Positions 1 to 64,000 of a DNA stretch of 64,000 nt are shown in pieces. How positions within the stretch are numbered: the first letter of the stretch is position 1; the number at the start of each line of letters is the position of its first letter. The stretch is from an uncultured bacterium (lineage in GTDB: Bacteria > Bacillota_I > Bacilli_A > Acholeplasmatales > Anaeroplasmataceae): contig CASFCK010000008.1 in the NCBI GenBank assembly GCA_949293265.1, positions 1 through 64,000 of the forward strand, in the 5' to 3' direction. The position numbers were made by a program, and so were the translations under genes. A model generated the notes under the pieces. It ran no database searches, was not told the DNA's origin, and saw only the letters and a list, made by a program, of their open reading frames with translations.

Positions 1-23
1 CCACCTATTATTGTAAAAGGTGG
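1..23. repeat. short inverted repeat at the window edge
   Basis: CCACCT and AGGTGG form a perfect 6-bp inverted repeat around an 11-base AT-rich loop. It sits about 90 bases upstream of the integrase start. It could be the end of a neighbouring element, a hairpin, or a recombinase site. The window starts here, so the context to the left is unknown. Confidence 0.3.
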
Positions 24-111
24 CCATATTTACTTGATTTGTGAAAAATAAATATTATTTTATATAAAAATCTCATTTTTTTGACTATATAATATATGAG
101 GTAAATTTAAA

Positions 112-1044
112 ATGATACTTAAACTATGGTTAAATGAATGGCTTAATAAATACATGAAGCCTTCAATTAAATTAAAAACATTTATTAAATATGATTATAT
201 TATAAATAAACATATTATTCCTATTTTAGGTGAATATGATATAGATGAACTTACACCATCTATCCTACAAGAATTTTTCTATAATAAAATTGAAAAAGGA
301 AATTTAACTACCAGCAAAAGTCTAAGTATAAATACCGTTCTTGGTATATATTCAATCTTAAAAATAGCTACCACTGATGCAATTCGAATAGGTATTACAG
401 TAAATAATTCAATAAGAAAAGTTAAATTACCTAGTAAAAAAGAAAAAGAAATAGAGGTCTTCAATCTAGACGAACAAAAAAAGATAGTTAATTATTGTCT
501 TAAAAGTAACAAAAACAACTATCTTGGCATTTTAATTTGTTTATTTACAGGAATCCGCTTAGGTGAACTTTTAGCACTTGAATGGTCTGATATAGATTTT
601 ATAAATTACACGCTTAAAATATCTAAAACTGCTTTTACAATTACTAAATACGGAAAAGATTTAGCATATATTAATAGTCCAAAAACTAATACTTCTAAAC
701 GTATAATTCCTATTCCAATTAAATTAATTCGCTTATTAATAAATTCACGTAAAATAAGTAATAGTTTATATGTTATTTCAACTAAAGATGGTAGTATAGT
801 TGAAAATCGTTCCTATCAAAGAACTTTTAAAAGTATATTAAAAAAATGTAATATTAAGCCTCGTAACTTTCACACTCTAAGGCATACATTTGCAACTAGA
901 GCATTAGAATGTGGGATGGACGTTAAAACATTAGCAGAAATTTTAGGTCACAAGTCTGCTATAACGACTTTAAATCGTTATTCACACTCTTTATTAAATT
1001 ATAAAATTGATATGATGAACAAAACTAGTGAACTGCTTTTCTAA
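112..1044 (+). CDS. tyrosine recombinase / phage-type integrase
   Basis: Site-specific recombinase of the phage integrase family, which cuts and rejoins DNA through a covalent 3'-phosphotyrosine. Residues 1-105 look like the N-terminal SAM-like core-binding domain and 115-310 the catalytic domain. The catalytic set is visible: R149 in TGIRLGEL, K191 in the beta-hairpin, H254-x-x-R257 in HTLRHTF, H280 in LGHK and nucleophile Y290 in RYSH. The length (310 residues) is normal for a chromosomal or small-element integrase and shorter than typical Tn916-type integrases. An SD-like GAGGT lies a few bases before the ATG. The stop overlaps the stop of the convergent methyltransferase by 4 bases. It may mobilise the nuclease-helicase/methyltransferase pair or belong to an element lying to the left. 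No att duplication was found. Confidence 0.9.
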   Translation: MILKLWLNEWLNKYMKPSIKLKTFIKYDYIINKHIIPILGEYDIDELTPSILQEFFYNKIEKGNLTTSKSLSINTVLGIYSILKIATTDAIRIGITVNNSIRKVKLPSKKEKEIEVFNLDEQKKIVNYCLKSNKNNYLGILICLFTGIRLGELLALEWSDIDFINYTLKISKTAFTITKYGKDLAYINSPKTNTSKRIIPIPIKLIRLLINSRKISNSLYVISTKDGSIVENRSYQRTFKSILKKCNIKPRNFHTLRHTFATRALECGMDVKTLAEILGHKSAITTLNRYSHSLLNYKIDMMNKTSELLF

Positions 1045-1628
1045 TTTTTTTGTAAAATTATATTCAACCACTTTTCATCTTCCCTATCTTTTCGTACATC
1101 ATAACTAATTTTATATTCAATAATGTTAAAAAGCTTGGTATCAATATATTTTCCCATTTCTAGTTCGTTTAAATATGTAAAATATCTCCCATTTCTTTCA
1201 CCATAAAAATCCCCATATTTAAATGACGCATATAATATACCTTTTCCCTTTAACGCTTTATAACACTTATTAAAGGCAAGCTTTAAAACATTTGGCTTGA
1301 TATGAAGCAAAGATGCACATGCCCAAATTCCATCGAACATATTAATAAAATTCATATCTTCTACTTTCATTTCATAAATATTATTAAGCCCAAGTTTTTT
1401 AGCATGTTCACAAAATATTTTATTAGGATCAATACCATAAACCTCATAGCCTAATGATTTAAAATATAGTATATCTCTTGCACTACCAAAACCTAAATCT
1501 AATAATGTGGTAGCTTTTTTAGATAAATATCTTAAAAACAAATTATATTGTTCTTGCATATCACATTCAATGGTACTTTCTATAAATAATTTTGCATTTT
1601 TAGTGTAATATAAATTGTTTATATCCAT
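1041..1628 (-). CDS. class I SAM-dependent methyltransferase (TehB-like)
   Basis: Small Rossmann-fold methyltransferase. The SAM-binding motif I reads LDLGFGSARD (the usual second glycine position is Ala), followed by an acidic motif in YEVYGIDP and a WACASLLHI segment typical of small-molecule or protein methyltransferases. No DPPY or other DNA N-methyltransferase motif is present, so the substrate is unlikely to be a DNA base amine. The ATG used here has a GGAGG 8 bases upstream; an in-frame GTG one codon earlier is less well placed. It overlaps the end of the upstream nuclease-helicase gene by about 29 bases, so the two are translationally coupled and probably work together. Function beyond methyl transfer is unknown. 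Confidence 0.75.
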   Translation of the reverse strand: MDINNLYYTKNAKLFIESTIECDMQEQYNLFLRYLSKKATTLLDLGFGSARDILYFKSLGYEVYGIDPNKIFCEHAKKLGLNNIYEMKVEDMNFINMFDGIWACASLLHIKPNVLKLAFNKCYKALKGKGILYASFKYGDFYGERNGRYFTYLNELEMGKYIDTKLFNIIEYKISYDVRKDREDEKWLNIILQKN

Positions 1629-4146
1629 CACCTAAGCCTCCATATTTTTCATAATATTCTTCTAAATACTTTAATTCTTTAACAATTATTTCATTTATTA
1701 GTTCTTTAGTTAATTTAGACCATAAAATAGAATTAAATGATATGATATTAAGATCACTTTTTTTAACCTGATTATGTTTTGATTCTTCCTTATCTGATAA
1801 ATATAAATACATAAATCTTTTACGTTCATATTTTTCGAAAGGGTTATCTAACATATTTGTCTTAATTTTACTGAAGTTATTTAAATATTCTTTATCATAA
1901 ATACAATTTGGTCGTTCAACCGGTAAATTTTGATTTAGCCTATTTAAATAAAATTTACGATATTCATTAGTTAAATCATTTAAATTAATATCTCCTTCAT
2001 TATTTGCTAGTTTAAAAGCAGATAAGATAAATATTAATTTAAAAGAAAATGTTAAATCATTTTTATCGATAAAATCAATAAAATCTTGTAATATAGTTTC
2101 ATCATTATGTATTGTTAATCCCTTGTCTTGCCTTATTCTAATAATGTCATCATTATTAAAATATGGTTCTAATCTATTACCAATTGGTAAATATAAACTA
2201 GCATATTTTTTAGACTTATTCCAGCTAGATAATGTTTTAGTGTCTATATAAAGTTCTCTTGCTGCCTGTTCTAAAGATAAATAATTCCCATATTTTTCTT
2301 CAAATGTAAATATATCAACTTCTTCCATTTTGATTTCTTTTTCACTTAAGCCAACTATTTCTAAATAATCTTTATTACTTAAGAGACCACCAAAAGGAAC
2401 ATAATTAGATATTTGCATTAATGAATGGAATGACCATGGTGTTAATTTAGCAGCATAATTATCAACTACATCAATTAAATATAAACATTTTTTATTTTCA
2501 TAATGTCTTAAACCTCTGCCGATTTGTTGTAAATATAGCACTTTAGATAAAGTTGGACGTGCCATAACTATTATTTCTGTTTGTGGAGAATCCCAACCTT
2601 CACTTATTAATTGACAAGAACACAAGAACTGAATTTTTTTAAATGTATATTCAGAAAAATATTCATCATTTTTACTATTACCACCATAAACAGCTCTAGC
2701 TGTTAAACCTACTTCATTTAATAGTTTTGCCATTTTAGAGCAATGTTGTTTATTTACGCAAAAAACAATTCCTTGTTTAAACGGCTTATTTTTGCAATAA
2801 AAATATTTCTTTAGTGTATTTGCTATTAAGATATTTCGTGAATCAACAACAACCGTATTTTCTAAATCAGCATAATTGTAATCTTTACCATTATACCTAA
2901 TGTGTTCTAAATTAATATTACTTTTTAGCCTAAAACAACTAATATCGGTAACAACCCCTTTTTTGATAGCTTCTTTTAATGACATATCTACTTCATAATG
3001 TCCAAATACATCATCTAATTTTTCTTTTGGAGTAGCTGTAAGTCCAATTAAATATTTTGGATTAAAATATTGAATTGTTTTTCTTAAATTGGCTGCTAAA
3101 GCATGATGTGCTTCGTCAACAATTATATAATCATAATATGTCCTTTTTTTATTTAATCTAGTTGCAAAAATATAATTATAACATGAAATATCTATATTAT
3201 ACTTTAAATATTCAAGTTCTTTAATCCTCTTAAACCAATCAGTTTTTATTTTTATACTTGGCACCATAATTAAAACATTACGAACTGATTTTTTTATATA
3301 TTCTTTTTTTAGATCTTCTAGACAAATTTGTGATTTACCAGTACCAGTTGGAATAACAATTAAAGCTGTAGTTTTGCCATTTTTTCTATCTTCATCAAGC
3401 CTATTTAATATGTTTTCTTGATGTTCATACAAGCATATTTTTCTTTCACTTTTAAAATAGTTTTTAGGAATCAATTCTTCTTTATTCGTAATATATTTTT
3501 TTAAATTATCAACAACTTGATCTTTAAATTTTAATGTGTTACTCGCAAATCTGTAAACTTTTATGCCAAATAAAACCAAAGTGTTTTGTCTTTCTAGTTG
3601 GACCTCGTATCTTTCTTTACCTACGATTAAGGGATCGTGAAATTCAATTCCATTAGCTTCAAAACTATAGTTATGAGTTTTAGTTTCAACATAAAAATCC
3701 AAAGATGCAGTTTTATTATTGCCTATTGAAATTTGAACTTCTTTTTGTAAACAATCTAAGATATCCTTACCAAATGTATCAATAAAAGCATCTTCTAATA
3801 ATTTTTCAGCAGGTGTATTATCAAAATGACTTTTATCTAGGTGACCGCCATTATCAGTTAGCTCTATTTCTTCTACTGAACATTTAATTAAATCTAATAT
3901 TTTTTTGTATGTGTTTTCATCATCGTTAAGATTATTAAATCTTAAAACCCGATCGTATTGATACATATAACGGTTTTGCATTTCACAATATGTCGAATAC
4001 AAAAAATGTTCATTACTTTTATCAAAATTATCGTCAATAATTATAATATCATTATTATATTCATAGACATATGATGAAAATCTATGATTAAATTTATATA
4101 TTTCAATAAGCTTAAATCCTCTATTTTCAAAATAACAATAGTTCAT
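1600..4146 (-). CDS. nuclease-like domain plus SF2 DEAD/DEAH helicase
   Basis: Multi-domain DNA/RNA translocase. Around residues 115-205 there is a PD-(D/E)XK-like region of the Vsr/DUF559 type: a Leu-Asp-Phe strand, then EANGIEFHD, then an RF strand. Around 265-275 is Walker A (PTGTGKS), around 345 the DEAH box (VDEAHHA), and then the helicase C-terminal motifs including SEGWDSPQ and QQIGRGLRH. After about residue 640 a MerR-like helix-turn-helix (LSLEQAARELYIDTKTL) and a helical tail follow. Start: the ATG at 4146 has AAGGTG 6 bases upstream and is preferred over a GTG three codons earlier. The coupled methyltransferase and the nearby integrase suggest an accessory, possibly anti-phage, module. 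A plain DNA-repair helicase is the alternative. Confidence 0.8.
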   Translation of the reverse strand: MNYCYFENRGFKLIEIYKFNHRFSSYVYEYNNDIIIIDDNFDKSNEHFLYSTYCEMQNRYMYQYDRVLRFNNLNDDENTYKKILDLIKCSVEEIELTDNGGHLDKSHFDNTPAEKLLEDAFIDTFGKDILDCLQKEVQISIGNNKTASLDFYVETKTHNYSFEANGIEFHDPLIVGKERYEVQLERQNTLVLFGIKVYRFASNTLKFKDQVVDNLKKYITNKEELIPKNYFKSERKICLYEHQENILNRLDEDRKNGKTTALIVIPTGTGKSQICLEDLKKEYIKKSVRNVLIMVPSIKIKTDWFKRIKELEYLKYNIDISCYNYIFATRLNKKRTYYDYIIVDEAHHALAANLRKTIQYFNPKYLIGLTATPKEKLDDVFGHYEVDMSLKEAIKKGVVTDISCFRLKSNINLEHIRYNGKDYNYADLENTVVVDSRNILIANTLKKYFYCKNKPFKQGIVFCVNKQHCSKMAKLLNEVGLTARAVYGGNSKNDEYFSEYTFKKIQFLCSCQLISEGWDSPQTEIIVMARPTLSKVLYLQQIGRGLRHYENKKCLYLIDVVDNYAAKLTPWSFHSLMQISNYVPFGGLLSNKDYLEIVGLSEKEIKMEEVDIFTFEEKYGNYLSLEQAARELYIDTKTLSSWNKSKKYASLYLPIGNRLEPYFNNDDIIRIRQDKGLTIHNDETILQDFIDFIDKNDLTFSFKLIFILSAFKLANNEGDINLNDLTNEYRKFYLNRLNQNLPVERPNCIYDKEYLNNFSKIKTNMLDNPFEKYERKRFMYLYLSDKEESKHNQVKKSDLNIISFNSILWSKLTKELINEIIVKELKYLEEYYEKYGGLGDGYKQFILH

Positions 4147-4237
4147 CTTAATCACCTTTAATTATATACATTATACAACAATTAAGTGATTAACAAAATA
4201 TAATTTTGGATATATAACATATCCAATATTTAATTTA

Positions 4238-4260
4238 TTAAAAAAGGACCTAAGTCCTTA
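4238..4260 (-). terminator. intrinsic terminator overlapping the SIMPL gene stop
   Basis: AAGGAC-CTAA-GTCCTT hairpin followed on the minus strand by a run of T. The stop codon of the SIMPL gene lies in the loop. Confidence 0.8.
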
Positions 4261-4903
4261 TTTCATATATTAATGTTACAAAATCATTTACAGTTATATC
4301 ATTAGGTTCAAAGTCTAATTGTTTATTTTGCATCATTAATGGTCTTATATCATTGGTACTAGGTCTAGTTACTAAATTTAAATTACTATTATTATCATAA
4401 TTTATACTAATAATATCAGCTAATATTATACCTACTGCCTTAGCTAATATTTTAGCTTTGTTTTTTGCGTCTTTTACAGCTTCATTTACTAGTTTTGCCT
4501 TAAGTCTATTTTCTGCTTTAAGACTATATTCAATATTAATTTGCGGATTAAGTTTAGTTTTAGCAACTTCATTTAATATATTAGTTAATAATTTATGATT
4601 TTTATTGAAACTGATATTTATAGTTTCAGTATATTTATAACCAACTAATTTATTTATATATTTACCATCATTATCTTTAATTTGTTCATAATTAGGTTCA
4701 ATTATAAAGTTTTTAGTTTTAACATCAGTTCTTATAAAACCTAAATTAACTAATATATCTTTTAATAAATTTGTATCATTATCTACTTCAGCTATTAATT
4801 CTTCATAATTTGTTTTAGTTTTTGCTAAAGTAAATTTTATGCTTGTTAAATCAGGTTTAATACTTAAACTTGCTTTCCCTATTACTTTTAGTGTTTTGTC
4901 CAA
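4250..4903 (-). CDS. SIMPL domain (DUF541) protein
   Basis: The 217-residue protein matches the SIMPL/DUF541 family: an N-terminal VxGxAxxxxxPD strand pattern and a long helix of the kind AVKDAKNKAKILAKAVG near residue 145 that typifies the family. Family members are often periplasmic or membrane-linked (e.g. E. coli YggE, linked to oxidative stress), but this one has no signal peptide and should be cytoplasmic. Start codon is TTG, placed 3 bases after a strong GGAGAGGA site. The reading frame overlaps the 3' end of the ADP-ribosylglycohydrolase gene by 47 bases, so it is the last gene of the hydrolase / ADP-ribosylglycohydrolase / SIMPL operon. The molecular function is not known. Confidence 0.8.
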   Translation of the reverse strand: MDKTLKVIGKASLSIKPDLTSIKFTLAKTKTNYEELIAEVDNDTNLLKDILVNLGFIRTDVKTKNFIIEPNYEQIKDNDGKYINKLVGYKYTETINISFNKNHKLLTNILNEVAKTKLNPQINIEYSLKAENRLKAKLVNEAVKDAKNKAKILAKAVGIILADIISINYDNNSNLNLVTRPSTNDIRPLMMQNKQLDFEPNDITVNDFVTLIYEIRT

Positions 4904-5717
4904 AATATCCTCTCCTTATCTTTTTATAAAATTGAATTAATATTTTTTTAAATTCATTAGGTAAAAAATTATTATAAATATTTTTAGATATAAAATCTTG
5001 ATTTACATCATAATAAGCACTAGCTATAGCTCCACCTATGCTAGCTATAGTGTCACTATCCCCACCTATAGAAATAGCTGTTCTAATTGTATCTAGAAAA
5101 CTATTACTAATTAAAAAACAATATATAGCTTGAGGAATAGAATTCATACATGATGAATCAAAGCTATAGTTTTTAACTAAGTCTAAATAATTAAAATTAA
5201 GCTCATAATACTTAGATGCAAATTCTTTAATAAATGCCTTAGTATAGCCACATTTAGCATAATAAATACACATAGCAACAACTAAAGCACCTTTTATTCC
5301 TTCTTCATGATTGTGGGTAATCTTAGTGATTTTCATTGTTAAATCTTTAACTTCAGCTTCACTCTTAGCGTAAAACGTAACCGGAGAAATCCGCATAGCA
5401 CTACCATTACCATAACTATTATAAGGCTTAGGGTTTTTATTATGTAACCATTTATCAAATAAATTACCATAAGCTACATTATATTTATTAGCATAATATT
5501 TAATTCTTTCGATTATTTTATCTTCTGTTAATGATTCAGTTAATAATATATCACATACCGCAATAGTTAAAACAGTATCGTCAGTATAATGGTATCCTAA
5601 CTTTTGGTCTTCTTTCTTTTGGGGAATTAAAAAATCCTTGCCTTTGTAATTATTAAATTCAAACCGTGAACCACATATATCACCAACTATAGCTCCTAAA
5701 ATATTTAAAAATTTCAT
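4857..5717 (-). CDS. ADP-ribosylglycohydrolase family protein (DraG-like)
   Basis: Removes ADP-ribose from proteins, nucleic acids or small molecules, using a binuclear Mg centre. The family signatures are clear: GDICGS at residues 12-17, TDDT at 45-48 and GGDSDT at 218-223, which together provide the metal ligands. The length of 286 is typical. An AGGTGA site lies just before the ATG, inside the end of the upstream alpha/beta hydrolase gene, whose stop directly abuts this start. The basic C-terminal tail (residues 265-286) is lineage-specific and overlaps the start of the SIMPL gene. Substrate cannot be told from sequence. Confidence 0.88.
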   Translation of the reverse strand: MKFLNILGAIVGDICGSRFEFNNYKGKDFLIPQKKEDQKLGYHYTDDTVLTIAVCDILLTESLTEDKIIERIKYYANKYNVAYGNLFDKWLHNKNPKPYNSYGNGSAMRISPVTFYAKSEAEVKDLTMKITKITHNHEEGIKGALVVAMCIYYAKCGYTKAFIKEFASKYYELNFNYLDLVKNYSFDSSCMNSIPQAIYCFLISNSFLDTIRTAISIGGDSDTIASIGGAIASAYYDVNQDFISKNIYNNFLPNEFKKILIQFYKKIRRGYFGQNTKSNRESKFKY

Positions 5718-6431
5718 TTATTCACCTAGATTCTTAATATCATTAATAAATTTATTAATTTCCATTAACATATTTAATCTTTCTTCTTGGTCATATTTAT
5801 TATGACTAGATTTTTCATATACTAAATATTTAATATTATTCATTAAATATTTATCTATTTTATAGCTGACCATTTCATCTGCTTTAGAATTGATAATTAA
5901 AATAGGTGTAGATATTTTTTTAATATATTTTTTAGCTAAATGACTTAATTTAAATAATTCAATATAGCGAAGTGGCCATTTATAATAAGAAAAGATATTT
6001 TTAGTTGGCTTTAGTGCATAATATGTGCTATATTCTAATAATTTTACATTGTTTTTACTATATAAATTTAAACCAACTAGGCATGATCTAATCATAGCTT
6101 TTATTTTTGGCCTAATTTTTAATGGTAAGGCTAAACAAATAAGTTTTTTTATAATATTAGGATTATTATAAATGAAATCAATTAACAACAATCCACCCAT
6201 AGAATGACCTATAGCATATATTTCATTACCTTCATTATGGAATTTATATATTAAATCTACTAATGCTTTACGCCAATCTTTTAAACCATGTTTACCAAAA
6301 TTTAATGCTGTACTATCATGACCTGGTAAAGTTATAACCTGACATTTGATATCTTTAAAATATTTTATTATATCATTAAATTGTTTAGTTGATTCTACTA
6401 TTCCGTGAACACAAATTAAGACTTTATTCAT
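5718..6431 (-). CDS. alpha/beta hydrolase (esterase / monoacylglycerol lipase-like)
   Basis: Serine hydrolase of the alpha/beta fold. With the start chosen here, the oxyanion HG motif is at residues 9-10, the nucleophile elbow GHSMG puts the catalytic serine at 77, an Asp is present in the KADEM segment and a His in SSHNKYD near the C-terminus, giving a full triad. The preferred start is the ATG at 6431, with GGTG 6 bases upstream. An in-frame ATG four codons earlier has no ribosome-binding site. It is the first gene of a three-gene operon with the ADP-ribosylglycohydrolase and the SIMPL protein. A short acyl ester is the likely substrate class; the specific one is unknown. Confidence 0.82.
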   Translation of the reverse strand: MNKVLICVHGIVESTKQFNDIIKYFKDIKCQVITLPGHDSTALNFGKHGLKDWRKALVDLIYKFHNEGNEIYAIGHSMGGLLLIDFIYNNPNIIKKLICLALPLKIRPKIKAMIRSCLVGLNLYSKNNVKLLEYSTYYALKPTKNIFSYYKWPLRYIELFKLSHLAKKYIKKISTPILIINSKADEMVSYKIDKYLMNNIKYLVYEKSSHNKYDQEERLNMLMEINKFINDIKNLGE

Positions 6432-6483
6432 TTTTTTCACCATGTTATTTTAACATGCTAAAAAATAAAAGTAAAATAATGCT

Positions 6484-6516
6484 TAAAAAAAACAGCTGAA
6501 ATGTTCAGCTGTTTTG
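6484..6516 (-). terminator. intrinsic terminator after the MscS gene
   Basis: A perfect 10-bp stem (AACAGCTGAA / TTCAGCTGTT, 3-base loop) flanked by an A-run that becomes a T-run on the minus strand. The outer T4 on the other side makes it potentially bidirectional. Confidence 0.85.
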
Positions 6517-6517
6517 C

Positions 6518-7333
6518 TTATTCGTTTTCTTCTTCTAAGCCTTGAGCTTGTTCTTTTTGTTCATTAACAAACTCTTTAGCGCCTTCAATCATTTTCTTAG
6601 TGGTTTTAACATTTGATTTAACAGGCTCATTAATAACAATTTGTGGGAATGGAATATTAACATTATGTTTATCAAATAATAATTTAAATTCTCTATTTAA
6701 ATCCCGTTGAACTTGATAAATATCTTCTTCCTTACATGTAGCTACTAAAAGTAAATCTACACTTGAAGCATTTAAAGCTTCAACACCTTTATAGTAAGGA
6801 CCTTCTATAATTGAAGGAATATTAGCCTTAATAGTTTCTAAATTATCTCTAATTAAAACTTCAACTCTTGGTAATGATTCACTATATTCAATTCCGATCA
6901 CACATTTAGCTAGTGATACATCTTTAGTTTGGTTAACAATAGTAGTAATTTCACTGTTGTTAACAATATTAACATTACCTGATGCATCAACTAATTTAGT
7001 TGTTCTAATTCCAATTTGAGAAACTGTACCACGCCAACCATTTACAATGACGATATCTCCAATTTGAAATTCACCTTCAAATACCATGAATATACCAGCT
7101 ACTATATCTGCAACTAAGCTTTGAGCACCAAGACCAACAACTAAGGTTAAAATACCAGCGTTTGCAAGTAATTTTGTTGTATCAACACCCCAAGCATTAA
7201 GTACTACGAAAACACATACAATAGCTATTACCCAACGAACAAAGCTTTCTAATAGTTTTACTATTGTTAAGCTACGATTGTTTTTAGCAAAAACTACTCG
7301 CATTATCAAGCGAAGTAAAAATGATAAAACCAT
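6518..7333 (-). CDS. MscS-family mechanosensitive channel (N-terminus probably frameshifted)
   Basis: Small-conductance mechanosensitive channel. The pore helix region reads AGILTLVVGLGAQSLVADIVAGIFMVFE, followed by the beta domain (FQIGDIVIVNGWRGTVSQIGIRTTKL) and the cytoplasmic alpha/beta domain, then an acidic tail. The annotated ATG at 7333 is the first in-frame start but would lack the first membrane helix and has no good ribosome site. The frame stays open upstream to a TGA at 7457-7459 and encodes a plausible helix (IPAVIRTAQIIIIGMVL). An out-of-frame ATG at 7464 would reach that frame if one A were added to the A4 run at 7452-7455 or so. I infer a 1-base slip near the true start. Confidence 0.8.
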   Translation of the reverse strand: MVLSFLLRLIMRVVFAKNNRSLTIVKLLESFVRWVIAIVCVFVVLNAWGVDTTKLLANAGILTLVVGLGAQSLVADIVAGIFMVFEGEFQIGDIVIVNGWRGTVSQIGIRTTKLVDASGNVNIVNNSEITTIVNQTKDVSLAKCVIGIEYSESLPRVEVLIRDNLETIKANIPSIIEGPYYKGVEALNASSVDLLLVATCKEEDIYQVQRDLNREFKLLFDKHNVNIPFPQIVINEPVKSNVKTTKKMIEGAKEFVNEQKEQAQGLEEENE

Positions 7334-7456
7334 TCCAATTATAATTATTTGGGCTGTTCTAATTACTGCTGGTATTTTTTGATAAATTAGATCTACAAAG
7401 TTGTTTTGTGAAACACTTTTATTGAATATTGATTCTTCACCAAAAATTTTATATTT

Positions 7457-9050
7457 TCAAACATTTCCTTCTTTATAAAATTGAATTACATTATTGTTAT
7501 TTGATTTAAATGTAAGACCATCAGTTAAATATTGTCCGCTAATTAAATCGGTAGCATTACCTATTTGACCAGCATTATAAGAAATGTTAGAGTTTTTAAT
7601 ACTTACATTTTGATTCACTTTATTAACTTTAAATTGTCCAGCTAATACATTATTAAAAGTATAATTTGAAGTAGCTGTAGATGTTACATATACTTTAACA
7701 TTACCATTTGCATCTGGTTCTGATAATGTATAAGTAAATTCATTATTATTAAATTCATAACCATTATAAGTTAATGTAAAATTTGTTGGTAATTTTAAAC
7801 TATCTTTATTATCACCAAACGCTAATGTTTGTGTATAACTTGCTAAATTAGTACTAATACCACTATTTATATTAGTTTTATTAATTGTTATGGTTTTAGT
7901 AATAGTAGCACTATTATAGTTATTACTTCCAACTGCAGTAATAGTTAAAGTTATTGTACCTGCCTTAGTTGGTATTAAAGTATTACCACTAATAGTTGCA
8001 CTACCAGTTCCAGCATTAACACTATATGTAATATTACCAGATTGATTACCTGCCGTGCTTGAAGTAGATAGTGTTAAATTAGAACCAAAATTAACAGACG
8101 TATTGCCTTTATATGTTAATGTTTGATTTGCTTTATTAATTTTCCAAGTAAAAGTTTTGGCAGCTTTACTACCAGTACTATCCCAAGCATATTTCATTCT
8201 TGGCTCTAAAGTTATAGAATAACTACCTGCATCAGTAGCACTTTGCGTTCCACCAACTACTTTAACATATTCTGATAAATTAGCTATAGCATTTTTAACA
8301 TTACCATCATAGGTAAAATTTTGTAATTGTTCATTTACATATTGATTTAATGTTTTACCACCAACACTATTATTAGCAGCAACAACTGTAAAACGACAAA
8401 TATAAAGAAAATTACCATCTAAATCTGGATGAAGTGTATCATTTTCATCAACTTTTTTATTAGCTGTATGCATAGTTGAATTATCACGAGCTGTAAGTGC
8501 ATAAGTCCCAGGTGTTGAAGGAATAACTAAGTCTGATTCCTTTCCCGTATATTTACAAGGTACTTGATAACCTTGACCAGCTTCATCAGTAATCCTAAGT
8601 AGCATAAATTTATTAAATCTTGGAGGTGTTATTTGACTCTCATCAAACAATGTCCAAACAATTTTAACTTTATCACCAGCATATAAAGGATTATCTAAAG
8701 GTGTAATAGCCGCATGCCCTCTATCTGTATACTTATAACTATTACCTTCATCCGGGAAAAAATAATTATTTCCAAAGCTTTCTACAGTATAAGAATCACC
8801 ATAGACCATACGTTTGACCACTAATAAATTGATTTTCACTATTTTTTAAATAAATAGCGTAAGAAGCCATCTCAGGACCTGTTGGATATGTCTCAACTTC
8901 ATCATCATAATTAGTTGAAGAAAAAGCTGATGTAGCTTCTTCTACTATGTCTTCACTCTTAGCTTCTACTTTATTATTAGTATTAAATAATATTAATGAA
9001 ATAGAAGTAATAACTAATAGTGCAAATAATAATTTAATTGTTCTTTTCAT
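7457..9050 (-). pseudogene. MBG/Ig-type surface protein, split by a 7-base tandem repeat
   Basis: Secreted cell-surface protein with a signal peptide (residues 1-30, KRTIKLLF then hydrophobic, VEAK) and MBG/Ig-like beta domains rich in Thr/Asn/Ser. The first part ends 84 codons in, right after GQTYGLW; the rest continues in another frame as a 460-codon stretch starting at a GTG at 8839. The break coincides with a tandem repeat of period 7 (ACCATAG, ACCATAC on the plus strand, 8798-8811). Removing one unit joins the frames and gives QTYGDSYTV, a normal MBG-type sequence, for a product of about 528 residues. No LPXTG or C-terminal anchor is seen; the frame ends at a TGA that overlaps the probable MscS start. 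Start has AGGAGG upstream. It follows the TetR gene by 10 bases and is probably controlled by it. Confidence 0.75.
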
Positions 9051-9060
9051 AAATAACCTC

Positions 9061-9654
9061 CTAATTAGTATAGCTTAATATAGCTTCTAATATTTTACCT
9101 ATCATTTTTTTAGCATTTTCATCAATTTCCTTATTAGAGATATCATGAACTTTAGCCATAGAAATAGCACTTTCAATAATGATAGACCATATAAAGGCAA
9201 ATACGCCTTCACTAGTATTTCTTTCTAAATTTCCCATTAATCTACCAAATACACTAGAAAAGAAAATATAGGATGCATTATCTGTAGTCCATATTTCTTT
9301 TGTAATGTAATGGGAATGAATATAAGAATCATAGAATGCTCGTTTATTAGGGTTATCCCGCCAATAACTATAATAAAGTAGCCATGTCTCAAGACAATTA
9401 TTAGCTTTATCGTTATCTAAGACTAAGCCTTTAGACATAAAATAATCCTTAAATATTGTATCTATTTCTCGATGAATATTTAAGAATGCTTGTTTATATA
9501 TGTCTTGTTTGTTTTTGTAATGATAATATATCATTGCTTCAGAAGCTTTTATTTCTTCAGCTATACGTTTAGTAGTAATATTTTCTAAACCTAATCTAGC
9601 TGAAATACTATAAACGGCTTCTAAAGTTTCTTCTTTTACTTCTCTTTTTGCCAT
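9061..9654 (-). CDS. TetR/AcrR-family transcriptional regulator
   Basis: DNA-binding repressor of the TetR fold. Residues 1-55 carry the helix-turn-helix (ENITTKRIAEEIKASEAMIYYHYKNKQDIY), a textbook TetR N-terminus; residues 60-197 are the helical ligand-binding and dimer domain. AAGGAGG precedes the ATG. The surface-protein gene starts 10 bases after the stop, so the two are one transcript and the regulator likely controls its own promoter and the surface protein. The ligand is unknown. Confidence 0.88.
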   Translation of the reverse strand: MAKREVKEETLEAVYSISARLGLENITTKRIAEEIKASEAMIYYHYKNKQDIYKQAFLNIHREIDTIFKDYFMSKGLVLDNDKANNCLETWLLYYSYWRDNPNKRAFYDSYIHSHYITKEIWTTDNASYIFFSSVFGRLMGNLERNTSEGVFAFIWSIIIESAISMAKVHDISNKEIDENAKKMIGKILEAILSYTN

Positions 9655-9683
9655 TTTTAGCCTCCTTGAGTAAACACTACTAA

Positions 9684-9702
9684 ATTATAGTTGTTATAAC
9701 TA
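9684..9702 (-). promoter_or_regulatory. tetR promoter with palindromic operator candidate
   Basis: A TATAAT -10 on the minus strand (plus 9684-9689) overlaps TAGTT-GTTAT-AACTA, a 15-base palindrome with an inner GTTATAAC. A palindrome over the -10 just upstream of a TetR gene fits autorepression. The -35 is weak. Confidence 0.45.
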
Positions 9703-9772
9703 ATAACAGTCATTTAAAATTACTATGTAAACGCTATATTTTTAGGTTAAAATTAATGTTTTTTAGTATACG

Positions 9773-9812
9773 AAAAAAGGAAGTGATTTTTTAATTTTCA
9801 CTTCCATTTTTT
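9773..9812 (-). terminator. intrinsic terminator after manA
   Basis: GGAAGTG / CACTTCC stem with a T-run on the minus strand, directly after the manA stop. Confidence 0.85.
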
Positions 9813-9816
9813 TCAT

Positions 9817-10782
9817 TTATCTAGCTTCTGTAATTAGGCCCACAAATGTGCCTTTTATTTCATATTCTAAAGTCTCTGCTGGAATAAATATACTATCGCC
9901 TTTACGATAATTTATCTTTCCACCAGCAAATATGACTTCACCTTGACCATCATAACAAAGTAAATGACTAAAACTAGCTTTTGAGGCTTCTAATTTGGCT
10001 GAGTTTGTAACATCTAACCTTGTTACATCGAAATATTTAGAAGTCACAACATGTTGTTTAGTGTAACCATCACATTTTATTTTAGGTCCTTGTCCTATGA
10101 AAGGATTTACTAATTTGTGGTAATTTAATACATCTAAAGCCTTTTTTATTTGGAATCCACGGTGTCCTGGTTTTTCACCAAAATTCCAAATATTATAAGT
10201 TGTATTAGAATTCTGTTGGATTTCAATGCAGAAAGTACCAGCAGCTAAAGCATGAATTGTACCAGCAGGAACTAATATAGCATCACCAGGGTGAACTTTT
10301 ACCTTATTAACTAGGTCTAACACTTCGCCAGCAACGAGTTTGTTTAAAAATTCTTCTTCGGTGACATCTTTATTAAATCCTACATATATATGGGCATTAT
10401 CATCTGCTTCAAAGAAATAATACATTTCCATTTTTCCAGGTTCATGTTCAACTCTAAATGCATATTCATCATCAGGATGAACTTGAATAAATAGATTTTT
10501 TTTATTATCTAAGAATTTTATTAATAATGGAAAACGGTCATATTTTTCAGAATATGTACCAAGTATTTCTTTACCATTTTTAGCAACATAATCACCTAAT
10601 TTTAAGCCTTTATCAGGCCCACTATCAATTAGGGATTGACCAAATTCATGGGCAGATAGTTCCCAGCTTTGAGCTATGGTTTCTGAATCTAATTCTTTAT
10701 TAAATTCTTCTTTTAGTTTTGTACCACCTAAGGGCCAATATGGTAGACCCATTAAAGCGGCTTTTAATTTTACAGGTTCCAT
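9817..10782 (-). CDS. manA: mannose-6-phosphate isomerase, class I
   Basis: Interconverts mannose-6-phosphate and fructose-6-phosphate using Zn. The cupin metal-site motifs are visible: IQVHPDDEYAF near residue 98, an acidic EMYYF strand and PAGTIHALAAGT near residue 175. At 321 residues it matches the short Bacillus-type enzyme. It is the last gene of the uxuA / permease / hyuA-like / HExxH operon; its ATG overlaps the stop of the HExxH gene (TAATG), so translation is coupled. Its own ribosome site is weak, consistent with coupling. A mannose isomerase in a uronate cluster suggests the operon handles mixed plant glycans. Confidence 0.93.
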   Translation of the reverse strand: MEPVKLKAALMGLPYWPLGGTKLKEEFNKELDSETIAQSWELSAHEFGQSLIDSGPDKGLKLGDYVAKNGKEILGTYSEKYDRFPLLIKFLDNKKNLFIQVHPDDEYAFRVEHEPGKMEMYYFFEADDNAHIYVGFNKDVTEEEFLNKLVAGEVLDLVNKVKVHPGDAILVPAGTIHALAAGTFCIEIQQNSNTTYNIWNFGEKPGHRGFQIKKALDVLNYHKLVNPFIGQGPKIKCDGYTKQHVVTSKYFDVTRLDVTNSAKLEASKASFSHLLCYDGQGEVIFAGGKINYRKGDSIFIPAETLEYEIKGTFVGLITEAR

Positions 10783-11402
10783 TAAAATAATTGCTTCTTT
10801 CCTAAGACAAACACTTTATCATATAACAAAGGTGAATGTCTTAATTTTGTTACTAGTTTAGCAAAATGCATTGCTGCAATTTCACCTGCGGCTAATAGTT
10901 GAGATTTTGTCTTAAATAAGCCAAATATCTTACCATCAATTATTTTTTGATTAGAATATAATTCGGGATTTACTAATTCAAGATAATGGAATAATTCGTG
11001 AGCAGTAACTGTATTTTTTAATGAATCTATATCAACTAAGTCACAAATATTATATTGATTAGCTAAATCTTTAACAAAGTCTATTGTTTCAATATTTAAA
11101 GTTATAGTTTGATTTTTTTCAGTAAAGAGACCTAAATAAGCATAATATTTAGTTGGTTTCTCTTTTACATAAACAATGGGAACGTTTAGTTTAATAGCGT
11201 ATTTTATTGGTGTTAGTTCACCATAGTCTTTGACTAATTTTTCATAACACTCTATTGCCTCTGCCATTGAGTTTTTAACTATTTCTTCTTTTTTAGCTTT
11301 ATCTAATTTATGAGCTGATATATCTCTATCTAATTTTTCCATATAAATATCAAAATCAGATTTTTTGCTTAATGCAATTAATGTCTCACGAATATTTTCC
11401 AT
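10782..11402 (-). CDS. HExxH metallopeptidase-like protein of unknown function
   Basis: The 206-residue soluble protein has a zincin-type motif HELFHYLE (H135, E136, H139) and a downstream helix with E174 (AAGEIAAMHFAKL) that could be the third zinc ligand, as in gluzincins and ImmA/IrrE-like proteins. Residues 1-60 are helical. No signal peptide or membrane segment. It lies 13 bases after the hydantoinase/oxoprolinase-family gene and overlaps manA by one base, so it is part of that operon. I cannot name a family with confidence; a peptidase acting on a cytosolic protein is an inference. Confidence 0.6.
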   Translation of the reverse strand: MENIRETLIALSKKSDFDIYMEKLDRDISAHKLDKAKKEEIVKNSMAEAIECYEKLVKDYGELTPIKYAIKLNVPIVYVKEKPTKYYAYLGLFTEKNQTITLNIETIDFVKDLANQYNICDLVDIDSLKNTVTAHELFHYLELVNPELYSNQKIIDGKIFGLFKTKSQLLAAGEIAAMHFAKLVTKLRHSPLLYDKVFVLGKKQLF

Positions 11403-11415
11403 AAATTACCTCTTT

Positions 11416-13539
11416 TTAGTACATACCATTTTTCGCAGCTACAATACCGATTTCTGCAGCTTCATCTAAATCAATTAATTCTGTTTTTGCAAGACCGATA
11501 ACTTGTTCTACTGTGCTTAAACCTGAATAGTCAATTACACGTCCACCGACGATAACATACATATCAGGATTAATTCTAACTTCGCTAGAATAGTTACTTG
11601 TATCATGCCATAATTTCTTTAGAACATCTTCAATATCGCCAAATGGAGTTTTTACAACTTTACCATCAGCACGTTGAACTTTAACGAAGCCTTTATTATC
11701 GATAATACGAACGTTATCATGGGTTTTATTCTTACCTGTAACAACAAATGTATTGCCGTTTGAGTATGCAACTTTAATATCAGTTGTATCTGCAGCAAAT
11801 GTTTCTTTAGAAATTTCTAATGCTTCTGCATCATCAACTTTCTTAGATAAGTCTGTTGTTTTAACTTCTGTAGAACCCATTGCGATTGCTGTAACTTTTT
11901 GAGTAGTTTCATCAATTTCTAGGAATACTTCTACAGTGTCAGGTACCGCACCACTACGAACTGCTCTATCTTTTGCTTCACGTTTAATCTTAGCTATATC
12001 TTCAACAGTTGGGTTTGGAATAGTTCTTTCAACCATTTCACGAACCATCGCTAAAGCAACACCAATTGATGAAATAACTTCAGCGTTTTCAGGAATTTGA
12101 TATTTGAACTTCATCATATTACCTGTATAAGCAAGTAATACACCAGCACCACCACCGGCACCAACTAAGACGATTTGATCACGTTCAACTTTATATTTAG
12201 CAATTAATTCTTCAATAACAGGAATAATCTTATTTCCTGATGTTGTTAAAATTTGGTTTGCTGTTTCTTCAACAGTTTTACCAATATAGTCAGCTAATAA
12301 TTTAACTGCTTTATAACTTGCTTCATAACTACCTTTAGCAAAATCATCATCTGCTAATAATTTTAAAGCATTTGCAGCACAAGTGTTAGTAATAGTAATA
12401 CATTTACCACTCTTACATCTAATAGCCACATAATCAGATGGATCATTTGGTTTAGGTTGAACGAAATATAATTCTGCACCATCTAATTCTTTTGGATCAG
12501 TAAATGCTGCATATTCCAAATCAGCAATATGGGCAGAACGTGGACCTACGTCAACGATACCATCTTTATTAGCTCTTACCATTGAACCACCGGCAACACC
12601 AAGTACACGAACATCTAATGAGTTAACATATGTACGGTGACCACCTAAGATTGTGTAGTCAACGGCAGGACGACCATTTTTAATAACACCAATATTTGTT
12701 GTTGTACCACCAACTTCAAAATAGATACCATTTGAAGCACGTAGATACATTAAAGCACCGATAACTGAAGCAGCAGGTCCTGATAACATTGTTAAAATAG
12801 GACGTTTCTTCATTTCAGTAACTTCCATAACACCACCATCACCACGCATGATCATTAGTGGAACAGTGATACCAGCTTGACGAACACTTTGTTCAGTACT
12901 ATTAGCTGTTTCTAGCATCTTTGGAAGAATACTAGCATTAATTACTGCTGTTTGAGTTCTAATAGCTAAACCATAAAGTTTAGTGATTTCAGAAGCTGCA
13001 GTACTTAAGATACCCCTTCTTTGACAAATATCAGAGATAACTTTTTCTTCTGTCATATCATCAACACCAAAAGCTTTTGATGCAACGATAACTTGAGCGC
13101 CTTGTTTAATTAAATCATCAATTACTTCTTCAGCTTTCTTTTCGCTGAATTCTTTTAATTTGATATAAGCACTAATAACTTCAATTTTTTTACCATTACC
13201 TAAATCAATGCTTTGGATAGTAGTTTGTTTTTTAACTAACCAACCACCTAGACCGCCACCGCCTAAGCCAATTACACCAACTTTAGCAACGTCACCTTCA
13301 ATTAAAGCATTTGTAGCTTGAGTTGTTGAATGTGCTACGAATACAACTTCTTCAGGTTTAATATTGTTATCAGCCACACATTTTTGGAAGGCTTTAACTA
13401 CACCGGCAGCAACACCTTGTTTGTCGTCATGTGTAGTTTTACAAGAGCCTTTACCAACTATTTGATTAGTAGCGTTATCAATGGCAACAGCTTTAGTATG
13501 TGTACCACCAACGTCGATACCAATTCTTATATTTCTCAT
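11416..13539 (-). CDS. hydantoinase/oxoprolinase (HyuA) family protein
   Basis: ATP-dependent cyclic-amide hydrolase family of the actin-like ATPase fold. The N-terminal phosphate-binding motif GIDVGGTHTKAV is at residues 7-18, the second phosphate motif is seen in IYFEVGGTTTNIGVI near 275, and an adenosine-motif-like LVGAGGGAGVLL near 460. At 707 residues it corresponds to the HyuA half alone; no HyuB partner is next to it. AAGGAG precedes the ATG. It lies between a 475-residue permease (upstream) and the HExxH protein (downstream). The family acts on hydantoins, 5-oxoproline or acetone, and why it sits in a uronate operon is unclear. Confidence 0.85.
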   Translation of the reverse strand: MRNIRIGIDVGGTHTKAVAIDNATNQIVGKGSCKTTHDDKQGVAAGVVKAFQKCVADNNIKPEEVVFVAHSTTQATNALIEGDVAKVGVIGLGGGGLGGWLVKKQTTIQSIDLGNGKKIEVISAYIKLKEFSEKKAEEVIDDLIKQGAQVIVASKAFGVDDMTEEKVISDICQRRGILSTAASEITKLYGLAIRTQTAVINASILPKMLETANSTEQSVRQAGITVPLMIMRGDGGVMEVTEMKKRPILTMLSGPAASVIGALMYLRASNGIYFEVGGTTTNIGVIKNGRPAVDYTILGGHRTYVNSLDVRVLGVAGGSMVRANKDGIVDVGPRSAHIADLEYAAFTDPKELDGAELYFVQPKPNDPSDYVAIRCKSGKCITITNTCAANALKLLADDDFAKGSYEASYKAVKLLADYIGKTVEETANQILTTSGNKIIPVIEELIAKYKVERDQIVLVGAGGGAGVLLAYTGNMMKFKYQIPENAEVISSIGVALAMVREMVERTIPNPTVEDIAKIKREAKDRAVRSGAVPDTVEVFLEIDETTQKVTAIAMGSTEVKTTDLSKKVDDAEALEISKETFAADTTDIKVAYSNGNTFVVTGKNKTHDNVRIIDNKGFVKVQRADGKVVKTPFGDIEDVLKKLWHDTSNYSSEVRINPDMYVIVGGRVIDYSGLSTVEQVIGLAKTELIDLDEAAEIGIVAAKNGMY

Positions 13540-13583
13540 TTTTACACTCCTTTTGAGTTTAAAGTTTTATTATTTCTTTTTTA

Positions 13584-15011
13584 TTACATTAAGATTAAGT
13601 ATGCTAATAAAATGTTAATTGCACAACATACCCAGCCCCATGGAAGGTCTGTTTTAATGTATGTGTTAGGTTCATATTTAGCATATGATAATGCCCACAT
13701 ACCCCAAGATTGAGTAGGACAAGAATCAGCTGTAATTGCAACTGGTTGAACATAGAATAATACTAATAATAATGGACTAGTTGCAGGAATAACTGCAAAT
13801 AGTACTGAAGCTAAAGCAATACCAGAACCCCAAATCATGAATGGTCCACGGAATAATGCTAAAGGTGCTAATACGATTGCAGCTACAACAACGATCCATG
13901 CTTTATCATTTACCCAATCTAAAGCTCCACCTAATGCAGATTGGAAAATAGGTGCTGCTAAGTTAGAAGCTGCAGTTGAGAACATGTTCATTACTAATAA
14001 CATACCAATTAATAATGCAACGTCAGAAATACCATTAAATAAGGTCTTTTGAGTAGATTCAAGAGCTTTCTTATAAGTTTTTAAATTACCTGTTAGTAAT
14101 AAACCAAAGAAAATAGCTACAACGAATAATAAAATTGGTGCGAATGTTGTTAATTTTAATTCTGGTGCAAATAAGTTAATTAATGCAATGATTAATGCGA
14201 ATACGATAGGAATGAAAGGAACAATGAATGACCAATTAGAAACTTCTTGTGTTTCACCATCATCTTCCATAGCCCAAGCTTTAACTTTACCTTTTGCCAT
14301 CCAATAGTTGAATAAAATGAAACCAACCATAATAACAACATGTACTAAGAAAGCTAACCAAGAGAATAATAAGAAATCATTTTCGAAGCCTTCAACACCC
14401 CATAATACTTCAAATAAGTCATGGCCGCTAAATTGAGTGTAATAACCACTATTTACATACATACCAGCAGCAACACTGAATAGGAATGAACCAACAGCTA
14501 TTTTCTTGCTAACACCAATAGATAATAAGATAGGAAGAATAATAGCACCGATAGCCATAACACTACCAGGACCGAATACTGATGTGAAGATTAATGCAGA
14601 AACGATTGATACAGATAAAACTGTAATTAATTGTTTGTTACCAGATAATTCTACAACTTTTCTAATTAAAGCTTTTGCGATACCTGTATCAACAATAACA
14701 CGACCAAACCAGCTAGCGAAAATAATAATTGTTGTAGTTTGACCATAACCGATAGGACCATCACTATATACTTTATTTAAAGTACCAACAATTAAATTCC
14801 AAACATCTCTTCCGCCTTCAATTGTGTTATTAGCACCAGCGTTCCATAATACATAAACGATACCAATTAGTACCCAGAATGTAGTAGTGATGATTAAACC
14901 TATAATTAGGTTACCACCCTTCATACAATAATAAACGAATGCAATTAATGCAAGTAATAATAAGATTGAAGCTATTATTGAAAATACTTCAAGACCAGTC
15001 ATTAAAAACAT
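13584..15011 (-). CDS. IT-superfamily / GntP-like permease
   Basis: Polytopic membrane protein of 475 residues with about 12 hydrophobic segments. Two pseudo-symmetric halves are suggested by FGPGSVMAIGAIILPILLSIGVS near residue 160 and by FRGPFMIWGSGIAL near 390, each a re-entrant-loop type region as in gluconate (GntP) and other ion-transporter superfamily carriers. The substrate cannot be read from sequence. Being directly after uxuA and before the HyuA-family gene, it could import a hexuronate or the HyuA substrate. GGGG precedes the ATG. The 293 bases before it hold a strongly structured spacer that may regulate it. Confidence 0.75.
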   Translation of the reverse strand: MFLMTGLEVFSIIASILLLLALIAFVYYCMKGGNLIIGLIITTTFWVLIGIVYVLWNAGANNTIEGGRDVWNLIVGTLNKVYSDGPIGYGQTTTIIIFASWFGRVIVDTGIAKALIRKVVELSGNKQLITVLSVSIVSALIFTSVFGPGSVMAIGAIILPILLSIGVSKKIAVGSFLFSVAAGMYVNSGYYTQFSGHDLFEVLWGVEGFENDFLLFSWLAFLVHVVIMVGFILFNYWMAKGKVKAWAMEDDGETQEVSNWSFIVPFIPIVFALIIALINLFAPELKLTTFAPILLFVVAIFFGLLLTGNLKTYKKALESTQKTLFNGISDVALLIGMLLVMNMFSTAASNLAAPIFQSALGGALDWVNDKAWIVVVAAIVLAPLALFRGPFMIWGSGIALASVLFAVIPATSPLLLVLFYVQPVAITADSCPTQSWGMWALSYAKYEPNTYIKTDLPWGWVCCAINILLAYLILM

Positions 15012-15060
15012 AATATTTTTTACCCCTTTTTATAATTTCGTCTTTATTCAAAACATATTA

Positions 15061-15294
15061 TATAGCCTTTGCTATATTAGATAATAACGGTTTATCCCGT
15101 TATTAAGCCTTTTTTTCATTTAATTTAACATCTTACTATTGGCTTTTAATATCGTAGCACTAATATTTAAAACCAATATTTGTGAAGTGCATATTCTTTG
15201 TGGCTAATAAGAACATTTAGTATGATGAATTTGTTTATGTGGCTGATTCATCAAACTTCACAACATCTATGTTCTAAAGGTTTAACCTTTGAAC
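15061..15294. ncRNA. candidate structured RNA with pseudoknot between uxuA and the permease
   Basis: Five inverted-repeat units fill this spacer. 15271-15274 with 15291-15294 plus AAAGGTT/AACCTTT; an interleaved block in which 15181-15188 pairs with 15255-15262, 15223-15230 with 15246-15253, and 15210-15216 with 15269-15275 (crossing the first helix, so a pseudoknot); 15137-15142 with 15173-15178 extended by AT pairs; 15083-15090 with 15097-15104; and 15061-15066 with 15071-15076. All arms are perfect 6-8 bp matches. On the minus strand this would be an intra-operon or leader RNA ahead of the permease. I do not recognise it as a known riboswitch or RNA family. Confidence 0.45.
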
Positions 15295-15304
15295 GCAAAA
15301 TAAT

Positions 15305-16381
15305 TTATCTTTTTTCTTCTTTAGAAATTGCTTCCCAAAGTCCGTTTATATAACACGCACCAAGTGCTCTATCATATAAGCCATAACCTGGCATACCTAC
15401 TTCTCCCCAAATCATACGACCATGATCAGGACGAATATAACCATCAAAGCCAGTTTGATATAATGCTTGAACGATTTTGAACATATCCATAGAACCATCA
15501 CTTGATAAGTGAGCTGCTTCTTCAAAATCGCGTGGTGTGTTATATTTTAAATTTCTAACATGCGCAAATGGTATTCTACCTTTTGCAGCATGAATAATTT
15601 CAACTATATCATTTTTAGGATTTGTACCTAATGAACCTGTACATAAATTTAAGCAGTTATAAGGTTCATCGACTGCTTTTAATAATTTTACGATTTGATC
15701 TTTACCTGTGATAATTCTTGGTAAATTAAATACTGGCCATGCAGGATCATCTGGATGGATAGCCATTTTAATATTGTATTTTTTACATACAGGGCCTAAT
15801 TTCTTTAAGAAATAAACTAAATTGTCAAATAATTTATCTGCAGTAACATCCTTATACATATCAAATAATTCTTGTAATTTAGCTAATCTATCAGGTTCCC
15901 AACCTGGCATAACAAAGCCATTTGAATTATCGTTAACTGAATCGAACATTTTAGTAGGATCAATCGTATCAATAATATCTTGATTATACGCTAAAACAGT
16001 TGAACCATCTGGTCTTACACGGGCTAAATCAGTTCTAGTCCAATCAAAAACAGGCATGAAGTTATAAATAACTAAATGAATGTCTTCTTTTCCAAGGTTT
16101 TCTAGAGTTTGAATGTAGTTATCAATATACATATCACGATCAGGTGTACCTACTTTAATCGCATCACAAACATTGACACTTTCAATTCCCGCAATTTTTA
16201 AACCAGCTGCTTCAACTTCTTCTTTAAGTTTATGAATATCAGCTTGTGACCAAACTTCACCAGGTTTAGTATTATATAATGTTGTTATAACACCTGTAAC
16301 GCCTGGTATTTGTCTAATTTGTTGTAAGGTAACGCTATCATAGCCTGTACCAAACCAACGGAATGTCATTTCCATAGACAT
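15305..16381 (-). CDS. uxuA: mannonate dehydratase
   Basis: Dehydrates D-mannonate to 2-keto-3-deoxygluconate in glucuronate catabolism. The N-terminus (MTFRWFGTGYDSVTL) and PGVTGVITTLY, the IHPDDPAWP metal-binding loop near 220 and the C-terminal RPDHGRMIWGE segment are diagnostic of the TIM-barrel UxuA family. Length of 358 is typical. AGGAGG precedes the ATG. It is the first gene of the second uronate operon, behind a promoter with several operator-like palindromes. No fructuronate reductase (uxuB) is in the window; either it lies elsewhere or UxaB-like activity covers it. Confidence 0.96.
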   Translation of the reverse strand: MSMEMTFRWFGTGYDSVTLQQIRQIPGVTGVITTLYNTKPGEVWSQADIHKLKEEVEAAGLKIAGIESVNVCDAIKVGTPDRDMYIDNYIQTLENLGKEDIHLVIYNFMPVFDWTRTDLARVRPDGSTVLAYNQDIIDTIDPTKMFDSVNDNSNGFVMPGWEPDRLAKLQELFDMYKDVTADKLFDNLVYFLKKLGPVCKKYNIKMAIHPDDPAWPVFNLPRIITGKDQIVKLLKAVDEPYNCLNLCTGSLGTNPKNDIVEIIHAAKGRIPFAHVRNLKYNTPRDFEEAAHLSSDGSMDMFKIVQALYQTGFDGYIRPDHGRMIWGEVGMPGYGLYDRALGACYINGLWEAISKEEKR

Positions 16382-16409
16382 TAAACCTCCTTTTTTATCT
16401 ATGTTTCAA

Positions 16410-16515
16410 AAAACGCTTTTCCGTTTTAATTTTAAAAAAACTGGTAGCCACAAAAAGCGCTTTTTGGTACAATTGTATTATACTAAAAAAATAAGATCTT
16501 GCAAGCGTTTTCCAG
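16410..16515 (-). promoter_or_regulatory. uxuA promoter with three LacI/CcpA-type operator candidates
   Basis: On the minus strand TTGCAA (plus 16499-16504), 16-base spacer, TATAAT (plus 16477-16482). Three sites share a central CG and flanking A/T arms: GGAAAACGCTTGC overlapping the -35 (plus 16501-16513), the perfect 14-base palindrome AAAAAGCGCTTTTT just after the start region (plus 16452-16465), and GGAAAAGCGTTTT (plus about 16410-16422). They resemble cre sites or operators of LacI-family repressors, so carbon-source control is likely. No regulator gene is nearby. Confidence 0.7.
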
Positions 16516-16595
16516 TAAAAAAATATAAAAAAGATAAGAAAAAGCATTTTCATTAAATTTTCATTTTATTAAAAATACTAATTTAATAAAAATAA

Positions 16596-16636
16596 AGAGA
16601 TATATTATCACCCATTTAATAATATATCTCTCATTA
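16596..16636 (-). terminator. terminator after uxaC
   Basis: AGAGATATATTA pairs with TAATATATCTCT (12 bp, 12-base loop) and is followed on the minus strand by a T-rich stretch. It separates the uxaBAC operon from the uxuA promoter. Confidence 0.75.
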
Positions 16637-16650
16637 ATTATTAATATTAA

Positions 16651-18063
16651 TTAGAAGCCAAAGAATTCTTTTGCGTTATTATAACAAATATCTTCAACAA
16701 TTTGACCTAGTGTATCTAGTTCTTCAACTGGGTATTGACCTGATTCAACTAAGTTACCAAACATTTCGCAAAGTAAACGACGATAATATTCATGACGTGG
16801 GTAAGCTAAGAATGAACGAGAATCAGTTAACATACCTACAGATTGGCTTATTACTGCAACTTGCATTTGAATTTCTAGATTTTGACGCATACCATCTAAT
16901 TGATCTAAGAACCACCATGCAGTACCAACTTGTACTCTTGATTTAATGCCTTCTTTTTGGAAACAACCAGCTAGAACAGTTAAAGCATAGTTATCGCGTG
17001 GATTTAAACAATATAGAATTGTTTTAGGTAATTCATCAGTTGCATCTTGTTCACGAAGTAATGCAGATAATTTTTCCATATATACTTCGTCTTCAATAGC
17101 ATCAAAACCAGTATCAGGGCCAATAGCTTTTAACATCTTTTCTGAATTATTACGTAATGCACCAATATGATATTGTTGTACCCAACCATGTTTATGATAT
17201 TCTTTACCTAAGAATACTAAAACATAACCTTTATAGACATCTAAATCATGATTTGTTAATGGTTCTTGTTTCATAGCTTTAACAAACACTTCATTAGCTT
17301 CTTTTTCAGTTGCTTTAACGAAATGAACAACATCTAAGGCATGATCTGATAAACGTGAACCATTTTCATGGAAGAATTCAATACGTTCAGCTAAAGCTTT
17401 TAATAAGTCGCTAATTGAATTAAATTTATAGCCAACAACTTTTTCTAATTGGTGAACCCAATCAACATACCAGCTAGCTTCACAGTTAATAGCTTTATCA
17501 GGACGGAAAGCCGGACGAACTACAGTCTTTAATGTTTTATCTTCAGTCATTAATTTATGATAATGTAAGTCATCAACCGGATCATCTGTTGTACAAACTG
17601 TTTTAACATTAAATTTATACATCATTTCTCTAGCTGTTAAAGTTTCTAGTTTTTTGTTTGCTTCTTTCCAAATTTTATCAGCGTTTTTTGGATTAATTGT
17701 ATCATAGATATCAAAATATCTTTGCATTTCTAAATGAGACCAATGATATAATGGGTTACCAACAAAATATGGCATAGATTCAACAAATTGATCGAATTTT
17801 TCTCTATCATCCCATGGTCCAGAAATACTGTCTTCGTTATAGCCTCTAGCGCGTAGAGCACGCCATTTATAATGATCACCATAACGATCACCAGCACCTA
17901 GCCAAACTTCTGTTAAATTTCTAAATTTTTTATTTTCATAGATTTCTTTTGGTTGTAAATGACAATGATAGTCAATAATAGGCATTTTTTCAGCATGTTC
18001 ATGATATAGTTTTTTTGCTGTATCTGTTGTTAATAAGAAATCCTTATCCATAAATTTTTTCAT
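16651..18063 (-). CDS. uxaC: uronate (glucuronate/galacturonate) isomerase
   Basis: Converts D-glucuronate to D-fructuronate and D-galacturonate to D-tagaturonate. The family N-terminus with the metal-binding PIIDYHCHLQPKEI (amidohydrolase HxH at about residues 33-35), the LWRALRARG-like KWRALRARG segment and the C-terminal TDSRSFLAYPRHEYYRRLLCE are all present. Length 470 is typical. AGGAGG precedes the ATG. It is the third gene of uxaB-uxaA-uxaC, 10 bases after uxaA, and is followed by a terminator. The presence of both uxaBA and uxuA shows that both branches from this isomerase are at least partly encoded here. Confidence 0.97.
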   Translation of the reverse strand: MKKFMDKDFLLTTDTAKKLYHEHAEKMPIIDYHCHLQPKEIYENKKFRNLTEVWLGAGDRYGDHYKWRALRARGYNEDSISGPWDDREKFDQFVESMPYFVGNPLYHWSHLEMQRYFDIYDTINPKNADKIWKEANKKLETLTAREMMYKFNVKTVCTTDDPVDDLHYHKLMTEDKTLKTVVRPAFRPDKAINCEASWYVDWVHQLEKVVGYKFNSISDLLKALAERIEFFHENGSRLSDHALDVVHFVKATEKEANEVFVKAMKQEPLTNHDLDVYKGYVLVFLGKEYHKHGWVQQYHIGALRNNSEKMLKAIGPDTGFDAIEDEVYMEKLSALLREQDATDELPKTILYCLNPRDNYALTVLAGCFQKEGIKSRVQVGTAWWFLDQLDGMRQNLEIQMQVAVISQSVGMLTDSRSFLAYPRHEYYRRLLCEMFGNLVESGQYPVEELDTLGQIVEDICYNNAKEFFGF

Positions 18064-18073
18064 ATTTTTCCTC

Positions 18074-19552
18074 CTAAAGCATTACGCCGTCTTTAAATAT
18101 CGAAATTTCTCTAAATTCATTTAATTCATTATTGGTTTTTTTCTTGCCGCTTGCAACATCAGCTATATAATCAACAAATAGACCTAATAACTCATCCATT
18201 GATTTTTCACCAACTAAAGCACCAGCGTTAAAGTCAATCCATTCCGGTTTAGCCTTATAAAGCTCAGTATTACTAGATACCTTAATTGTTGGGATGAAAC
18301 CGCCAAATGGAGTACCACGACCAGTAGTAAATAAAACCATTTGACAACCAGCTGCACCTAGAGTTGTAGTAGCAACTAAGTCATTACCAGGTGTTGAAAT
18401 TAAATTTAGGCCGTGAGCAGTAATTCTTTCACCCATTTTTAAGACATCACAAACAACACTATGACCAGATTTTTGGGTACAACCTAAAGATTTATCTTCT
18501 AGTGTTGTAATACCACCTTTTTTATTACCTGGACTAGGATTTTCATAAATAACTTGGTTATGGTTTTTAAAATAAGCTTTAAAATCATTAATTAAATTAA
18601 CAGTTTTGTTAAATGTTTCTTCATCTTTAGCTCTAGCCATTAAGATTTGCTCAGCCCCAAACATTTCTGGTACTTCACCTAAGACAGTCGTACCACCATT
18701 AACTGCCATATAATCGCTCAATGCGCCAAGTAATGGGTTAGCAGTTATACCTGACATACCATCACTACCACCACATTTTAATCCTATTCTTAAAACAGAA
18801 ATTGGCTTTGTTACGCGTTTATCTGATTTCATTTGGTCATATAACTCTTTTAATAAAGCTACACCATCTTCAATTTCAGATTTAGATTCTTGAAGAACCA
18901 TAAAGCGGGTTCTTTTTTCATCATACTTGCCTAATGTTTCTTTAAACACAGAAACTTGGTTATTTTCACAACCTAAGCCAAGTACTAAAACACCACCAGC
19001 ATTAGGGTGTTTTACCATGTCTTGTAAAATAGTACGTGTCATCGTATGGTCATCACCCATTTGTGAACAACCAAATGGATGATTAAATGTATAAATGCCA
19101 TCAATAGCTGAAGTATCATAACGTTTCTTGAATTCAGCAATGATTTTATGGGCAATACCAGATACACAACCTACAGTTTGAACGATCCATAATTCGTTAC
19201 GAATACCATATTCACCACTACTTCTTTCATACACATCAACTGTAACATCTTTTTTTAAAGTTGTAACGGTATCAAAATGGGGATGATATTCATAATTAAA
19301 CAAATCATTTAAATTAGTTTTAGTATTATTAACATGAACATGTTCACCTTTAGCTATATCTTTTGTAGCATGGCCAATTGGATATCCATATTTAATAATA
19401 TCTTCATTTACCTTTATATCTTTTATTGCTACTTTATGTGCTCTTGGTAAATCTTCTAATAAAATAACTCCGGCAACTTCTTCACCTTTTTTAAAATCAC
19501 GTAGCGCTACTGCTACATTATCTTTTTGATTAATTATAATGTAATCATGCAT
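18074..19552 (-). CDS. uxaA: altronate dehydratase
   Basis: Dehydrates D-altronate to 2-keto-3-deoxygluconate. Residues 1-90 form the SAF-type N-terminal domain (VAVALRDFKKGEEV then YPIGHATKDIAKGEHV), residues 100-490 the galactarate/altronate dehydratase domain with HPFGCSQMGDDH, GLGCENNQ, RIGLKCGGSDGMSG and a C-terminal TGRGTPFGG, where the cysteine and histidine residues bind the metal. Full length (492). The start lies just 2 bases after the uxaB stop, with only a weak AGG upstream, suggesting coupled translation. Confidence 0.96.
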   Translation of the reverse strand: MHDYIIINQKDNVAVALRDFKKGEEVAGVILLEDLPRAHKVAIKDIKVNEDIIKYGYPIGHATKDIAKGEHVHVNNTKTNLNDLFNYEYHPHFDTVTTLKKDVTVDVYERSSGEYGIRNELWIVQTVGCVSGIAHKIIAEFKKRYDTSAIDGIYTFNHPFGCSQMGDDHTMTRTILQDMVKHPNAGGVLVLGLGCENNQVSVFKETLGKYDEKRTRFMVLQESKSEIEDGVALLKELYDQMKSDKRVTKPISVLRIGLKCGGSDGMSGITANPLLGALSDYMAVNGGTTVLGEVPEMFGAEQILMARAKDEETFNKTVNLINDFKAYFKNHNQVIYENPSPGNKKGGITTLEDKSLGCTQKSGHSVVCDVLKMGERITAHGLNLISTPGNDLVATTTLGAAGCQMVLFTTGRGTPFGGFIPTIKVSSNTELYKAKPEWIDFNAGALVGEKSMDELLGLFVDYIADVASGKKKTNNELNEFREISIFKDGVML

Positions 19553-19553
19553 A

Positions 19554-21008
19554 TTAACAACCTACTTTATTTACTAAAGCTTCACGCATTGGATGATTTA
19601 CAATTTCATATAATGAACTTGCTACAAAATCAGTAACGCCTTCTAATTCATTTAAATCCATTTCCCAATGTTCTTTTAAGCCTAGTACTTGTGATACAAG
19701 TTTTCTAGCCCCTTCAGGTGTGTTTTCATATTCAGACCATAATTTCTTAAATAAATCTAAGAATTCAGGATTATCTTGTAAAGCTATATCTTCTTCGCCT
19801 CTTTTACCACGATAAAATACCATTAAAGCAGCTAAACTAAATAACGCATGAGTAGGGAAATGATGTAGATCTCTTATGTTTTCTACTACAGTAGGTAAAA
19901 CTCTAGTTTTATATTTAGTTACGCTATTTAAAGCTATGCTCATTAATTCATGTCTAACGAATGGATTAGCATATCTTTCTAATACAGAATTAGAGAAAGA
20001 AACCATTTGATCCTTCGGAATATTAATAGTAGGAACAACTTCATCAAAAATGAATTCTTTAACAAATTTACCAAGTTGAGCATCTTCAATAGTTTCTCTA
20101 ACAGTATCAATACCAGCTAAATAAGAAACAGGTACTAAACAAGTATGAGAACCATTTAATATTTTAACTTTTCTTTCCTTATAAGGTTTAATATTATCAA
20201 CAAATAAAACTTCAAGTCCAGCTTTAGGAGCAGGTAATTTAGCTTCTAGGCCCTTAGGTCCTTCGATAACCCATAAATGGAAAATTTCCCCTACAACCAT
20301 ATTGTTATCAACATAACCTAATTCTTCCCATAATTGCTTATCTTCGTTTCTAGGATATCCTGGTACGATTCTATCTACTAAGGTATTGTAATATCTATTA
20401 GCGTTACCTAACCAATTAATAAAATCTTTATCCATATTTAAATGATCAGCAAGTTTTAATAAAACTTCTTTTAAAGTATTACCATTATAATCGATTAATT
20501 CACATGGTATAATTTCTAATCCCCTATTTTTATCACCATGGAAATGATCATATCTTGCTTTTAAGAAAGCTAATAATTTACCTGGATAACTTTTTGGTGT
20601 AACAGATAAATCAGTATCAGTTGGATCATAAGCAATACCAGCTTCAGTAGTGTTTGAAATAACAAATTCTAAATCTTCACTCTTAGCATAATCTAGATAT
20701 TTATCATATTCAGTAAATGGATTAATAAAATCTTCAAGGCAGTCAATAACTTTCAATTTTCTAACATCTTCTCCATTTTGTCTACCTTGTAAAATTAATG
20801 TATATAACCCATCTTGACTAGCTAAATCAGCTACTCTACCAAATGGCATAGGTTGTACGACGCATACCCCTCCGTCGAATACACCTTTTTCATTCATTGT
20901 TTGGACAATCCAATCAACGAATGCTCGTAAAAAATTACCTTCACCAAATTGAAGGATTTTTACTTTTCTTTCTTTTTTGTCATAAATTTTTTTACTTAAT
21001 TTTTCCAT
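19554..21008 (-). CDS. uxaB: tagaturonate reductase
   Basis: NADH-dependent reduction of D-tagaturonate to D-altronate; a member of the long-chain mannitol dehydrogenase family. The N-terminal nucleotide-binding region reads VKILQFGEGNFLRAFVDW and the catalytic region has KERKVKILNGSHTC, which contains the family K-xxxxN-xxH residues. The start at 21008 has GGAGG 7 bases upstream; an in-frame ATG 11 codons earlier has none. First gene of the uxaBAC operon, behind a good promoter. Could in principle also reduce fructuronate, which would explain the absence of uxuB here, but that is conjecture. Confidence 0.95.
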   Translation of the reverse strand: MEKLSKKIYDKKERKVKILQFGEGNFLRAFVDWIVQTMNEKGVFDGGVCVVQPMPFGRVADLASQDGLYTLILQGRQNGEDVRKLKVIDCLEDFINPFTEYDKYLDYAKSEDLEFVISNTTEAGIAYDPTDTDLSVTPKSYPGKLLAFLKARYDHFHGDKNRGLEIIPCELIDYNGNTLKEVLLKLADHLNMDKDFINWLGNANRYYNTLVDRIVPGYPRNEDKQLWEELGYVDNNMVVGEIFHLWVIEGPKGLEAKLPAPKAGLEVLFVDNIKPYKERKVKILNGSHTCLVPVSYLAGIDTVRETIEDAQLGKFVKEFIFDEVVPTINIPKDQMVSFSNSVLERYANPFVRHELMSIALNSVTKYKTRVLPTVVENIRDLHHFPTHALFSLAALMVFYRGKRGEEDIALQDNPEFLDLFKKLWSEYENTPEGARKLVSQVLGLKEHWEMDLNELEGVTDFVASSLYEIVNHPMREALVNKVGC

Positions 21009-21055
21009 TTCTTTTCCTCCGAAAATCATCATTTCTGACATAATTTCTATACGTC

Positions 21056-21084
21056 ATTTTATCACTTTTAAGCATTTCAGTCAA
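21056..21084 (-). promoter_or_regulatory. uxaB promoter
   Basis: Minus-strand TTGACT (plus 21079-21084), 17-base spacer, TAAAAT (plus 21056-21061). Unlike the uxuA promoter, no GCG-centred palindrome is seen. Confidence 0.65.
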
Positions 21085-21118
21085 TTATATTATGATTTAA
21101 TTTTTAGCACCATTAAAA

Positions 21119-21147
21119 CAAAAAAGGGCTTTCATTAAATGAAAGCA
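21119..21147 (-). terminator. terminator after rlmH
   Basis: GCTTTCATT / AATGAAAGC stem with a T-run on the minus strand just past the rlmH stop. Confidence 0.85.
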
Positions 21148-21150
21148 GTT

Positions 21151-21618
21151 TTACTGTTTATGATAATTCTCGTTATTTAATATTTTAAATGCTCGATATA
21201 TTTGTTCTAAAAGGATAACTCTAGCAAATTTATGCGTAAAAGTCATTTTCGAAAACGATAAAATAAAGTCACTTTTTTCTAGTACTTTTCTAGTTAAACC
21301 TAAAGAACCACCAATAATAAAACAAATATTTATACTAGAAAAACTATAAATATCATTTATCTTTTTAGCAAATTCTACACTATCTAACATTTTACCATGT
21401 TCATCACAACAAATAACATAACTATTACTTGGGATCTTTTTAATTATTTCTTCGCCCTCTTCCCTTTTTACCTTTTCGTGATCATTTGTTATGCTTTTAT
21501 CTGGTAATTCTATAATTTTCAATTCACAATATTTACTAAGTCTTTTTACATATTCATTAACCGCATCTTTTAAATAGCTTTCTTTAATAGCTCCTAGGGC
21601 AATAATTGTTACTTTCAT
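21151..21618 (-). CDS. rlmH: 23S rRNA pseudouridine-1915 N3-methyltransferase
   Basis: SPOUT-class methyltransferase modifying pseudouridine 1915 in helix 69 of 23S rRNA. The trefoil-knot SAM site is seen as CFIIGGSLGL near residue 105 and the family C-terminus EQIYRAFKI...NENYHK is intact. 155 residues is the usual size. It overlaps the 3' end of the metallo-beta-lactamase-fold gene by 4 bases, a common pairing in Firmicutes. Confidence 0.96.
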   Translation of the reverse strand: MKVTIIALGAIKESYLKDAVNEYVKRLSKYCELKIIELPDKSITNDHEKVKREEGEEIIKKIPSNSYVICCDEHGKMLDSVEFAKKINDIYSFSSINICFIIGGSLGLTRKVLEKSDFILSFSKMTFTHKFARVILLEQIYRAFKILNNENYHKQ

Positions 21619-22427
21619 ATTTCAACTTCCTCAATATCAGTAGGTAGCGTCATAACAAGTTTAATATTTCTATTATCAACACCTAGTTTTAAGAAAATTC
21701 TCTCATATGTCATTTTAACGATTTCTCGCAAATTACATTCTTGCGAAATATGGGCACAAAATATATATTTTGTTTTATCGCCTACTATATTAGCTAAAGT
21801 ATAAATGCTATCAGCATTAGATAAATGACCATAATCAGATAAAATTCTTCTTTTTAAGATATAAGGACGATCAGAATTCATTAATATTTCAGGATCATGA
21901 TTGGTTTCAAAAATATAACAATCACAATTTTTAATTAATTTAACAACATCTTGATGAACATAACCAGTATCTGTTAAATATACTGTTTTTTTATCATCAT
22001 CGTTAAATAAATAACCAACTGGTTCATTTGCGTCATGAAATGCCATTAAAGGAGTAACAACAACATTATTTATTAAAATGTTTGGATAATTATTACCAAT
22101 CTTTTCAATTATTATAAAACGTTCTTTATTATCTTGATAATAAGCTTTAAAGCCATTTAAATAATTGATTAATCCCTCTAATGTACCACTAGTTAAATAG
22201 ATCAAAGCTTTAGTATATTTTAATAAAACCATTAATCCTGCGATATGATCTTTATGTTCATGGGTTAAAAAAATATAATCCAGATTTAAAACACTTTCAC
22301 CAATTTTATTTAAACGCAGTTCGATTTGCTTTTTAGATATACCAGCATCAATTAAACATTTAAAATTAGATGTATTGATATATGTCGAATTACCAGTTGA
22401 ACCACTAGCTAAAATTTTAACTATCAA
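21615..22427 (-). CDS. MBL-fold metallo-hydrolase, YycJ/WalJ type
   Basis: Metallo-beta-lactamase-fold phosphodiesterase, probably a 5'-to-3' exonuclease of the WalJ/YycJ group. The core metal motif THEHKDH (HxHxDH) is near residue 55, a D at DTGYVHQD near 155 and a His in FCAHIS near 225; the N-terminus KILASGSTGNSTYI is diagnostic. The TTG at 22427 has AAGGTG 6 bases upstream and gives the family start; a GTG three codons earlier lies inside that site. It sits directly before rlmH, as in many Firmicutes. Confidence 0.88.
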   Translation of the reverse strand: MIVKILASGSTGNSTYINTSNFKCLIDAGISKKQIELRLNKIGESVLNLDYIFLTHEHKDHIAGLMVLLKYTKALIYLTSGTLEGLINYLNGFKAYYQDNKERFIIIEKIGNNYPNILINNVVVTPLMAFHDANEPVGYLFNDDDKKTVYLTDTGYVHQDVVKLIKNCDCYIFETNHDPEILMNSDRPYILKRRILSDYGHLSNADSIYTLANIVGDKTKYIFCAHISQECNLREIVKMTYERIFLKLGVDNRNIKLVMTLPTDIEEVEI

Positions 22428-22544
22428 TGTTATCACCTTGAAAGATTATATCATTATTATTTTATTATGCAATAAATAATCTAATATATTTAAAAATAGC
22501 CCTTTAAAAGACGTTTTAAGCTTAGTAAAAAAAGATATTTAATA

Positions 22545-22573
22545 TTGATTTTAAACTTGAAAAATGCTATCAT
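22545..22573 (+). promoter_or_regulatory. promoter of the giant lipoprotein pair
   Basis: TTGATT, 17-base spacer, TATCAT, followed by a leader with AAAGGAG before the first ATG. Confidence 0.6.
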
Positions 22574-22611
22574 ATAAAACGCTAAAGTTTTTTAGAAAAG
22601 GAGTATTTTAA

Positions 22612-25600
22612 ATGTCTAAATTAAAGATAAATGGGAAAAGACTTCTAACCCTAGGTTTTATTCCTGTTCTTGCTATAACTATGACTTCTTGTTCACAAAA
22701 TAAACTAGATGCACTTGATACTAACGCTAATTATTTAACTGTTGGTAATTATAGTGTGACAACTGGTGAGGTTTGGAACAATCTAAAATGGGACGCTTCA
22801 AGCTTATTTACTGAATATAAGGAAGAAGTTGTTCTACAAGATAAAATTAGCCAAATCAAAGAAGTTTTAGCTGATAAAAATAATGAAAATTATGAAGACT
22901 ATGTATCAAGCTTACAAAACTACATTATTGAAGATGTTTATGATTTTACTTATTCTACTGAAGGTCACGAGGATGAAATAGCTGATTTGTTACCTGCAAC
23001 TAGAGAACAAAACATCAAAGAATATGCTGATACTACTTATGTTAATTATAGGGTTGATATGACTAGAGATGCTATTTGCACTGCTCTAAGAGATGAAAAT
23101 TATGATGCTTTAGAACCACTATATTATATCTATTATCATGATTTAGCTAGTCGTTTATTTGCTGAAGACAAATTAAACAAAGAAATTGAAGAGACTAATG
23201 CCAAGGCTGATGGTGAAGATAATGTTGGTTATTTCTCTAAATCTGATATCGTAAACAAATATGAAGAGAATTATTATAATCAAGGCGATATTGATATCAT
23301 AATGATTAGATTTTCTTCTGAAGATGAAATGAATAACACATTAAGATCATTTGGTATCTATGTCCATGATGAAAAATTCTACTATCTTACAGATACACCT
23401 GTATCTTATACTGAATATGTACAATATTACGAAGATTTCGATTTTGAAGATGCTAACACTAATGAATATTTCGATTTAGATGCTTCATATGGTCATTCTA
23501 TTATGCTTCAATTATATATTGCTATGTATAATTATATTTATTCATATCGTGAAGCTATTCCTAACATTAAGGAAAATGAATCATCTTTATTCGAAAACAA
23601 TAATATTATCGACCAAAGAAGTGTAACAAAAGACTTAATAGATTTTTATAACACTAATAATTTGGTTTATGATGCCGATAGTGATAATGCTAGATTAGCT
23701 CAAATTGTAGATGGCGCTAAATCTGAATCTAATGAATATATTACTTATACTGCTGAAGAATTAAATGATCTAAATACTAGTATTTATACTTATGCTTATG
23801 AAACATTACAAACTCCAACTGAAAATGTTTTATATGATAATACTAATAATCGTTATTCAAACACAAATAGTGTTTATGCTGATGGTAATTATCAATATAT
23901 GATATTTAAAATCAACCAAAATCTAACTGATAATGATGTTAGAAGGGTAGATGGTGATAATACATATTATTATAATTTAGATTTATCAACAAATGAAAAA
24001 TATAATTTATTAACTCAAGACACTTATGCTAACTTATTAGCTGATATTAAAGCTGATTTATTTACAGAAGATTTAACTGAAAGCTATATAACTGATTATT
24101 TAAATGAAGAATTAGCTAAAGTAGAAGTTAATATTTATGATCAAGCTATTGAAATTTCTTATTCTGTCAATAATTCTGATTATAATAAAACTTTAGGTAA
24201 AGCACCTAATAATAATACTGTTGCTAAATTTAAGTATAATGATAGAACACTTAATGCTAATCTAACTAATGCTGAAAAAACTGGTTTATGGGATATTTTA
24301 GAATATCGTAATGGTATTACTGCAGCCGCTAATATTATTGCAAATAAAATGGCAAAAGATACTGAAGAATATAAAAATATACCTAGTGAAATCGTAGATA
24401 ATTTCTATAGCACTATTGAATATCTACTTGCTACTTTCGCTAATGATGGTTTATCTTCAAGCGGTTATCCTGCTTCTATTGGTAAATATAATTTCTTAAT
24501 GTTATATTACCATACTGCTAATGTTGATGACATTGTAAATAATGTAATGAAAGTTTCTTATGTAAATCAAATTGTATTAACTGATTATAGTTCTGATGAA
24601 GTTATTAATTTCTTTAATAATTTCACTACTAAAGCTTATGACAATTACTTCAATATTACTGCTCAAAGATTAAGCGTATACCTAGATATAAATGAAGATA
24701 CAGAACCAGATGAAATTGAAAATTGGCAAAACGATACTGTACAATTTAACGGTAAAACTACTACTTATGGTAACGTTGCTAAAGAATTAATTAACACTAT
24801 ATATGCTTTAATTGAATCAAGTTCTGAATCACATGTTGATGCTTTAACTGCTATTGTTGAAGATTATAATTCAGCTAGTCGTTATAATCCACATGAAGGA
24901 AATAGATTTGATGAGGAAGATGGTTACTACGATCCAATTGGTTCTGAATGGGACTTCTCAGCATTTAAAAAGTTAGGTTTTGCAATTAGTACTGAAGAAT
25001 TAAGCGTTACAAATTCTTCTACTGATGTTGATGTAGCTTTAAAGGATGGTTTATATAATATTTATAATAGTCCTGATTTCGTATTAGATTTAAATGGTAA
25101 TTATAATTATCCTAATGCTTATTTACCTGATGTTGAAGAAAGCTGTGTTGAAGCTCTAGATTCATATAATTACTTTGTAGTAACTGCTGCTAGTGGTCCT
25201 ACTTCTGCAAAATATGAAGCTAGTGATGACACTTTAAGTTTATATGAAAATTTATACTATATCTATAATGAACAATTAATTAAAATTGATAATGTTTACA
25301 ATTCTAATGACACCCTAAATTACAACCAAATTAAGGCTTATTTACTTGAATATTTAGAATCTCAAACATCTAATTTATTACCAAGTGATATCTCTGATAG
25401 TATAACTAATTATCTATCTCCTGTCTTAACTCGTTTCCAAGAAAGTGGTACGCAATATTTAATCATTATTAATTATATTTGTAATGGTGATTTAACTAAA
25501 TTAACTTATGGCGAATTAAGCTCATATGATAACACTAGATTAGAAGAAATCTTAACAATCAACAAAGATGCTGCTGATGAATATGTTGATTATGGTGATA

Positions 25601-25674
25601 ATGCTGATAAATATGATAACTTCTATGGTTGGTGGGACGATTTATCTACCCTATTAAGTGGAGGTAATAACTAA
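22612..25674 (+). CDS. giant PrsA/SurA-like lipoprotein A
   Basis: Exported lipoprotein of 1020 residues. The signal ends in TMTSC with the lipidated Cys at 27. Directly after it comes LTVGNYSVTTGEVWNNLKW, the pattern of the SurA/PrsA N-terminal chaperone domain (VGxxxVTxxEVxxxL). The rest is acidic, rich in Asn, Asp, Tyr and Ser and lacks a recognisable PPIase (parvulin) domain; that region is about three times longer than in PrsA. AAGGAG precedes the ATG. It is co-transcribed with the next gene, a paralogue-like lipoprotein that begins on the last base of this stop. A role in folding or holding surface proteins is inferred from the N-terminal domain only. Confidence 0.7.
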   Translation: MSKLKINGKRLLTLGFIPVLAITMTSCSQNKLDALDTNANYLTVGNYSVTTGEVWNNLKWDASSLFTEYKEEVVLQDKISQIKEVLADKNNENYEDYVSSLQNYIIEDVYDFTYSTEGHEDEIADLLPATREQNIKEYADTTYVNYRVDMTRDAICTALRDENYDALEPLYYIYYHDLASRLFAEDKLNKEIEETNAKADGEDNVGYFSKSDIVNKYEENYYNQGDIDIIMIRFSSEDEMNNTLRSFGIYVHDEKFYYLTDTPVSYTEYVQYYEDFDFEDANTNEYFDLDASYGHSIMLQLYIAMYNYIYSYREAIPNIKENESSLFENNNIIDQRSVTKDLIDFYNTNNLVYDADSDNARLAQIVDGAKSESNEYITYTAEELNDLNTSIYTYAYETLQTPTENVLYDNTNNRYSNTNSVYADGNYQYMIFKINQNLTDNDVRRVDGDNTYYYNLDLSTNEKYNLLTQDTYANLLADIKADLFTEDLTESYITDYLNEELAKVEVNIYDQAIEISYSVNNSDYNKTLGKAPNNNTVAKFKYNDRTLNANLTNAEKTGLWDILEYRNGITAAANIIANKMAKDTEEYKNIPSEIVDNFYSTIEYLLATFANDGLSSSGYPASIGKYNFLMLYYHTANVDDIVNNVMKVSYVNQIVLTDYSSDEVINFFNNFTTKAYDNYFNITAQRLSVYLDINEDTEPDEIENWQNDTVQFNGKTTTYGNVAKELINTIYALIESSSESHVDALTAIVEDYNSASRYNPHEGNRFDEEDGYYDPIGSEWDFSAFKKLGFAISTEELSVTNSSTDVDVALKDGLYNIYNSPDFVLDLNGNYNYPNAYLPDVEESCVEALDSYNYFVVTAASGPTSAKYEASDDTLSLYENLYYIYNEQLIKIDNVYNSNDTLNYNQIKAYLLEYLESQTSNLLPSDISDSITNYLSPVLTRFQESGTQYLIIINYICNGDLTKLTYGELSSYDNTRLEEILTINKDAADEYVDYGDNADKYDNFYGWWDDLSTLLSGGNN

Positions 25675-28403
25675 TGAAAATGCTTAAAAAAGGTTTGATT
25701 TTATCTTTAACAGGGGTTTTTGCCTTAACATTAGCTTCATGTTCAGATAAAGAAAAAAGAAATCAAACTGTTCCTTATGGCTCAATTAGTGATACTGTTG
25801 TTGCTAGTGCTGGTGATATTAATTTAACTCAAAAAGAACTATATAATCGTTTAAAATATAGCTATGGTTCTACTGTTTTCACCAATAAATTAAATCGCGT
25901 TATATATGCTGAAGAATATAAAAACTTCAGCTATAGCGGTGATGATAAAATAACTATTGATGAAGCTGTAGCTAGTGCAATTTATGGTTCTAGTAGTGTT
26001 GATACTTTAAAAACTTTAACAACAAAAGAAAAAGAAACTAGTATTGCTAAATATATTGATACAATGACTAATCAAGGCTTTATATTAAATGCTGATGAAT
26101 TAGTTTTTGATGAAATTACTTCTTCTACTAAACATGTTTCATTCTCTAAGTTAAGTCAAGCATTAATTGAAAATTATGCTGTTGATCTTATTAAAGAGGA
26201 TGCTAATATAGCTTATCTTCAAACTATAGCTGATAGTGAATATCTTCCTGATGAAGATAATCCTGATAGTGAAGAAGAAAATGATTACTATATTGATGAA
26301 GATGCTCTTGAGTCTGAATATAATTCTAATTCTAAAGAATATTATTCAGCTCATGGTATAGTTTTACGCTTTAATAGCTTAAGTGAAGCTAATCGCATGA
26401 TGACTTTAGCTGGTTTTAGTGAAGCAGATCTTCGTTCAAGTTATGTTAAATTATATAATGCTTATTATTCATATAAAACTGAATTAACTGCTAACAACAT
26501 CAAAACTACAAAAGATACTACTTTTGTTTATGATGAAGAAAATAATGATTTAACTAATAATTTTTCTAGTAGTGTTAGTACTTTCTTTAAAGATAATTTA
26601 AATAATGCTGATGGTTTAACAAAACCACGTAATATTGATGGTTCATATTACTTAATTTATCGTGAAGATTTAATCTATACTACAACTAATACTGCAGAAG
26701 TTGTTGAATATGCTGATTTAAATACCTTAGGTACTGATTTAGTTACTAAAATTAAGGCCGATTTAAGACAAAACATTTTAGAAAATAATGCTTCTAGTGT
26801 AAGTTCTAAAGTATTTACTGATCGTATGCTTGACGCAAATTTAAAGATATATGATCCATATCTAGAAAATTCATTTGCTAATTCTTATACTGATTATGAA
26901 TATGTAACTACTGTTGATAATAATTTAATTTTCTCTAGTAGCCTTGGTGATTACTCTGTAAATGATTTTTATAAAGATTTAACATGTTATAATATTAATG
27001 AAACATTAATTACATTACTAGTTAACAAATTCTTATATCAAAATGAATATTCCTATTTAGATGATGATGCTGAAACAGATTATAGAAAAACATTAAAAGA
27101 TAATATTAAAGATTTTAATGATGGTAAAGCCAATTTATCTCAAGCTTATGGTGAAGCAAACTACTTATTCTATACTTATGGTTACTATACAGTAGATGAA
27201 GTTGTTTTAAATAATATGGCTAGTCAAATCCAAATAGCTTATTTAGCTGATTACATTTATGATTCATGGGCTTCAAAACCAGAACTTAATGATACTAATA
27301 GTGAATACTATAACAATGGTGAATATTACCAAATTAACTATGATAAATTAAATATTTTACATAACATTTTAAATAAAGCTTTAGAACTATATGGTGATAA
27401 AGAATACTTAGATTTAAATGTTGATCATATATTAATTTCTGTTGATAATAATGGTGATGGTGATCCTGATGATATGGATGATTTCTTAAGTTCATTAAGT
27501 ACTGAAGAAAAAAATGAATTCCAAACTGCTTTAAATGATTTAGCTAAAGCTATATTAGCTGAAGCTGAAGCTATTAGTTTCCATACTAATATGGATAAAC
27601 TAAATTATATAGTTACTGCTTTTAATCGTAATTTACCATTACATGATGGCAGTACTTGGGATGAATATAAAACTTACAATTTTATCTTAACTGCTGAATC
27701 TTTAGGCGATGTTACAACAAGTTCTGTTACAAATTATGTTGAACCTTTCCAAGATTATTTAAAAGCTATCTATGCTAAAGCAATTGAAAATGAATTAGAA
27801 ATTCCTGAAGATGATAAAAATGGTATCTTCTATAGTGCTAATGGTGCTTTAACAAGTACTGATTTTAAAGGAATTAATTTTGATAGTGAAGAAACTTCTG
27901 ATTTATGTCAAACTAATTATGGTTTCCATATGCTTAGTTTGAATTCATATGATGAAGAATCTACAAACACTTTAAATTTCGAGTTCTTAGCTTCTTCTGA
28001 TTCTGCAAAAGATTATTATGAAATTGTTGTTGAAATAGATGAGGATGCAGAAATTGAAATTAAGACTGATACTTATAGTACTACTAAAGATGAACCAAGT
28101 GATAATCAATTATTAGTATATTATGTACAATATACTGAAGGCGATGTTAACGGCTTTAGAACTTCTATTGAAAATGATTTAAGTGATTTATTAGATGATA
28201 CAATTGCTAAATTCCAAACTAATAATTTCCAAACCTACTTATTAATTCAAAGAATTGGAACTATTACTACTGCAAAAGAACTTGTTGGTAATTTCAATTA
28301 TGAATTCTATATGGATTATTTAGTAAATCAAATGGAAGAATATGAAGTTAATGACGATTATGCAAATTGGTATGATGGTTCATTAAATTGGTCTAGATAT
28401 TAA
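25674..28403 (+). CDS. giant PrsA/SurA-like lipoprotein B
   Basis: Second exported lipoprotein of the pair (909 residues). Signal peptide ends LTLASC with the lipidated Cys at 23; then VVASAGDINLTQKELYNRLKY matches the SurA/PrsA N-terminal pattern. Near residues 580-590 is LNVDHILISVDNNGDGDPDD, which looks like the opening strand of a parvulin domain followed by an Asp-rich, calcium-loop-like stretch, and near residue 725 LCQTNYGFHMLSL matches the parvulin end strand (YGFHxI). So a divergent parvulin PPIase may span about 580-730. The start ATG overlaps the stop of the first lipoprotein gene (TAATG), with GGAGG 10 bases ahead, so expression is coupled. Confidence 0.72.
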   Translation: MKMLKKGLILSLTGVFALTLASCSDKEKRNQTVPYGSISDTVVASAGDINLTQKELYNRLKYSYGSTVFTNKLNRVIYAEEYKNFSYSGDDKITIDEAVASAIYGSSSVDTLKTLTTKEKETSIAKYIDTMTNQGFILNADELVFDEITSSTKHVSFSKLSQALIENYAVDLIKEDANIAYLQTIADSEYLPDEDNPDSEEENDYYIDEDALESEYNSNSKEYYSAHGIVLRFNSLSEANRMMTLAGFSEADLRSSYVKLYNAYYSYKTELTANNIKTTKDTTFVYDEENNDLTNNFSSSVSTFFKDNLNNADGLTKPRNIDGSYYLIYREDLIYTTTNTAEVVEYADLNTLGTDLVTKIKADLRQNILENNASSVSSKVFTDRMLDANLKIYDPYLENSFANSYTDYEYVTTVDNNLIFSSSLGDYSVNDFYKDLTCYNINETLITLLVNKFLYQNEYSYLDDDAETDYRKTLKDNIKDFNDGKANLSQAYGEANYLFYTYGYYTVDEVVLNNMASQIQIAYLADYIYDSWASKPELNDTNSEYYNNGEYYQINYDKLNILHNILNKALELYGDKEYLDLNVDHILISVDNNGDGDPDDMDDFLSSLSTEEKNEFQTALNDLAKAILAEAEAISFHTNMDKLNYIVTAFNRNLPLHDGSTWDEYKTYNFILTAESLGDVTTSSVTNYVEPFQDYLKAIYAKAIENELEIPEDDKNGIFYSANGALTSTDFKGINFDSEETSDLCQTNYGFHMLSLNSYDEESTNTLNFEFLASSDSAKDYYEIVVEIDEDAEIEIKTDTYSTTKDEPSDNQLLVYYVQYTEGDVNGFRTSIENDLSDLLDDTIAKFQTNNFQTYLLIQRIGTITTAKELVGNFNYEFYMDYLVNQMEEYEVNDDYANWYDGSLNWSRY

Positions 28404-28456
28404 AAAAATAAAACTGATTTAAAACTACTAGAAAGTAGAATTAAATCAGTTTTTTA
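28402..28456. terminator. bidirectional terminator between convergent genes
   Basis: AAACTGATTTAA / TTAAATCAGTTT long stem with an inner CTAC/GTAG stem, A-run on one side and T-run on the other. Confidence 0.85.
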
Positions 28457-30928
28457 TTATTCTTTATTTTTATATAGTGAATAACGCCAATTAGTTACAT
28501 ATGTTATTGCATTAGTAGAATTGCTCAATGTTGCTTCATCGATTACTACATACCTATTGCCATTGTAATATGACCAATTTGTAGGATCAGCAAAAATAAT
28601 TTCTTGTAAATTTGGACAATCTTTAAATATGTAGTAAGGAATGGTGGCCGCTGGGTCTTTATATTCCCCATATTCTAGATAATCACAAGCTGCAGGTATA
28701 TAAAATGAGCTTATTGCTGTATTCATAAATGCTCCTGTATAAATAGATTTTAATTGGCTATCTTCTAAAATAATAAACTCTTCTAATGCTACACAATCTT
28801 CAAACGCTCTTTCACCAATACTTAATACTGAATTTGGTAAATTAAATGTTTTAAGTGATTTACAATTATTAAATGCTTCTGTACCTAATGTTTCAAGTAA
28901 ACTATTTTCAGCAATATTAACGGTAGTTAATAAACTTGAATCTTGGAAAGCCCAACTATCAATTTTTATAACCGATGCCGGTATATTTAATATTACCATA
29001 TCAGAAGCTCCAAAGGCTTGATCACCTATAATTTCAATGCCATTTGGAATGATTATAGTTTGAGCATAACTGTAGGCAAAAGCCATTTCTCCTATTTCTT
29101 TTACCTCTGAAGGGATGATTAATTCTTCAATTGCACAGGCAGCAAATGATTCTGGCCAAATTATTTCCGGTCCTTTATTACCTAGATTTAAAGATTTTAA
29201 GTTAGTATTATAATAGAATGCTTCTTCAGCTACATCTACATTACTTGAATCGACAAACACAACTTTCTTTAAACCATATTCTGTACCTATGACTTTAACC
29301 GTATCAATTGAAAATGCCCTATAATCAATTAAAGTAACTGTATCTGGAATGGTTAAAGTATCTACACCGATTAAACCATAGAATGCATATGGTCTTATTT
29401 CTGTTACACCATTAGGTATTACTAAATCTTTTACAAGTTGATTATTAACATATAGATTTTTACAACCATACATCGGATTAGCACTTAAATAATTATAACC
29501 ATAAATTTCAAGTCCACTAAGTAGGGTGTCATAAGTACATATTTCACACCATTTAGCTAAATCTGTTATATAAAGGTTTTCTATAGTTGTTCCTTGAAAT
29601 GCATAATCATCAATTAAAGTTAAACTACTATTATCAATTTTTAAAGTTTTTAAATTTGGACAATTTTTAAAAGCTTCTTTACTAATTGTCCTAATCGTAT
29701 TAGGTAATGTAATACTTTCAATAACATCATTATTCCTAAAATTACTTACTGAAATTACTGTATAGCCATCCTTAGTTGCTGGTATTACTATGTCTTTAAC
29801 ATCTTTAGCATTACCAATTGATACGCTACAAGTCTTGTTACTCTCATTATAACCATATAATAAACCTTCAGTATATGTTTGTTCATAACCACAAACCTCA
29901 CATATTCCATTAACTAGGGTATGTGTAAATTTATCGTCTACATTACCACAAACACTACATTTATGATAATGATATGAATCATCATAAAGCCATTTTTCAT
30001 ATACATGTTCACCTCTAACTTCAACATCAAAACTAAATGATTGATTATCAATTCTATAGGTGTATCTATATAAACCTAGTTGAAGGCAAGTTGGCACTTC
30101 AATAACTTCATAATTATTAGGATAATTAGCTACTTGTAAAGCTGGAATAGATTTTGTTTCTTTAATAGGGCAATAATATTTTGGCCCGTTCCAATTATCT
30201 ATTACTTGTTCACATTCTCTAATTAACGTTCCAGCTTTAGCAGCCGTAGGTTTTACATCTACAACCCATTTGCCAATTTCATGACCAGGAGCTTCAATTG
30301 TTTTAGTCCATGTAAACCAATCTGATGTTCCATCAAAATTTTCAATTTTTAATGTAAAAGTAACCCGTCCATCTTCTGTACAAGTTGCATGAAATGTTTG
30401 TTGAGTATACATTTCTTGAGTATATTCATTCAATTCATCTAAAATTAAAACATCTTCTTTATTACAGTTTTCACAATATCTTACTAATGTTCCTGTACTA
30501 TTTTCAGTTGGATCTAATTTAATTTCATAATCGCCATAAATATGATCTATTTTTTTAATTTCAAGTTGAACTAAGGTTGTCTCGGTATTGCCTAAATTAT
30601 CTGTAAACAATTTATGACATCTACTACATTCATAATGAACTTTATAACCAACTGCATCACATGTAGCTGCAACTTCGTCAACTAACTCTAAATCATGACC
30701 TAAAGCCTTAATTGTTTCAACAACATCAATTTCCACTTTACCCTCATTATCGCTAAACAGTTTTTTACAATCACGACATTCATAATATTCTTCTTGACCA
30801 TCAGCAATACAGGTAGCTGCAACTTCGTCATGATGGATTAAAACATGAACATGTTCATCCTTCTGACATGACACAAAGAAAATCATACATGTTAAAATAA
30901 TTAATATGTATTTTATTTTTATTTTCAT
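28457..30928 (-). CDS. BspA-type leucine-rich-repeat lipoprotein
   Basis: Surface lipoprotein (823 residues). Signal peptide ends FVSC with Cys at 21. Residues about 30-150 hold two or three copies of a Cys-rich unit (EVAATC..G..YYEC..C.KLF.D, then RYCENC), common in BspA-like surface proteins. After about residue 380 come LRR_5 repeats of the kind LTIPDTVTLIDYRAF and LNIPASVIKIDSWAFQDS. Such repeats mediate binding to host or plant polymers. The promoter (TTGACA, 17, TATATT) is followed by AAAGCGCTTT, a palindrome shared with the uxuA promoter, suggesting control by carbon source. Confidence 0.85.
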   Translation of the reverse strand: MKIKIKYILIILTCMIFFVSCQKDEHVHVLIHHDEVAATCIADGQEEYYECRDCKKLFSDNEGKVEIDVVETIKALGHDLELVDEVAATCDAVGYKVHYECSRCHKLFTDNLGNTETTLVQLEIKKIDHIYGDYEIKLDPTENSTGTLVRYCENCNKEDVLILDELNEYTQEMYTQQTFHATCTEDGRVTFTLKIENFDGTSDWFTWTKTIEAPGHEIGKWVVDVKPTAAKAGTLIRECEQVIDNWNGPKYYCPIKETKSIPALQVANYPNNYEVIEVPTCLQLGLYRYTYRIDNQSFSFDVEVRGEHVYEKWLYDDSYHYHKCSVCGNVDDKFTHTLVNGICEVCGYEQTYTEGLLYGYNESNKTCSVSIGNAKDVKDIVIPATKDGYTVISVSNFRNNDVIESITLPNTIRTISKEAFKNCPNLKTLKIDNSSLTLIDDYAFQGTTIENLYITDLAKWCEICTYDTLLSGLEIYGYNYLSANPMYGCKNLYVNNQLVKDLVIPNGVTEIRPYAFYGLIGVDTLTIPDTVTLIDYRAFSIDTVKVIGTEYGLKKVVFVDSSNVDVAEEAFYYNTNLKSLNLGNKGPEIIWPESFAACAIEELIIPSEVKEIGEMAFAYSYAQTIIIPNGIEIIGDQAFGASDMVILNIPASVIKIDSWAFQDSSLLTTVNIAENSLLETLGTEAFNNCKSLKTFNLPNSVLSIGERAFEDCVALEEFIILEDSQLKSIYTGAFMNTAISSFYIPAACDYLEYGEYKDPAATIPYYIFKDCPNLQEIIFADPTNWSYYNGNRYVVIDEATLSNSTNAITYVTNWRYSLYKNKE

Positions 30929-30943
30929 GTTACCCCCCTAATT

Positions 30944-30991
30944 AAAGCGCTTTTATGTTTATAATATAGCTAATATTTTTCTCTATGTCAA
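30944..30991 (-). promoter_or_regulatory. LRR lipoprotein promoter with GCGC operator
   Basis: Minus-strand TTGACA (plus 30986-30991), exactly 17 bases, TATATT (plus 30963-30968), then the perfect palindrome AAAGCGCTTT (plus 30944-30953) about 10 bases past the -10. The position suits a roadblock repressor. Confidence 0.7.
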
Positions 30992-31020
30992 ATTAAATAT
31001 TTATTTTGTCTTCATAATTA

Positions 31021-31058
31021 AAAAATAAAAATGACTATAAACCAAGTAAATAGTCATC
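31021..31058 (-). terminator. terminator after the small lipoprotein
   Basis: ATGACTAT / ATAGTCAT stem followed by T-rich sequence on the minus strand. Confidence 0.75.
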
Positions 31059-31070
31059 TTTTAATTAAAT

Positions 31071-31630
31071 CTAAATTTTACTGTGTATGTCAGCAAACTC
31101 TTGTATAATATCTTCACTTAATAGTTTTTTATTATATGCTTCTTTTAAAGAATATATCTTTCTATCCTTTATAGCAAGAAAGTTATATCCAGATGGAAAT
31201 GTTATTACAACATTGCCAAAAACTTCTGTATGAACCATTTGTGCGAAATCTCCTTGGGCAAATGATGTTACAATATAGCAATTAAAAACACCACAATATC
31301 TATAAAACCTTAATTTACTGCTTCTTATGTAAAAAGTCTTCCGCACGAAGCTGTAAATAAATTCATCGCATCAACTATTTCATCAATATTAAAATACGGC
31401 ATATCTCTCTTAGTAACAACTTCTTTATATTCTCCTATTATTACTAATGCACCAAGATCATAATTGATATTAGTTTCAGGATTATAATCAATACGACTTA
31501 TATATTGAATATATGGTGTTCTTTCTAATTCAAAATAAGGATCATAATTATCTTCTTCTACTTTTTTATTACATGAAATTAAACATATTAGTAATAATAT
31601 AGTGCTAAATATAGTTAATATTATCTTCAT
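31071..31630 (-). pseudogene. small lipoprotein split by a homopolymer frameshift
   Basis: Lipoprotein with signal ending LISC (Cys 20) and an acidic mature start. The first frame stops after TASCGRLFT; the second frame carries the rest and ends in IYSLKEAYNKKLLSEDIIQEF, the usual 'SLKEAYxxGLL' tail of small Firmicutes lipoproteins. The break is at a T5 run on the minus strand (plus 31331-31335). One extra T gives GRLFYIRSSK and joins both halves into about 186 residues. Start has AAGGAGG upstream. Function is unknown. Confidence 0.7.
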
Positions 31631-31879
31631 TGTTTTATACCTCCTTATTTATAAAATATAGCTTATTCTAAGTATATAATAGCACTTTAAAAAATATAAT
31701 CAAGTCTATTAAACCTTATAGGTTTAATTATTATGTTGCTTTTTGTAAAATCTTTTTTTTTTTAATTTTTTACATATTTAACTTTTAATGCATCAAATGT
31801 TTATTTTTGTTATTTATATTAGCTTTATTATTCTTGTTTTCACTTCATTATTTTGTAAATAAAATATTTTTTTATATAT
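31631..31879. other. gene-free spacer
   Basis: Very AT-rich stretch. It should hold the promoter of the small lipoprotein (a TATAAT-like sequence lies near 31674) and a small palindrome AAACCTTATAGGTTT near 31713. A T10 run lies near 31751. I see no reading frame with a credible start. Confidence 0.5.
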
Positions 31880-31916
31880 AAAAATCCTCATAGGTTTATA
31901 ATGCCTATGAGGACTT
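31880..31916 (-). terminator. terminator after the DUF1292 gene
   Basis: TCCTCATAGG / CCTATGAGGA, a perfect 10-bp stem, then T-rich sequence on the minus strand. Confidence 0.9.
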
Positions 31917-31919
31917 ATT

Positions 31920-32231
31920 CTATAAATTATTATATATTTTATCTAATTCTTCAATCATAGCTTCATCATCTACTGCTACTAGCGTATAGTTATTACCTTC
32001 TTTTACTACTAAAAATGGGTATACATATGAAGAATTAAATTCTTTAGTATCATTTTTAGGATGTAAAATAGTATAGATATCTTCTTTATCAGTATATTTA
32101 TCATAATAAGGTATAGTAGCAATTTGTTCAAAAATAACTTCCATGCCATAATTATCATTCATTATTATGTCATTTGTATTATCTTTGTCTAAAAGCATAT
32201 TAATTATTTCTTTATTTTTTAATTTAATCAT
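31920..32231 (-). CDS. small acidic DUF1292-like protein
   Basis: A 103-residue protein with a pattern like DUF1292: VIFEQIATIPYYDKYTDKEDIYTILHP followed by acidic PFLVVKEGNNYTLVAVDDEAMIEEL. The family's function is unknown; it is widespread in Firmicutes as a small cytosolic protein. AAGGTGA precedes the ATG, which overlaps the yhaM stop by one base. It is the third gene of the pulA-yhaM operon. Confidence 0.65.
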   Translation of the reverse strand: MIKLKNKEIINMLLDKDNTNDIIMNDNYGMEVIFEQIATIPYYDKYTDKEDIYTILHPKNDTKEFNSSYVYPFLVVKEGNNYTLVAVDDEAMIEELDKIYNNL

Positions 32232-33124
32232 TATTCACCTTTAGGTTTATATAATTTAGCTTTTTCTAAAACCGGTATATTTTCTGTATATTCTCCCGGA
32301 TTAGTTTTTGCTAATTCATCACCTATTACTTGAAATTTAGAATCAATAGTATCTAAATACCATATTAAAAGTGCTTCAGCAGTTAATGGTCTTCTAGCTG
32401 AGCCATATTGTAGTTGACCATGATGTGAAATTAAAATATGTTCTAATATTAGTGCTTCTTCAGTATTAGCATAGTTTAACTCATTTGCTACTTCATGAAC
32501 TTTTAATGCACCTATTACTAAATGGCCTAGCATTTGACCATCTAGAGAAAATTCAGCATTTTGAGGATCGGTAAATTCAATAATTTTTCCTAAATCATGT
32601 AAAATTATCCCAGCATAAAGATAATCTTTATTTAAATATTTATAAATTTTTAAAACACTTTTAGCTATATTTAACATACTTAATGTATGAAAAACTAATC
32701 CACCTAAAAAACTATGATGAATTCTTGTTCCACCAGGATAAGTTAAAAAATCCACTAAATTGCGCGAAACTAAAGTGTTAGTTATATCATAAAGAACTTT
32801 ATTGTCGATAGCATTTATATAATTAAATAATTTTTCTTTGGCTTCATTATATGTTAATTCCTTATGATTTAAAAATTCTCTTAATACATTATCTCTTTTT
32901 TCATCATTAAAAGAGCTTACATCATTAACTTTATCTAATATGTAACGTGTTCTTTGTCCTTCTTCAACTTTAACAGTAAATTCATATACGTGATTTAATT
33001 TTAACTTTTGACTAACATCCCTGGTTGTTTTAATATTGTACATAACACCACTACTATTTTTAATTACTAAATTAACAATATCATCATTTGTATTAGTAGT
33101 GCTTATTATGCCATATATAATCAT
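32231..33124 (-). CDS. yhaM: 3'-5' exoribonuclease, YhaM family (OB + HD domain)
   Basis: RNA/DNA 3'-5' exonuclease. Residues 1-80 have an OB-like beta pattern; the HD domain follows with HHSFLGGLVFHTLSML near 130, the ILHDLGKIIEF HD pair near 175 and EHILISHHGQLQYGSARRPLTAEAL near 230, a YhaM hallmark. The length of 297 is near the usual 310. The start overlaps the pulA stop (ATGA), so it is coupled to pulA, which is an unusual partner. Confidence 0.88.
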   Translation of the reverse strand: MIIYGIISTTNTNDDIVNLVIKNSSGVMYNIKTTRDVSQKLKLNHVYEFTVKVEEGQRTRYILDKVNDVSSFNDEKRDNVLREFLNHKELTYNEAKEKLFNYINAIDNKVLYDITNTLVSRNLVDFLTYPGGTRIHHSFLGGLVFHTLSMLNIAKSVLKIYKYLNKDYLYAGIILHDLGKIIEFTDPQNAEFSLDGQMLGHLVIGALKVHEVANELNYANTEEALILEHILISHHGQLQYGSARRPLTAEALLIWYLDTIDSKFQVIGDELAKTNPGEYTENIPVLEKAKLYKPKGE

Positions 33125-35196
33125 TCTTTATTCCTCCTATAGATGTATATACCACGGTCTTTTAAGCTGATTTTCTTAATTGGATCATTCAATAATTTAG
33201 AACCATCAAATATTAAATTAGCATTTGGACTTTTTAAAACAAAACGACCTCTTCTATTTTTCAAAACGATGAATAAATCGCATTTCTTTTCTTTAAGTTC
33301 AAATACATACGTATTTTCATTAGAGTATTCAGTTAAAAATTTAACTCTAAGTCTAATTTCATCCTCATTATCAAGTCTAAAGACTTCATATTCTTTCCGA
33401 ATAACTATCAGATCTCTAACCATTTGAATTAAAGATTCATACGAGTCTTTACGATCCCAATCAACACCATTAATATCGTCACCTGAGTTATAGGAATTTT
33501 CTATTCCTTGTTTTGTACGCATAAACTCTAAGCCGCAATGGATAAACGGGGTTCCTTGAGCTAAAATTGTAAGACCTAGCCCTAATTTTATAGCGATATA
33601 TATATCGCGTTCTTTAATATCTCTAAAATTAGCTTTTATAAAATCGTAAACAGTATAATTATCATGACATTCAATATAATTTACGCTTTGATGCGGATAC
33701 ATAAAACGGTAATTATCTAAAAATGAGCCTGTTAAAATATGAAACAAATTATAGCTATCTATGTTTTTACCAGTGATAAAGCCTTGATGGTCTCCCCATT
33801 GTGAGCCCTTAATATTATCTCTAAATATATCATTAAAAAAGGCGTAATTTGGCAATAGTTTATTATTGCTAGCAGATGGCCTCATATGATATGGTAAGGT
33901 GTTTGGCATATCCCAACCTTCACCATATAACATAATATTAGGCTCTATTTTTTTAAGTTTTTCTTCTACTTCTTTTAATGTGTTAACATCTAATAATCCC
34001 ATCAAATCAAACCGATAGCCACTAAAGTGATATGTTTCTGTCATATATATTAAATTATCAACTATAAATTTAGAACACATTTTTCGTTCGGTTGCTAGAT
34101 CATTACCACATCCTGATGTATTAGTTAAATAACCATTGTTAGTTCTAAAATAATAGCCTGGAACTAATATATCAAATGGAAATTTCTTTACATCATTAAC
34201 ATGATTGAAAACAACATCCATATTTACTAATAATCCATAAGCATGACATAAATCAATTAAAGAAATAAGTTCATTAATACGACAATATGGGTCATTTGGA
34301 TCAGTTGAATACGCACCTTTTGGCACAAAATATTGTAATGGATTGTATCCCCAATTATAATAACGCTCAGGATTTAAATCTGATATGCCATAAAAGTCGA
34401 ATATTGGCATAAGTTGTAAATGGGTAACCCCTAGACTTGCTATATAATCAAGCCCAGCCATTTTACCACTCTTTGTAGTATGTCTATCTAGTAAGGCTTT
34501 AAATGTTCCTTTATTTTGACAGTCTAATTTACTAGTTAAATCACGAATTGATGCTTCATAAATTATACTATCTACATAACGACCTGAAAAATAAGGTTTT
34601 GAATAAATAAATTTTTTAAATTTTTTAGGATCAACAACGTAGTTAAAATTACCATTTGCATCACTTGCTATACCATATGGATCATTAACTACCCGATATT
34701 CTTCTTCAAATATTCTAATCCGATAGCGATATTTACTACCTTCATAATCACCAAATAGAGTTACTTCATGAAGACCCTTGCCTTTATGAATTAGTCTTTC
34801 ATTAATTAATTGACCATTTTTAGTAATAAGTTCTAAAACTAATTCTCTAGCTACCGGTGTCCAAACTCTAAATGTTGTTTTTTCTTTGGCATACTTAATG
34901 CCTAGCGGGCCATCATAACTATAATATTCATCAAAACGGTAATCTCTTACGAAAGAACCTGTAACAAGTAGAGCTTTAGTATTGCCAAATGTTACATATA
35001 TGTCTTTAGTCATATCTAATATTTTATTAACTATTAGGCTATACTTAAACCATGTGCTCTCTTCATAGCGACCCTCTACTTCTAAATGGTATGTTTCACC
35101 ATTATCTTCTAGGATAAAATTATCTGTAATCGCAATACTTTTATCGACTAAAACAGTAATCCTATCCACGGCGTCTAAAAAAGCTCTATATAACAA
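33121..35196 (-). CDS. pulA: type I pullulanase
   Basis: Debranching GH13 enzyme cutting alpha-1,6 links of pullulan, glycogen or limit dextrins. A CBM48-like region lies at about 90-190, then the TIM barrel with YNWGYNPLQYF (the type I pullulanase signature), nucleophile D in GYRFDLMGLLD, acid/base E in LYGEGWDM and the stabilising pair in ECHDNYT. There is no signal peptide, so it acts on cytoplasmic glycogen or imported dextrins. TTG start, 7 bases after GGAGGG. Stop is TGA, which confirms UGA as a stop in this genome. Confidence 0.94.
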   Translation of the reverse strand: MLYRAFLDAVDRITVLVDKSIAITDNFILEDNGETYHLEVEGRYEESTWFKYSLIVNKILDMTKDIYVTFGNTKALLVTGSFVRDYRFDEYYSYDGPLGIKYAKEKTTFRVWTPVARELVLELITKNGQLINERLIHKGKGLHEVTLFGDYEGSKYRYRIRIFEEEYRVVNDPYGIASDANGNFNYVVDPKKFKKFIYSKPYFSGRYVDSIIYEASIRDLTSKLDCQNKGTFKALLDRHTTKSGKMAGLDYIASLGVTHLQLMPIFDFYGISDLNPERYYNWGYNPLQYFVPKGAYSTDPNDPYCRINELISLIDLCHAYGLLVNMDVVFNHVNDVKKFPFDILVPGYYFRTNNGYLTNTSGCGNDLATERKMCSKFIVDNLIYMTETYHFSGYRFDLMGLLDVNTLKEVEEKLKKIEPNIMLYGEGWDMPNTLPYHMRPSASNNKLLPNYAFFNDIFRDNIKGSQWGDHQGFITGKNIDSYNLFHILTGSFLDNYRFMYPHQSVNYIECHDNYTVYDFIKANFRDIKERDIYIAIKLGLGLTILAQGTPFIHCGLEFMRTKQGIENSYNSGDDINGVDWDRKDSYESLIQMVRDLIVIRKEYEVFRLDNEDEIRLRVKFLTEYSNENTYVFELKEKKCDLFIVLKNRRGRFVLKSPNANLIFDGSKLLNDPIKKISLKDRGIYIYRRNKE

Positions 35197-35290
35197 ATTT
35201 ATCCCTCCAAACCATTTTATTATATCATAAATTAATAAATTTCATATCTTTTTTTTACTAAATTATGTTATAATTTTTTTGGTGGTTAAT

Positions 35291-35902
35291 ATGTATTATA
35301 TTAAAGAAAAAACAGAAAATATTATTACTATAAATAAGTCTAAATTTATTACTACTTTAATCCCTGTTTATAATCAAGAACAAGCTAATGAAGAACTAAA
35401 AAAAATAAAGAACCTATATAGTGATGCTACTCATAATTGTTATGCTTATATTATAGGTGATAATTTAGAGATACAAAAATGTTCTGATGATGGTGAACCA
35501 CAAAAAACAGCTGGCTTTCCTATGCTCGATGCTTTAAAAAAGAAAAATATTACTAATATTTTAGCTGTGGTAACAAGATATTTTGGTGGTATTTTACTAG
35601 GAGCCTCTGGTCTTATTAGAGCTTATTCTACTTCTGTTATTGAAGCTTGTGATAAGGCAACATTATATCAAAAAGCTTTAGCTTTACAATTTGATTTGGC
35701 ACTTGATTATAAAGAATATAACCAACTTAGTAAATTAAGTTATCTTAATATTAAAGATATTGTTTTCAATAAAGATGTTGTTTTAAGTATTCTAATAGCT
35801 TTAGAAGATAAAGAACGACTTTTAAAAGATTTAAATAATATTCTAAAAGAAAATATAAATATCAATTTTAGTACAACTTACAGCTTAAAAAAAATCCTTT
35901 AA
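35291..35902 (+). CDS. YigZ/IMPACT family protein
   Basis: Conserved protein of the YigZ (UPF0029/IMPACT) family. The signature is DGEPQKTAGFPMLDALKKKNITNILAVVTRYFGGILLGASGLIRAYS, residues about 63-110, followed by a C-terminal DUF1949-type domain. Family members may bind RNA or the ribosome; function remains loosely defined. The ATG at 35291 has GGTGG 5 bases upstream; the frame opens 4 codons earlier at a TTG inside that site. Confidence 0.9.
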   Translation: MYYIKEKTENIITINKSKFITTLIPVYNQEQANEELKKIKNLYSDATHNCYAYIIGDNLEIQKCSDDGEPQKTAGFPMLDALKKKNITNILAVVTRYFGGILLGASGLIRAYSTSVIEACDKATLYQKALALQFDLALDYKEYNQLSKLSYLNIKDIVFNKDVVLSILIALEDKERLLKDLNNILKENININFSTTYSLKKIL

Positions 35903-35917
35903 AATAAGGATTTTTTT
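35886..35917. terminator. bidirectional terminator between yigZ and upp
   Basis: AAAATCCTT / AAGGATTTT stem, A-run before and T-run after. The yigZ stop lies at its loop. Confidence 0.85.
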
Positions 35918-36533
35918 AAAAGCCAAAAACTCGATCTCCACAATCGCCTAAGCCTGGGACTATGTAGCCTTTTTCATTAAGTTTTTCATCTAAACTAGCT
36001 AAATAAACATCAACTTCCGGGTACGTTTCATTTAATTTTGTTAAGCCTTCAGGGGCACCTACTAAACCTATAAATGAGATTTTATTAGCACCAGCTTTTT
36101 TTAAACTGTTAACAGCATCAATAGCTGAACCACCTGTAGCTAACATCGGGTCTAATAGATAGACATTATAATTCTTTAAATCGGCTGGTAAACGGTTGTA
36201 GTAATCATGTGGTTCTAAAGTTGTTTCATCACGATACATTCCTAAAAAACCCGTTTTAGCGAATGGTACCATTTTTCTAAATCCTTCTAAAAAGCCTAAG
36301 CCAGCTCTTAAAATCACAACAAATAATATTTTTTCTGCCGGCTCATACCCTTTAGCTTTACTAACCGGTGTTTCTATATTTTTTTCTTTTAATTTTAAAT
36401 CTTGGAAAATATAAGGACTCATTAATATTGCGATATCTGTTAATTCTTGATAAAACACAGCACTACAAGTAGATTTATCTCTTACTGTGCTTAATTTGAT
36501 CTTAATTAATGGGTTATCGATAATTTTATTCAT
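35916..36533 (-). CDS. upp: uracil phosphoribosyltransferase
   Basis: Salvages uracil to UMP using PRPP. The PRPP-binding LLDPMLATGGSA near residue 128 and the C-terminal uracil-binding GYIVPGLGDCGDR are intact, in the usual 205-210 residue length. It starts 8 bases inside the end of rpiB. Pairing with ribose-5-phosphate isomerase B links both to ribose-phosphate supply. Confidence 0.96.
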   Translation of the reverse strand: MNKIIDNPLIKIKLSTVRDKSTCSAVFYQELTDIAILMSPYIFQDLKLKEKNIETPVSKAKGYEPAEKILFVVILRAGLGFLEGFRKMVPFAKTGFLGMYRDETTLEPHDYYNRLPADLKNYNVYLLDPMLATGGSAIDAVNSLKKAGANKISFIGLVGAPEGLTKLNETYPEVDVYLASLDEKLNEKGYIVPGLGDCGDRVFGF

Positions 36534-36975
36534 TTTCTTCCTCTAAAGCTTTAATTTTATCTATTCTTCTTATATGACGCTCATTGTTAGAGAATTTAGT
36601 ATTTAAAAATATATCAACTATTTCTTTACAAGTGGCAAAATCAATCAAACATGCTCCTAAAGCTAATACATTCGCATCATTATGTTCTCTCGTTAAACGA
36701 GCAATTTCCGGCTTATCTACTAATGCACATCTAATACCTTTGATTTTATTAGCACATATTGACATGCCTATTCCGGTAGTACACATAACAATAGCATACG
36801 TTACTTCTCCACTTATAACTTTTTTACAAGCTGGTATACAATAATCAGGATAATCACAACTTCCAGCTTCATATGTACCACAATCAATGATGTTATATCC
36901 TTCTTCAACTAAATATTCTTTTAATCTTGTTTTTAAAACTAAGGCACCATGATCACATGCTAGTGCTATATTCAT
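36526..36975 (-). CDS. rpiB: ribose-5-phosphate isomerase B
   Basis: Interconverts ribose-5- and ribulose-5-phosphate. ACDHGA at the N-terminus and CTTGIGMSICANKIKGIRCAL with the catalytic Cys near residue 64 are diagnostic of RpiB/LacAB. The ATG at 36975 lies 5 bases after AAGGTGA; a GTG three codons earlier falls inside that site and is rejected. Confidence 0.95.
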   Translation of the reverse strand: MNIALACDHGALVLKTRLKEYLVEEGYNIIDCGTYEAGSCDYPDYCIPACKKVISGEVTYAIVMCTTGIGMSICANKIKGIRCALVDKPEIARLTREHNDANVLALGACLIDFATCKEIVDIFLNTKFSNNERHIRRIDKIKALEEENE

Positions 36976-37103
36976 GATAATCACCTTATCCTTTCTCTAT
37001 GTATATGTTTTTATTATTATAGCACTTATTTAAATAAATAAAAAGTTTTAATGCAAAATTAACTCGCATGTGTTACAATTAACTATGTGTAAAGGTGGTA
37101 AAT

Positions 37104-38003
37104 ATGAAATATATTATTGATGAAAATACGAATATTGACAATATAATAAATAAAATAGCTGATTATGATGAATTATTTTTTAAAAAAGGAATTTATGATT
37201 TAAAATTAAATTTTAAAGCCAATTATTTAAAAATTACTGGTGAAGATAAAAATAAAACCATTATTAAGCATAATGATCATTATCATAAAATCATGTCAGA
37301 TTATAACGAATGTAATACTTTTAGGACAGCAACCGTAACTATATTAGGTGATAATTGTGTTATTGATAATTTGACTATTTTAAATACATGTGATTCTAAA
37401 ACCTATGGTCAAGCTGTTGCTTTAATGGTTTGCGGAAATCATTTTGTTTGTCGTAATTCGGTAATAAAAGGTGAACAAGATACTTTATTTACCGGGCCAT
37501 TACCTAAGGATTTACAAATACGTTATAAAGATTTTTTAGATGATTTACCTTTAAAGAGTAAAGAAAGTAAACAAACTTATTTAAATTGTCAAATTTATGG
37601 GAATGTTGATTTTATATTTGGGTGCGGTACCTGTCTTTTTAAGGAATGTGAAATCATTTGCTTGCATGATCACGGTTTTTTATCAGCCCCAAGTCATGAA
37701 TTAGAACAAAAATATGGTTATTTATTTACTGATTGTAAAATTACAACCGTAGATAAAAATGCCCAATTTTATTTAGCTAGACCTTGGCGTGACTATGGTA
37801 TGGCATATTTTATTAATTGTACCTATGATACCGGGATTTTAGAAGTTGGCTTTGATAAATGGAATGACACTTCTAGAGATAAAACTTGTCGCTTTTATGA
37901 ATATAACCCTAAAACTTATCAACGCGCATATTTTGTAAAACAACTAAATGAAGATGAAGCTTATAAATATTTAGATAATTTTCTTGATTATCTTTACAAA
38001 TAA
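37104..38003 (+). CDS. pectinesterase (CE8), without signal peptide
   Basis: Hydrolyses methyl esters of (oligo)galacturonate. The CE8 beta-helix motifs are present: GEQDTLF (usual GYQDTL), YGNVDFIFG with the catalytic Asp, and LARPWRDYG near residue 230. No signal peptide is seen, so it is predicted to act in the cytoplasm on imported methylated oligogalacturonides, feeding galacturonate to UxaC/UxaB/UxaA. The ATG at 37104 has AAAGGTGG 4 bases upstream. It stands alone between a divergent rpiB operon and a bidirectional terminator. Confidence 0.9.
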   Translation: MKYIIDENTNIDNIINKIADYDELFFKKGIYDLKLNFKANYLKITGEDKNKTIIKHNDHYHKIMSDYNECNTFRTATVTILGDNCVIDNLTILNTCDSKTYGQAVALMVCGNHFVCRNSVIKGEQDTLFTGPLPKDLQIRYKDFLDDLPLKSKESKQTYLNCQIYGNVDFIFGCGTCLFKECEIICLHDHGFLSAPSHELEQKYGYLFTDCKITTVDKNAQFYLARPWRDYGMAYFINCTYDTGILEVGFDKWNDTSRDKTCRFYEYNPKTYQRAYFVKQLNEDEAYKYLDNFLDYLYK

Positions 38004-38047
38004 AAAAGGCTTATCACTTTTTCTTTTTTAAAGTGATAAGCTTTTTT
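38002..38047. terminator. bidirectional terminator
   Basis: GCTTATCACTTT / AAAGTGATAAGC, a perfect 12-bp stem with A-run and T-run on either side, between convergent genes. Confidence 0.9.
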
Positions 38048-38048
38048 A

Positions 38049-39293
38049 TTACTTTTTAGTTGTTCTTTTTAATGGTTGTTTTTGACCTGGCTTTTTAGCA
38101 GGTTGTTTAGTGTGGTCTACAACATTTGCTAAAGAAGCAAAATTTAATATAGATGTAACAACTGAATAAACCGCGTTACTAGAATCATAAGATTCACCAA
38201 TATTAGCTAAACGACCTGATTGTGAATATAATTTAAATTGATAATTATTGCTTTTATCTTTAGATAAATAGAATTTACCACTACCAACATTTTCTTTAAA
38301 AGCTGCAATAGCATTTTCAACACTATTTTTAGAGCTATAGCCTGAATGTTGACATAAAATTTCACCATTATTAGCCTTTAATTCCCAAGAAAATTCTTTG
38401 TTAATGTCTTTTTTAATGACATATTTGCCACCTTTTTTATCTTCTTCCTTAATCTTAGTAATTTCTACTAATTGTGAATCGATTTCTTCAGCTGGCAATT
38501 CAATATCAACTATGTCATTTGTCATAGCAAAACGTTTAAATGATTCTAAAGCACTTTGGGCACCTTTTTCGCTAGGATAGTTAGCACTAATTGCCATTAC
38601 TCGGTTATTAGAAGCAGTTAACTTAAATTTATAATTCTTTTTCTTATCAGCAAAAACATCAGTTCTGCCTGTACTTAAATTACGTTTTAAATTATCAATT
38701 GCCTTAATAACTGTAAGTCTAGAAGTGTACATTTCAGAAACAAAAAGTATTTCACCATTACTAGCTTTTAGGCGATAGCGATAGTAGTTGTTTTCTTGAT
38801 AAATTTCATATTTACCATCATAACTACGGCCTTTTCTTTCTTCATCTTTGTCATCATCGACATCTTCAGCAATATCTTCTTCTTTAGGCTCTTCTTCAGT
38901 TTCAACAACTTCAGGTTCTGCCTCAGATTCTTCTACAACTTCACTAACTTTAGGTTCTTCTTTAGCTTCAACAACTTCAGGTTCTTTAGTTGATTTTTCT
39001 TCAACTACTTCATCTTCCTTTTTAAGTTCTTCTTCAGTTTCAACAACTTTAGATTCTTCACTTGGTGTAGCTGCTGCTACAACATCTTCTACTTCGTTTT
39101 CAACAACTGGATTATTTTCTAAATTTGCTTTATCTTGAGCACTTAAATTAGCAAATTCTTGTTTAAGTATTTTAGCAGTCCTAATATCATTAATCTTTTT
39201 AATAATTAAAAATATGATTAAGATTACTAATAGAACTGTAAAGCATCCTAAAAATACCCAATCTACAGTCTTCAATTCAAACGCATTAAACAT
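38049..39293 (-). CDS. membrane-anchored protein with four DUF1508 (YegP) repeats
   Basis: One N-terminal membrane helix (about residues 10-32), a long acidic Glu/Val-rich spacer with repeats of the kind EPEVVEAKEEPK (about 65-155), then four YegP/DUF1508 units: GKYEIYQENNYYRYRLKASNGEIL, NYKFKLTASNNRVM, GKYVIKKDINKEFSWELKANNGEIL and GKFYLSKDKSNNYQFKLYSQSG, and a basic Lys-rich tail. DUF1508 units usually occur in ones or twos in small cytosolic proteins; membrane anchoring is less usual. The ATG at 39293 has GGAGG 8 bases upstream; the ATG five codons earlier contains that site. Function unknown. Confidence 0.8.
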   Translation of the reverse strand: MFNAFELKTVDWVFLGCFTVLLVILIIFLIIKKINDIRTAKILKQEFANLSAQDKANLENNPVVENEVEDVVAAATPSEESKVVETEEELKKEDEVVEEKSTKEPEVVEAKEEPKVSEVVEESEAEPEVVETEEEPKEEDIAEDVDDDKDEERKGRSYDGKYEIYQENNYYRYRLKASNGEILFVSEMYTSRLTVIKAIDNLKRNLSTGRTDVFADKKKNYKFKLTASNNRVMAISANYPSEKGAQSALESFKRFAMTNDIVDIELPAEEIDSQLVEITKIKEEDKKGGKYVIKKDINKEFSWELKANNGEILCQHSGYSSKNSVENAIAAFKENVGSGKFYLSKDKSNNYQFKLYSQSGRLANIGESYDSSNAVYSVVTSILNFASLANVVDHTKQPAKKPGQKQPLKRTTKK

Positions 39294-39390
39294 ATAAAAA
39301 GCCTCCATTTCCTTCTATTTTTATTATATCTTATTTAGTCAATAATAACAATATTTTTGGCAAAAATCTGACCAATTTTTCACAAATTTT

Positions 39391-41178
39391 TTACATGTCA
39401 AATTGACTATTATACAAGCTAGCATAAAAGCCACCTTTAGCTAATAGCTTTTCATGATTTCCTTGTTCTACAACATTACCATCTTTTAAAACTAGTATAA
39501 TATCAGCATTTTTTATTGTTGATAAACGATGGGCTATAACAAATGATGTTCGATTTTCCATCAGTTTATCCATTGCATTTTGAATTAATAATTCCGTACG
39601 CGTATCAACTGATGATGTTGCTTCATCTAGTATTAACATCGGCGCATTTTCAATCATTGTTCTAGCTATTGTTAATAATTGTTTTTGACCAGCTGATACG
39701 TTAGCACTTTCAGTAAAAACATAATCTAGACCACCAGTTAATGAATTAACGAAATGATCCATATGACAAGCTTTTAAAGCTTGCATAATATCTTCGTCTG
39801 TAGCATTTGGATTGCCAAATTTTAAATTATCTCTTAATGTCCCTTCAAATAACCAAGTATCTTGTAAAACCATTCCAAATAAAGATGCTACATTTTCCCT
39901 GCTTATATCTTTAGTACTAATACCATCTATTAATATTTCACCACTACCAACTTCATAGAATCGCATTAAGAGATTTACTAACGTTGTTTTACCTGCTCCT
40001 GTAGGTCCTACAATAGCTATTTTTTGACCAGCTTTAACTTGACAATTAAAGTCAAATATAATTTGTCTATCTTCTGTATAGCCAAAATTAACATTCCTAA
40101 ATTCTACATTTCCTACAACTTTATCATTTTCTAATTTTGTTATTACGTTTTCGGCTGGTAATTCTTCTTCACTTAAAAACTCAAATACGCGTTCAGACGC
40201 TGCTGCACATTGTTGAATAACTGTCCCCATTTGACCGATTTGTTGCATCGGCTGATTTAATTGTCTTGTATATTGAATAAATTGTTGAATAATCTCTAAG
40301 CCATATGTACCGGTCATACTTAATAAGCCACCAACAACGCAAATTGATGTAAATGATAAATTGCCGACAAAACTCATTAATGGCATCATCATGCTAGATA
40401 AGAATTGGCTTTTCCATCCAGTATATTTTAATTCTTTATTCATTTTATCGAATATAGCAAATTGTTCATCTTCTTGATTGAAAACCTTTATAACATTTTG
40501 CCCTGAATAAGCTTCTTCAATATGACCATTTAAATTACCTAGGGCTTTTTGTTGAGCTCTAAAGTATTTTTGACTTATCTTTATTAAGAAAATCATAATA
40601 ATTAAAGATAATGGTATTGTAATAACAGCTATTAATGTCATACTAGGTGAGATTATTAACATCATTGTAAAAACCCCAAAGAACATAACAATTGAAGAAA
40701 TAAATTGTGACAATGTTTGATTTAAATTTTGTCCTATCATATCTATATCATTGGTAACTCTACTTAAAACATCTCCAAAACTTCTAGAATCAAAATATGA
40801 TAATGGAATTTTATTTATTTTTACTGAGATATCATTACGCATTCGATTAGTTATTTTTTGAGTTACACCTGTCATAAAAAAGCCAGAAAAATAATTACAT
40901 GTTGCACTGCTTGAATATAAGAAAATTAGTATAATTGCTGTTCTAATAATATCGCTGCGCGGATCATATGAGTTATTTGCAATAAAATTTTGTGTATATT
41001 TAGTAATATCACCTAAGAATTTAGGACCTAAGATCATACAAATAGTTCCACAAATTGATAATGATATTGCTAAAACTATAAATAATATGTGAGGTTTTAA
41101 ATATTTAGAAAGTTTTATTAATGACCCTTTTGTATCTCTAGCTTTTCCGTAATTAGAATTTAAATTTGGTCTAGGCAT
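39391..41178 (-). CDS. ABC exporter half-transporter, canonical ATP site
   Basis: Six membrane helices (residues about 30-330) and an ATPase domain with GPTGAGKTT Walker A, VSAGQKQ signature (usual LSGGQ) and MLILDEATSSVD Walker B with the catalytic Glu. It overlaps the partner gene by 8 bases and almost surely forms a heterodimer with it, as in LmrCD, BmrCD or TM287/288, exporting drugs or lipids or peptides. Confidence 0.92.
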   Translation of the reverse strand: MPRPNLNSNYGKARDTKGSLIKLSKYLKPHILFIVLAISLSICGTICMILGPKFLGDITKYTQNFIANNSYDPRSDIIRTAIILIFLYSSSATCNYFSGFFMTGVTQKITNRMRNDISVKINKIPLSYFDSRSFGDVLSRVTNDIDMIGQNLNQTLSQFISSIVMFFGVFTMMLIISPSMTLIAVITIPLSLIIMIFLIKISQKYFRAQQKALGNLNGHIEEAYSGQNVIKVFNQEDEQFAIFDKMNKELKYTGWKSQFLSSMMMPLMSFVGNLSFTSICVVGGLLSMTGTYGLEIIQQFIQYTRQLNQPMQQIGQMGTVIQQCAAASERVFEFLSEEELPAENVITKLENDKVVGNVEFRNVNFGYTEDRQIIFDFNCQVKAGQKIAIVGPTGAGKTTLVNLLMRFYEVGSGEILIDGISTKDISRENVASLFGMVLQDTWLFEGTLRDNLKFGNPNATDEDIMQALKACHMDHFVNSLTGGLDYVFTESANVSAGQKQLLTIARTMIENAPMLILDEATSSVDTRTELLIQNAMDKLMENRTSFVIAHRLSTIKNADIILVLKDGNVVEQGNHEKLLAKGGFYASLYNSQFDM

Positions 41179-42979
41179 TTTCTAATTCCTCCTTTGAGAA
41201 TTGTGAATATGCTATTTCCTGATATACAGAACAATTTTTTAATAATTCTTCATGTGTTCCATAGCCAACCATCTTACCATCATCTAAAACTATTATTTTA
41301 TCAGCATGTAAAATAGTACCTATTCTTTGCGCTACTATTACATTTGTAGTTCCCTTAGTCTTTTCGTTTAAAGCTTCCCTTAATTTTTGATCTGTCTTTA
41401 AATCTAGAGCACTAAATGAATCATCAAAAACTAATATTTCCGGACGTTTAATAATTGCTCTTGCAATACAAAGTCTTTGTTTTTGGCCACCAGAGAAATT
41501 AGTCCCGCCTTGGGCAACAGGTGCATCATATCCTATTTCCTTAACAAACTCACTAGCTTGAGCTATATCTAAGGCATATGATATGTCATCATCATTTAAA
41601 TTTGGCTTACCAAAAGCTAAATTTGATCTTATAGTACCAGAAAATAATACAGCTTTTTGAGGAACAAAACCTATTTTGTCTCGCAATGTTTCTTGTTTTA
41701 TATTTTTAACATTTACACCATCGACTAAAACCTCACCGCTTTTAACATCATAAAAACGAGCTATTAAATTAACTAAACTTGATTTACCACTACCTGTTCC
41801 ACCTATTATAGCTAATGTTTCACCTTTATTAATTTTAAAATTAATGTTTTCTAAGACATCTTCTTTACCATCACCATAAGTAAAATTGACATTTTTAAAC
41901 TCAATAGTACCTACCTCACCAACCTTAGCTTCAACTTCAGGATCATTTATTAAAGTATTAGATTCTAATATTTCATTAATACGTCTTGCTGATACTATTC
42001 CACGTGGAACTAATACAACAATCATAGTAAGTTGCATAAAACCCATAACTATTAACATAGTATATTGTTGGAATGTAAAGATTGAACTAAAAGCTTCAGC
42101 TTGAGCAGTTGTGGTGCTAATTCCGTAAACAATAAAACCACCAACCCATAAAATTATAAGTGAAGCCATATTCATGATTATTTGCATACCTGGGTTAAAA
42201 ATAGAAAAAACGCGATTAACAAAAATGTTGTTTCTAGTAATGTTGTCATTAGCTTCTTTAAATTTAGATTCTTCTTTTAATTGGGCATTAGATGCTCTAA
42301 CAACTCTTAAACCTGTTAAATTTTCTCTAGTAACTAAGTTTAAGCGATCAGTTAATTTTTGAATAATATTAAATTTTGGAATAACAATCATAAATATTGT
42401 AAATACTAATAACACTAAAGCAACAATCGCACATATTATAACAACACTTAACTGTGATGAGGTTTGTATACTAATAGCCTTAATAATACCATATATCGCA
42501 TATATAGGGGCTGCTACAGCCATTCTTAAGACCATATTCACAACCATTTGAACTTGCATAACATCATTTGTAGATCTTGTTATTAATGATGATGTTGAAA
42601 ATTTATCAATTTCAGCCAAACTAAAGTTTTCAACTTTTTTATATACTGCTCTTCTAAGACCATAGGAAAAATTAGCCGCAAATTTAGCCGAAAAAAAGCA
42701 AACAAGAATCGTGCTACATACACTACCTAGTCCTAAAAGCACCATATATAAAGCGTTTTGCCAAATATTAGCTTTAGCTTCTTCTAAAATAGGATCAGTT
42801 AATATTCCTTGTTCTTTTAGGGCAGAAACAACGCTCGCATTCTTTAATATGTCTTGCATCCGTTCTGGTAAAGTCATATCACAAAATACTTGTGTTGCAA
42901 CTAAAGCTATAATTAAAACTACAATTAAAGCATAAATCTTTTTTGTATATTTAAACAGTTTAAACATTTTTTTATTCAC
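41171..42979 (-). CDS. ABC exporter half-transporter, degenerate ATP site
   Basis: Partner of the adjacent half-transporter: six membrane helices, then Walker A GGTGSGKSS, an intact signature FSGGQKQR and a Walker B EILVFDDSFSALD in which the catalytic Glu is replaced by Asp. One degenerate and one canonical site is the hallmark of heterodimeric exporters. First gene of the pair. The substrate is unknown. Confidence 0.92.
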   Translation of the reverse strand: MNKKMFKLFKYTKKIYALIVVLIIALVATQVFCDMTLPERMQDILKNASVVSALKEQGILTDPILEEAKANIWQNALYMVLLGLGSVCSTILVCFFSAKFAANFSYGLRRAVYKKVENFSLAEIDKFSTSSLITRSTNDVMQVQMVVNMVLRMAVAAPIYAIYGIIKAISIQTSSQLSVVIICAIVALVLLVFTIFMIVIPKFNIIQKLTDRLNLVTRENLTGLRVVRASNAQLKEESKFKEANDNITRNNIFVNRVFSIFNPGMQIIMNMASLIILWVGGFIVYGISTTTAQAEAFSSIFTFQQYTMLIVMGFMQLTMIVVLVPRGIVSARRINEILESNTLINDPEVEAKVGEVGTIEFKNVNFTYGDGKEDVLENINFKINKGETLAIIGGTGSGKSSLVNLIARFYDVKSGEVLVDGVNVKNIKQETLRDKIGFVPQKAVLFSGTIRSNLAFGKPNLNDDDISYALDIAQASEFVKEIGYDAPVAQGGTNFSGGQKQRLCIARAIIKRPEILVFDDSFSALDLKTDQKLREALNEKTKGTTNVIVAQRIGTILHADKIIVLDDGKMVGYGTHEELLKNCSVYQEIAYSQFSKEELENA

Positions 42980-43056
42980 CTCGTATTTTTAAATTTTATT
43001 ATATATATTATATTAAGTAAAGTATTGCTAAATATTTTACATAATTTTACACAATT

Positions 43057-43081
43057 TAAAAAACAAGCCTTAACGCTTGCT
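43057..43081 (-). terminator. terminator after the HAD gene
   Basis: CAAGC / GCTTG stem with TTTTTT on the minus strand. Confidence 0.7.
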
Positions 43082-43084
43082 TAG

Positions 43085-43720
43085 TTAATCAATAAAATTT
43101 AAAATTTCCTTTAAATCACTTATAATTGGTGCCTTAGTTTTACTTAAAACTGTAATACTTTGATGCCCTCCTGCAAATAAGATTATTTTAAATCCCAATT
43201 CGCTAGCCACTTCAAAATCATGGGTTGTATCACCAACTAATAATACTTCTTTAGGATTAATCTTATTATTATTAATAAAATCCTTAGCTACTAAAACTTT
43301 AGAAGTTGCATATATGTTATCAAGTCCTAAAACATTATCAAATTCGGTTTTTAATTTTAAAATTTCTAATTGTTTTGTTAAATTATCAATTTGACTAGCA
43401 GATAATACTACTTTTTTAATATTTAATTTAGTTAATTTAGCTAATACTTCTCTTAAATGAGGATAAATAGCACAATGATATGATGCTTCTTGATAGTCAT
43501 TTATAAATATTTCTGATAATTCCTCGAAGGAATTTAAATTAAAATCTATTCCCGCTAATTCATAATATTTCTTAATTGGAAAGGTAAAAACATTACGATA
43601 TTCAATAATATCTAATTTTTTCTTATTTTGTAATGTTAATAATTTATTTAATAAATTTAGGCATAAATCAACATCATCTAATATCGTACCATTAAAATCA
43701 AAAAAAACATATTTAATCAT
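43085..43720 (-). CDS. HAD-family hydrolase (phosphoglycolate-phosphatase-like)
   Basis: HAD superfamily phosphatase of the PGP type: nucleophile motif FFDFNGTILDD (the usual second Asp is Asn, a feature of this subfamily), a Ser/Thr motif KVVLSASQ near 105 and VLLVGDTTHDFEVASELG near 165 for Mg binding. The true start is the ATG at 43720 with AGGAG just upstream; the frame stays open further into the hemolysin III gene but without a site. It starts 8 bases after the hemolysin III stop, so the two are co-transcribed. Confidence 0.88.
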   Translation of the reverse strand: MIKYVFFDFNGTILDDVDLCLNLLNKLLTLQNKKKLDIIEYRNVFTFPIKKYYELAGIDFNLNSFEELSEIFINDYQEASYHCAIYPHLREVLAKLTKLNIKKVVLSASQIDNLTKQLEILKLKTEFDNVLGLDNIYATSKVLVAKDFINNNKINPKEVLLVGDTTHDFEVASELGFKIILFAGGHQSITVLSKTKAPIISDLKEILNFID

Positions 43721-43728
43721 ATAAACTC

Positions 43729-44370
43729 CTAAAATACATATAAATATATACCTATAAAATGTAATAATGTTCCTGCAATACAAAAGAAATGCCAAACAAA
43801 ATGAGCATATTTAAATCTAGAAGCAAAGAAAATAATCCCAATAGTATAAGCTAAACCACCACCTAATATTAGGTAAAAGAATGTGATATTATATTTATAT
43901 AATAAGGGAATTAATAGTAAGCCACTCCAACCAAGTATTGCACACACAATTGTATGTAAAATAGTTGTTTTTTGCTTGATTAAAGTCTTACATACAATTC
44001 CTATTACAATTAATCCCCATTGAATACCAAAAAATATATTAGCAAGTAAAGGATTTAATTCATGAATTGTAACTAAAAGAATTGGAGCATATGTACCACC
44101 AATTAATAAGAAAATAGAGGTATGATCAAAGACTCTAAAAACTTTTTTTACTGTACTACCATTTTTAAAGCTATGATATAAACAACTCATTATATAAAGC
44201 ATAAACATACAAAAGCTATAGATTATCGCTCCTACATATTCTCTTACATTTGTAGATTTTAATAATAATAAAACTAATGATACAATTGCAAATAAAGCCA
44301 TTACACCATGAGTAATACTATTGCCTATTTCTTCTCCTAAAGTTTGAGGTCTACGTGTTCGTTTTCCCAT
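43729..44370 (-). CDS. hemolysin III family (PAQR/YqfA-like) membrane protein
   Basis: Seven-helix membrane protein of the PAQR/hemolysin III family. GEEIGNSITHGV near the N-terminus, YHSFKNGS, FDHTSIFLLIGGTYAPILL and FVWHFFCIAGTLLHFI provide the conserved Ser/Asp/His metal site. The ATG at 44370 lies 8 bases after AGGTGG; two GTG codons upstream overlap this site. Proposed to be a metal-dependent hydrolase of lipids; function in bacteria is not settled. Confidence 0.9.
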   Translation of the reverse strand: MGKRTRRPQTLGEEIGNSITHGVMALFAIVSLVLLLLKSTNVREYVGAIIYSFCMFMLYIMSCLYHSFKNGSTVKKVFRVFDHTSIFLLIGGTYAPILLVTIHELNPLLANIFFGIQWGLIVIGIVCKTLIKQKTTILHTIVCAILGWSGLLLIPLLYKYNITFFYLILGGGLAYTIGIIFFASRFKYAHFVWHFFCIAGTLLHFIGIYLYVF

Positions 44371-44420
44371 TTCATTCACCACCTAACATATTATATAACT
44401 AGTTTATCTAGTTTTCAATA

Positions 44421-45179
44421 CTAAATGTAGTTGTTTTCTATATCTAAAGCCTTAGATAACGGTGGATATATGATTAAAGAACCTAAGAAAGTTAAAGAGC
44501 CTGTTAAAATGCTAGCTGGTATTTTACTAAATGATAAGGTTAGGCTTGCTTCAAATCCCATTCTATCAATAAATGTAGATAAAACAACTCTAAATATGAA
44601 TTCTCCACAAATATTAAAAATAGTGGCTAATGATACGGCTATTAATAAATAACTAAAATTAGAATTTTTAGTTAATAGAATAATTCCTACTAATATAAAA
44701 ATTACTGTAAAGAAAAACAAACATATGGGAACTAATAAATTAAAAGTTATTAAAGTATCATTTATCTTTATTCCATCTATTAAATAAATATATAATGAGT
44801 AAATAGCTAAAATTAAAAACATAACCCCAATAACAATTAAAAAAATTGAACATTTTTTATTGTTAGGTTTTTTATCATTTAACAGCTTAAATAAAACACC
44901 ACATATTAAGCCCATTAAAAATTTAAGTATTAGCGTTCTTATAATTGTTGATGGTGTATCTAAATAAAAATGCAAATCATTTAATCCCATTCCTAAAGAA
45001 CCAATTAAACCACCTTTAATACCACCTAGTAAGAGAGCCGATAAAATACATATTAAGTTACCTAAATGAACCTTACCACCTGTAGGTAGCGGAATCATTA
45101 TAAATGTTCCTATATAACATAAGGCTGTTAAAGCGGCAAATAAAACAATATTAAAAATTTTATTTTTATTTTCTAGCAT
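44421..45179 (-). CDS. ECF transporter S component
   Basis: Substrate-binding subunit of an energy-coupling-factor vitamin transporter. The opening ALTALCYIGTFIMIPLPTGGKVHLGNLICILSALLLGGIKGGLIGSLG matches the ECF S-component family (riboflavin-type, PF07155-like). There are six to seven membrane helices in 252 residues; the hydrophilic loop near 105 is longer than usual. No EcfA/EcfT genes are here, so it uses a shared energising module. The vitamin cannot be named. Confidence 0.8.
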   Translation of the reverse strand: MLENKNKIFNIVLFAALTALCYIGTFIMIPLPTGGKVHLGNLICILSALLLGGIKGGLIGSLGMGLNDLHFYLDTPSTIIRTLILKFLMGLICGVLFKLLNDKKPNNKKCSIFLIVIGVMFLILAIYSLYIYLIDGIKINDTLITFNLLVPICLFFFTVIFILVGIILLTKNSNFSYLLIAVSLATIFNICGEFIFRVVLSTFIDRMGFEASLTLSFSKIPASILTGSLTFLGSLIIYPPLSKALDIENNYI

Positions 45180-45194
45180 TTTTATTACTTCCTT

Positions 45195-45222
45195 AAAAAA
45201 GCCTCTCCCTAAGGAGAAGCTA
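45195..45222 (-). terminator. terminator after the 401-residue membrane protein
   Basis: GCCTCTCC / GGAGAAGC stem (one mismatch, CTAA loop) followed by TTTTTT on the minus strand. Confidence 0.8.
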
Positions 45223-45225
45223 TGA

Positions 45226-46431
45226 TTAGTTTTTAGTTTCTAAATTTTCATTTGAATCAGAAGAATTTAGTTCATTAGAAATAGAATTTTCTTCACTTGG
45301 TACAACATCTTCTACTTGTGATTCAATTTCATTAACTTCTGTTTTTAATTCTTCTTCATTAGTTTGTTTAACTTCTTCGGTAATTGTTGTAGTTTCTATT
45401 TGTTTAGCAGGAGCTTCATTAGCTTTAGCAACTACAAGTTGTTTTTTGTATTGATCACGCATATAAGGCTTAGGCGTTTTATTTTTATTCTTTAATACAA
45501 AATAACCAAGAACAATACAAATAGCTAAATAAACAACCATAACTACTGCTGTTTTAACAATTGGGCTATTACCGATTAAATCTGTATAACTTTGAAATCC
45601 TTTAGCAAAGCCTTCATGACTTTCATATCTATCTATCCAACCTTCTCCTTCAGCTGGGTCATAGAAATTATTAAATATTTCTGCTCTTTCAGATAGATTA
45701 TCTTCAGTTAAACCATCAACATAGGCTTCCCAAGCTGTAACTAATTCTTCTCCTAGGGTAAAGAACTCAGTATCGATAACTAAAGGTTCTGCAAAATCAA
45801 CCGCTTGTAAAGGTGCTTTAGTTGAATCATTAGGATTTGCTTTACTATCATAAAATTCATAACCAGTAATTTGACCATCTAATTCTTCTTCTATTATTGC
45901 TAAATCTAGGTCAATCTCTAAGAATTTCATATCATCATCATCATCAATATAACCAGTATAATGTCTTGTTACTCCTTCAGCATCTGGACTAGTAGCATCA
46001 TATGGTTCATTAAAGTTAAAACTATAACTCTTATCTCCATTTTTAAAGACTATTCTAGTGTAGTTATAAGTCTTATCACCTATTTTTACCCCAGCTAAAT
46101 CAATATCGTTGATATGATTTAAAAAGAAAGTATAACCGGCATTATACATCTTAACTTTTTGATCTTCACCATTTAATTCAATGGTTTTATCTTCTGCTAT
46201 TAAAGCCTGTAATGAGACTAAATCAAAGTGTTCGCCCTCATCTAAAGTAGTAATACTATCTTCATCATAATAAGGAAGAAATGACTTTGCTAAATTATTA
46301 TATTCATCATGACTCATAAATTCTGTTATTTTTGCCTGTACGTCAGACATTTGAAATCCTGAGTAACCTATCATCATAATCATAAAACCTAGGATAATAG
46401 CTACCCCGAAGAATAAAATCTTTTTTACCAT
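45226..46431 (-). CDS. two-helix membrane protein with extracellular acidic domain, unknown
   Basis: Topology is clear, function is not. An N-terminal helix (residues 4-25), a long acidic domain (about 26-290) likely outside the cell, a second helix (about 295-317, IVKTAVVMVVYLAICIVLGYFVL) and a cytosolic Glu/Asn/Ser-rich tail. No catalytic motif or known family was recognised. It stands alone, with its own terminator. Confidence 0.65.
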   Translation of the reverse strand: MVKKILFFGVAIILGFMIMMIGYSGFQMSDVQAKITEFMSHDEYNNLAKSFLPYYDEDSITTLDEGEHFDLVSLQALIAEDKTIELNGEDQKVKMYNAGYTFFLNHINDIDLAGVKIGDKTYNYTRIVFKNGDKSYSFNFNEPYDATSPDAEGVTRHYTGYIDDDDDMKFLEIDLDLAIIEEELDGQITGYEFYDSKANPNDSTKAPLQAVDFAEPLVIDTEFFTLGEELVTAWEAYVDGLTEDNLSERAEIFNNFYDPAEGEGWIDRYESHEGFAKGFQSYTDLIGNSPIVKTAVVMVVYLAICIVLGYFVLKNKNKTPKPYMRDQYKKQLVVAKANEAPAKQIETTTITEEVKQTNEEELKTEVNEIESQVEDVVPSEENSISNELNSSDSNENLETKN

Positions 46432-46535
46432 CTTAAAACCTCACAATTAGACTAAACCTATTTTACATTATTTTTTTTAAAAATCAATTAATAAATTAAG
46501 TTTCCACAAAATCACATATTTTTTATTTAAAACTC

Positions 46536-46563
46536 TTGCAATATTTTTAAAAATATGTATAAT
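46536..46563 (+). promoter_or_regulatory. tRNA-His promoter
   Basis: TTGCAA, 16-base spacer, TATAAT, about 20 bases before the tRNA. Confidence 0.7.
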
Positions 46564-46584
46564 TATTGTGCTTGTCTTAAATAT

Positions 46585-46661
46585 GGCGTATATGGTGAAG
46601 TGGTTAACACTCTGGATTGTGGCTCCAGCACGCGCAGGTTCGATCCCTGTTATACGCCCCA
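46585..46661 (+). tRNA. tRNA-His (GTG)
   Basis: Full cloverleaf with anticodon GTG in ATTGTGGCT. The gene encodes the extra G at -1 opposite C73, the identity element of tRNA-His, and CCA. Acceptor arm GCGTATA/TATACGC is perfect. It is followed by its own terminator. Confidence 0.97.
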
Positions 46662-46673
46662 GATTAAGTATAT

Positions 46674-46698
46674 TAAGAGTCTTAGGACTCTTTTTTTA
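46674..46698 (+). terminator. terminator after tRNA-His
   Basis: AGAGTC-TTAG-GACTCT hairpin followed by seven T. Confidence 0.9.
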
Positions 46699-46711
46699 TT
46701 AATAATATAAA

Positions 46712-46764
46712 AATTAAAAGCTGTGACTATTAGAAAAATTTCTAATTTAACACAGCTTTTAATT
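46712..46764 (-). terminator. terminator after the giant CvpA-like gene
   Basis: AATTAAAAGCTGTG / CACAGCTTTTAATT with an inner TTAGAAA/TTTCTAA stem, abutting the stop codon. Confidence 0.75.
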
Positions 46765-49700
46765 TTAATTAATATTAATCTCTTCTAATGCTTTAAGTAA
46801 TGGTTCTTTAAGAACATATTGATGTGTATTATCATATTCTTTTTCTGTGTTTGTGATTTGATATGCACCTTGTTCCCTAACATCAGAAAAATAATTAGAA
46901 TAAGGTCCATCTAAAACTTCACTTACAATAATCGCATCAGATATGATTGAATAAGCAATATTACTATTAATTTTCGTTAATGTATCACTATAATTTATTA
47001 ATTCATTAATATCATTAAAGCTTACACTGATTGTAAATTTTGAAGGTTCACTTTCTTCGCCCATTACAACCTTAATATCAGCTAAGAAGTTAGCTAGTTC
47101 TTCTTTACTAAATAGATTATATTGTAATTCGCTAGCTTCATAATCTTTAGTAATAATACTATAAGTACTAATATTATTATTAATCTCAGCCTCTTTACCA
47201 ACATATGATAAATAAGAAGTATTAAGTTCAGAATCACTAGTTTGAGCAATTGTTTGACTAATTATTTTTTGTGAAATTGTAGCTCTTAATGTATATGATG
47301 TAAACATATTTGGAGTTGGATTATTAGGAACTTTAATTTCTATATCCGTATTTGTTATTTCATTTATTCCTAAAAGACTTAAATTATCAAATATTGCTTG
47401 TAATTCAGTTGTTGTTACTACTAAATCATTATATATATTATGACCTATCGTTTCATTTTCTATAAATGGTAGATATAGAGCTAAATTACTATTTTCATCA
47501 ACGACTTGTTCAAGTAATTTATTAGAGATAGTTAAATAAACTATATTGCTTTCTTCTAAGTCAAGTACTGGATTTTTATTTGTTTCACTTGTAACTAAAT
47601 TACTAAATATTTGATCGATATCAAAATGAATTGTACTACCTTCACCATCTAATTGGAGTTTATCTGAGATATTGAATAAATTCTTTAATTCTTTATTTTT
47701 ATACCAACCACTCGCTTCTAAATCAGATTCGTTTGTTAATTTTCCTTCTGTTATTAATGCTTGTGGTTTAGATAATGCTTCAATATCATAAACATTATTA
47801 ATCATAGTAGCATGTAATACAAAGCTGTATAACATTTCATTTTGTAAAGATGTTTTATATTCTTTTTCTTCAAGTGTATCATTCTTTAAAACTAAAATAT
47901 TAGAAGCCTGTAAATTTTCTGAAATATAAGTCTGATAATTAGTTTTTTCAGTTTCTACACCTAAACCAAGCATCTTAAATACACTTAACATCGTCGTCAT
48001 TTCACTTCTATTACCGCTATCAATAGATGAAATTGTACCATCTTCATTACGATTTAAGTACCACTTTGTGTCATTTGGTATAATTGTGTTATTTTCTTCA
48101 TTATCTTCAAGTTCTAAATTGTCAACAATTTTAACTTTAAGAGTTTCTTCTAAGATATAAGAAGCAAAAATTGTATCAACCCTACCAACATATACGCTAT
48201 CAGCATAAGGATTGTTCGTCTTTTCGCCTAACACTTTATTTACTAAGCTTATTGCATCACTTAACTGATCGGCTAATTCGCTATCTTTACTTAAGCCTAA
48301 ACCATTTTCACCAAGAGCCGCAATCATTCGCTTCCATTCAGGTAATGTAATATAAATGTCATTACCATTAACATCAACTGCGTTAGTAAGATCTTTAATA
48401 TTTACATCACTTACAGATTCCCTAACTTTAGTTGCTAAAGTCAAGCCTAAGACCTTAGATTCATTAATAATCTCAATCTTAGTATTATTTGTTTTAATCT
48501 TTGATTCGTCATTTAAAGCTAGTACTATATTAGCTTCAATATTAATAGTATTTGGTTCTTCTTTCTTAACATCTAACTCTAACTCATTTAAGGCAGCAAA
48601 GATATCTATTATTTCTGATGCAAATGATTCAATTTTATCATAATTAGCTTTAAGTGCAGATTCAGTATTATTACTATATTTACCATCTTCTAATTCTAAT
48701 ACATTATCTTTATTATATTCCCCCGGAATATTAACTGCATTAGTTTGTAATATAGTATTAATTGTAGTAGCTTTTAAAACTACACTTTGAGCTAAAACTT
48801 CTTGTTTATGGGTTTTTTCATTTGCTATAGCTGCAAATTCTTGATCATTGTTATAGTCTTCTTTAATTACTACTAAACTATAAACTGAAACTTTTTCTTC
48901 AACTTTATCTTCAAATCCTTCTTCACCATAAATAGCACCAATTCCAGTCACATAGAATACATCCATAATATGGCTTAATTCATTGCGAGATGTAATAGTT
49001 AGACGGTTAGCTAAATCGGCTTCATTGTTTTCGTCCTTACTAGTTAACCACTTACTGTAATCTTCACCTTCTAAATAATCTGGAATAATGACTGGCATAC
49101 TACCATCTTCACCTAAATTTGAATAAATATTCTTAACTAAAGTATATTCTAGAATATTAGATTTTAATAAAATATCCCGTTTTTCCTCATATTCATTCTC
49201 TTTACCTGCAAATATGTTTTTAACCTTGACATTAATATTTTCTAATTGTGTTAAAACTGAACCATCTTTATCACTAATTCCTAAAGAATATTCTAAACCA
49301 CATATTAATTGATACCATTCTACTTCTTTAATATATTGATCACCACTATCACTATCAGTTTCTAAAGTACTACCATTTTCAGGAACATAAACTAAGCCTT
49401 TCAAATCTTCATTTTCTTTAATTAAATTAGTCATTGTTAAAGCTAATACTTTAGATTCATAAATTATTTCAATATTATAAAGATTTTCTTCTTCATTTTT
49501 ATCATTTAAGATTAAAATTTTATTTGTTAAAGCATCTTGGTCAAAAGTACCTTCAACTAATTCATTTAAATTAATTTCTAAAATATCAATTGAGTTTAAA
49601 ATATTTTCAAGTTCACTGTTTGTTTTCCATTTAGATTTTTCAAAATTATCGCCAAATAGATAATTTGGATCAGTTTCATCATCATATGATACATTATTTG

Positions 49701-52700
49701 TATATAATTTAGGAATATAGATAAATTGATTTGTTTTTCCATCATTAGCTATGTTATAAATAGTATTTATTAATGTAGCATATAAAATATTAGACTTTAA
49801 AACTACATCTTTATTATCAATTACATTATCTAAATTATAACTTAATTCTTTATCTTTAACTTCTAAAACAACATTTGCTGACTTTAAGGTGTTATATAAT
49901 TCTTCTTTATTAATTGCTTCATAATTAGTACTTTCATCATAAACAGATTTAGGAACTATAATTTTTAAATTATCTTGTTCTGGTAGTGTATTAATAACAT
50001 TAGTCATACTATAATGAAGAATTTTTGAAGCAGTCAATTCACAAAAATTCTTATATGAAATCTCAGTAAGAGATATATAATATTCAGGATCATTATCTAT
50101 TATTTTTTGAATGTCTAGTATTTTTTCATTATCTTCATTTTCTAAGGTTACAGCATTTAAAATTTTACTAAATTCACCAGTTTTACCAGTCCACTTTTTA
50201 ATGACTTTTTGATTATTTTCTTCATCATCAGTATATTTTAAATGGCTAGGTATTACTACCATATTAGCTACATCAGGGTTATTTTCAACTGTGTTTACAA
50301 TTAAACTTGATGCAGTAGCTACTAAGATATTAGATGATAGTATTTCATCTTTAACATCTTCTTCAGCTAATATATCTAAAACTGAATTTAGATCAGCACC
50401 TATTTGTTCAAAATCTTCAATTTCATTGTCGATAAATCTTTGAGTTAATGTTGTGGCTGGTTTAATTAAAGCTGTAATAGATTCCTTTTTAATAATATTT
50501 ATGTCATCTATAACTTCATATTCTTCTTGTGGTATTAATACACTAATTTCATTAGTATCTATATTATCTAAAACTAAACTTGTTGTATAATGTAAGAATT
50601 TAGAATTAAAGATGTATTCTAAAACTGATTCATTATTTTCATCATTAATTGGTTTATCTAATATTTTTAAAATATTATTTATTTTAACTAATGGTGTTTC
50701 TTCTTCAGTTTTAATAAATTCATCTAATATACCATTTCTAACTAAAGTTTTTAAACAGTTAGATAAAACTTTAAATTCACCATCTTTATCCTCTTCATTA
50801 CCCCATTTGATATCACGCGGCATTTTAAGATTGGTTACTTCAGTTTGATTTATTCCAGACACTAATGCATTTAATGTAGTGTCATATACTAATTCATACA
50901 TAAAGCCTGATCCTAATAATGTATTAACTGTATCAAAATCACTGATTTTAGTTGTTAAGTCATCATAAGCTTTATCAATTTCAGTAACATTTTCATAATC
51001 TTCTTTTAAAACTATATTAATAGCTTTTAAAAAGTCATTATTAGCCGCACCTAATAATTCTTTTTCAACACTAGTTGAAAGTACTAATATATCATCTGAC
51101 GTTTCAAATATAGCCTTAAAATCATCTAACCATTCAACTTTTATATCTTTAAATGGATTTTCTGAATCTATGTCTAATTCTTGATTTAAATATTCAAAAA
51201 CTGCATCTACACAACGATCTAAAACCCGATTGATCTTATCTTTCTTATTTTTAACTATTAATTCACCATCAACAAATTTATCTTCTTCATTATTTGTAAA
51301 AACAGATAATTGATTTAATGATTCACTGATTGGTGAAACAATATTTAAAGATACGTTTAAAAGACCAACTTTATAACTTGAAGTTTCTTTATTTTCATTT
51401 ACTTCAATATAATCTAGCGTATCAAATATTTCATTAGCACTATCAACGACACCATGTAATAATAACTTACAATCCCCAAATGTCACTAAATCAGCTGGAC
51501 TTATGTAATCAGGATTATTTTTATCTTCAATAAAGATATTACTAACAACATCAATTAATGGATCATCTTTTTCTAAACCCATAGATACTAATAATGTATC
51601 AGCATTAGCAACAACTGTACCAATTGTTACTTTTAGTAAGTTATTAACAACTACTGAGCCTTCATAACTATCAATTAAATATAGTAGGGCTTCTTCAAAT
51701 GTTCTTTGTTCACCAGCATATTCTATTTTAGTTTCACTTTCAAATAAATCAGCAATTGTGTCTAAAACTTCATCTGAATTATTCCCTTTTAAGAAATCAT
51801 TAGCTATAGCCTCTCCACCATATGCATTAAATAAATCAAGCATATCTTGAGCTAAACCAGTAAAAGCCATAATTTCTTCAGTTGCATAAACAACTTCACC
51901 ATTATAATCATATTTTGCTTGTAAAACTGAATTAGCAAAGAACATATAAAAAGGAACATCGTTAATATTTACATCATTAAATAATTTTAATATTCCACTA
52001 TCTCCAAATTCACGAACATAATTATCAATATCATAAATATCGCTTAATGTACTATCCGTAAATTTAGAATCTTTTACTTCTCTGCCCGCTGTAAGAATAT
52101 ATATGCTTGTTGCTAATACGCTAATAGATACAGTAGCTATTATTGCGCCTCTTACAGCACCGACTAAAGATCCTAATAATCTATGTTTAGAATACTTTTT
52201 ACCTCTAGCAAGACATTTCTTTTTATATTTACCTTCTCTAAAAAATGGAAGATATACAATTAGCCATAATAGTATTTTAAATACAATATAAACTAATAAA
52301 CAAACAAGAAATACGACTAATCGTAATCCCCATTCGCCAATAACATTAGCTAATTGATAATATTCAATTGGAACATTTTCTATACCATCAAATGATTCAA
52401 CAATAAGTTTAAATACATAAGTTGAAAGTGAATCAACTAAATTAACTTCAGATGCGGTAATATTAGTGCCAAAAATTGCATTAAAATCATCAGGCATATT
52501 GACACCAAGTTCAGCATCTAAATTTGAGCCAAACATTTGATATAAAAGTTTTCCACCATTAGCAGTTAATATTACAAAGACTATTATAGATAATATTAAT
52601 GCTACTATCATAAGTGTAAATTGGATAATGCCTTTTCTAAAACCTTTCATTAAACCTCTTATTGTCCAAGTGACAATTATAGCAAAAAATAATATCGTTG

Positions 52701-52758
52701 GTATAAGCATAATCCAAGATTTATTGTTTTCTAAAAACGAAACAATTTGTTCTAACAT
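46765..52758 (-). CDS. giant CvpA-like membrane protein with long degenerate repeat region
   Basis: About 1997 residues. The first 225 look like a CvpA (colicin V production) domain: helices at about 12-34, 43-65, 140-170 and 198-222, with TIRGLMKGFRKGIIQ and RLLGSLVGAVRGAIIATVSISV matching family signatures. The rest, about 1770 acidic residues, should face outside. From about residue 700 it carries roughly a dozen degenerate units beginning with a Ser-x-(I/V)-L-x-x-T helix (e.g. SNILEYTLVKNI, SKVLGLTLATKV, SYILEETLKVKI) followed by a P-containing strand. Start: ATG at 52758 with GAGGG upstream; the ATG six codons earlier overlaps that site. CvpA proteins are normally about 160-200 residues. 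Function unknown; envelope scaffold or adhesion is an inference. Confidence 0.7.
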   Translation of the reverse strand: MLEQIVSFLENNKSWIMLIPTILFFAIIVTWTIRGLMKGFRKGIIQFTLMIVALILSIIVFVILTANGGKLLYQMFGSNLDAELGVNMPDDFNAIFGTNITASEVNLVDSLSTYVFKLIVESFDGIENVPIEYYQLANVIGEWGLRLVVFLVCLLVYIVFKILLWLIVYLPFFREGKYKKKCLARGKKYSKHRLLGSLVGAVRGAIIATVSISVLATSIYILTAGREVKDSKFTDSTLSDIYDIDNYVREFGDSGILKLFNDVNINDVPFYMFFANSVLQAKYDYNGEVVYATEEIMAFTGLAQDMLDLFNAYGGEAIANDFLKGNNSDEVLDTIADLFESETKIEYAGEQRTFEEALLYLIDSYEGSVVVNNLLKVTIGTVVANADTLLVSMGLEKDDPLIDVVSNIFIEDKNNPDYISPADLVTFGDCKLLLHGVVDSANEIFDTLDYIEVNENKETSSYKVGLLNVSLNIVSPISESLNQLSVFTNNEEDKFVDGELIVKNKKDKINRVLDRCVDAVFEYLNQELDIDSENPFKDIKVEWLDDFKAIFETSDDILVLSTSVEKELLGAANNDFLKAINIVLKEDYENVTEIDKAYDDLTTKISDFDTVNTLLGSGFMYELVYDTTLNALVSGINQTEVTNLKMPRDIKWGNEEDKDGEFKVLSNCLKTLVRNGILDEFIKTEEETPLVKINNILKILDKPINDENNESVLEYIFNSKFLHYTTSLVLDNIDTNEISVLIPQEEYEVIDDINIIKKESITALIKPATTLTQRFIDNEIEDFEQIGADLNSVLDILAEEDVKDEILSSNILVATASSLIVNTVENNPDVANMVVIPSHLKYTDDEENNQKVIKKWTGKTGEFSKILNAVTLENEDNEKILDIQKIIDNDPEYYISLTEISYKNFCELTASKILHYSMTNVINTLPEQDNLKIIVPKSVYDESTNYEAINKEELYNTLKSANVVLEVKDKELSYNLDNVIDNKDVVLKSNILYATLINTIYNIANDGKTNQFIYIPKLYTNNVSYDDETDPNYLFGDNFEKSKWKTNSELENILNSIDILEINLNELVEGTFDQDALTNKILILNDKNEEENLYNIEIIYESKVLALTMTNLIKENEDLKGLVYVPENGSTLETDSDSGDQYIKEVEWYQLICGLEYSLGISDKDGSVLTQLENINVKVKNIFAGKENEYEEKRDILLKSNILEYTLVKNIYSNLGEDGSMPVIIPDYLEGEDYSKWLTSKDENNEADLANRLTITSRNELSHIMDVFYVTGIGAIYGEEGFEDKVEEKVSVYSLVVIKEDYNNDQEFAAIANEKTHKQEVLAQSVVLKATTINTILQTNAVNIPGEYNKDNVLELEDGKYSNNTESALKANYDKIESFASEIIDIFAALNELELDVKKEEPNTINIEANIVLALNDESKIKTNNTKIEIINESKVLGLTLATKVRESVSDVNIKDLTNAVDVNGNDIYITLPEWKRMIAALGENGLGLSKDSELADQLSDAISLVNKVLGEKTNNPYADSVYVGRVDTIFASYILEETLKVKIVDNLELEDNEENNTIIPNDTKWYLNRNEDGTISSIDSGNRSEMTTMLSVFKMLGLGVETEKTNYQTYISENLQASNILVLKNDTLEEKEYKTSLQNEMLYSFVLHATMINNVYDIEALSKPQALITEGKLTNESDLEASGWYKNKELKNLFNISDKLQLDGEGSTIHFDIDQIFSNLVTSETNKNPVLDLEESNIVYLTISNKLLEQVVDENSNLALYLPFIENETIGHNIYNDLVVTTTELQAIFDNLSLLGINEITNTDIEIKVPNNPTPNMFTSYTLRATISQKIISQTIAQTSDSELNTSYLSYVGKEAEINNNISTYSIITKDYEASELQYNLFSKEELANFLADIKVVMGEESEPSKFTISVSFNDINELINYSDTLTKINSNIAYSIISDAIIVSEVLDGPYSNYFSDVREQGAYQITNTEKEYDNTHQYVLKEPLLKALEEININ

Positions 52759-52880
52759 TTTACCACCCTCAAACATTTATAATATATGTATATTATAAAC
52801 TATTTTTATATGGTACGGTTTATTTTACACATTTTTTTCATATTACTATTATCTACTAATAAAAATAGCATAAATAATCA

Positions 52881-52909
52881 TTGCATTTATCTTTTCTTTA
52901 TGCTAAAAT
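52881..52909 (+). promoter_or_regulatory. tRNA-Trp promoter
   Basis: TTGCAT, 17-base spacer, TAAAAT, 18 bases before the tRNA. Confidence 0.65.
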
Positions 52910-52927
52910 TACTAAGTCATATGACAT

Positions 52928-53002
52928 AGGGGTATGGTGTCAATGGTAGCACGCGGGTCTCCAAAACCTTTAGTGTGGGTTCGAATCCTACTACCCCTGC
53001 CA
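52928..53002 (+). tRNA. tRNA-Trp (CCA)
   Basis: Acceptor AGGGGTA/TACCCCT, G73 and encoded CCA. The anticodon loop CTCCAAA holds CCA, which reads only UGG, in line with UGA being a stop. The first pair of the anticodon stem (27:43) appears to be C-T, with a G-T next to it, so that stem is weak. Confidence 0.95.
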
Positions 53003-53011
53003 TAGAAATTA

Positions 53012-53037
53012 TAGCCTAGTTAAGGGCTTTTTTTATT
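53012..53037 (+). terminator. terminator after tRNA-Trp
   Basis: AGCC / GGGCT stem followed by seven T and a further T-run. Confidence 0.7.
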
Positions 53038-53225
53038 TTTTAAAATCTAAAATGTAAACATTTTTAAATAAAAATGCGGTAAGGAAGAAAAAAAGGAAGA
53101 AAAAATTGGGGTTTTTTGAATGTTTATTTCTAATAATGGCTTAAAATCGATGTTTTTTGAATTAAAAGGAAGAAGAAAAAGTAGAAAACCATTTATTCTA
53201 AATTTTCTTGACAAATTATATTCAA
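53038..53225. other. gene-free spacer with purine-rich repeats
   Basis: No credible reading frame. AAGGAAGAAAAA occurs twice in tandem near 53083-53105 and a variant near 53169; GTTTTTTGAAT occurs near 53112 and 53151. These may be traces of a duplication. The right end of the accessory region begins about here. Confidence 0.4.
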
Positions 53226-53262
53226 TAATAAAATGCCACTACTTTATTAGTAATAGCATTAA
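53226..53262 (-). terminator. terminator after the LRR-methyltransferase gene
   Basis: AATGCCACTACT / AGTAATAGCATT stem (two mismatches or bulges) with T-rich flank on the minus strand. Confidence 0.6.
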
Positions 53263-53290
53263 TTATTAATTTCATTTTTTATTTTCTTAA

Positions 53291-55738
53291 CTAATTAATA
53301 AATACAAAGTCATTAGAATACACTTTAAGTCTTTTATAGGCTACATTTTGACAAATGTCATTTTCATTATTAGATACCATAATAAATTTTCTATTACCTA
53401 AGTCTTGCTTGTTTAATAATATAGTAGCTACTGCCGTTGTTCCACTACCAGCAAAGAAATCTAGTACTATATCATCTTTGTTAGTGCAAGCCCTTATTAA
53501 TTCTTCTATTAATTTAATTGGTTTAGGTGTTGAAAAATAGTTTCTAGTTTTGAATATTTTTGCTAGTTCATCTTTTGCTGAAGATGTTGTTCCAAACATT
53601 TTAAATATTTTAGGTATTTCAGTTAATTTATAATTTAATTTAGTGTGTTTTAAATATGGTTGTTCTATTTGATTAAATTTTACAGCTTTACTCATTTTAC
53701 ATATTATTATATATTCATATTTAATTTTCTTTTTATTAGGTTTTAATTCTTTGTTTATATCAAAAAATTTATTAAGTTTTTCCCATTTGTGTATAGAAAT
53801 TAAATCTTTTGAAAAGTAATTAAAACATACCTTTTTAATTGTTTTTAAACTGTTTTTATCAATATTAATTACTAAAAATCCATCACTTTTTAATAGATTT
53901 ATAGCAAGGTTAATTCTATCATCCATAAATTTATAATAATCATTATAATTGTCTTTATATTCAATATAGCTAATATTTGAATTATATGGTGGATCAATTA
54001 AAATAGCTTTAATTTTATTTTGATACGATTCTTGCATAGCTTGTAATGTGTATATATTATTTGACTCTATTAAATAATTAGTTCTTTCTTGTCTTTTATT
54101 TATTTTAGCATTAGTGTTCAATGTAACATTTTTGTCTATATAGCAATCTTTGTAACAAGATATATTTTTTAAATTCTTACAGTGAGCAAACGCCCATTCC
54201 CCGATATATGCAACTAAATCTGAGCAGTATATTTCTTTTAAGCTATTACAATTAGTAAAACAACTTTTTGAAATAATTGAAACATTATGCAAATTAATAC
54301 TTTCTAAATTTTCACACCCACTAAAAGCTCCTCTTTCTAATATAGTGACACTTTCTTTTAATGTCATATATTTACTTACTGCATTAGGAGGGCAACAAAT
54401 TATTTTTGTTTTATTTAAATTATATAAAATATTATTTTCAACATTAAAATTATTAGATTTATTAATAAATTTAATATTATCACATCCAACAAAAGGATTA
54501 TAACCGATCTCTTCTAAAGTGGTTGGTAATACAATTTCTTTTATGCTCTTACAATTCCAAAAAGCATTACGATTAATTCTTTTAACTGGTAGTAATTCTA
54601 ATTTATCTATATTTATTTTAGGTATAGCACCAATTACACTATTTATATATTTATCATAAATTATATTATCTTTAATTAGATAATTATTACTTTCATTATT
54701 AATATCTAAATTAATACAACCAGAAAATGGATTATTTTCTAGTTTTATAACTGTACTTGGTATTTCTAATTTTTCTAAAGATTTGCACAAATAAAATGAA
54801 TGTTTTCCTATTATTTTAGTGCCATATTTAATCTTAAGGTTTTTAATGTTACTATTTATTTTATGATATATTAACCGTTTATAATCTTTTGTATATAATG
54901 TATCATTTTCATAATTAAAATGTTTTGAACTATTAATTAGCTCTAAATTAGGACATCCAGCGAAAGGATTATTACCTATTTGTTCTACATTTTCTGTTAT
55001 TATTATTTTTTTTAAATTAAAACAATTATAGAAGGTGTCACCACCTAAATTAATTAATGAATTTGGTAATATTACTTCTTCTATTACTTGGTTGTCCCAA
55101 AACAAACCTGAAGCTAATGATATTACCCCTTCAGGAATTATTACTATATTTTTTTTGGCTAAATAGCTTGTTACTACACCATTTTTAATTATAAAATCAT
55201 TATCGTTAATTTCTTTAATATTAGAAAAAATATATGTATCTTTTTTTATTTTTCCTTCAAATAATCCATTATCATATATAATGTCATCTAATCCTTTAAT
55301 TTTAGTTCTTCTTTCAATTAAACCACTAACTAACCTTGATTCGTAGTAAATAACTATATATTTATTAGATTTAAATCTTATTATATTATCATTTACTTTA
55401 TTCCATTCAAAGCATTTAATATAAATACCATTTAAATATATATCAAACTCATTATTAAAGTCTAAAATTATCTCATTTGGTGAATATCCCATCATTAATA
55501 ATTTATCTAAGCATTCTAGAATGACAAAAGATTTGTGATTATCTAAAATAAATTTTTCTTTATTTAATATTGTTATTTTATTAAGTAAATTAACTTCTGC
55601 TGTTTGAGCATTTATTAATATATAATTATGTTGATATTTCTTTAGATAAATGTCTTTATCTACTTCTTCATAACCTAATGACCAGTATAGTGCCTCATAT
55701 TTCATATTTCTAGCTAATTTATAATCAATTATTTCCAT
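53291..55738 (-). CDS. nuclease-like / BspA leucine-rich-repeat / DNA adenine methyltransferase fusion
   Basis: One 815-residue frame with three parts. Residues 1-185: a domain with HKSFVILECLDKLLMMGYSPNEIIL and then DIYLNGIYIKCFEW, which resembles the N-terminal nuclease domain of some restriction-modification enzymes (SFVxLECxxRLLxxGY then ADI...IIECK), but with the E-x-K pair changed to K-x-F. Residues about 190-545: LRR_5/BspA repeats (VILPNSLINLGGDTFYNC, LEIPSTVIKLENNPFSGC, IVLPTTLEEIGYNPFVGC). Residues 549-815: beta-class N6-adenine (or N4-cytosine) methyltransferase with DPPY at 582-585 before FAGSGTT at 762-768, as in type III Mod proteins. No Res or endonuclease gene is nearby. There is no signal peptide. 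Start has TTGGAGA upstream and overlaps the kinase gene by 14 bases. The repeat array may act as protein-binding or recognition module. Confidence 0.85.
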   Translation of the reverse strand: MEIIDYKLARNMKYEALYWSLGYEEVDKDIYLKKYQHNYILINAQTAEVNLLNKITILNKEKFILDNHKSFVILECLDKLLMMGYSPNEIILDFNNEFDIYLNGIYIKCFEWNKVNDNIIRFKSNKYIVIYYESRLVSGLIERRTKIKGLDDIIYDNGLFEGKIKKDTYIFSNIKEINDNDFIIKNGVVTSYLAKKNIVIIPEGVISLASGLFWDNQVIEEVILPNSLINLGGDTFYNCFNLKKIIITENVEQIGNNPFAGCPNLELINSSKHFNYENDTLYTKDYKRLIYHKINSNIKNLKIKYGTKIIGKHSFYLCKSLEKLEIPSTVIKLENNPFSGCINLDINNESNNYLIKDNIIYDKYINSVIGAIPKINIDKLELLPVKRINRNAFWNCKSIKEIVLPTTLEEIGYNPFVGCDNIKFINKSNNFNVENNILYNLNKTKIICCPPNAVSKYMTLKESVTILERGAFSGCENLESINLHNVSIISKSCFTNCNSLKEIYCSDLVAYIGEWAFAHCKNLKNISCYKDCYIDKNVTLNTNAKINKRQERTNYLIESNNIYTLQAMQESYQNKIKAILIDPPYNSNISYIEYKDNYNDYYKFMDDRINLAINLLKSDGFLVINIDKNSLKTIKKVCFNYFSKDLISIHKWEKLNKFFDINKELKPNKKKIKYEYIIICKMSKAVKFNQIEQPYLKHTKLNYKLTEIPKIFKMFGTTSSAKDELAKIFKTRNYFSTPKPIKLIEELIRACTNKDDIVLDFFAGSGTTAVATILLNKQDLGNRKFIMVSNNENDICQNVAYKRLKVYSNDFVFIN

Positions 55739-56306
55739 TTAATTCTCCAATTCTTTTTAAGCATTCTTTTACAACTTCATCAACACTTAAATTATTAGTA
55801 TCTATAACAACATAATTAAGTTTCATAATTTCACAAAAATAAATCATTTTTTCATAAGATTTAACTACTAAATATGTTTTCTTTAAATCTTTATCATATT
55901 GGTTTCTTGTTCTTAATCTTTTACATATTGTTATAGCTTTAGCATACAATATGATAGTTAAGTCTGGTTTTCCCATCTTTTCAATTAATAGCTTATATAT
56001 ATCTAAATTATTTTTTGTTCCACTCCAACAATAATTTGAAACTATATGACGATCAGTAATTATATTTTCATTCTTAAATTTTTGATATAAATACATATTT
56101 GAAAGTCCGTAAAACCATGCTGTAAAATTTCTATTTAAAATTTCATTTACTTCCCTTGCTATTTGCCTATAAGCTTCTATCTTATTATCATATGGCAACA
56201 AGCAATGAAGTGGTTTTTCAACAAATTTTAAGTTTAATTTTTCAGCTAATATTTTACAAATTGTAGTTTTACCGACACCATCAAAACCTTCTATAGCTAT
56301 ATGCAT
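55725..56306 (-). CDS. thymidylate kinase-like (deoxy)nucleotide kinase
   Basis: P-loop dNMP kinase of 193 residues. The P-loop is GFDGVGKTT at 7-15, and the DRH motif (usual DRY/DRW) followed by SNYCWSG lies near 84, as in thymidylate kinases, with a basic lid LRTRNQYDKDLK near 130. It could be Tmk or a deoxynucleoside kinase. It starts 3 bases after the nrdD stop and overlaps the LRR-methyltransferase gene, so nucleotide supply and DNA methylation are encoded in one transcript. Confidence 0.85.
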   Translation of the reverse strand: MHIAIEGFDGVGKTTICKILAEKLNLKFVEKPLHCLLPYDNKIEAYRQIAREVNEILNRNFTAWFYGLSNMYLYQKFKNENIITDRHIVSNYCWSGTKNNLDIYKLLIEKMGKPDLTIILYAKAITICKRLRTRNQYDKDLKKTYLVVKSYEKMIYFCEIMKLNYVVIDTNNLSVDEVVKECLKRIGELNGNN

Positions 56307-56309
56307 AAT

Positions 56310-57995
56310 TTAATTTCTCCTTCTATTTTTCTCTTCAGCTTTCTTACCTGGTGTAAACCCATCTAATATTTCTAAATATCCAGAAACTCTTCTTATTCTT
56401 GTAATACTAGTACTATTACAATATGGGCATTTATCAAATATTCCTATATAATCACAATTATTACAGATGTCTTTAGGAAAATTGAAACCTAAATAATGAA
56501 CATTATTAGTTATAGCAATATTTATATATTCTAATAAACCAATAGTATTACCAATAGGTGCTTCACCTAATTCTAAATAAGATATTGAACCTCCATTACA
56601 TAATTCGTGAAATGGCCCTTCATATTGTAATTTTTTATAACCAGGTAAATTGCTATCAACGTCAACATGAAAAGAATTTGTATAATAACCTTTTTTAAAT
56701 ATATTTAAATTACCATAATCTTTTTTATCCAATTCAACAAATCTACCACTGATATATTCACCACTCGTAGCTAGTAATGAAAAGTTTAAATTATAAGTCA
56801 TAATTAAGCAATCACAATAATCTCGCATATGTTTTATGATTCTTATTGCCATCAAATAATTATTAACATTATCATAATACTTTTTATTAGTTAATATTTC
56901 TATTGCTTCACTTAAACCAATAAAGCCAATAGATAAAGTGCCATGTTTATAAATTTCTTTTAATGGTTTATTAAAATCTTCGCACCACAACTTATATTTC
57001 ATATTGTATTCATAGTTATTTTTGTCACTTAAGCACACCTTATCAAATCTGTCTAGTAATATATCTTTAACTATACTAGCTATTTTATCCCATTTACTGA
57101 TGAATATTTCCTCAATAGTTTTACTATCTGATTTTTCTCTAATTGCTTCTAATGCTATTCTAACTAAATTAATAGAAATATTAGCAATATTACCTCTTCC
57201 AATAGCACCAATGTTACCATATATATCATTTACAACTCTTGTGCGGCAACCCATAACTGAAAGTAAATTTGGATCAAAATCTTTATCTTCTTTTGAATCA
57301 CATAATAAATAAGTCGGTATCATCTTTTTAGTTGTACATTTTAATGCTAATTTTAATAAATCATAGTTTTTATCTTTTTCTTCAAAATTTATACCTTTTT
57401 TAACTTTAAAAACTATATTTGGCTTAATTATCTTATCTGAAGTTTCATAAAAACTTTCGAGTAGTATTTTAGATATATACCTAGATAATTCATTATTAGC
57501 TAATCCAATATTTAAAGTTATATAATAACTTGTTTGTCCCATTCTAGTATGATTATTGTTACACCAAATAATAAAATCGTTTAATAAAGCCTTAATTAGC
57601 TTTTTATTATTTAAATGATTAATATTTAATTTTGTAATAATTGAGGCTAATTCATTATCAAAGTTAGCAAAAGCCATACCACCTGATTGTTCATTTCCCA
57701 AATTAATGAGTAGCTCTTTTATGAAACTAAAAATATTAATTAATTTAGACTTTTCATCATAATTACGATAATCATTAAAAGGAAATATTTTAGCTAAATC
57801 TATCGTTAAGCAATTATATGTTAAATCATATGCATCTAAATCATGAATATGAATATAGCCTTTTTGATGAAGACTAGACCATTCTTTAGGAATATTATTT
57901 AATATATCTTCTTTATGCTTTCTCTCACCAATATTATAAATATATCCTACATAGCTTGCTCTATTAGCAGCATTGTCATTTTTCAATTGTTTCAT
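56310..57995 (-). CDS. nrdD: anaerobic ribonucleoside-triphosphate reductase (class III), no ATP-cone
   Basis: Glycyl-radical enzyme that makes deoxyribonucleotides. EGYIHIHDLD-like KGYIHIHDLDAYDL, MGCRTRVV, KHGTLSIGFIGLSEA, NFSLLATSGEYISGRFV and YYTNSFHV are all family signatures. The Zn-ribbon CNNCDYIGIFDKCPYC and the radical loop RRVSGYL (Gly about 539) are intact. At about 561 residues it lacks the N-terminal ATP-cone, like phage-type NrdD. ATG at 57995, about 9 bases after AAAGGA; a TTG six codons upstream is less likely. It overlaps the end of nrdG. Confidence 0.94.
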   Translation of the reverse strand: MKQLKNDNAANRASYVGYIYNIGERKHKEDILNNIPKEWSSLHQKGYIHIHDLDAYDLTYNCLTIDLAKIFPFNDYRNYDEKSKLINIFSFIKELLINLGNEQSGGMAFANFDNELASIITKLNINHLNNKKLIKALLNDFIIWCNNNHTRMGQTSYYITLNIGLANNELSRYISKILLESFYETSDKIIKPNIVFKVKKGINFEEKDKNYDLLKLALKCTTKKMIPTYLLCDSKEDKDFDPNLLSVMGCRTRVVNDIYGNIGAIGRGNIANISINLVRIALEAIREKSDSKTIEEIFISKWDKIASIVKDILLDRFDKVCLSDKNNYEYNMKYKLWCEDFNKPLKEIYKHGTLSIGFIGLSEAIEILTNKKYYDNVNNYLMAIRIIKHMRDYCDCLIMTYNLNFSLLATSGEYISGRFVELDKKDYGNLNIFKKGYYTNSFHVDVDSNLPGYKKLQYEGPFHELCNGGSISYLELGEAPIGNTIGLLEYINIAITNNVHYLGFNFPKDICNNCDYIGIFDKCPYCNSTSITRIRRVSGYLEILDGFTPGKKAEEKNRRRN

Positions 57996-58437
57996 TTTCA
58001 ATAATCCTTTCAAATTTTTGATTCGTTGAACCTACATAAGGCACAACAGATGTTTGAAGTTTTTTAATGAATCTACCTGTTTTTATATAATCTAGGTGTT
58101 TAAATAATTCTTTAGGAACTTCTTCAAATTCATGACCTGTATATAAAGCAATGTTAAAATTAGATAATTTTAATTTTAATAACAATTCTTTAAGTGCAGC
58201 AAATTGCATTAATGGTTCGCCACCTGAAATAGTAATCTTTTTATTTATTACTTTTCTATTTAATTCCTTAACTAAATAATCTATTGATATTTTTTTACCT
58301 TTATTCATCTCCCAAGTATTTTTATTATGACACTCTGGACAATATAAATTACAACCTTGTAGAAAGACGACAGTTCTAATACCTGGTCCATCTACTAAAC
58401 TACGGTTATATAATATTGTATTAATATAAATATCCAT
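57976..58437 (-). CDS. nrdG: anaerobic ribonucleotide reductase activating protein (radical SAM)
   Basis: Radical SAM enzyme that installs the glycyl radical on NrdD. CNLYCPEC (C29, C33, C36 by this start) binds the 4Fe-4S cluster in the CxxxCxxC spacing, with ISGGEPL near 73 for SAM. Length 153 is normal. The ATG at 58437 has GAGG 9 bases upstream, within the end of the preceding gene. Confidence 0.95.
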   Translation of the reverse strand: MDIYINTILYNRSLVDGPGIRTVVFLQGCNLYCPECHNKNTWEMNKGKKISIDYLVKELNRKVINKKITISGGEPLMQFAALKELLLKLKLSNFNIALYTGHEFEEVPKELFKHLDYIKTGRFIKKLQTSVVPYVGSTNQKFERIIENETIEK

Positions 58438-58840
58438 ATTCTTTATCCTCAAATTTCTTAATTTCTTTTAGAACTTTTATTTTATAAATATATTTAGCTT
58501 TAACAATATTTCTACTTTCTTTTAAATCATTTAAAAAGAGTTCTTCTTTAATTATTCTATCATTGAAATTTTTTATTTTTCTTTGTTGCTGAATGTTTTT
58601 GCACTTAAGATATTCATCATTTAAATTGATTTTCTTAAGTTCTAAATAATCTATATATGGTATTTCAATACAACTTAATATAGCATCTTTATGATTATGT
58701 TTAACTCTTGGGAAATTTCTAACCAGTTTAGCAGCCTCTTTACCATCAATGGCTGTAACAGCAAAAGCAATTGGTATGTAATTATTTCTGCCAACATGAC
58801 CACACTTGGCAACTACTTTATAATATCTTTTTTCTAACAT
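58421..58840 (-). CDS. conserved protein of unknown function upstream of nrdG
   Basis: 139 residues: a compact N-terminal part with CGHVGRNNYIPIAFAVTAIDGKEAAKLVRNFPRVKHNHKDAI (about 12-53), which looks highly conserved, and a long basic helical C-terminus (Lys/Glu-rich, about 75-139). I do not know a function. AAGGAGG precedes the ATG. It leads the operon nrdG-nrdD-kinase-methyltransferase, whose next start lies inside its 3' end. Confidence 0.6.
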   Translation of the reverse strand: MLEKRYYKVVAKCGHVGRNNYIPIAFAVTAIDGKEAAKLVRNFPRVKHNHKDAILSCIEIPYIDYLELKKINLNDEYLKCKNIQQQRKIKNFNDRIIKEELFLNDLKESRNIVKAKYIYKIKVLKEIKKFEDKEYGYLY

Positions 58841-58925
58841 ATTTTTTGTATCCTCCTTAAGACACCTTTATTATAGTTGTTTAAAAAAATATAAAATAGC
58901 GCCGTATTTTCCCTATTTTTAAGCA

Positions 58926-58955
58926 CAAAAAAAGGAGCTATTTTAAAAGCTCCAT
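58926..58955 (-). terminator. terminator overlapping the HTH gene end
   Basis: GGAGCT / AGCTCC stem with a T-run on the minus strand. The last codons of the HTH protein (MELLK, stop) form one arm. Confidence 0.85.
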
Positions 58956-59156
58956 AAAACTAACTTCTAATACTCTAGCAATCTCAGAAATAGTTTTTAA
59001 ACTATTAATGCCATTTTTAATCCATTTACGAACAGTCGTAGGATCTACAAACATACCATCGCAAGCAAACTTTTCTTGAGTTTTAAATCTAGATTCTCTT
59101 ATTAGTTTTTTTAAATTAATACCTACTCTTTTTTCAATAGATATTTCATTTGTCAT
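58938..59156 (-). CDS. small XRE-like helix-turn-helix protein
   Basis: 72-residue DNA-binding protein. A helix-turn-helix is seen in TQEKFACDGMFVDPTTVRKWIKNGINSLKTISEIARVLEVS, with recognition helix about residues 37-46. AAGGAGG precedes the ATG. It is a single-gene unit with its own terminator, between the nrd/methyltransferase operon and the DUF4238 cassette, and could regulate either. Confidence 0.75.
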   Translation of the reverse strand: MTNEISIEKRVGINLKKLIRESRFKTQEKFACDGMFVDPTTVRKWIKNGINSLKTISEIARVLEVSFMELLK

Positions 59157-59230
59157 ATTGCTTACCTCCTTTGCGAAGGCTTGCGCACAATGCTCCAGAT
59201 GTAATAATATGACGCATTCATTATAACATT

Positions 59231-59272
59231 AAAAAAAACCTTAGACAAGTTATTTAAACTTCTTCTAAGGTC
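59231..59272 (-). terminator. terminator after the DUF4238 cassette
   Basis: ACCTTAGA...AAGTT / AACTT...TCTAAGGT stem followed by eight T on the minus strand, overlapping the 3' end of the membrane-protein gene. Confidence 0.85.
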
Positions 59273-59991
59273 CAACCAGTATCATTATGACTTAATTTCA
59301 AATTGTTATATATAAATATAAATGTTCCCCAACTAGATTTAAAATTCTTTTTAATTTCTAGATAAATAAATAGTAAAAAGGAATTTAAAAATAAAGGGAT
59401 CAACGTATATATCGGTGCATATACATTCTTTTTAGCAAATATGTTATAAAATATGCAAACAAAAAAAATAATCAAATTTAACATATTTGTTAAATGTACA
59501 TTTTTTAAAATAGAAAATTTGGCAATAGATTTTAATTTTCCCTCATACACATAATATTTAAAATTCTTATAATTCCATACTGAATTAGTTTTAAAAACAT
59601 TCTTTCTTTTAGCAATTTTATAAGTTAACATTGACGTAAACATTAATATTATTGCATCAAATACAACATAAAGTATAACTAAATCTAAGTAAATAGAAAA
59701 TAATACTATGGCTGCAATCAGTGACAATAATATGATAATTATCATAATCATAAGATTATTTATATTTTTCTTTTTTCTAGCATTAAAATCAATAATGTCA
59801 GGTTCAACTACATAACCAACGCCTTTATTAATAATATCATCTATATTTATTTTATCTAATGATAATTTTGTTTTATTTAGTATTGGTTGACCTAAATATA
59901 AATCTTTACCTTCATATTGATTTGTTCCATTTGTAACTATTGTCTCAATATTTTTTAAATATTCAACTACACTTTTCTCCTTATTTGTCAT
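59254..59991 (-). CDS. four-helix membrane protein of the DUF4238 cassette
   Basis: 245 residues, with helices at about 76-98, 103-124, 165-185 and 193-213, arranged as two hairpins with a short intervening loop, and hydrophilic ends. No family was recognised. Its start lies 11 bases inside the coiled-coil protein gene, so it is translated with it. As the last gene of a coupled cassette with two soluble proteins, it is a candidate membrane effector or anchor; this is inference. Confidence 0.6.
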   Translation of the reverse strand: MTNKEKSVVEYLKNIETIVTNGTNQYEGKDLYLGQPILNKTKLSLDKINIDDIINKGVGYVVEPDIIDFNARKKKNINNLMIMIIIILLSLIAAIVLFSIYLDLVILYVVFDAIILMFTSMLTYKIAKRKNVFKTNSVWNYKNFKYYVYEGKLKSIAKFSILKNVHLTNMLNLIIFFVCIFYNIFAKKNVYAPIYTLIPLFLNSFLLFIYLEIKKNFKSSWGTFIFIYNNLKLSHNDTGWTLEEV

Positions 59992-60799
59992 TATTAATTA
60001 GCCCTTCTATTCTTTCTTTTTCTTCTTTAATAATATCATCAGTTAAATCTTTACCATTAATCATTTTAGCAACGATCCTTGTTGCTGCCCTACTTTCAAT
60101 TAAATATTCTTTCATATTAGCTAACATATCTAATGTTTTATTTAATTTATTTTCCATAGAATTTAATTTAATATCCTTCAGAATTTCTATTTGTTCTTTC
60201 AAATAATTATTTTCTAAATCTAAAGTTTGTAATTTTGAATTCTTATTTTTAATAATTTGAGCATATCTGACTAAATCTACTTCACTCAGTTTTCGTTGTT
60301 CATATGATTCTTTAAGTTCGTCTGTCAATTTTATAACTTCATTTTTTAAAGCCTTATTAACTCGTTCATTTTCTCCAAAAATATCATTAAAATAATTACT
60401 ATCAAATTTTATTTCATCATATTTTTTATAAGATAAGTATGAATTAATTAATATGAAATATATGCGTAAATGGTTTATTATAGTTTCTACCTCTAAGTTT
60501 TTTTCCTTTTTATGCTTATGATCATTGCATTTTTTAATGTAATCTATTAATTTTTCATATGTATGATCATCTAATTTTAACTGATTTTTGAAAAATATTT
60601 TGATTTTATCGCCTCTAATAATATAACCACATGTTTTAGATTTATCATATTGAATATTAAGATCGTCTAAAATGTATTTAATAGTTCCTTCAAGCAAATC
60701 TAAATAAGAATCATAATACGAATTACTTTTTGACTTAATATTAGTTTCCATAGTTAAGAATCTCGAATTGATAGTTTCATTAATAATAAAATTTTCCAT
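59981..60799 (-). CDS. coiled-coil protein of the DUF4238 cassette
   Basis: 272 residues, all helical. Residues 25-125 have a DUF4145/HEPN-like look (a helix with YLDLLEGTIKYILDDL, then YEKLIDYIKKCNDHKHKKEKNLEVETIINHLR). Residues about 145-225 predict a coiled coil (heptads through NEVIKLTDELKESYEQRK and LDLENNYLKEQIEILKD). The HEPN resemblance is weak, as no clean RxxxxH is present. ATG follows GGTGATAAG and overlaps the stop of the DUF4238 gene by one base. Confidence 0.55.
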   Translation of the reverse strand: MENFIINETINSRFLTMETNIKSKSNSYYDSYLDLLEGTIKYILDDLNIQYDKSKTCGYIIRGDKIKIFFKNQLKLDDHTYEKLIDYIKKCNDHKHKKEKNLEVETIINHLRIYFILINSYLSYKKYDEIKFDSNYFNDIFGENERVNKALKNEVIKLTDELKESYEQRKLSEVDLVRYAQIIKNKNSKLQTLDLENNYLKEQIEILKDIKLNSMENKLNKTLDMLANMKEYLIESRAATRIVAKMINGKDLTDDIIKEEKERIEGLINNDK

Positions 60800-61983
60800 T
60801 ACTTATCACCATTTAAAATTATTGTCATTAATTCATCATAATTTACTCTAGCCGTTAAGCCAGTATGTGTTAATTTATAATACATTAATAAAGAATCTCT
60901 AATTGCATCGGTATTTGAAAAACCAACAAATGAATTAATTCTATCTAAAAATAACGAATTGCAATATAGTATTTCAGCATACGTTAATTTAGTAATTTTA
61001 TATTCAAAAATATCTTCATCTGAGCATTCATTTGGTTCAATATAGTTGCAAGTATTTTGTTCAAATAATCGCCAATCAGGAATGTTTGTTAGATTAGCAA
61101 TGTCATAATTCAGCTTATTCATCTTTAAAAATTTAAAAAATGGACTTATAAGAACTATCATTCTATTTTTTGATATAGAAAACATTTGAAAATTTTCATG
61201 AAAATATGTTAAATTACGAGCAATTCCATATAAATACTGCTTTTGTTCATCCGTATTTACTTGATTAAATAAATTTAAAACATAATCTAGTTTTTTATGA
61301 TTTTGATTATAAATACCATCCCAACCAAGCTCATTTTCACTTGTCATACCTATATCAGTTATAACAAATTCTTCCCCTTTTGGAGCATCCCAAAAGCCAA
61401 TATAAGCAGTGTTTACAACACATGCCCATCTAAAAGCCGGATAAGTTTTATTATCGTTTTCCATAATCGACAATGGTGTACCATCTGAGTCTAATATTAC
61501 TTCTAAAGTTCTTAACCAATAATCATGGATAGTTTCATTAGATATTTGTTTTTCTTCAAATGGTATTTCTCTATCTATTATTTCTTTTGTTTGAACATTA
61601 GAATAGCCTTTATTTTTATATATTACTGTCAACTTCTCAGACAAATCATTATAAAAGTTTTTCTCTTTTAACATATAATCTTCGCTACCTAAACTTCTTA
61701 TAATAGATACTAACAAAAATTTTTTTACTAGTTTTAATTCTTTTCTAGTTAAAGTAATTCTATTTTCAATATTACTAATTTTATTATTGAATACATTTGC
61801 AAATTTGCTTTCTATTTTTCTATTTAATTTATTTTCAACATCTGATGAATAAAAATCTTCTTCTCCAAAAACATTTTCAGGTTTAACATTTGTAGATAAT
61901 TTTTGGTTTTTTATATTATATGTAGAAATTTTATTGCCAAAATTTTTTAATATAAATCTAGGTACATAATGAGAATAAGCCAT
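60799..61983 (-). CDS. DUF4238 family protein
   Basis: 394 residues. The N-terminus AYSHYVPRFILKNFGNKISTYNIKNQKLSTNVKPENVFGEEDFYS is the DUF4238 signature (HYVPxFxLKNF); a conserved acidic strand FVITDIGM near 210 follows. The biochemical role of DUF4238 is unknown; by position it could be the sensor or nuclease part of this cassette. GGAGG precedes the ATG, behind a promoter. First gene of a three-gene unit. Confidence 0.75.
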   Translation of the reverse strand: MAYSHYVPRFILKNFGNKISTYNIKNQKLSTNVKPENVFGEEDFYSSDVENKLNRKIESKFANVFNNKISNIENRITLTRKELKLVKKFLLVSIIRSLGSEDYMLKEKNFYNDLSEKLTVIYKNKGYSNVQTKEIIDREIPFEEKQISNETIHDYWLRTLEVILDSDGTPLSIMENDNKTYPAFRWACVVNTAYIGFWDAPKGEEFVITDIGMTSENELGWDGIYNQNHKKLDYVLNLFNQVNTDEQKQYLYGIARNLTYFHENFQMFSISKNRMIVLISPFFKFLKMNKLNYDIANLTNIPDWRLFEQNTCNYIEPNECSDEDIFEYKITKLTYAEILYCNSLFLDRINSFVGFSNTDAIRDSLLMYYKLTHTGLTARVNYDELMTIILNGDK

Positions 61984-62021
61984 AATTATTTAATTCCTCC
62001 AAGAAAGAAATATACATTTAT

Positions 62022-62049
62022 ATTATACACAATATGAATAAATTGTCTA
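62022..62049 (-). promoter_or_regulatory. promoter of the DUF4238 cassette
   Basis: Minus-strand TAGACA (plus 62044-62049), 16-base spacer, TATAAT (plus 62022-62027). Confidence 0.6.
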
Positions 62050-62330
62050 ACTGTTTAACTAAAAATAAATATTACAAATTAGGTTAATTTAAAATGGTAT
62101 CTATATGGTTTTACCACACTAAAGGTTCATTTAAATAAATTCAATTTAATATATGAAGACGACAAAAAAGCTACATTCAAAAAGAAATGAAGCTGTTTTA
62201 ATTTAAAAAGAAACAATTTAAATAGATTTTAATTCAAATAAATTAGCGCTTAACAGCATTAAAAGTGGTCGATTGGTCGATTCATTGGTCGATTGATTTA
62301 TCTAACATCTTTAAAATTATAAATTTCTAG
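62050..62330. other. gene-free spacer with short direct repeats
   Basis: No credible gene. TGGTCGATT occurs three times at 62268-62297 (two in tandem, one after a short gap). A weak hairpin AGCTACATT...AAATGAAGCT lies near 62169-62195. Probably decayed accessory DNA. Confidence 0.4.
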
Positions 62331-62597
62331 TTAATCTTTATTTAAATCATAATAAGTTGATTTACCTTTTCCATGTCGATATATTTTTAATTCTTTAATC
62401 AATTCATTTAATAAATTTGTAACTTGCGTTTTTTCTAAATTCAATAACTTTCTTCCTTCTTGATTATTAATTTTTCCATTAGTTAAAATATAATTTATTA
62501 TTTTTTCTTTATTTAAATTTTCATCTACTTGTAATTTATTTTCACTTATTAAACTAATATCTACTTTAAATATATCTTTATCTTCTGAACCTTTAAT
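62331..62597 (-). pseudogene. C-terminal winged-helix fragment of an AlbA_2-type ATP-binding protein
   Basis: 88 codons with no start codon. The sequence IINYILTNGKINNQEGRKLLNLEKTQVTNLLNELIKELKIYRHGKGKSTYYDL is the typical C-terminal HTH of Schlafen/AlbA_2 putative regulators. The rest of the gene is missing; it is replaced upstream by the IS3 remnant in the same frame, separated by one TAA. Confidence 0.65.
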
Positions 62598-62798
62598 TTA
62601 AACTCCTTTGAATTTATTCGAAGATGAAGTATCAAATGCACCGTCACCTAAAGCCGTATATTTATGAACCCATCTTGAAATCATATGTGTTCTAGGAATA
62701 TTGTATTCTCTAGTTAAAGTGCTAGCTGGTTTACCATTTATATATTGTTTAACAATGTTAATTTTAAACTCTTAACTCTATTTTGATTTTCTTGGTAT
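62598..62798 (-). mobile_element. decayed IS3-family orfA
   Basis: Translates as PRKSK-stop-S-stop-EFKINIVKQYINGKPAS followed by TREYNIPRTHMISRWVHKY, the N-terminal HTH of IS3/IS150-type OrfA. Two in-frame stops (TAG, TAA) and loss of the ATG (ATA) show it is dead. No orfB is present. A possible left end TGATATCTTCAAAGTAGACA lies at plus 62886-62905 (minus strand). Confidence 0.7.
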
Positions 62799-63098
62799 AA
62801 AAAACACCTCCAAAGTAGATTTTAATAATTTTGGAGGTTGTAAATTCCTTAAGGGATTTTATATATTCTCTTTAATTATTTTATTTGTCTACTTTGAAGA
62901 TATCATAACAATTTGTTTTTATCATTTTTTATTTTGGTGCTTTTTTCGCGAATAAAATGGTAAAAATATATAAAACAATGATATTTTCTTGATAAAACGT
63001 AAAAAAAGTACGAATTAGTTAAAAAATCTCTTGAAAATTTGAAAGACATAAATTATAATTACGATGTAGTTATAAAAATGTTTGGTGGTGCTTAAAAA
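62799..63098. other. gene-free junction between the IS remnant and the AAA ATPase
   Basis: Holds the IS leader hairpin, the candidate IS end and, at about 63007-63095, a 30-codon frame without a start (ending SLENLKDINYNYDVVIKMFGGA) that reads to 3 bases before the ATPase start. This could be the tail of a lost upstream partner gene. Confidence 0.4.
62807..62837. repeat. hairpin in the IS leader
   Basis: CCTCCAAA / TTTGGAGG, a perfect 8-bp stem just upstream of the orfA remnant. It contains an SD-like GGAGG and may be a translational control of the IS. Confidence 0.5.
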
Positions 63099-64000
63099 AT
63101 GTTAATTAAATTTGAAGTAGAAAATTATGCCGGTTTTAAAGAGCGCTTTTCTTTTGATCTTACCAGCGCTAAAAGGTACAACTACAACCAGTACATGGTG
63201 AACAAAAAAACAATAATGAAGTCTTTAGTATATGGACCTAATGCTAGTGGTAAAACTTCTTTATGTATGGCATTATTAGATATCACTTATCATGTGGTTG
63301 ATAAGGAGAAATTCTTCATTTCAAATGATTTATACCTTAACGTTGGCAATAATGCAAATAAAGCTACATTTATCTACACATTCAAATTTGGTAATGATGT
63401 TGTGAAATATGAATATGCAAAATCGACTCAAACAACACTTATTTATGAAAGACTATTCCTTAATGGCGATTTGATTTTAGAATATAATTTTTACGATTAT
63501 GCACACAACATTAACAAAATTCTTGAAGCAGCCACGTTAAACTTAAACAACTTGCCACAACAAATCTCAGTTATTAAATATATTTATAATAACACAATTT
63601 TGCCAGAAAAATCGCCTATTTCTAAATTGGTTGATTACGTGAGCAGGATGTTGTTATTTAAAAACGTTGGCAATAATATGTACATTGGTTTTTCAAATGG
63701 TTCAGAATCCTTGTCTTCAATCATAATTAGAAATAATAAGGTCGACGATTTTAAACAATTTTTAACTAAGCAAGGTATTCATTACAATTTAGTATCTTAT
63801 ACCGGTGTAAATGGCATACAGAATTTAGGTGTACAGTTTGATAACGGTAAAATTACATCATTCGATAAAATAGCATCATCTGGTACTAAAACAATTTGGC
63901 TTTTCTATTGTTGGATGCTACAATTTTCAAATTTATCTTTGTTAGTATATGATGAATTTGATACTTACTTACACTATTCTACTGCTCAGGCTGTCTTAAG
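63099..64000 (+). CDS. AAA ATPase, RloA/OLD-like ABC-type, partial at window end
   Basis: First 300 residues are visible. MLIKFEVENYAGFKERFSFD at the N-terminus and GPNASGKT at 46-53 (Walker A) mark an AAA_15/AAA_21 SMC/ABC-type ATPase. The signature-like SSGTKTIWLFYCW and Walker B LLVYDEFDTYLHY come at the end of the visible part. Such proteins occur in abortive infection and other defence systems, often with a nuclease partner. GGTGG lies about 11 bases before the ATG. Codon use looks less AT-biased than in neighbours, suggesting transfer. Confidence 0.85.
   Translation, partial: MLIKFEVENYAGFKERFSFDLTSAKRYNYNQYMVNKKTIMKSLVYGPNASGKTSLCMALLDITYHVVDKEKFFISNDLYLNVGNNANKATFIYTFKFGNDVVKYEYAKSTQTTLIYERLFLNGDLILEYNFYDYAHNINKILEAATLNLNNLPQQISVIKYIYNNTILPEKSPISKLVDYVSRMLLFKNVGNNMYIGFSNGSESLSSIIIRNNKVDDFKQFLTKQGIHYNLVSYTGVNGIQNLGVQFDNGKITSFDKIASSGTKTIWLFYCWMLQFSNLSLLVYDEFDTYLHYSTAQAVL

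Follow-up and report, generated by a model that had tools for sequence, protein, structure and literature searches.

The stretch of DNA analysed here (the window, 64,000 nucleotides of the 68,675-bp contig C8 in a 1.59-Mb genome assembly) encodes a single protein in which an N-terminal domain (N-domain) and BspA-type leucine-rich repeats (LRRs) are joined to a DNA methyltransferase, and this fused gene is the last of an operon that also encodes a class III ribonucleotide reductase (RNR) and a nucleotide kinase. The gene set forms a cassette that moves horizontally, across phyla, and occupies different chromosomal sites. We see about an even chance that it is a defence-type system in which the fused gene is the modification component and the N-domain/LRR part serves to target or assemble the methyltransferase. 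That the cassette represents an undescribed system, combining an unregulated anaerobic RNR, a kinase, and a methyltransferase dependent on an intracellular BspA-type LRR protein for target choice or assembly, is a tentative claim that we place just short of an even chance.

The open reading frame of the fused gene starts with ATG and runs without internal stop. It has the following parts:

53291..55738, minus strand: N-domain/LRR/methyltransferase fusion protein, 815 aa (ORF, Pfam, AlphaFold2)
55223..55738, minus strand: N-terminal domain, residues 1-172, kept in all relatives, with a Foldseek match to the BsaXI type IIB restriction-modification (RM) subunit
54119..55222, minus strand: BspA-type LRR_5 region, residues 173-540 (Pfam; Foldseek 4gt6, 4h09)
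53291..54118, minus strand: methyltransferase core, residues 541-815, type III Mod-like (Pfam, alignment, Foldseek)
53984..53995, minus strand: catalytic motif DPPY, residues 582-585, read from the sequence and kept by at least 93% of 37 relatives
53435..53455, minus strand: SAM-binding motif FAGSGTT, residues 762-768, read from the sequence; at least 93% of 37 relatives keep FAGSGT

The initial annotation had described LRRs and a methyltransferase in a single open frame, with DPPY preceding FAGSGTT, and both points hold, as Pfam finds LRR_5 (E 1.2e-42) and N6_N4_Mtase (E 4.3e-36) in the intact frame and both motifs are complete. Its estimate of about 350 repeat residues is corrected to ~365, and the repeats are preceded by a separate conserved domain of ~172 residues, which has no Pfam family. 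The structure prediction that it had proposed for the full protein gave a confident AlphaFold2 fold (pLDDT 90.2, pTM 0.84). By eye, neither a signal peptide (the protein begins MEIIDYKLARNMKYEALYW) nor a cell-wall anchor is seen in the sequence, in contrast to an ordinary LRR protein elsewhere in the window (28457-30928), whose start (MKIKIKYILIILTCMIFFVSC) resembles a lipoprotein signal.

Scanned with an N-domain/LRR alignment, 84,980 species genomes yielded ~44 true homologous loci, and ~45 were found in all, distributed over the Bacilli/Mollicutes, Clostridia, Treponema and other Spirochaetales, Bacteroidales, and some metagenome-assembled genomes (MAGs) labelled archaeal. Many of the relatives are MAGs, and binning errors may explain the archaeal placements. 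Brachyspira catarrhinii Z12, a carrier of the split form, is an isolate. About 25 loci carry the fused form, 14 carry two adjacent genes, and the remainder are cut by contig ends. The family-wide search recovered full-length relatives at 66% and 55% identity and one split over two contigs. Since independent assemblies contain this in-frame fusion as well, at 46-66% identity, a chimeric assembly join is ruled out. Recurrence of the fusion had been suggested as a check and is thus borne out, and homologues that always split into two genes, named earlier as grounds for rejection, were not what the scan returned, although a minority of the relatives are indeed split. A maximum-likelihood tree built from the N-domain/LRR part separates the fused (n = 23) from the split forms (n = 12) at a single branch (support 100/100), so that a single fusion or a single fission event appears to account for both. 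The NrdD tree requires three changes between fused and split forms, indicating that the genes have sometimes been exchanged.

The operon h139-nrdG-nrdD-tmk-LRR/methyltransferase is tight, neighbouring genes being spaced by -38 to +3 bp, and the last 14 bp of the kinase gene are shared with the start of the fused gene. Upstream of the fused gene, the window encodes:

55725..56306, minus strand: thymidylate-kinase-like nucleotide kinase, 193 aa (Pfam Thymidylate_kin E 5.5e-18)
56310..58013, minus strand: NrdD, class III RNR without ATP-cone (Pfam, alignments)
57976..58452, minus strand: NrdG, radical-SAM activase (Pfam Fer4_12 E 3.7e-27; phrog_626)
58421..58840, minus strand: h139, small protein without assigned role, directly upstream of nrdG in ~20 relatives
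58938..59156, minus strand: small protein of 72 aa (cluster 7), by eye like an XRE-type helix-turn-helix, in 15 loci; a relative searched against Pfam gave no match
59254..59991, minus strand: h245, accessory membrane protein, common to two relatives
59981..60799, minus strand: h272, accessory protein without assigned role, in 16 loci including the phage copy
60799..61983, minus strand: DUF4238 accessory protein (Pfam E 7.3e-21), in 12 loci

No endonuclease gene adjoins the fused gene at this locus, as had been noted before, but the methyltransferase is not the orphan enzyme that this seemed to imply: it belongs to a cassette with a class III RNR and a nucleotide kinase. nrdD is present in all 41 loci in which the contig extends upstream, as are nrdG and the kinase gene where the sequence allows, and in every locus without nrdD the contig begins with the LRR gene or a short way ahead of it. 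A metallophosphoesterase (Pfam Metallophos) is encoded in 25 loci, mostly between nrdD and the kinase gene. Among 395 genomes of the class, eight contain cassette NrdD (E <= 1e-150), and these eight are also the ones with the N-domain/LRR protein (E <= 1e-50), the two never being met apart. Close methyltransferase matches occur in seven of these eight carriers. As linked genes are inherited together, the eight co-occurrences are not independent events, and part of the strict linkage reflects shared descent. In eight loci (L022, L024, L034, L035, L038, L042, L043, and L059), a DEDDh exonuclease-like gene comes next after the fused gene and is a possible optional component. In one MAG locus (L041), nrdD is broken into three frames, through decay or an assembly error, and nrdG was not found.

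The eighth carrier, a genome of the same order (G108; L127/L128, G108:C3:15000-42000), has an operon of a HAD-NrdG fusion, NrdD, kinase, and N-domain/LRR protein, in which the N-domain/LRR gene is not immediately followed by a methyltransferase gene, and thus a methyltransferase is not always required at this position. The proteins encoded downstream are a glycosyltransferase-Sel1-LRR_5-metallophosphoesterase (1085 aa), an AAA-LRR_5 protein (670 aa), and an LRR_5-h139 protein (271 aa). This arrangement places h139 and the phosphoesterase in the cassette gene set, and the attachment of LRR modules to several cassette parts suggests that the LRRs serve as assembly modules.

Nine cassette methyltransferases were aligned with the Mod proteins of P1, an Erysipelothrix phage, an Enterococcus plasmid, and a faecal phage. 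In contrast to these four Mods, all nine lack the ~110-aa insert between motifs VIII and X that forms the target recognition domain (TRD), and they also lack the N- and C-terminal regions of Mod. The core, nearest to the type III Mod Mbo45V in Foldseek, shares with Mbo45V, EcoP15I, and P1 Mod the motif order, the motif X region (F-TPKP), DPPY, and FxGxG, the cassette enzyme further differing in the LRRs placed in front. The Res helicase-nuclease of type III RM systems is absent from the window operon and is not a recurrent neighbour of cassette loci. Because the TRD insert is absent, the methyltransferase probably needs help in finding its substrate, and the N-domain/LRR part, being fused or adjacent to it, would be the natural helper. 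The earlier proposal that the repeats replace the usual TRD is only partly upheld: the TRD insert is missing, but the idea that the repeats stand in for it finds no support, as they are N-terminal to the enzyme and form a separate gene in 14 loci.

TRDs are normally the variable part of such enzymes. The mean pairwise identity of the LRR region is 52% vs. 53% for the methyltransferase core, and this equal conservation rules out the LRRs as a fast-evolving, variable recognition domain. With a net charge close to zero, the repeats give no hint of direct DNA binding, and an electrostatic DNA clamp is left unsupported. Judged from these sequence properties, the combination of core-like conservation and near-neutral charge favours an unchanging partner or ligand over a variable DNA motif. 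The repeats belong to the same repeat family and fold as BspA-type LRR proteins (PDB 4gt6, 4h09, 4fs7). Known proteins of this type are mostly found at the cell surface, whereas the cassette protein lacks an obvious signal peptide, has a new N-domain, and is fused or adjacent to a methyltransferase.

For the N-domain, no convincing family was found in Pfam, and its profile matched no PDB sequence even at E 10. Nine positions are invariant in 36 members (K13, Y14, K33, E75, W112, Y132, S134, L136, and G139). With the AlphaFold2 model of the domain (pLDDT 86.7, pTM 0.84), Foldseek matched only the BsaXI RM structures (8w0p, 8w2q, and 8w2p; E 5e-4 to 3e-3, probability 1.00). In BsaXI, residues 1-192 form the nuclease domain, with the catalytic residues E73, D90, E105, and K107 (PMC11997821). 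This domain is likely the part matched, since the rest of BsaXI RM consists of a helical connector, methyltransferase, knob, and paddle, and a match to the methyltransferase would have brought in other methyltransferases. Such a counterpart would fit an RM-like enzyme of type IIB or IIG, with the N-domain as a working PD-(D/E)xK nuclease, the LRRs as recognition module, and the methyltransferase for self-protection. We consider this improbable, as no D...(D/E)xK set is invariant in the N-domain, the most plausible candidate sites differ between relatives, with N, Q, or A in the window protein, and the assignment to the nuclease domain comes from a Foldseek result without residue mapping. An active nuclease is accordingly judged unlikely, and because the cassette family keeps no acid/lysine set of this kind, the N-domain probably descends from a restriction nuclease domain but no longer cleaves. 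Apart from the shared N-domain fold, the cassette differs from the BsaXI type IIB RM subunit with its N-terminal endonuclease domain in the lack of conserved catalytic residues, a methyltransferase of another class, and the lack of an S subunit.

Cassette NrdD aligns with T4 NrdD and has both active-site cysteines (Cys68 and Cys256), Asn275, the radical glycine (Gly545), and the four zinc cysteines, and at least 95% of 38 relatives retain these residues. The ATP-cone, the dATP off-switch of class III enzymes, is usual in class III RNRs though not strictly defining. It is absent from cassette NrdD, which starts where the cone would be expected to end, so that the enzyme is probably unregulated. 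The two other NrdDs of the host (796 and 711 aa; contigs C6 and C14, L097 and L099) both have an ATP-cone, and each shares 23% identity with cassette NrdD. Thus, the cassette enzymes have the full catalytic set and the activase of class III RNR NrdD/NrdG, but differ in the missing cone, the low identity to the host NrdDs, and the linkage to the LRR protein and methyltransferase.

Evidence for mobility comes from the surroundings of the cassette. A genome of the same genus (G034) shares with the window the block from the DUF4238 gene to the fused gene, while the flanks differ, and the left-flank gene of the window is found without the cassette upstream in three genomes (G031, G034, and G035). 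Serine recombinases adjoin several copies, including the one in phage record NatCom_17901 (PV036423), which has the split form at 41% identity, and a truncated phage integrase lies past the cassette at the right end of the contig. Neighbours matching defence models include SoFic, AriA, PDC-S01, a type I REase-like protein, and a type II methyltransferase, in a PADLOC tally that has no background control and is only suggestive. Pfam places Abi_2-like and DUF4238 proteins among the neighbours as well.

A role in the conflict between hosts and mobile DNA is the most likely reading. The proposed cassette has the order nrdG, nrdD, optional metallophosphoesterase, TMK-like kinase, and N-domain/LRR plus methyltransferase parts. 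Its methyltransferase would be unable to select a substrate unaided. The N-domain/LRR part, joined to it in one clade and a separate subunit in the other, would bring the enzyme to its substrate or hold it together with its partners. NrdD, NrdG, and the kinase would supply deoxynucleotides beyond the point at which a dATP-sensing ATP-cone shuts off synthesis. Together, they would most likely serve in defence or element protection by coupling DNA modification with an altered nucleotide supply or product. The main rival reading is a dedicated dNTP supply for a mobile element, in which the cassette would feed the replication of phages or integrative elements in anaerobes and the methyltransferase would shield element DNA from host restriction. 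Phages commonly carry nrdD/nrdG, kinases, phosphoesterases, and methyltransferases as accessory genes, cassette NrdD lacks feedback control, and the copy beside serine recombinases in NatCom_17901 also fits plain phage nucleotide metabolism. Yet at the thresholds used cassette NrdD was found in only one of 50,697 phage records and in none of the plasmid records searched, two IMG/VR scans, one based on the single protein and one on the N-domain/LRR alignment, found none (these patterns being insensitive), and most copies lie on bacterial contigs without sign of a phage replication module. As a plain dNTP booster would also leave the strictly kept N-domain/LRR protein unexplained, we regard this reading as unlikely, though the one to be weighed most seriously.

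A nucleotide-based antiviral system, in which the radical enzymes and kinase would make a modified or imbalanced nucleotide in the manner of viperin and the LRR protein would sense infection, is of similarly low probability to the RM-like enzyme. The radical-SAM activase and the kinase, which weakly matches the PADLOC models of the viperin-associated kinase VakA and the PDC-M51B kinase, recall the radical chemistry and nucleotide kinase of the viperin-VakA defence, but the cassette has RNR chemistry and no viperin. NrdD keeps every class III catalytic residue checked and therefore most likely makes ordinary dNTPs, and the conservation of the LRRs is unlike that of a fast-evolving sensor.

Regarding known systems, PADLOC 2023 returned no known anti-phage gene set, giving family matches for the methyltransferase and kinase and a weak pVip match for NrdG only, and PADLOC, PHROGs, NCBIfam, and Pfam name the cassette parts but do not record the gene set. 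Literature searches, which covered non-subscription sources, found no description of the cassette or the fusion, in line with the earlier statement that no family of LRR-methyltransferase architecture has been described, which also holds for the protein libraries searched. The novelty of the cassette thus rests on the absence of any match and the strict conservation of the gene set, while its function is what we infer. If correct, a multi-gene system conserved in gut anaerobes of several phyla, and unrecorded as a unit in the sources searched, would link DNA modification to deoxynucleotide synthesis and give BspA-type repeats an intracellular role, and how a methyltransferase without TRD finds its target would become testable.

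Beyond the cassette, at the right end of contig C8 and mostly past the window, the genes at 63099-68388 (L016:5099-10388) encode an AAA_21 (AbiEii-like) protein, DUF4417, a truncated phage integrase, and HATPase_c_4, and are the remains of an island. On the other side, the window contains an ORF of 2003 aa (46765-52776) that has a membrane-like N-terminus and matches nothing in PHROGs or NCBIfam; its N-terminal part is kept in seven of the eight genomes of the genus.
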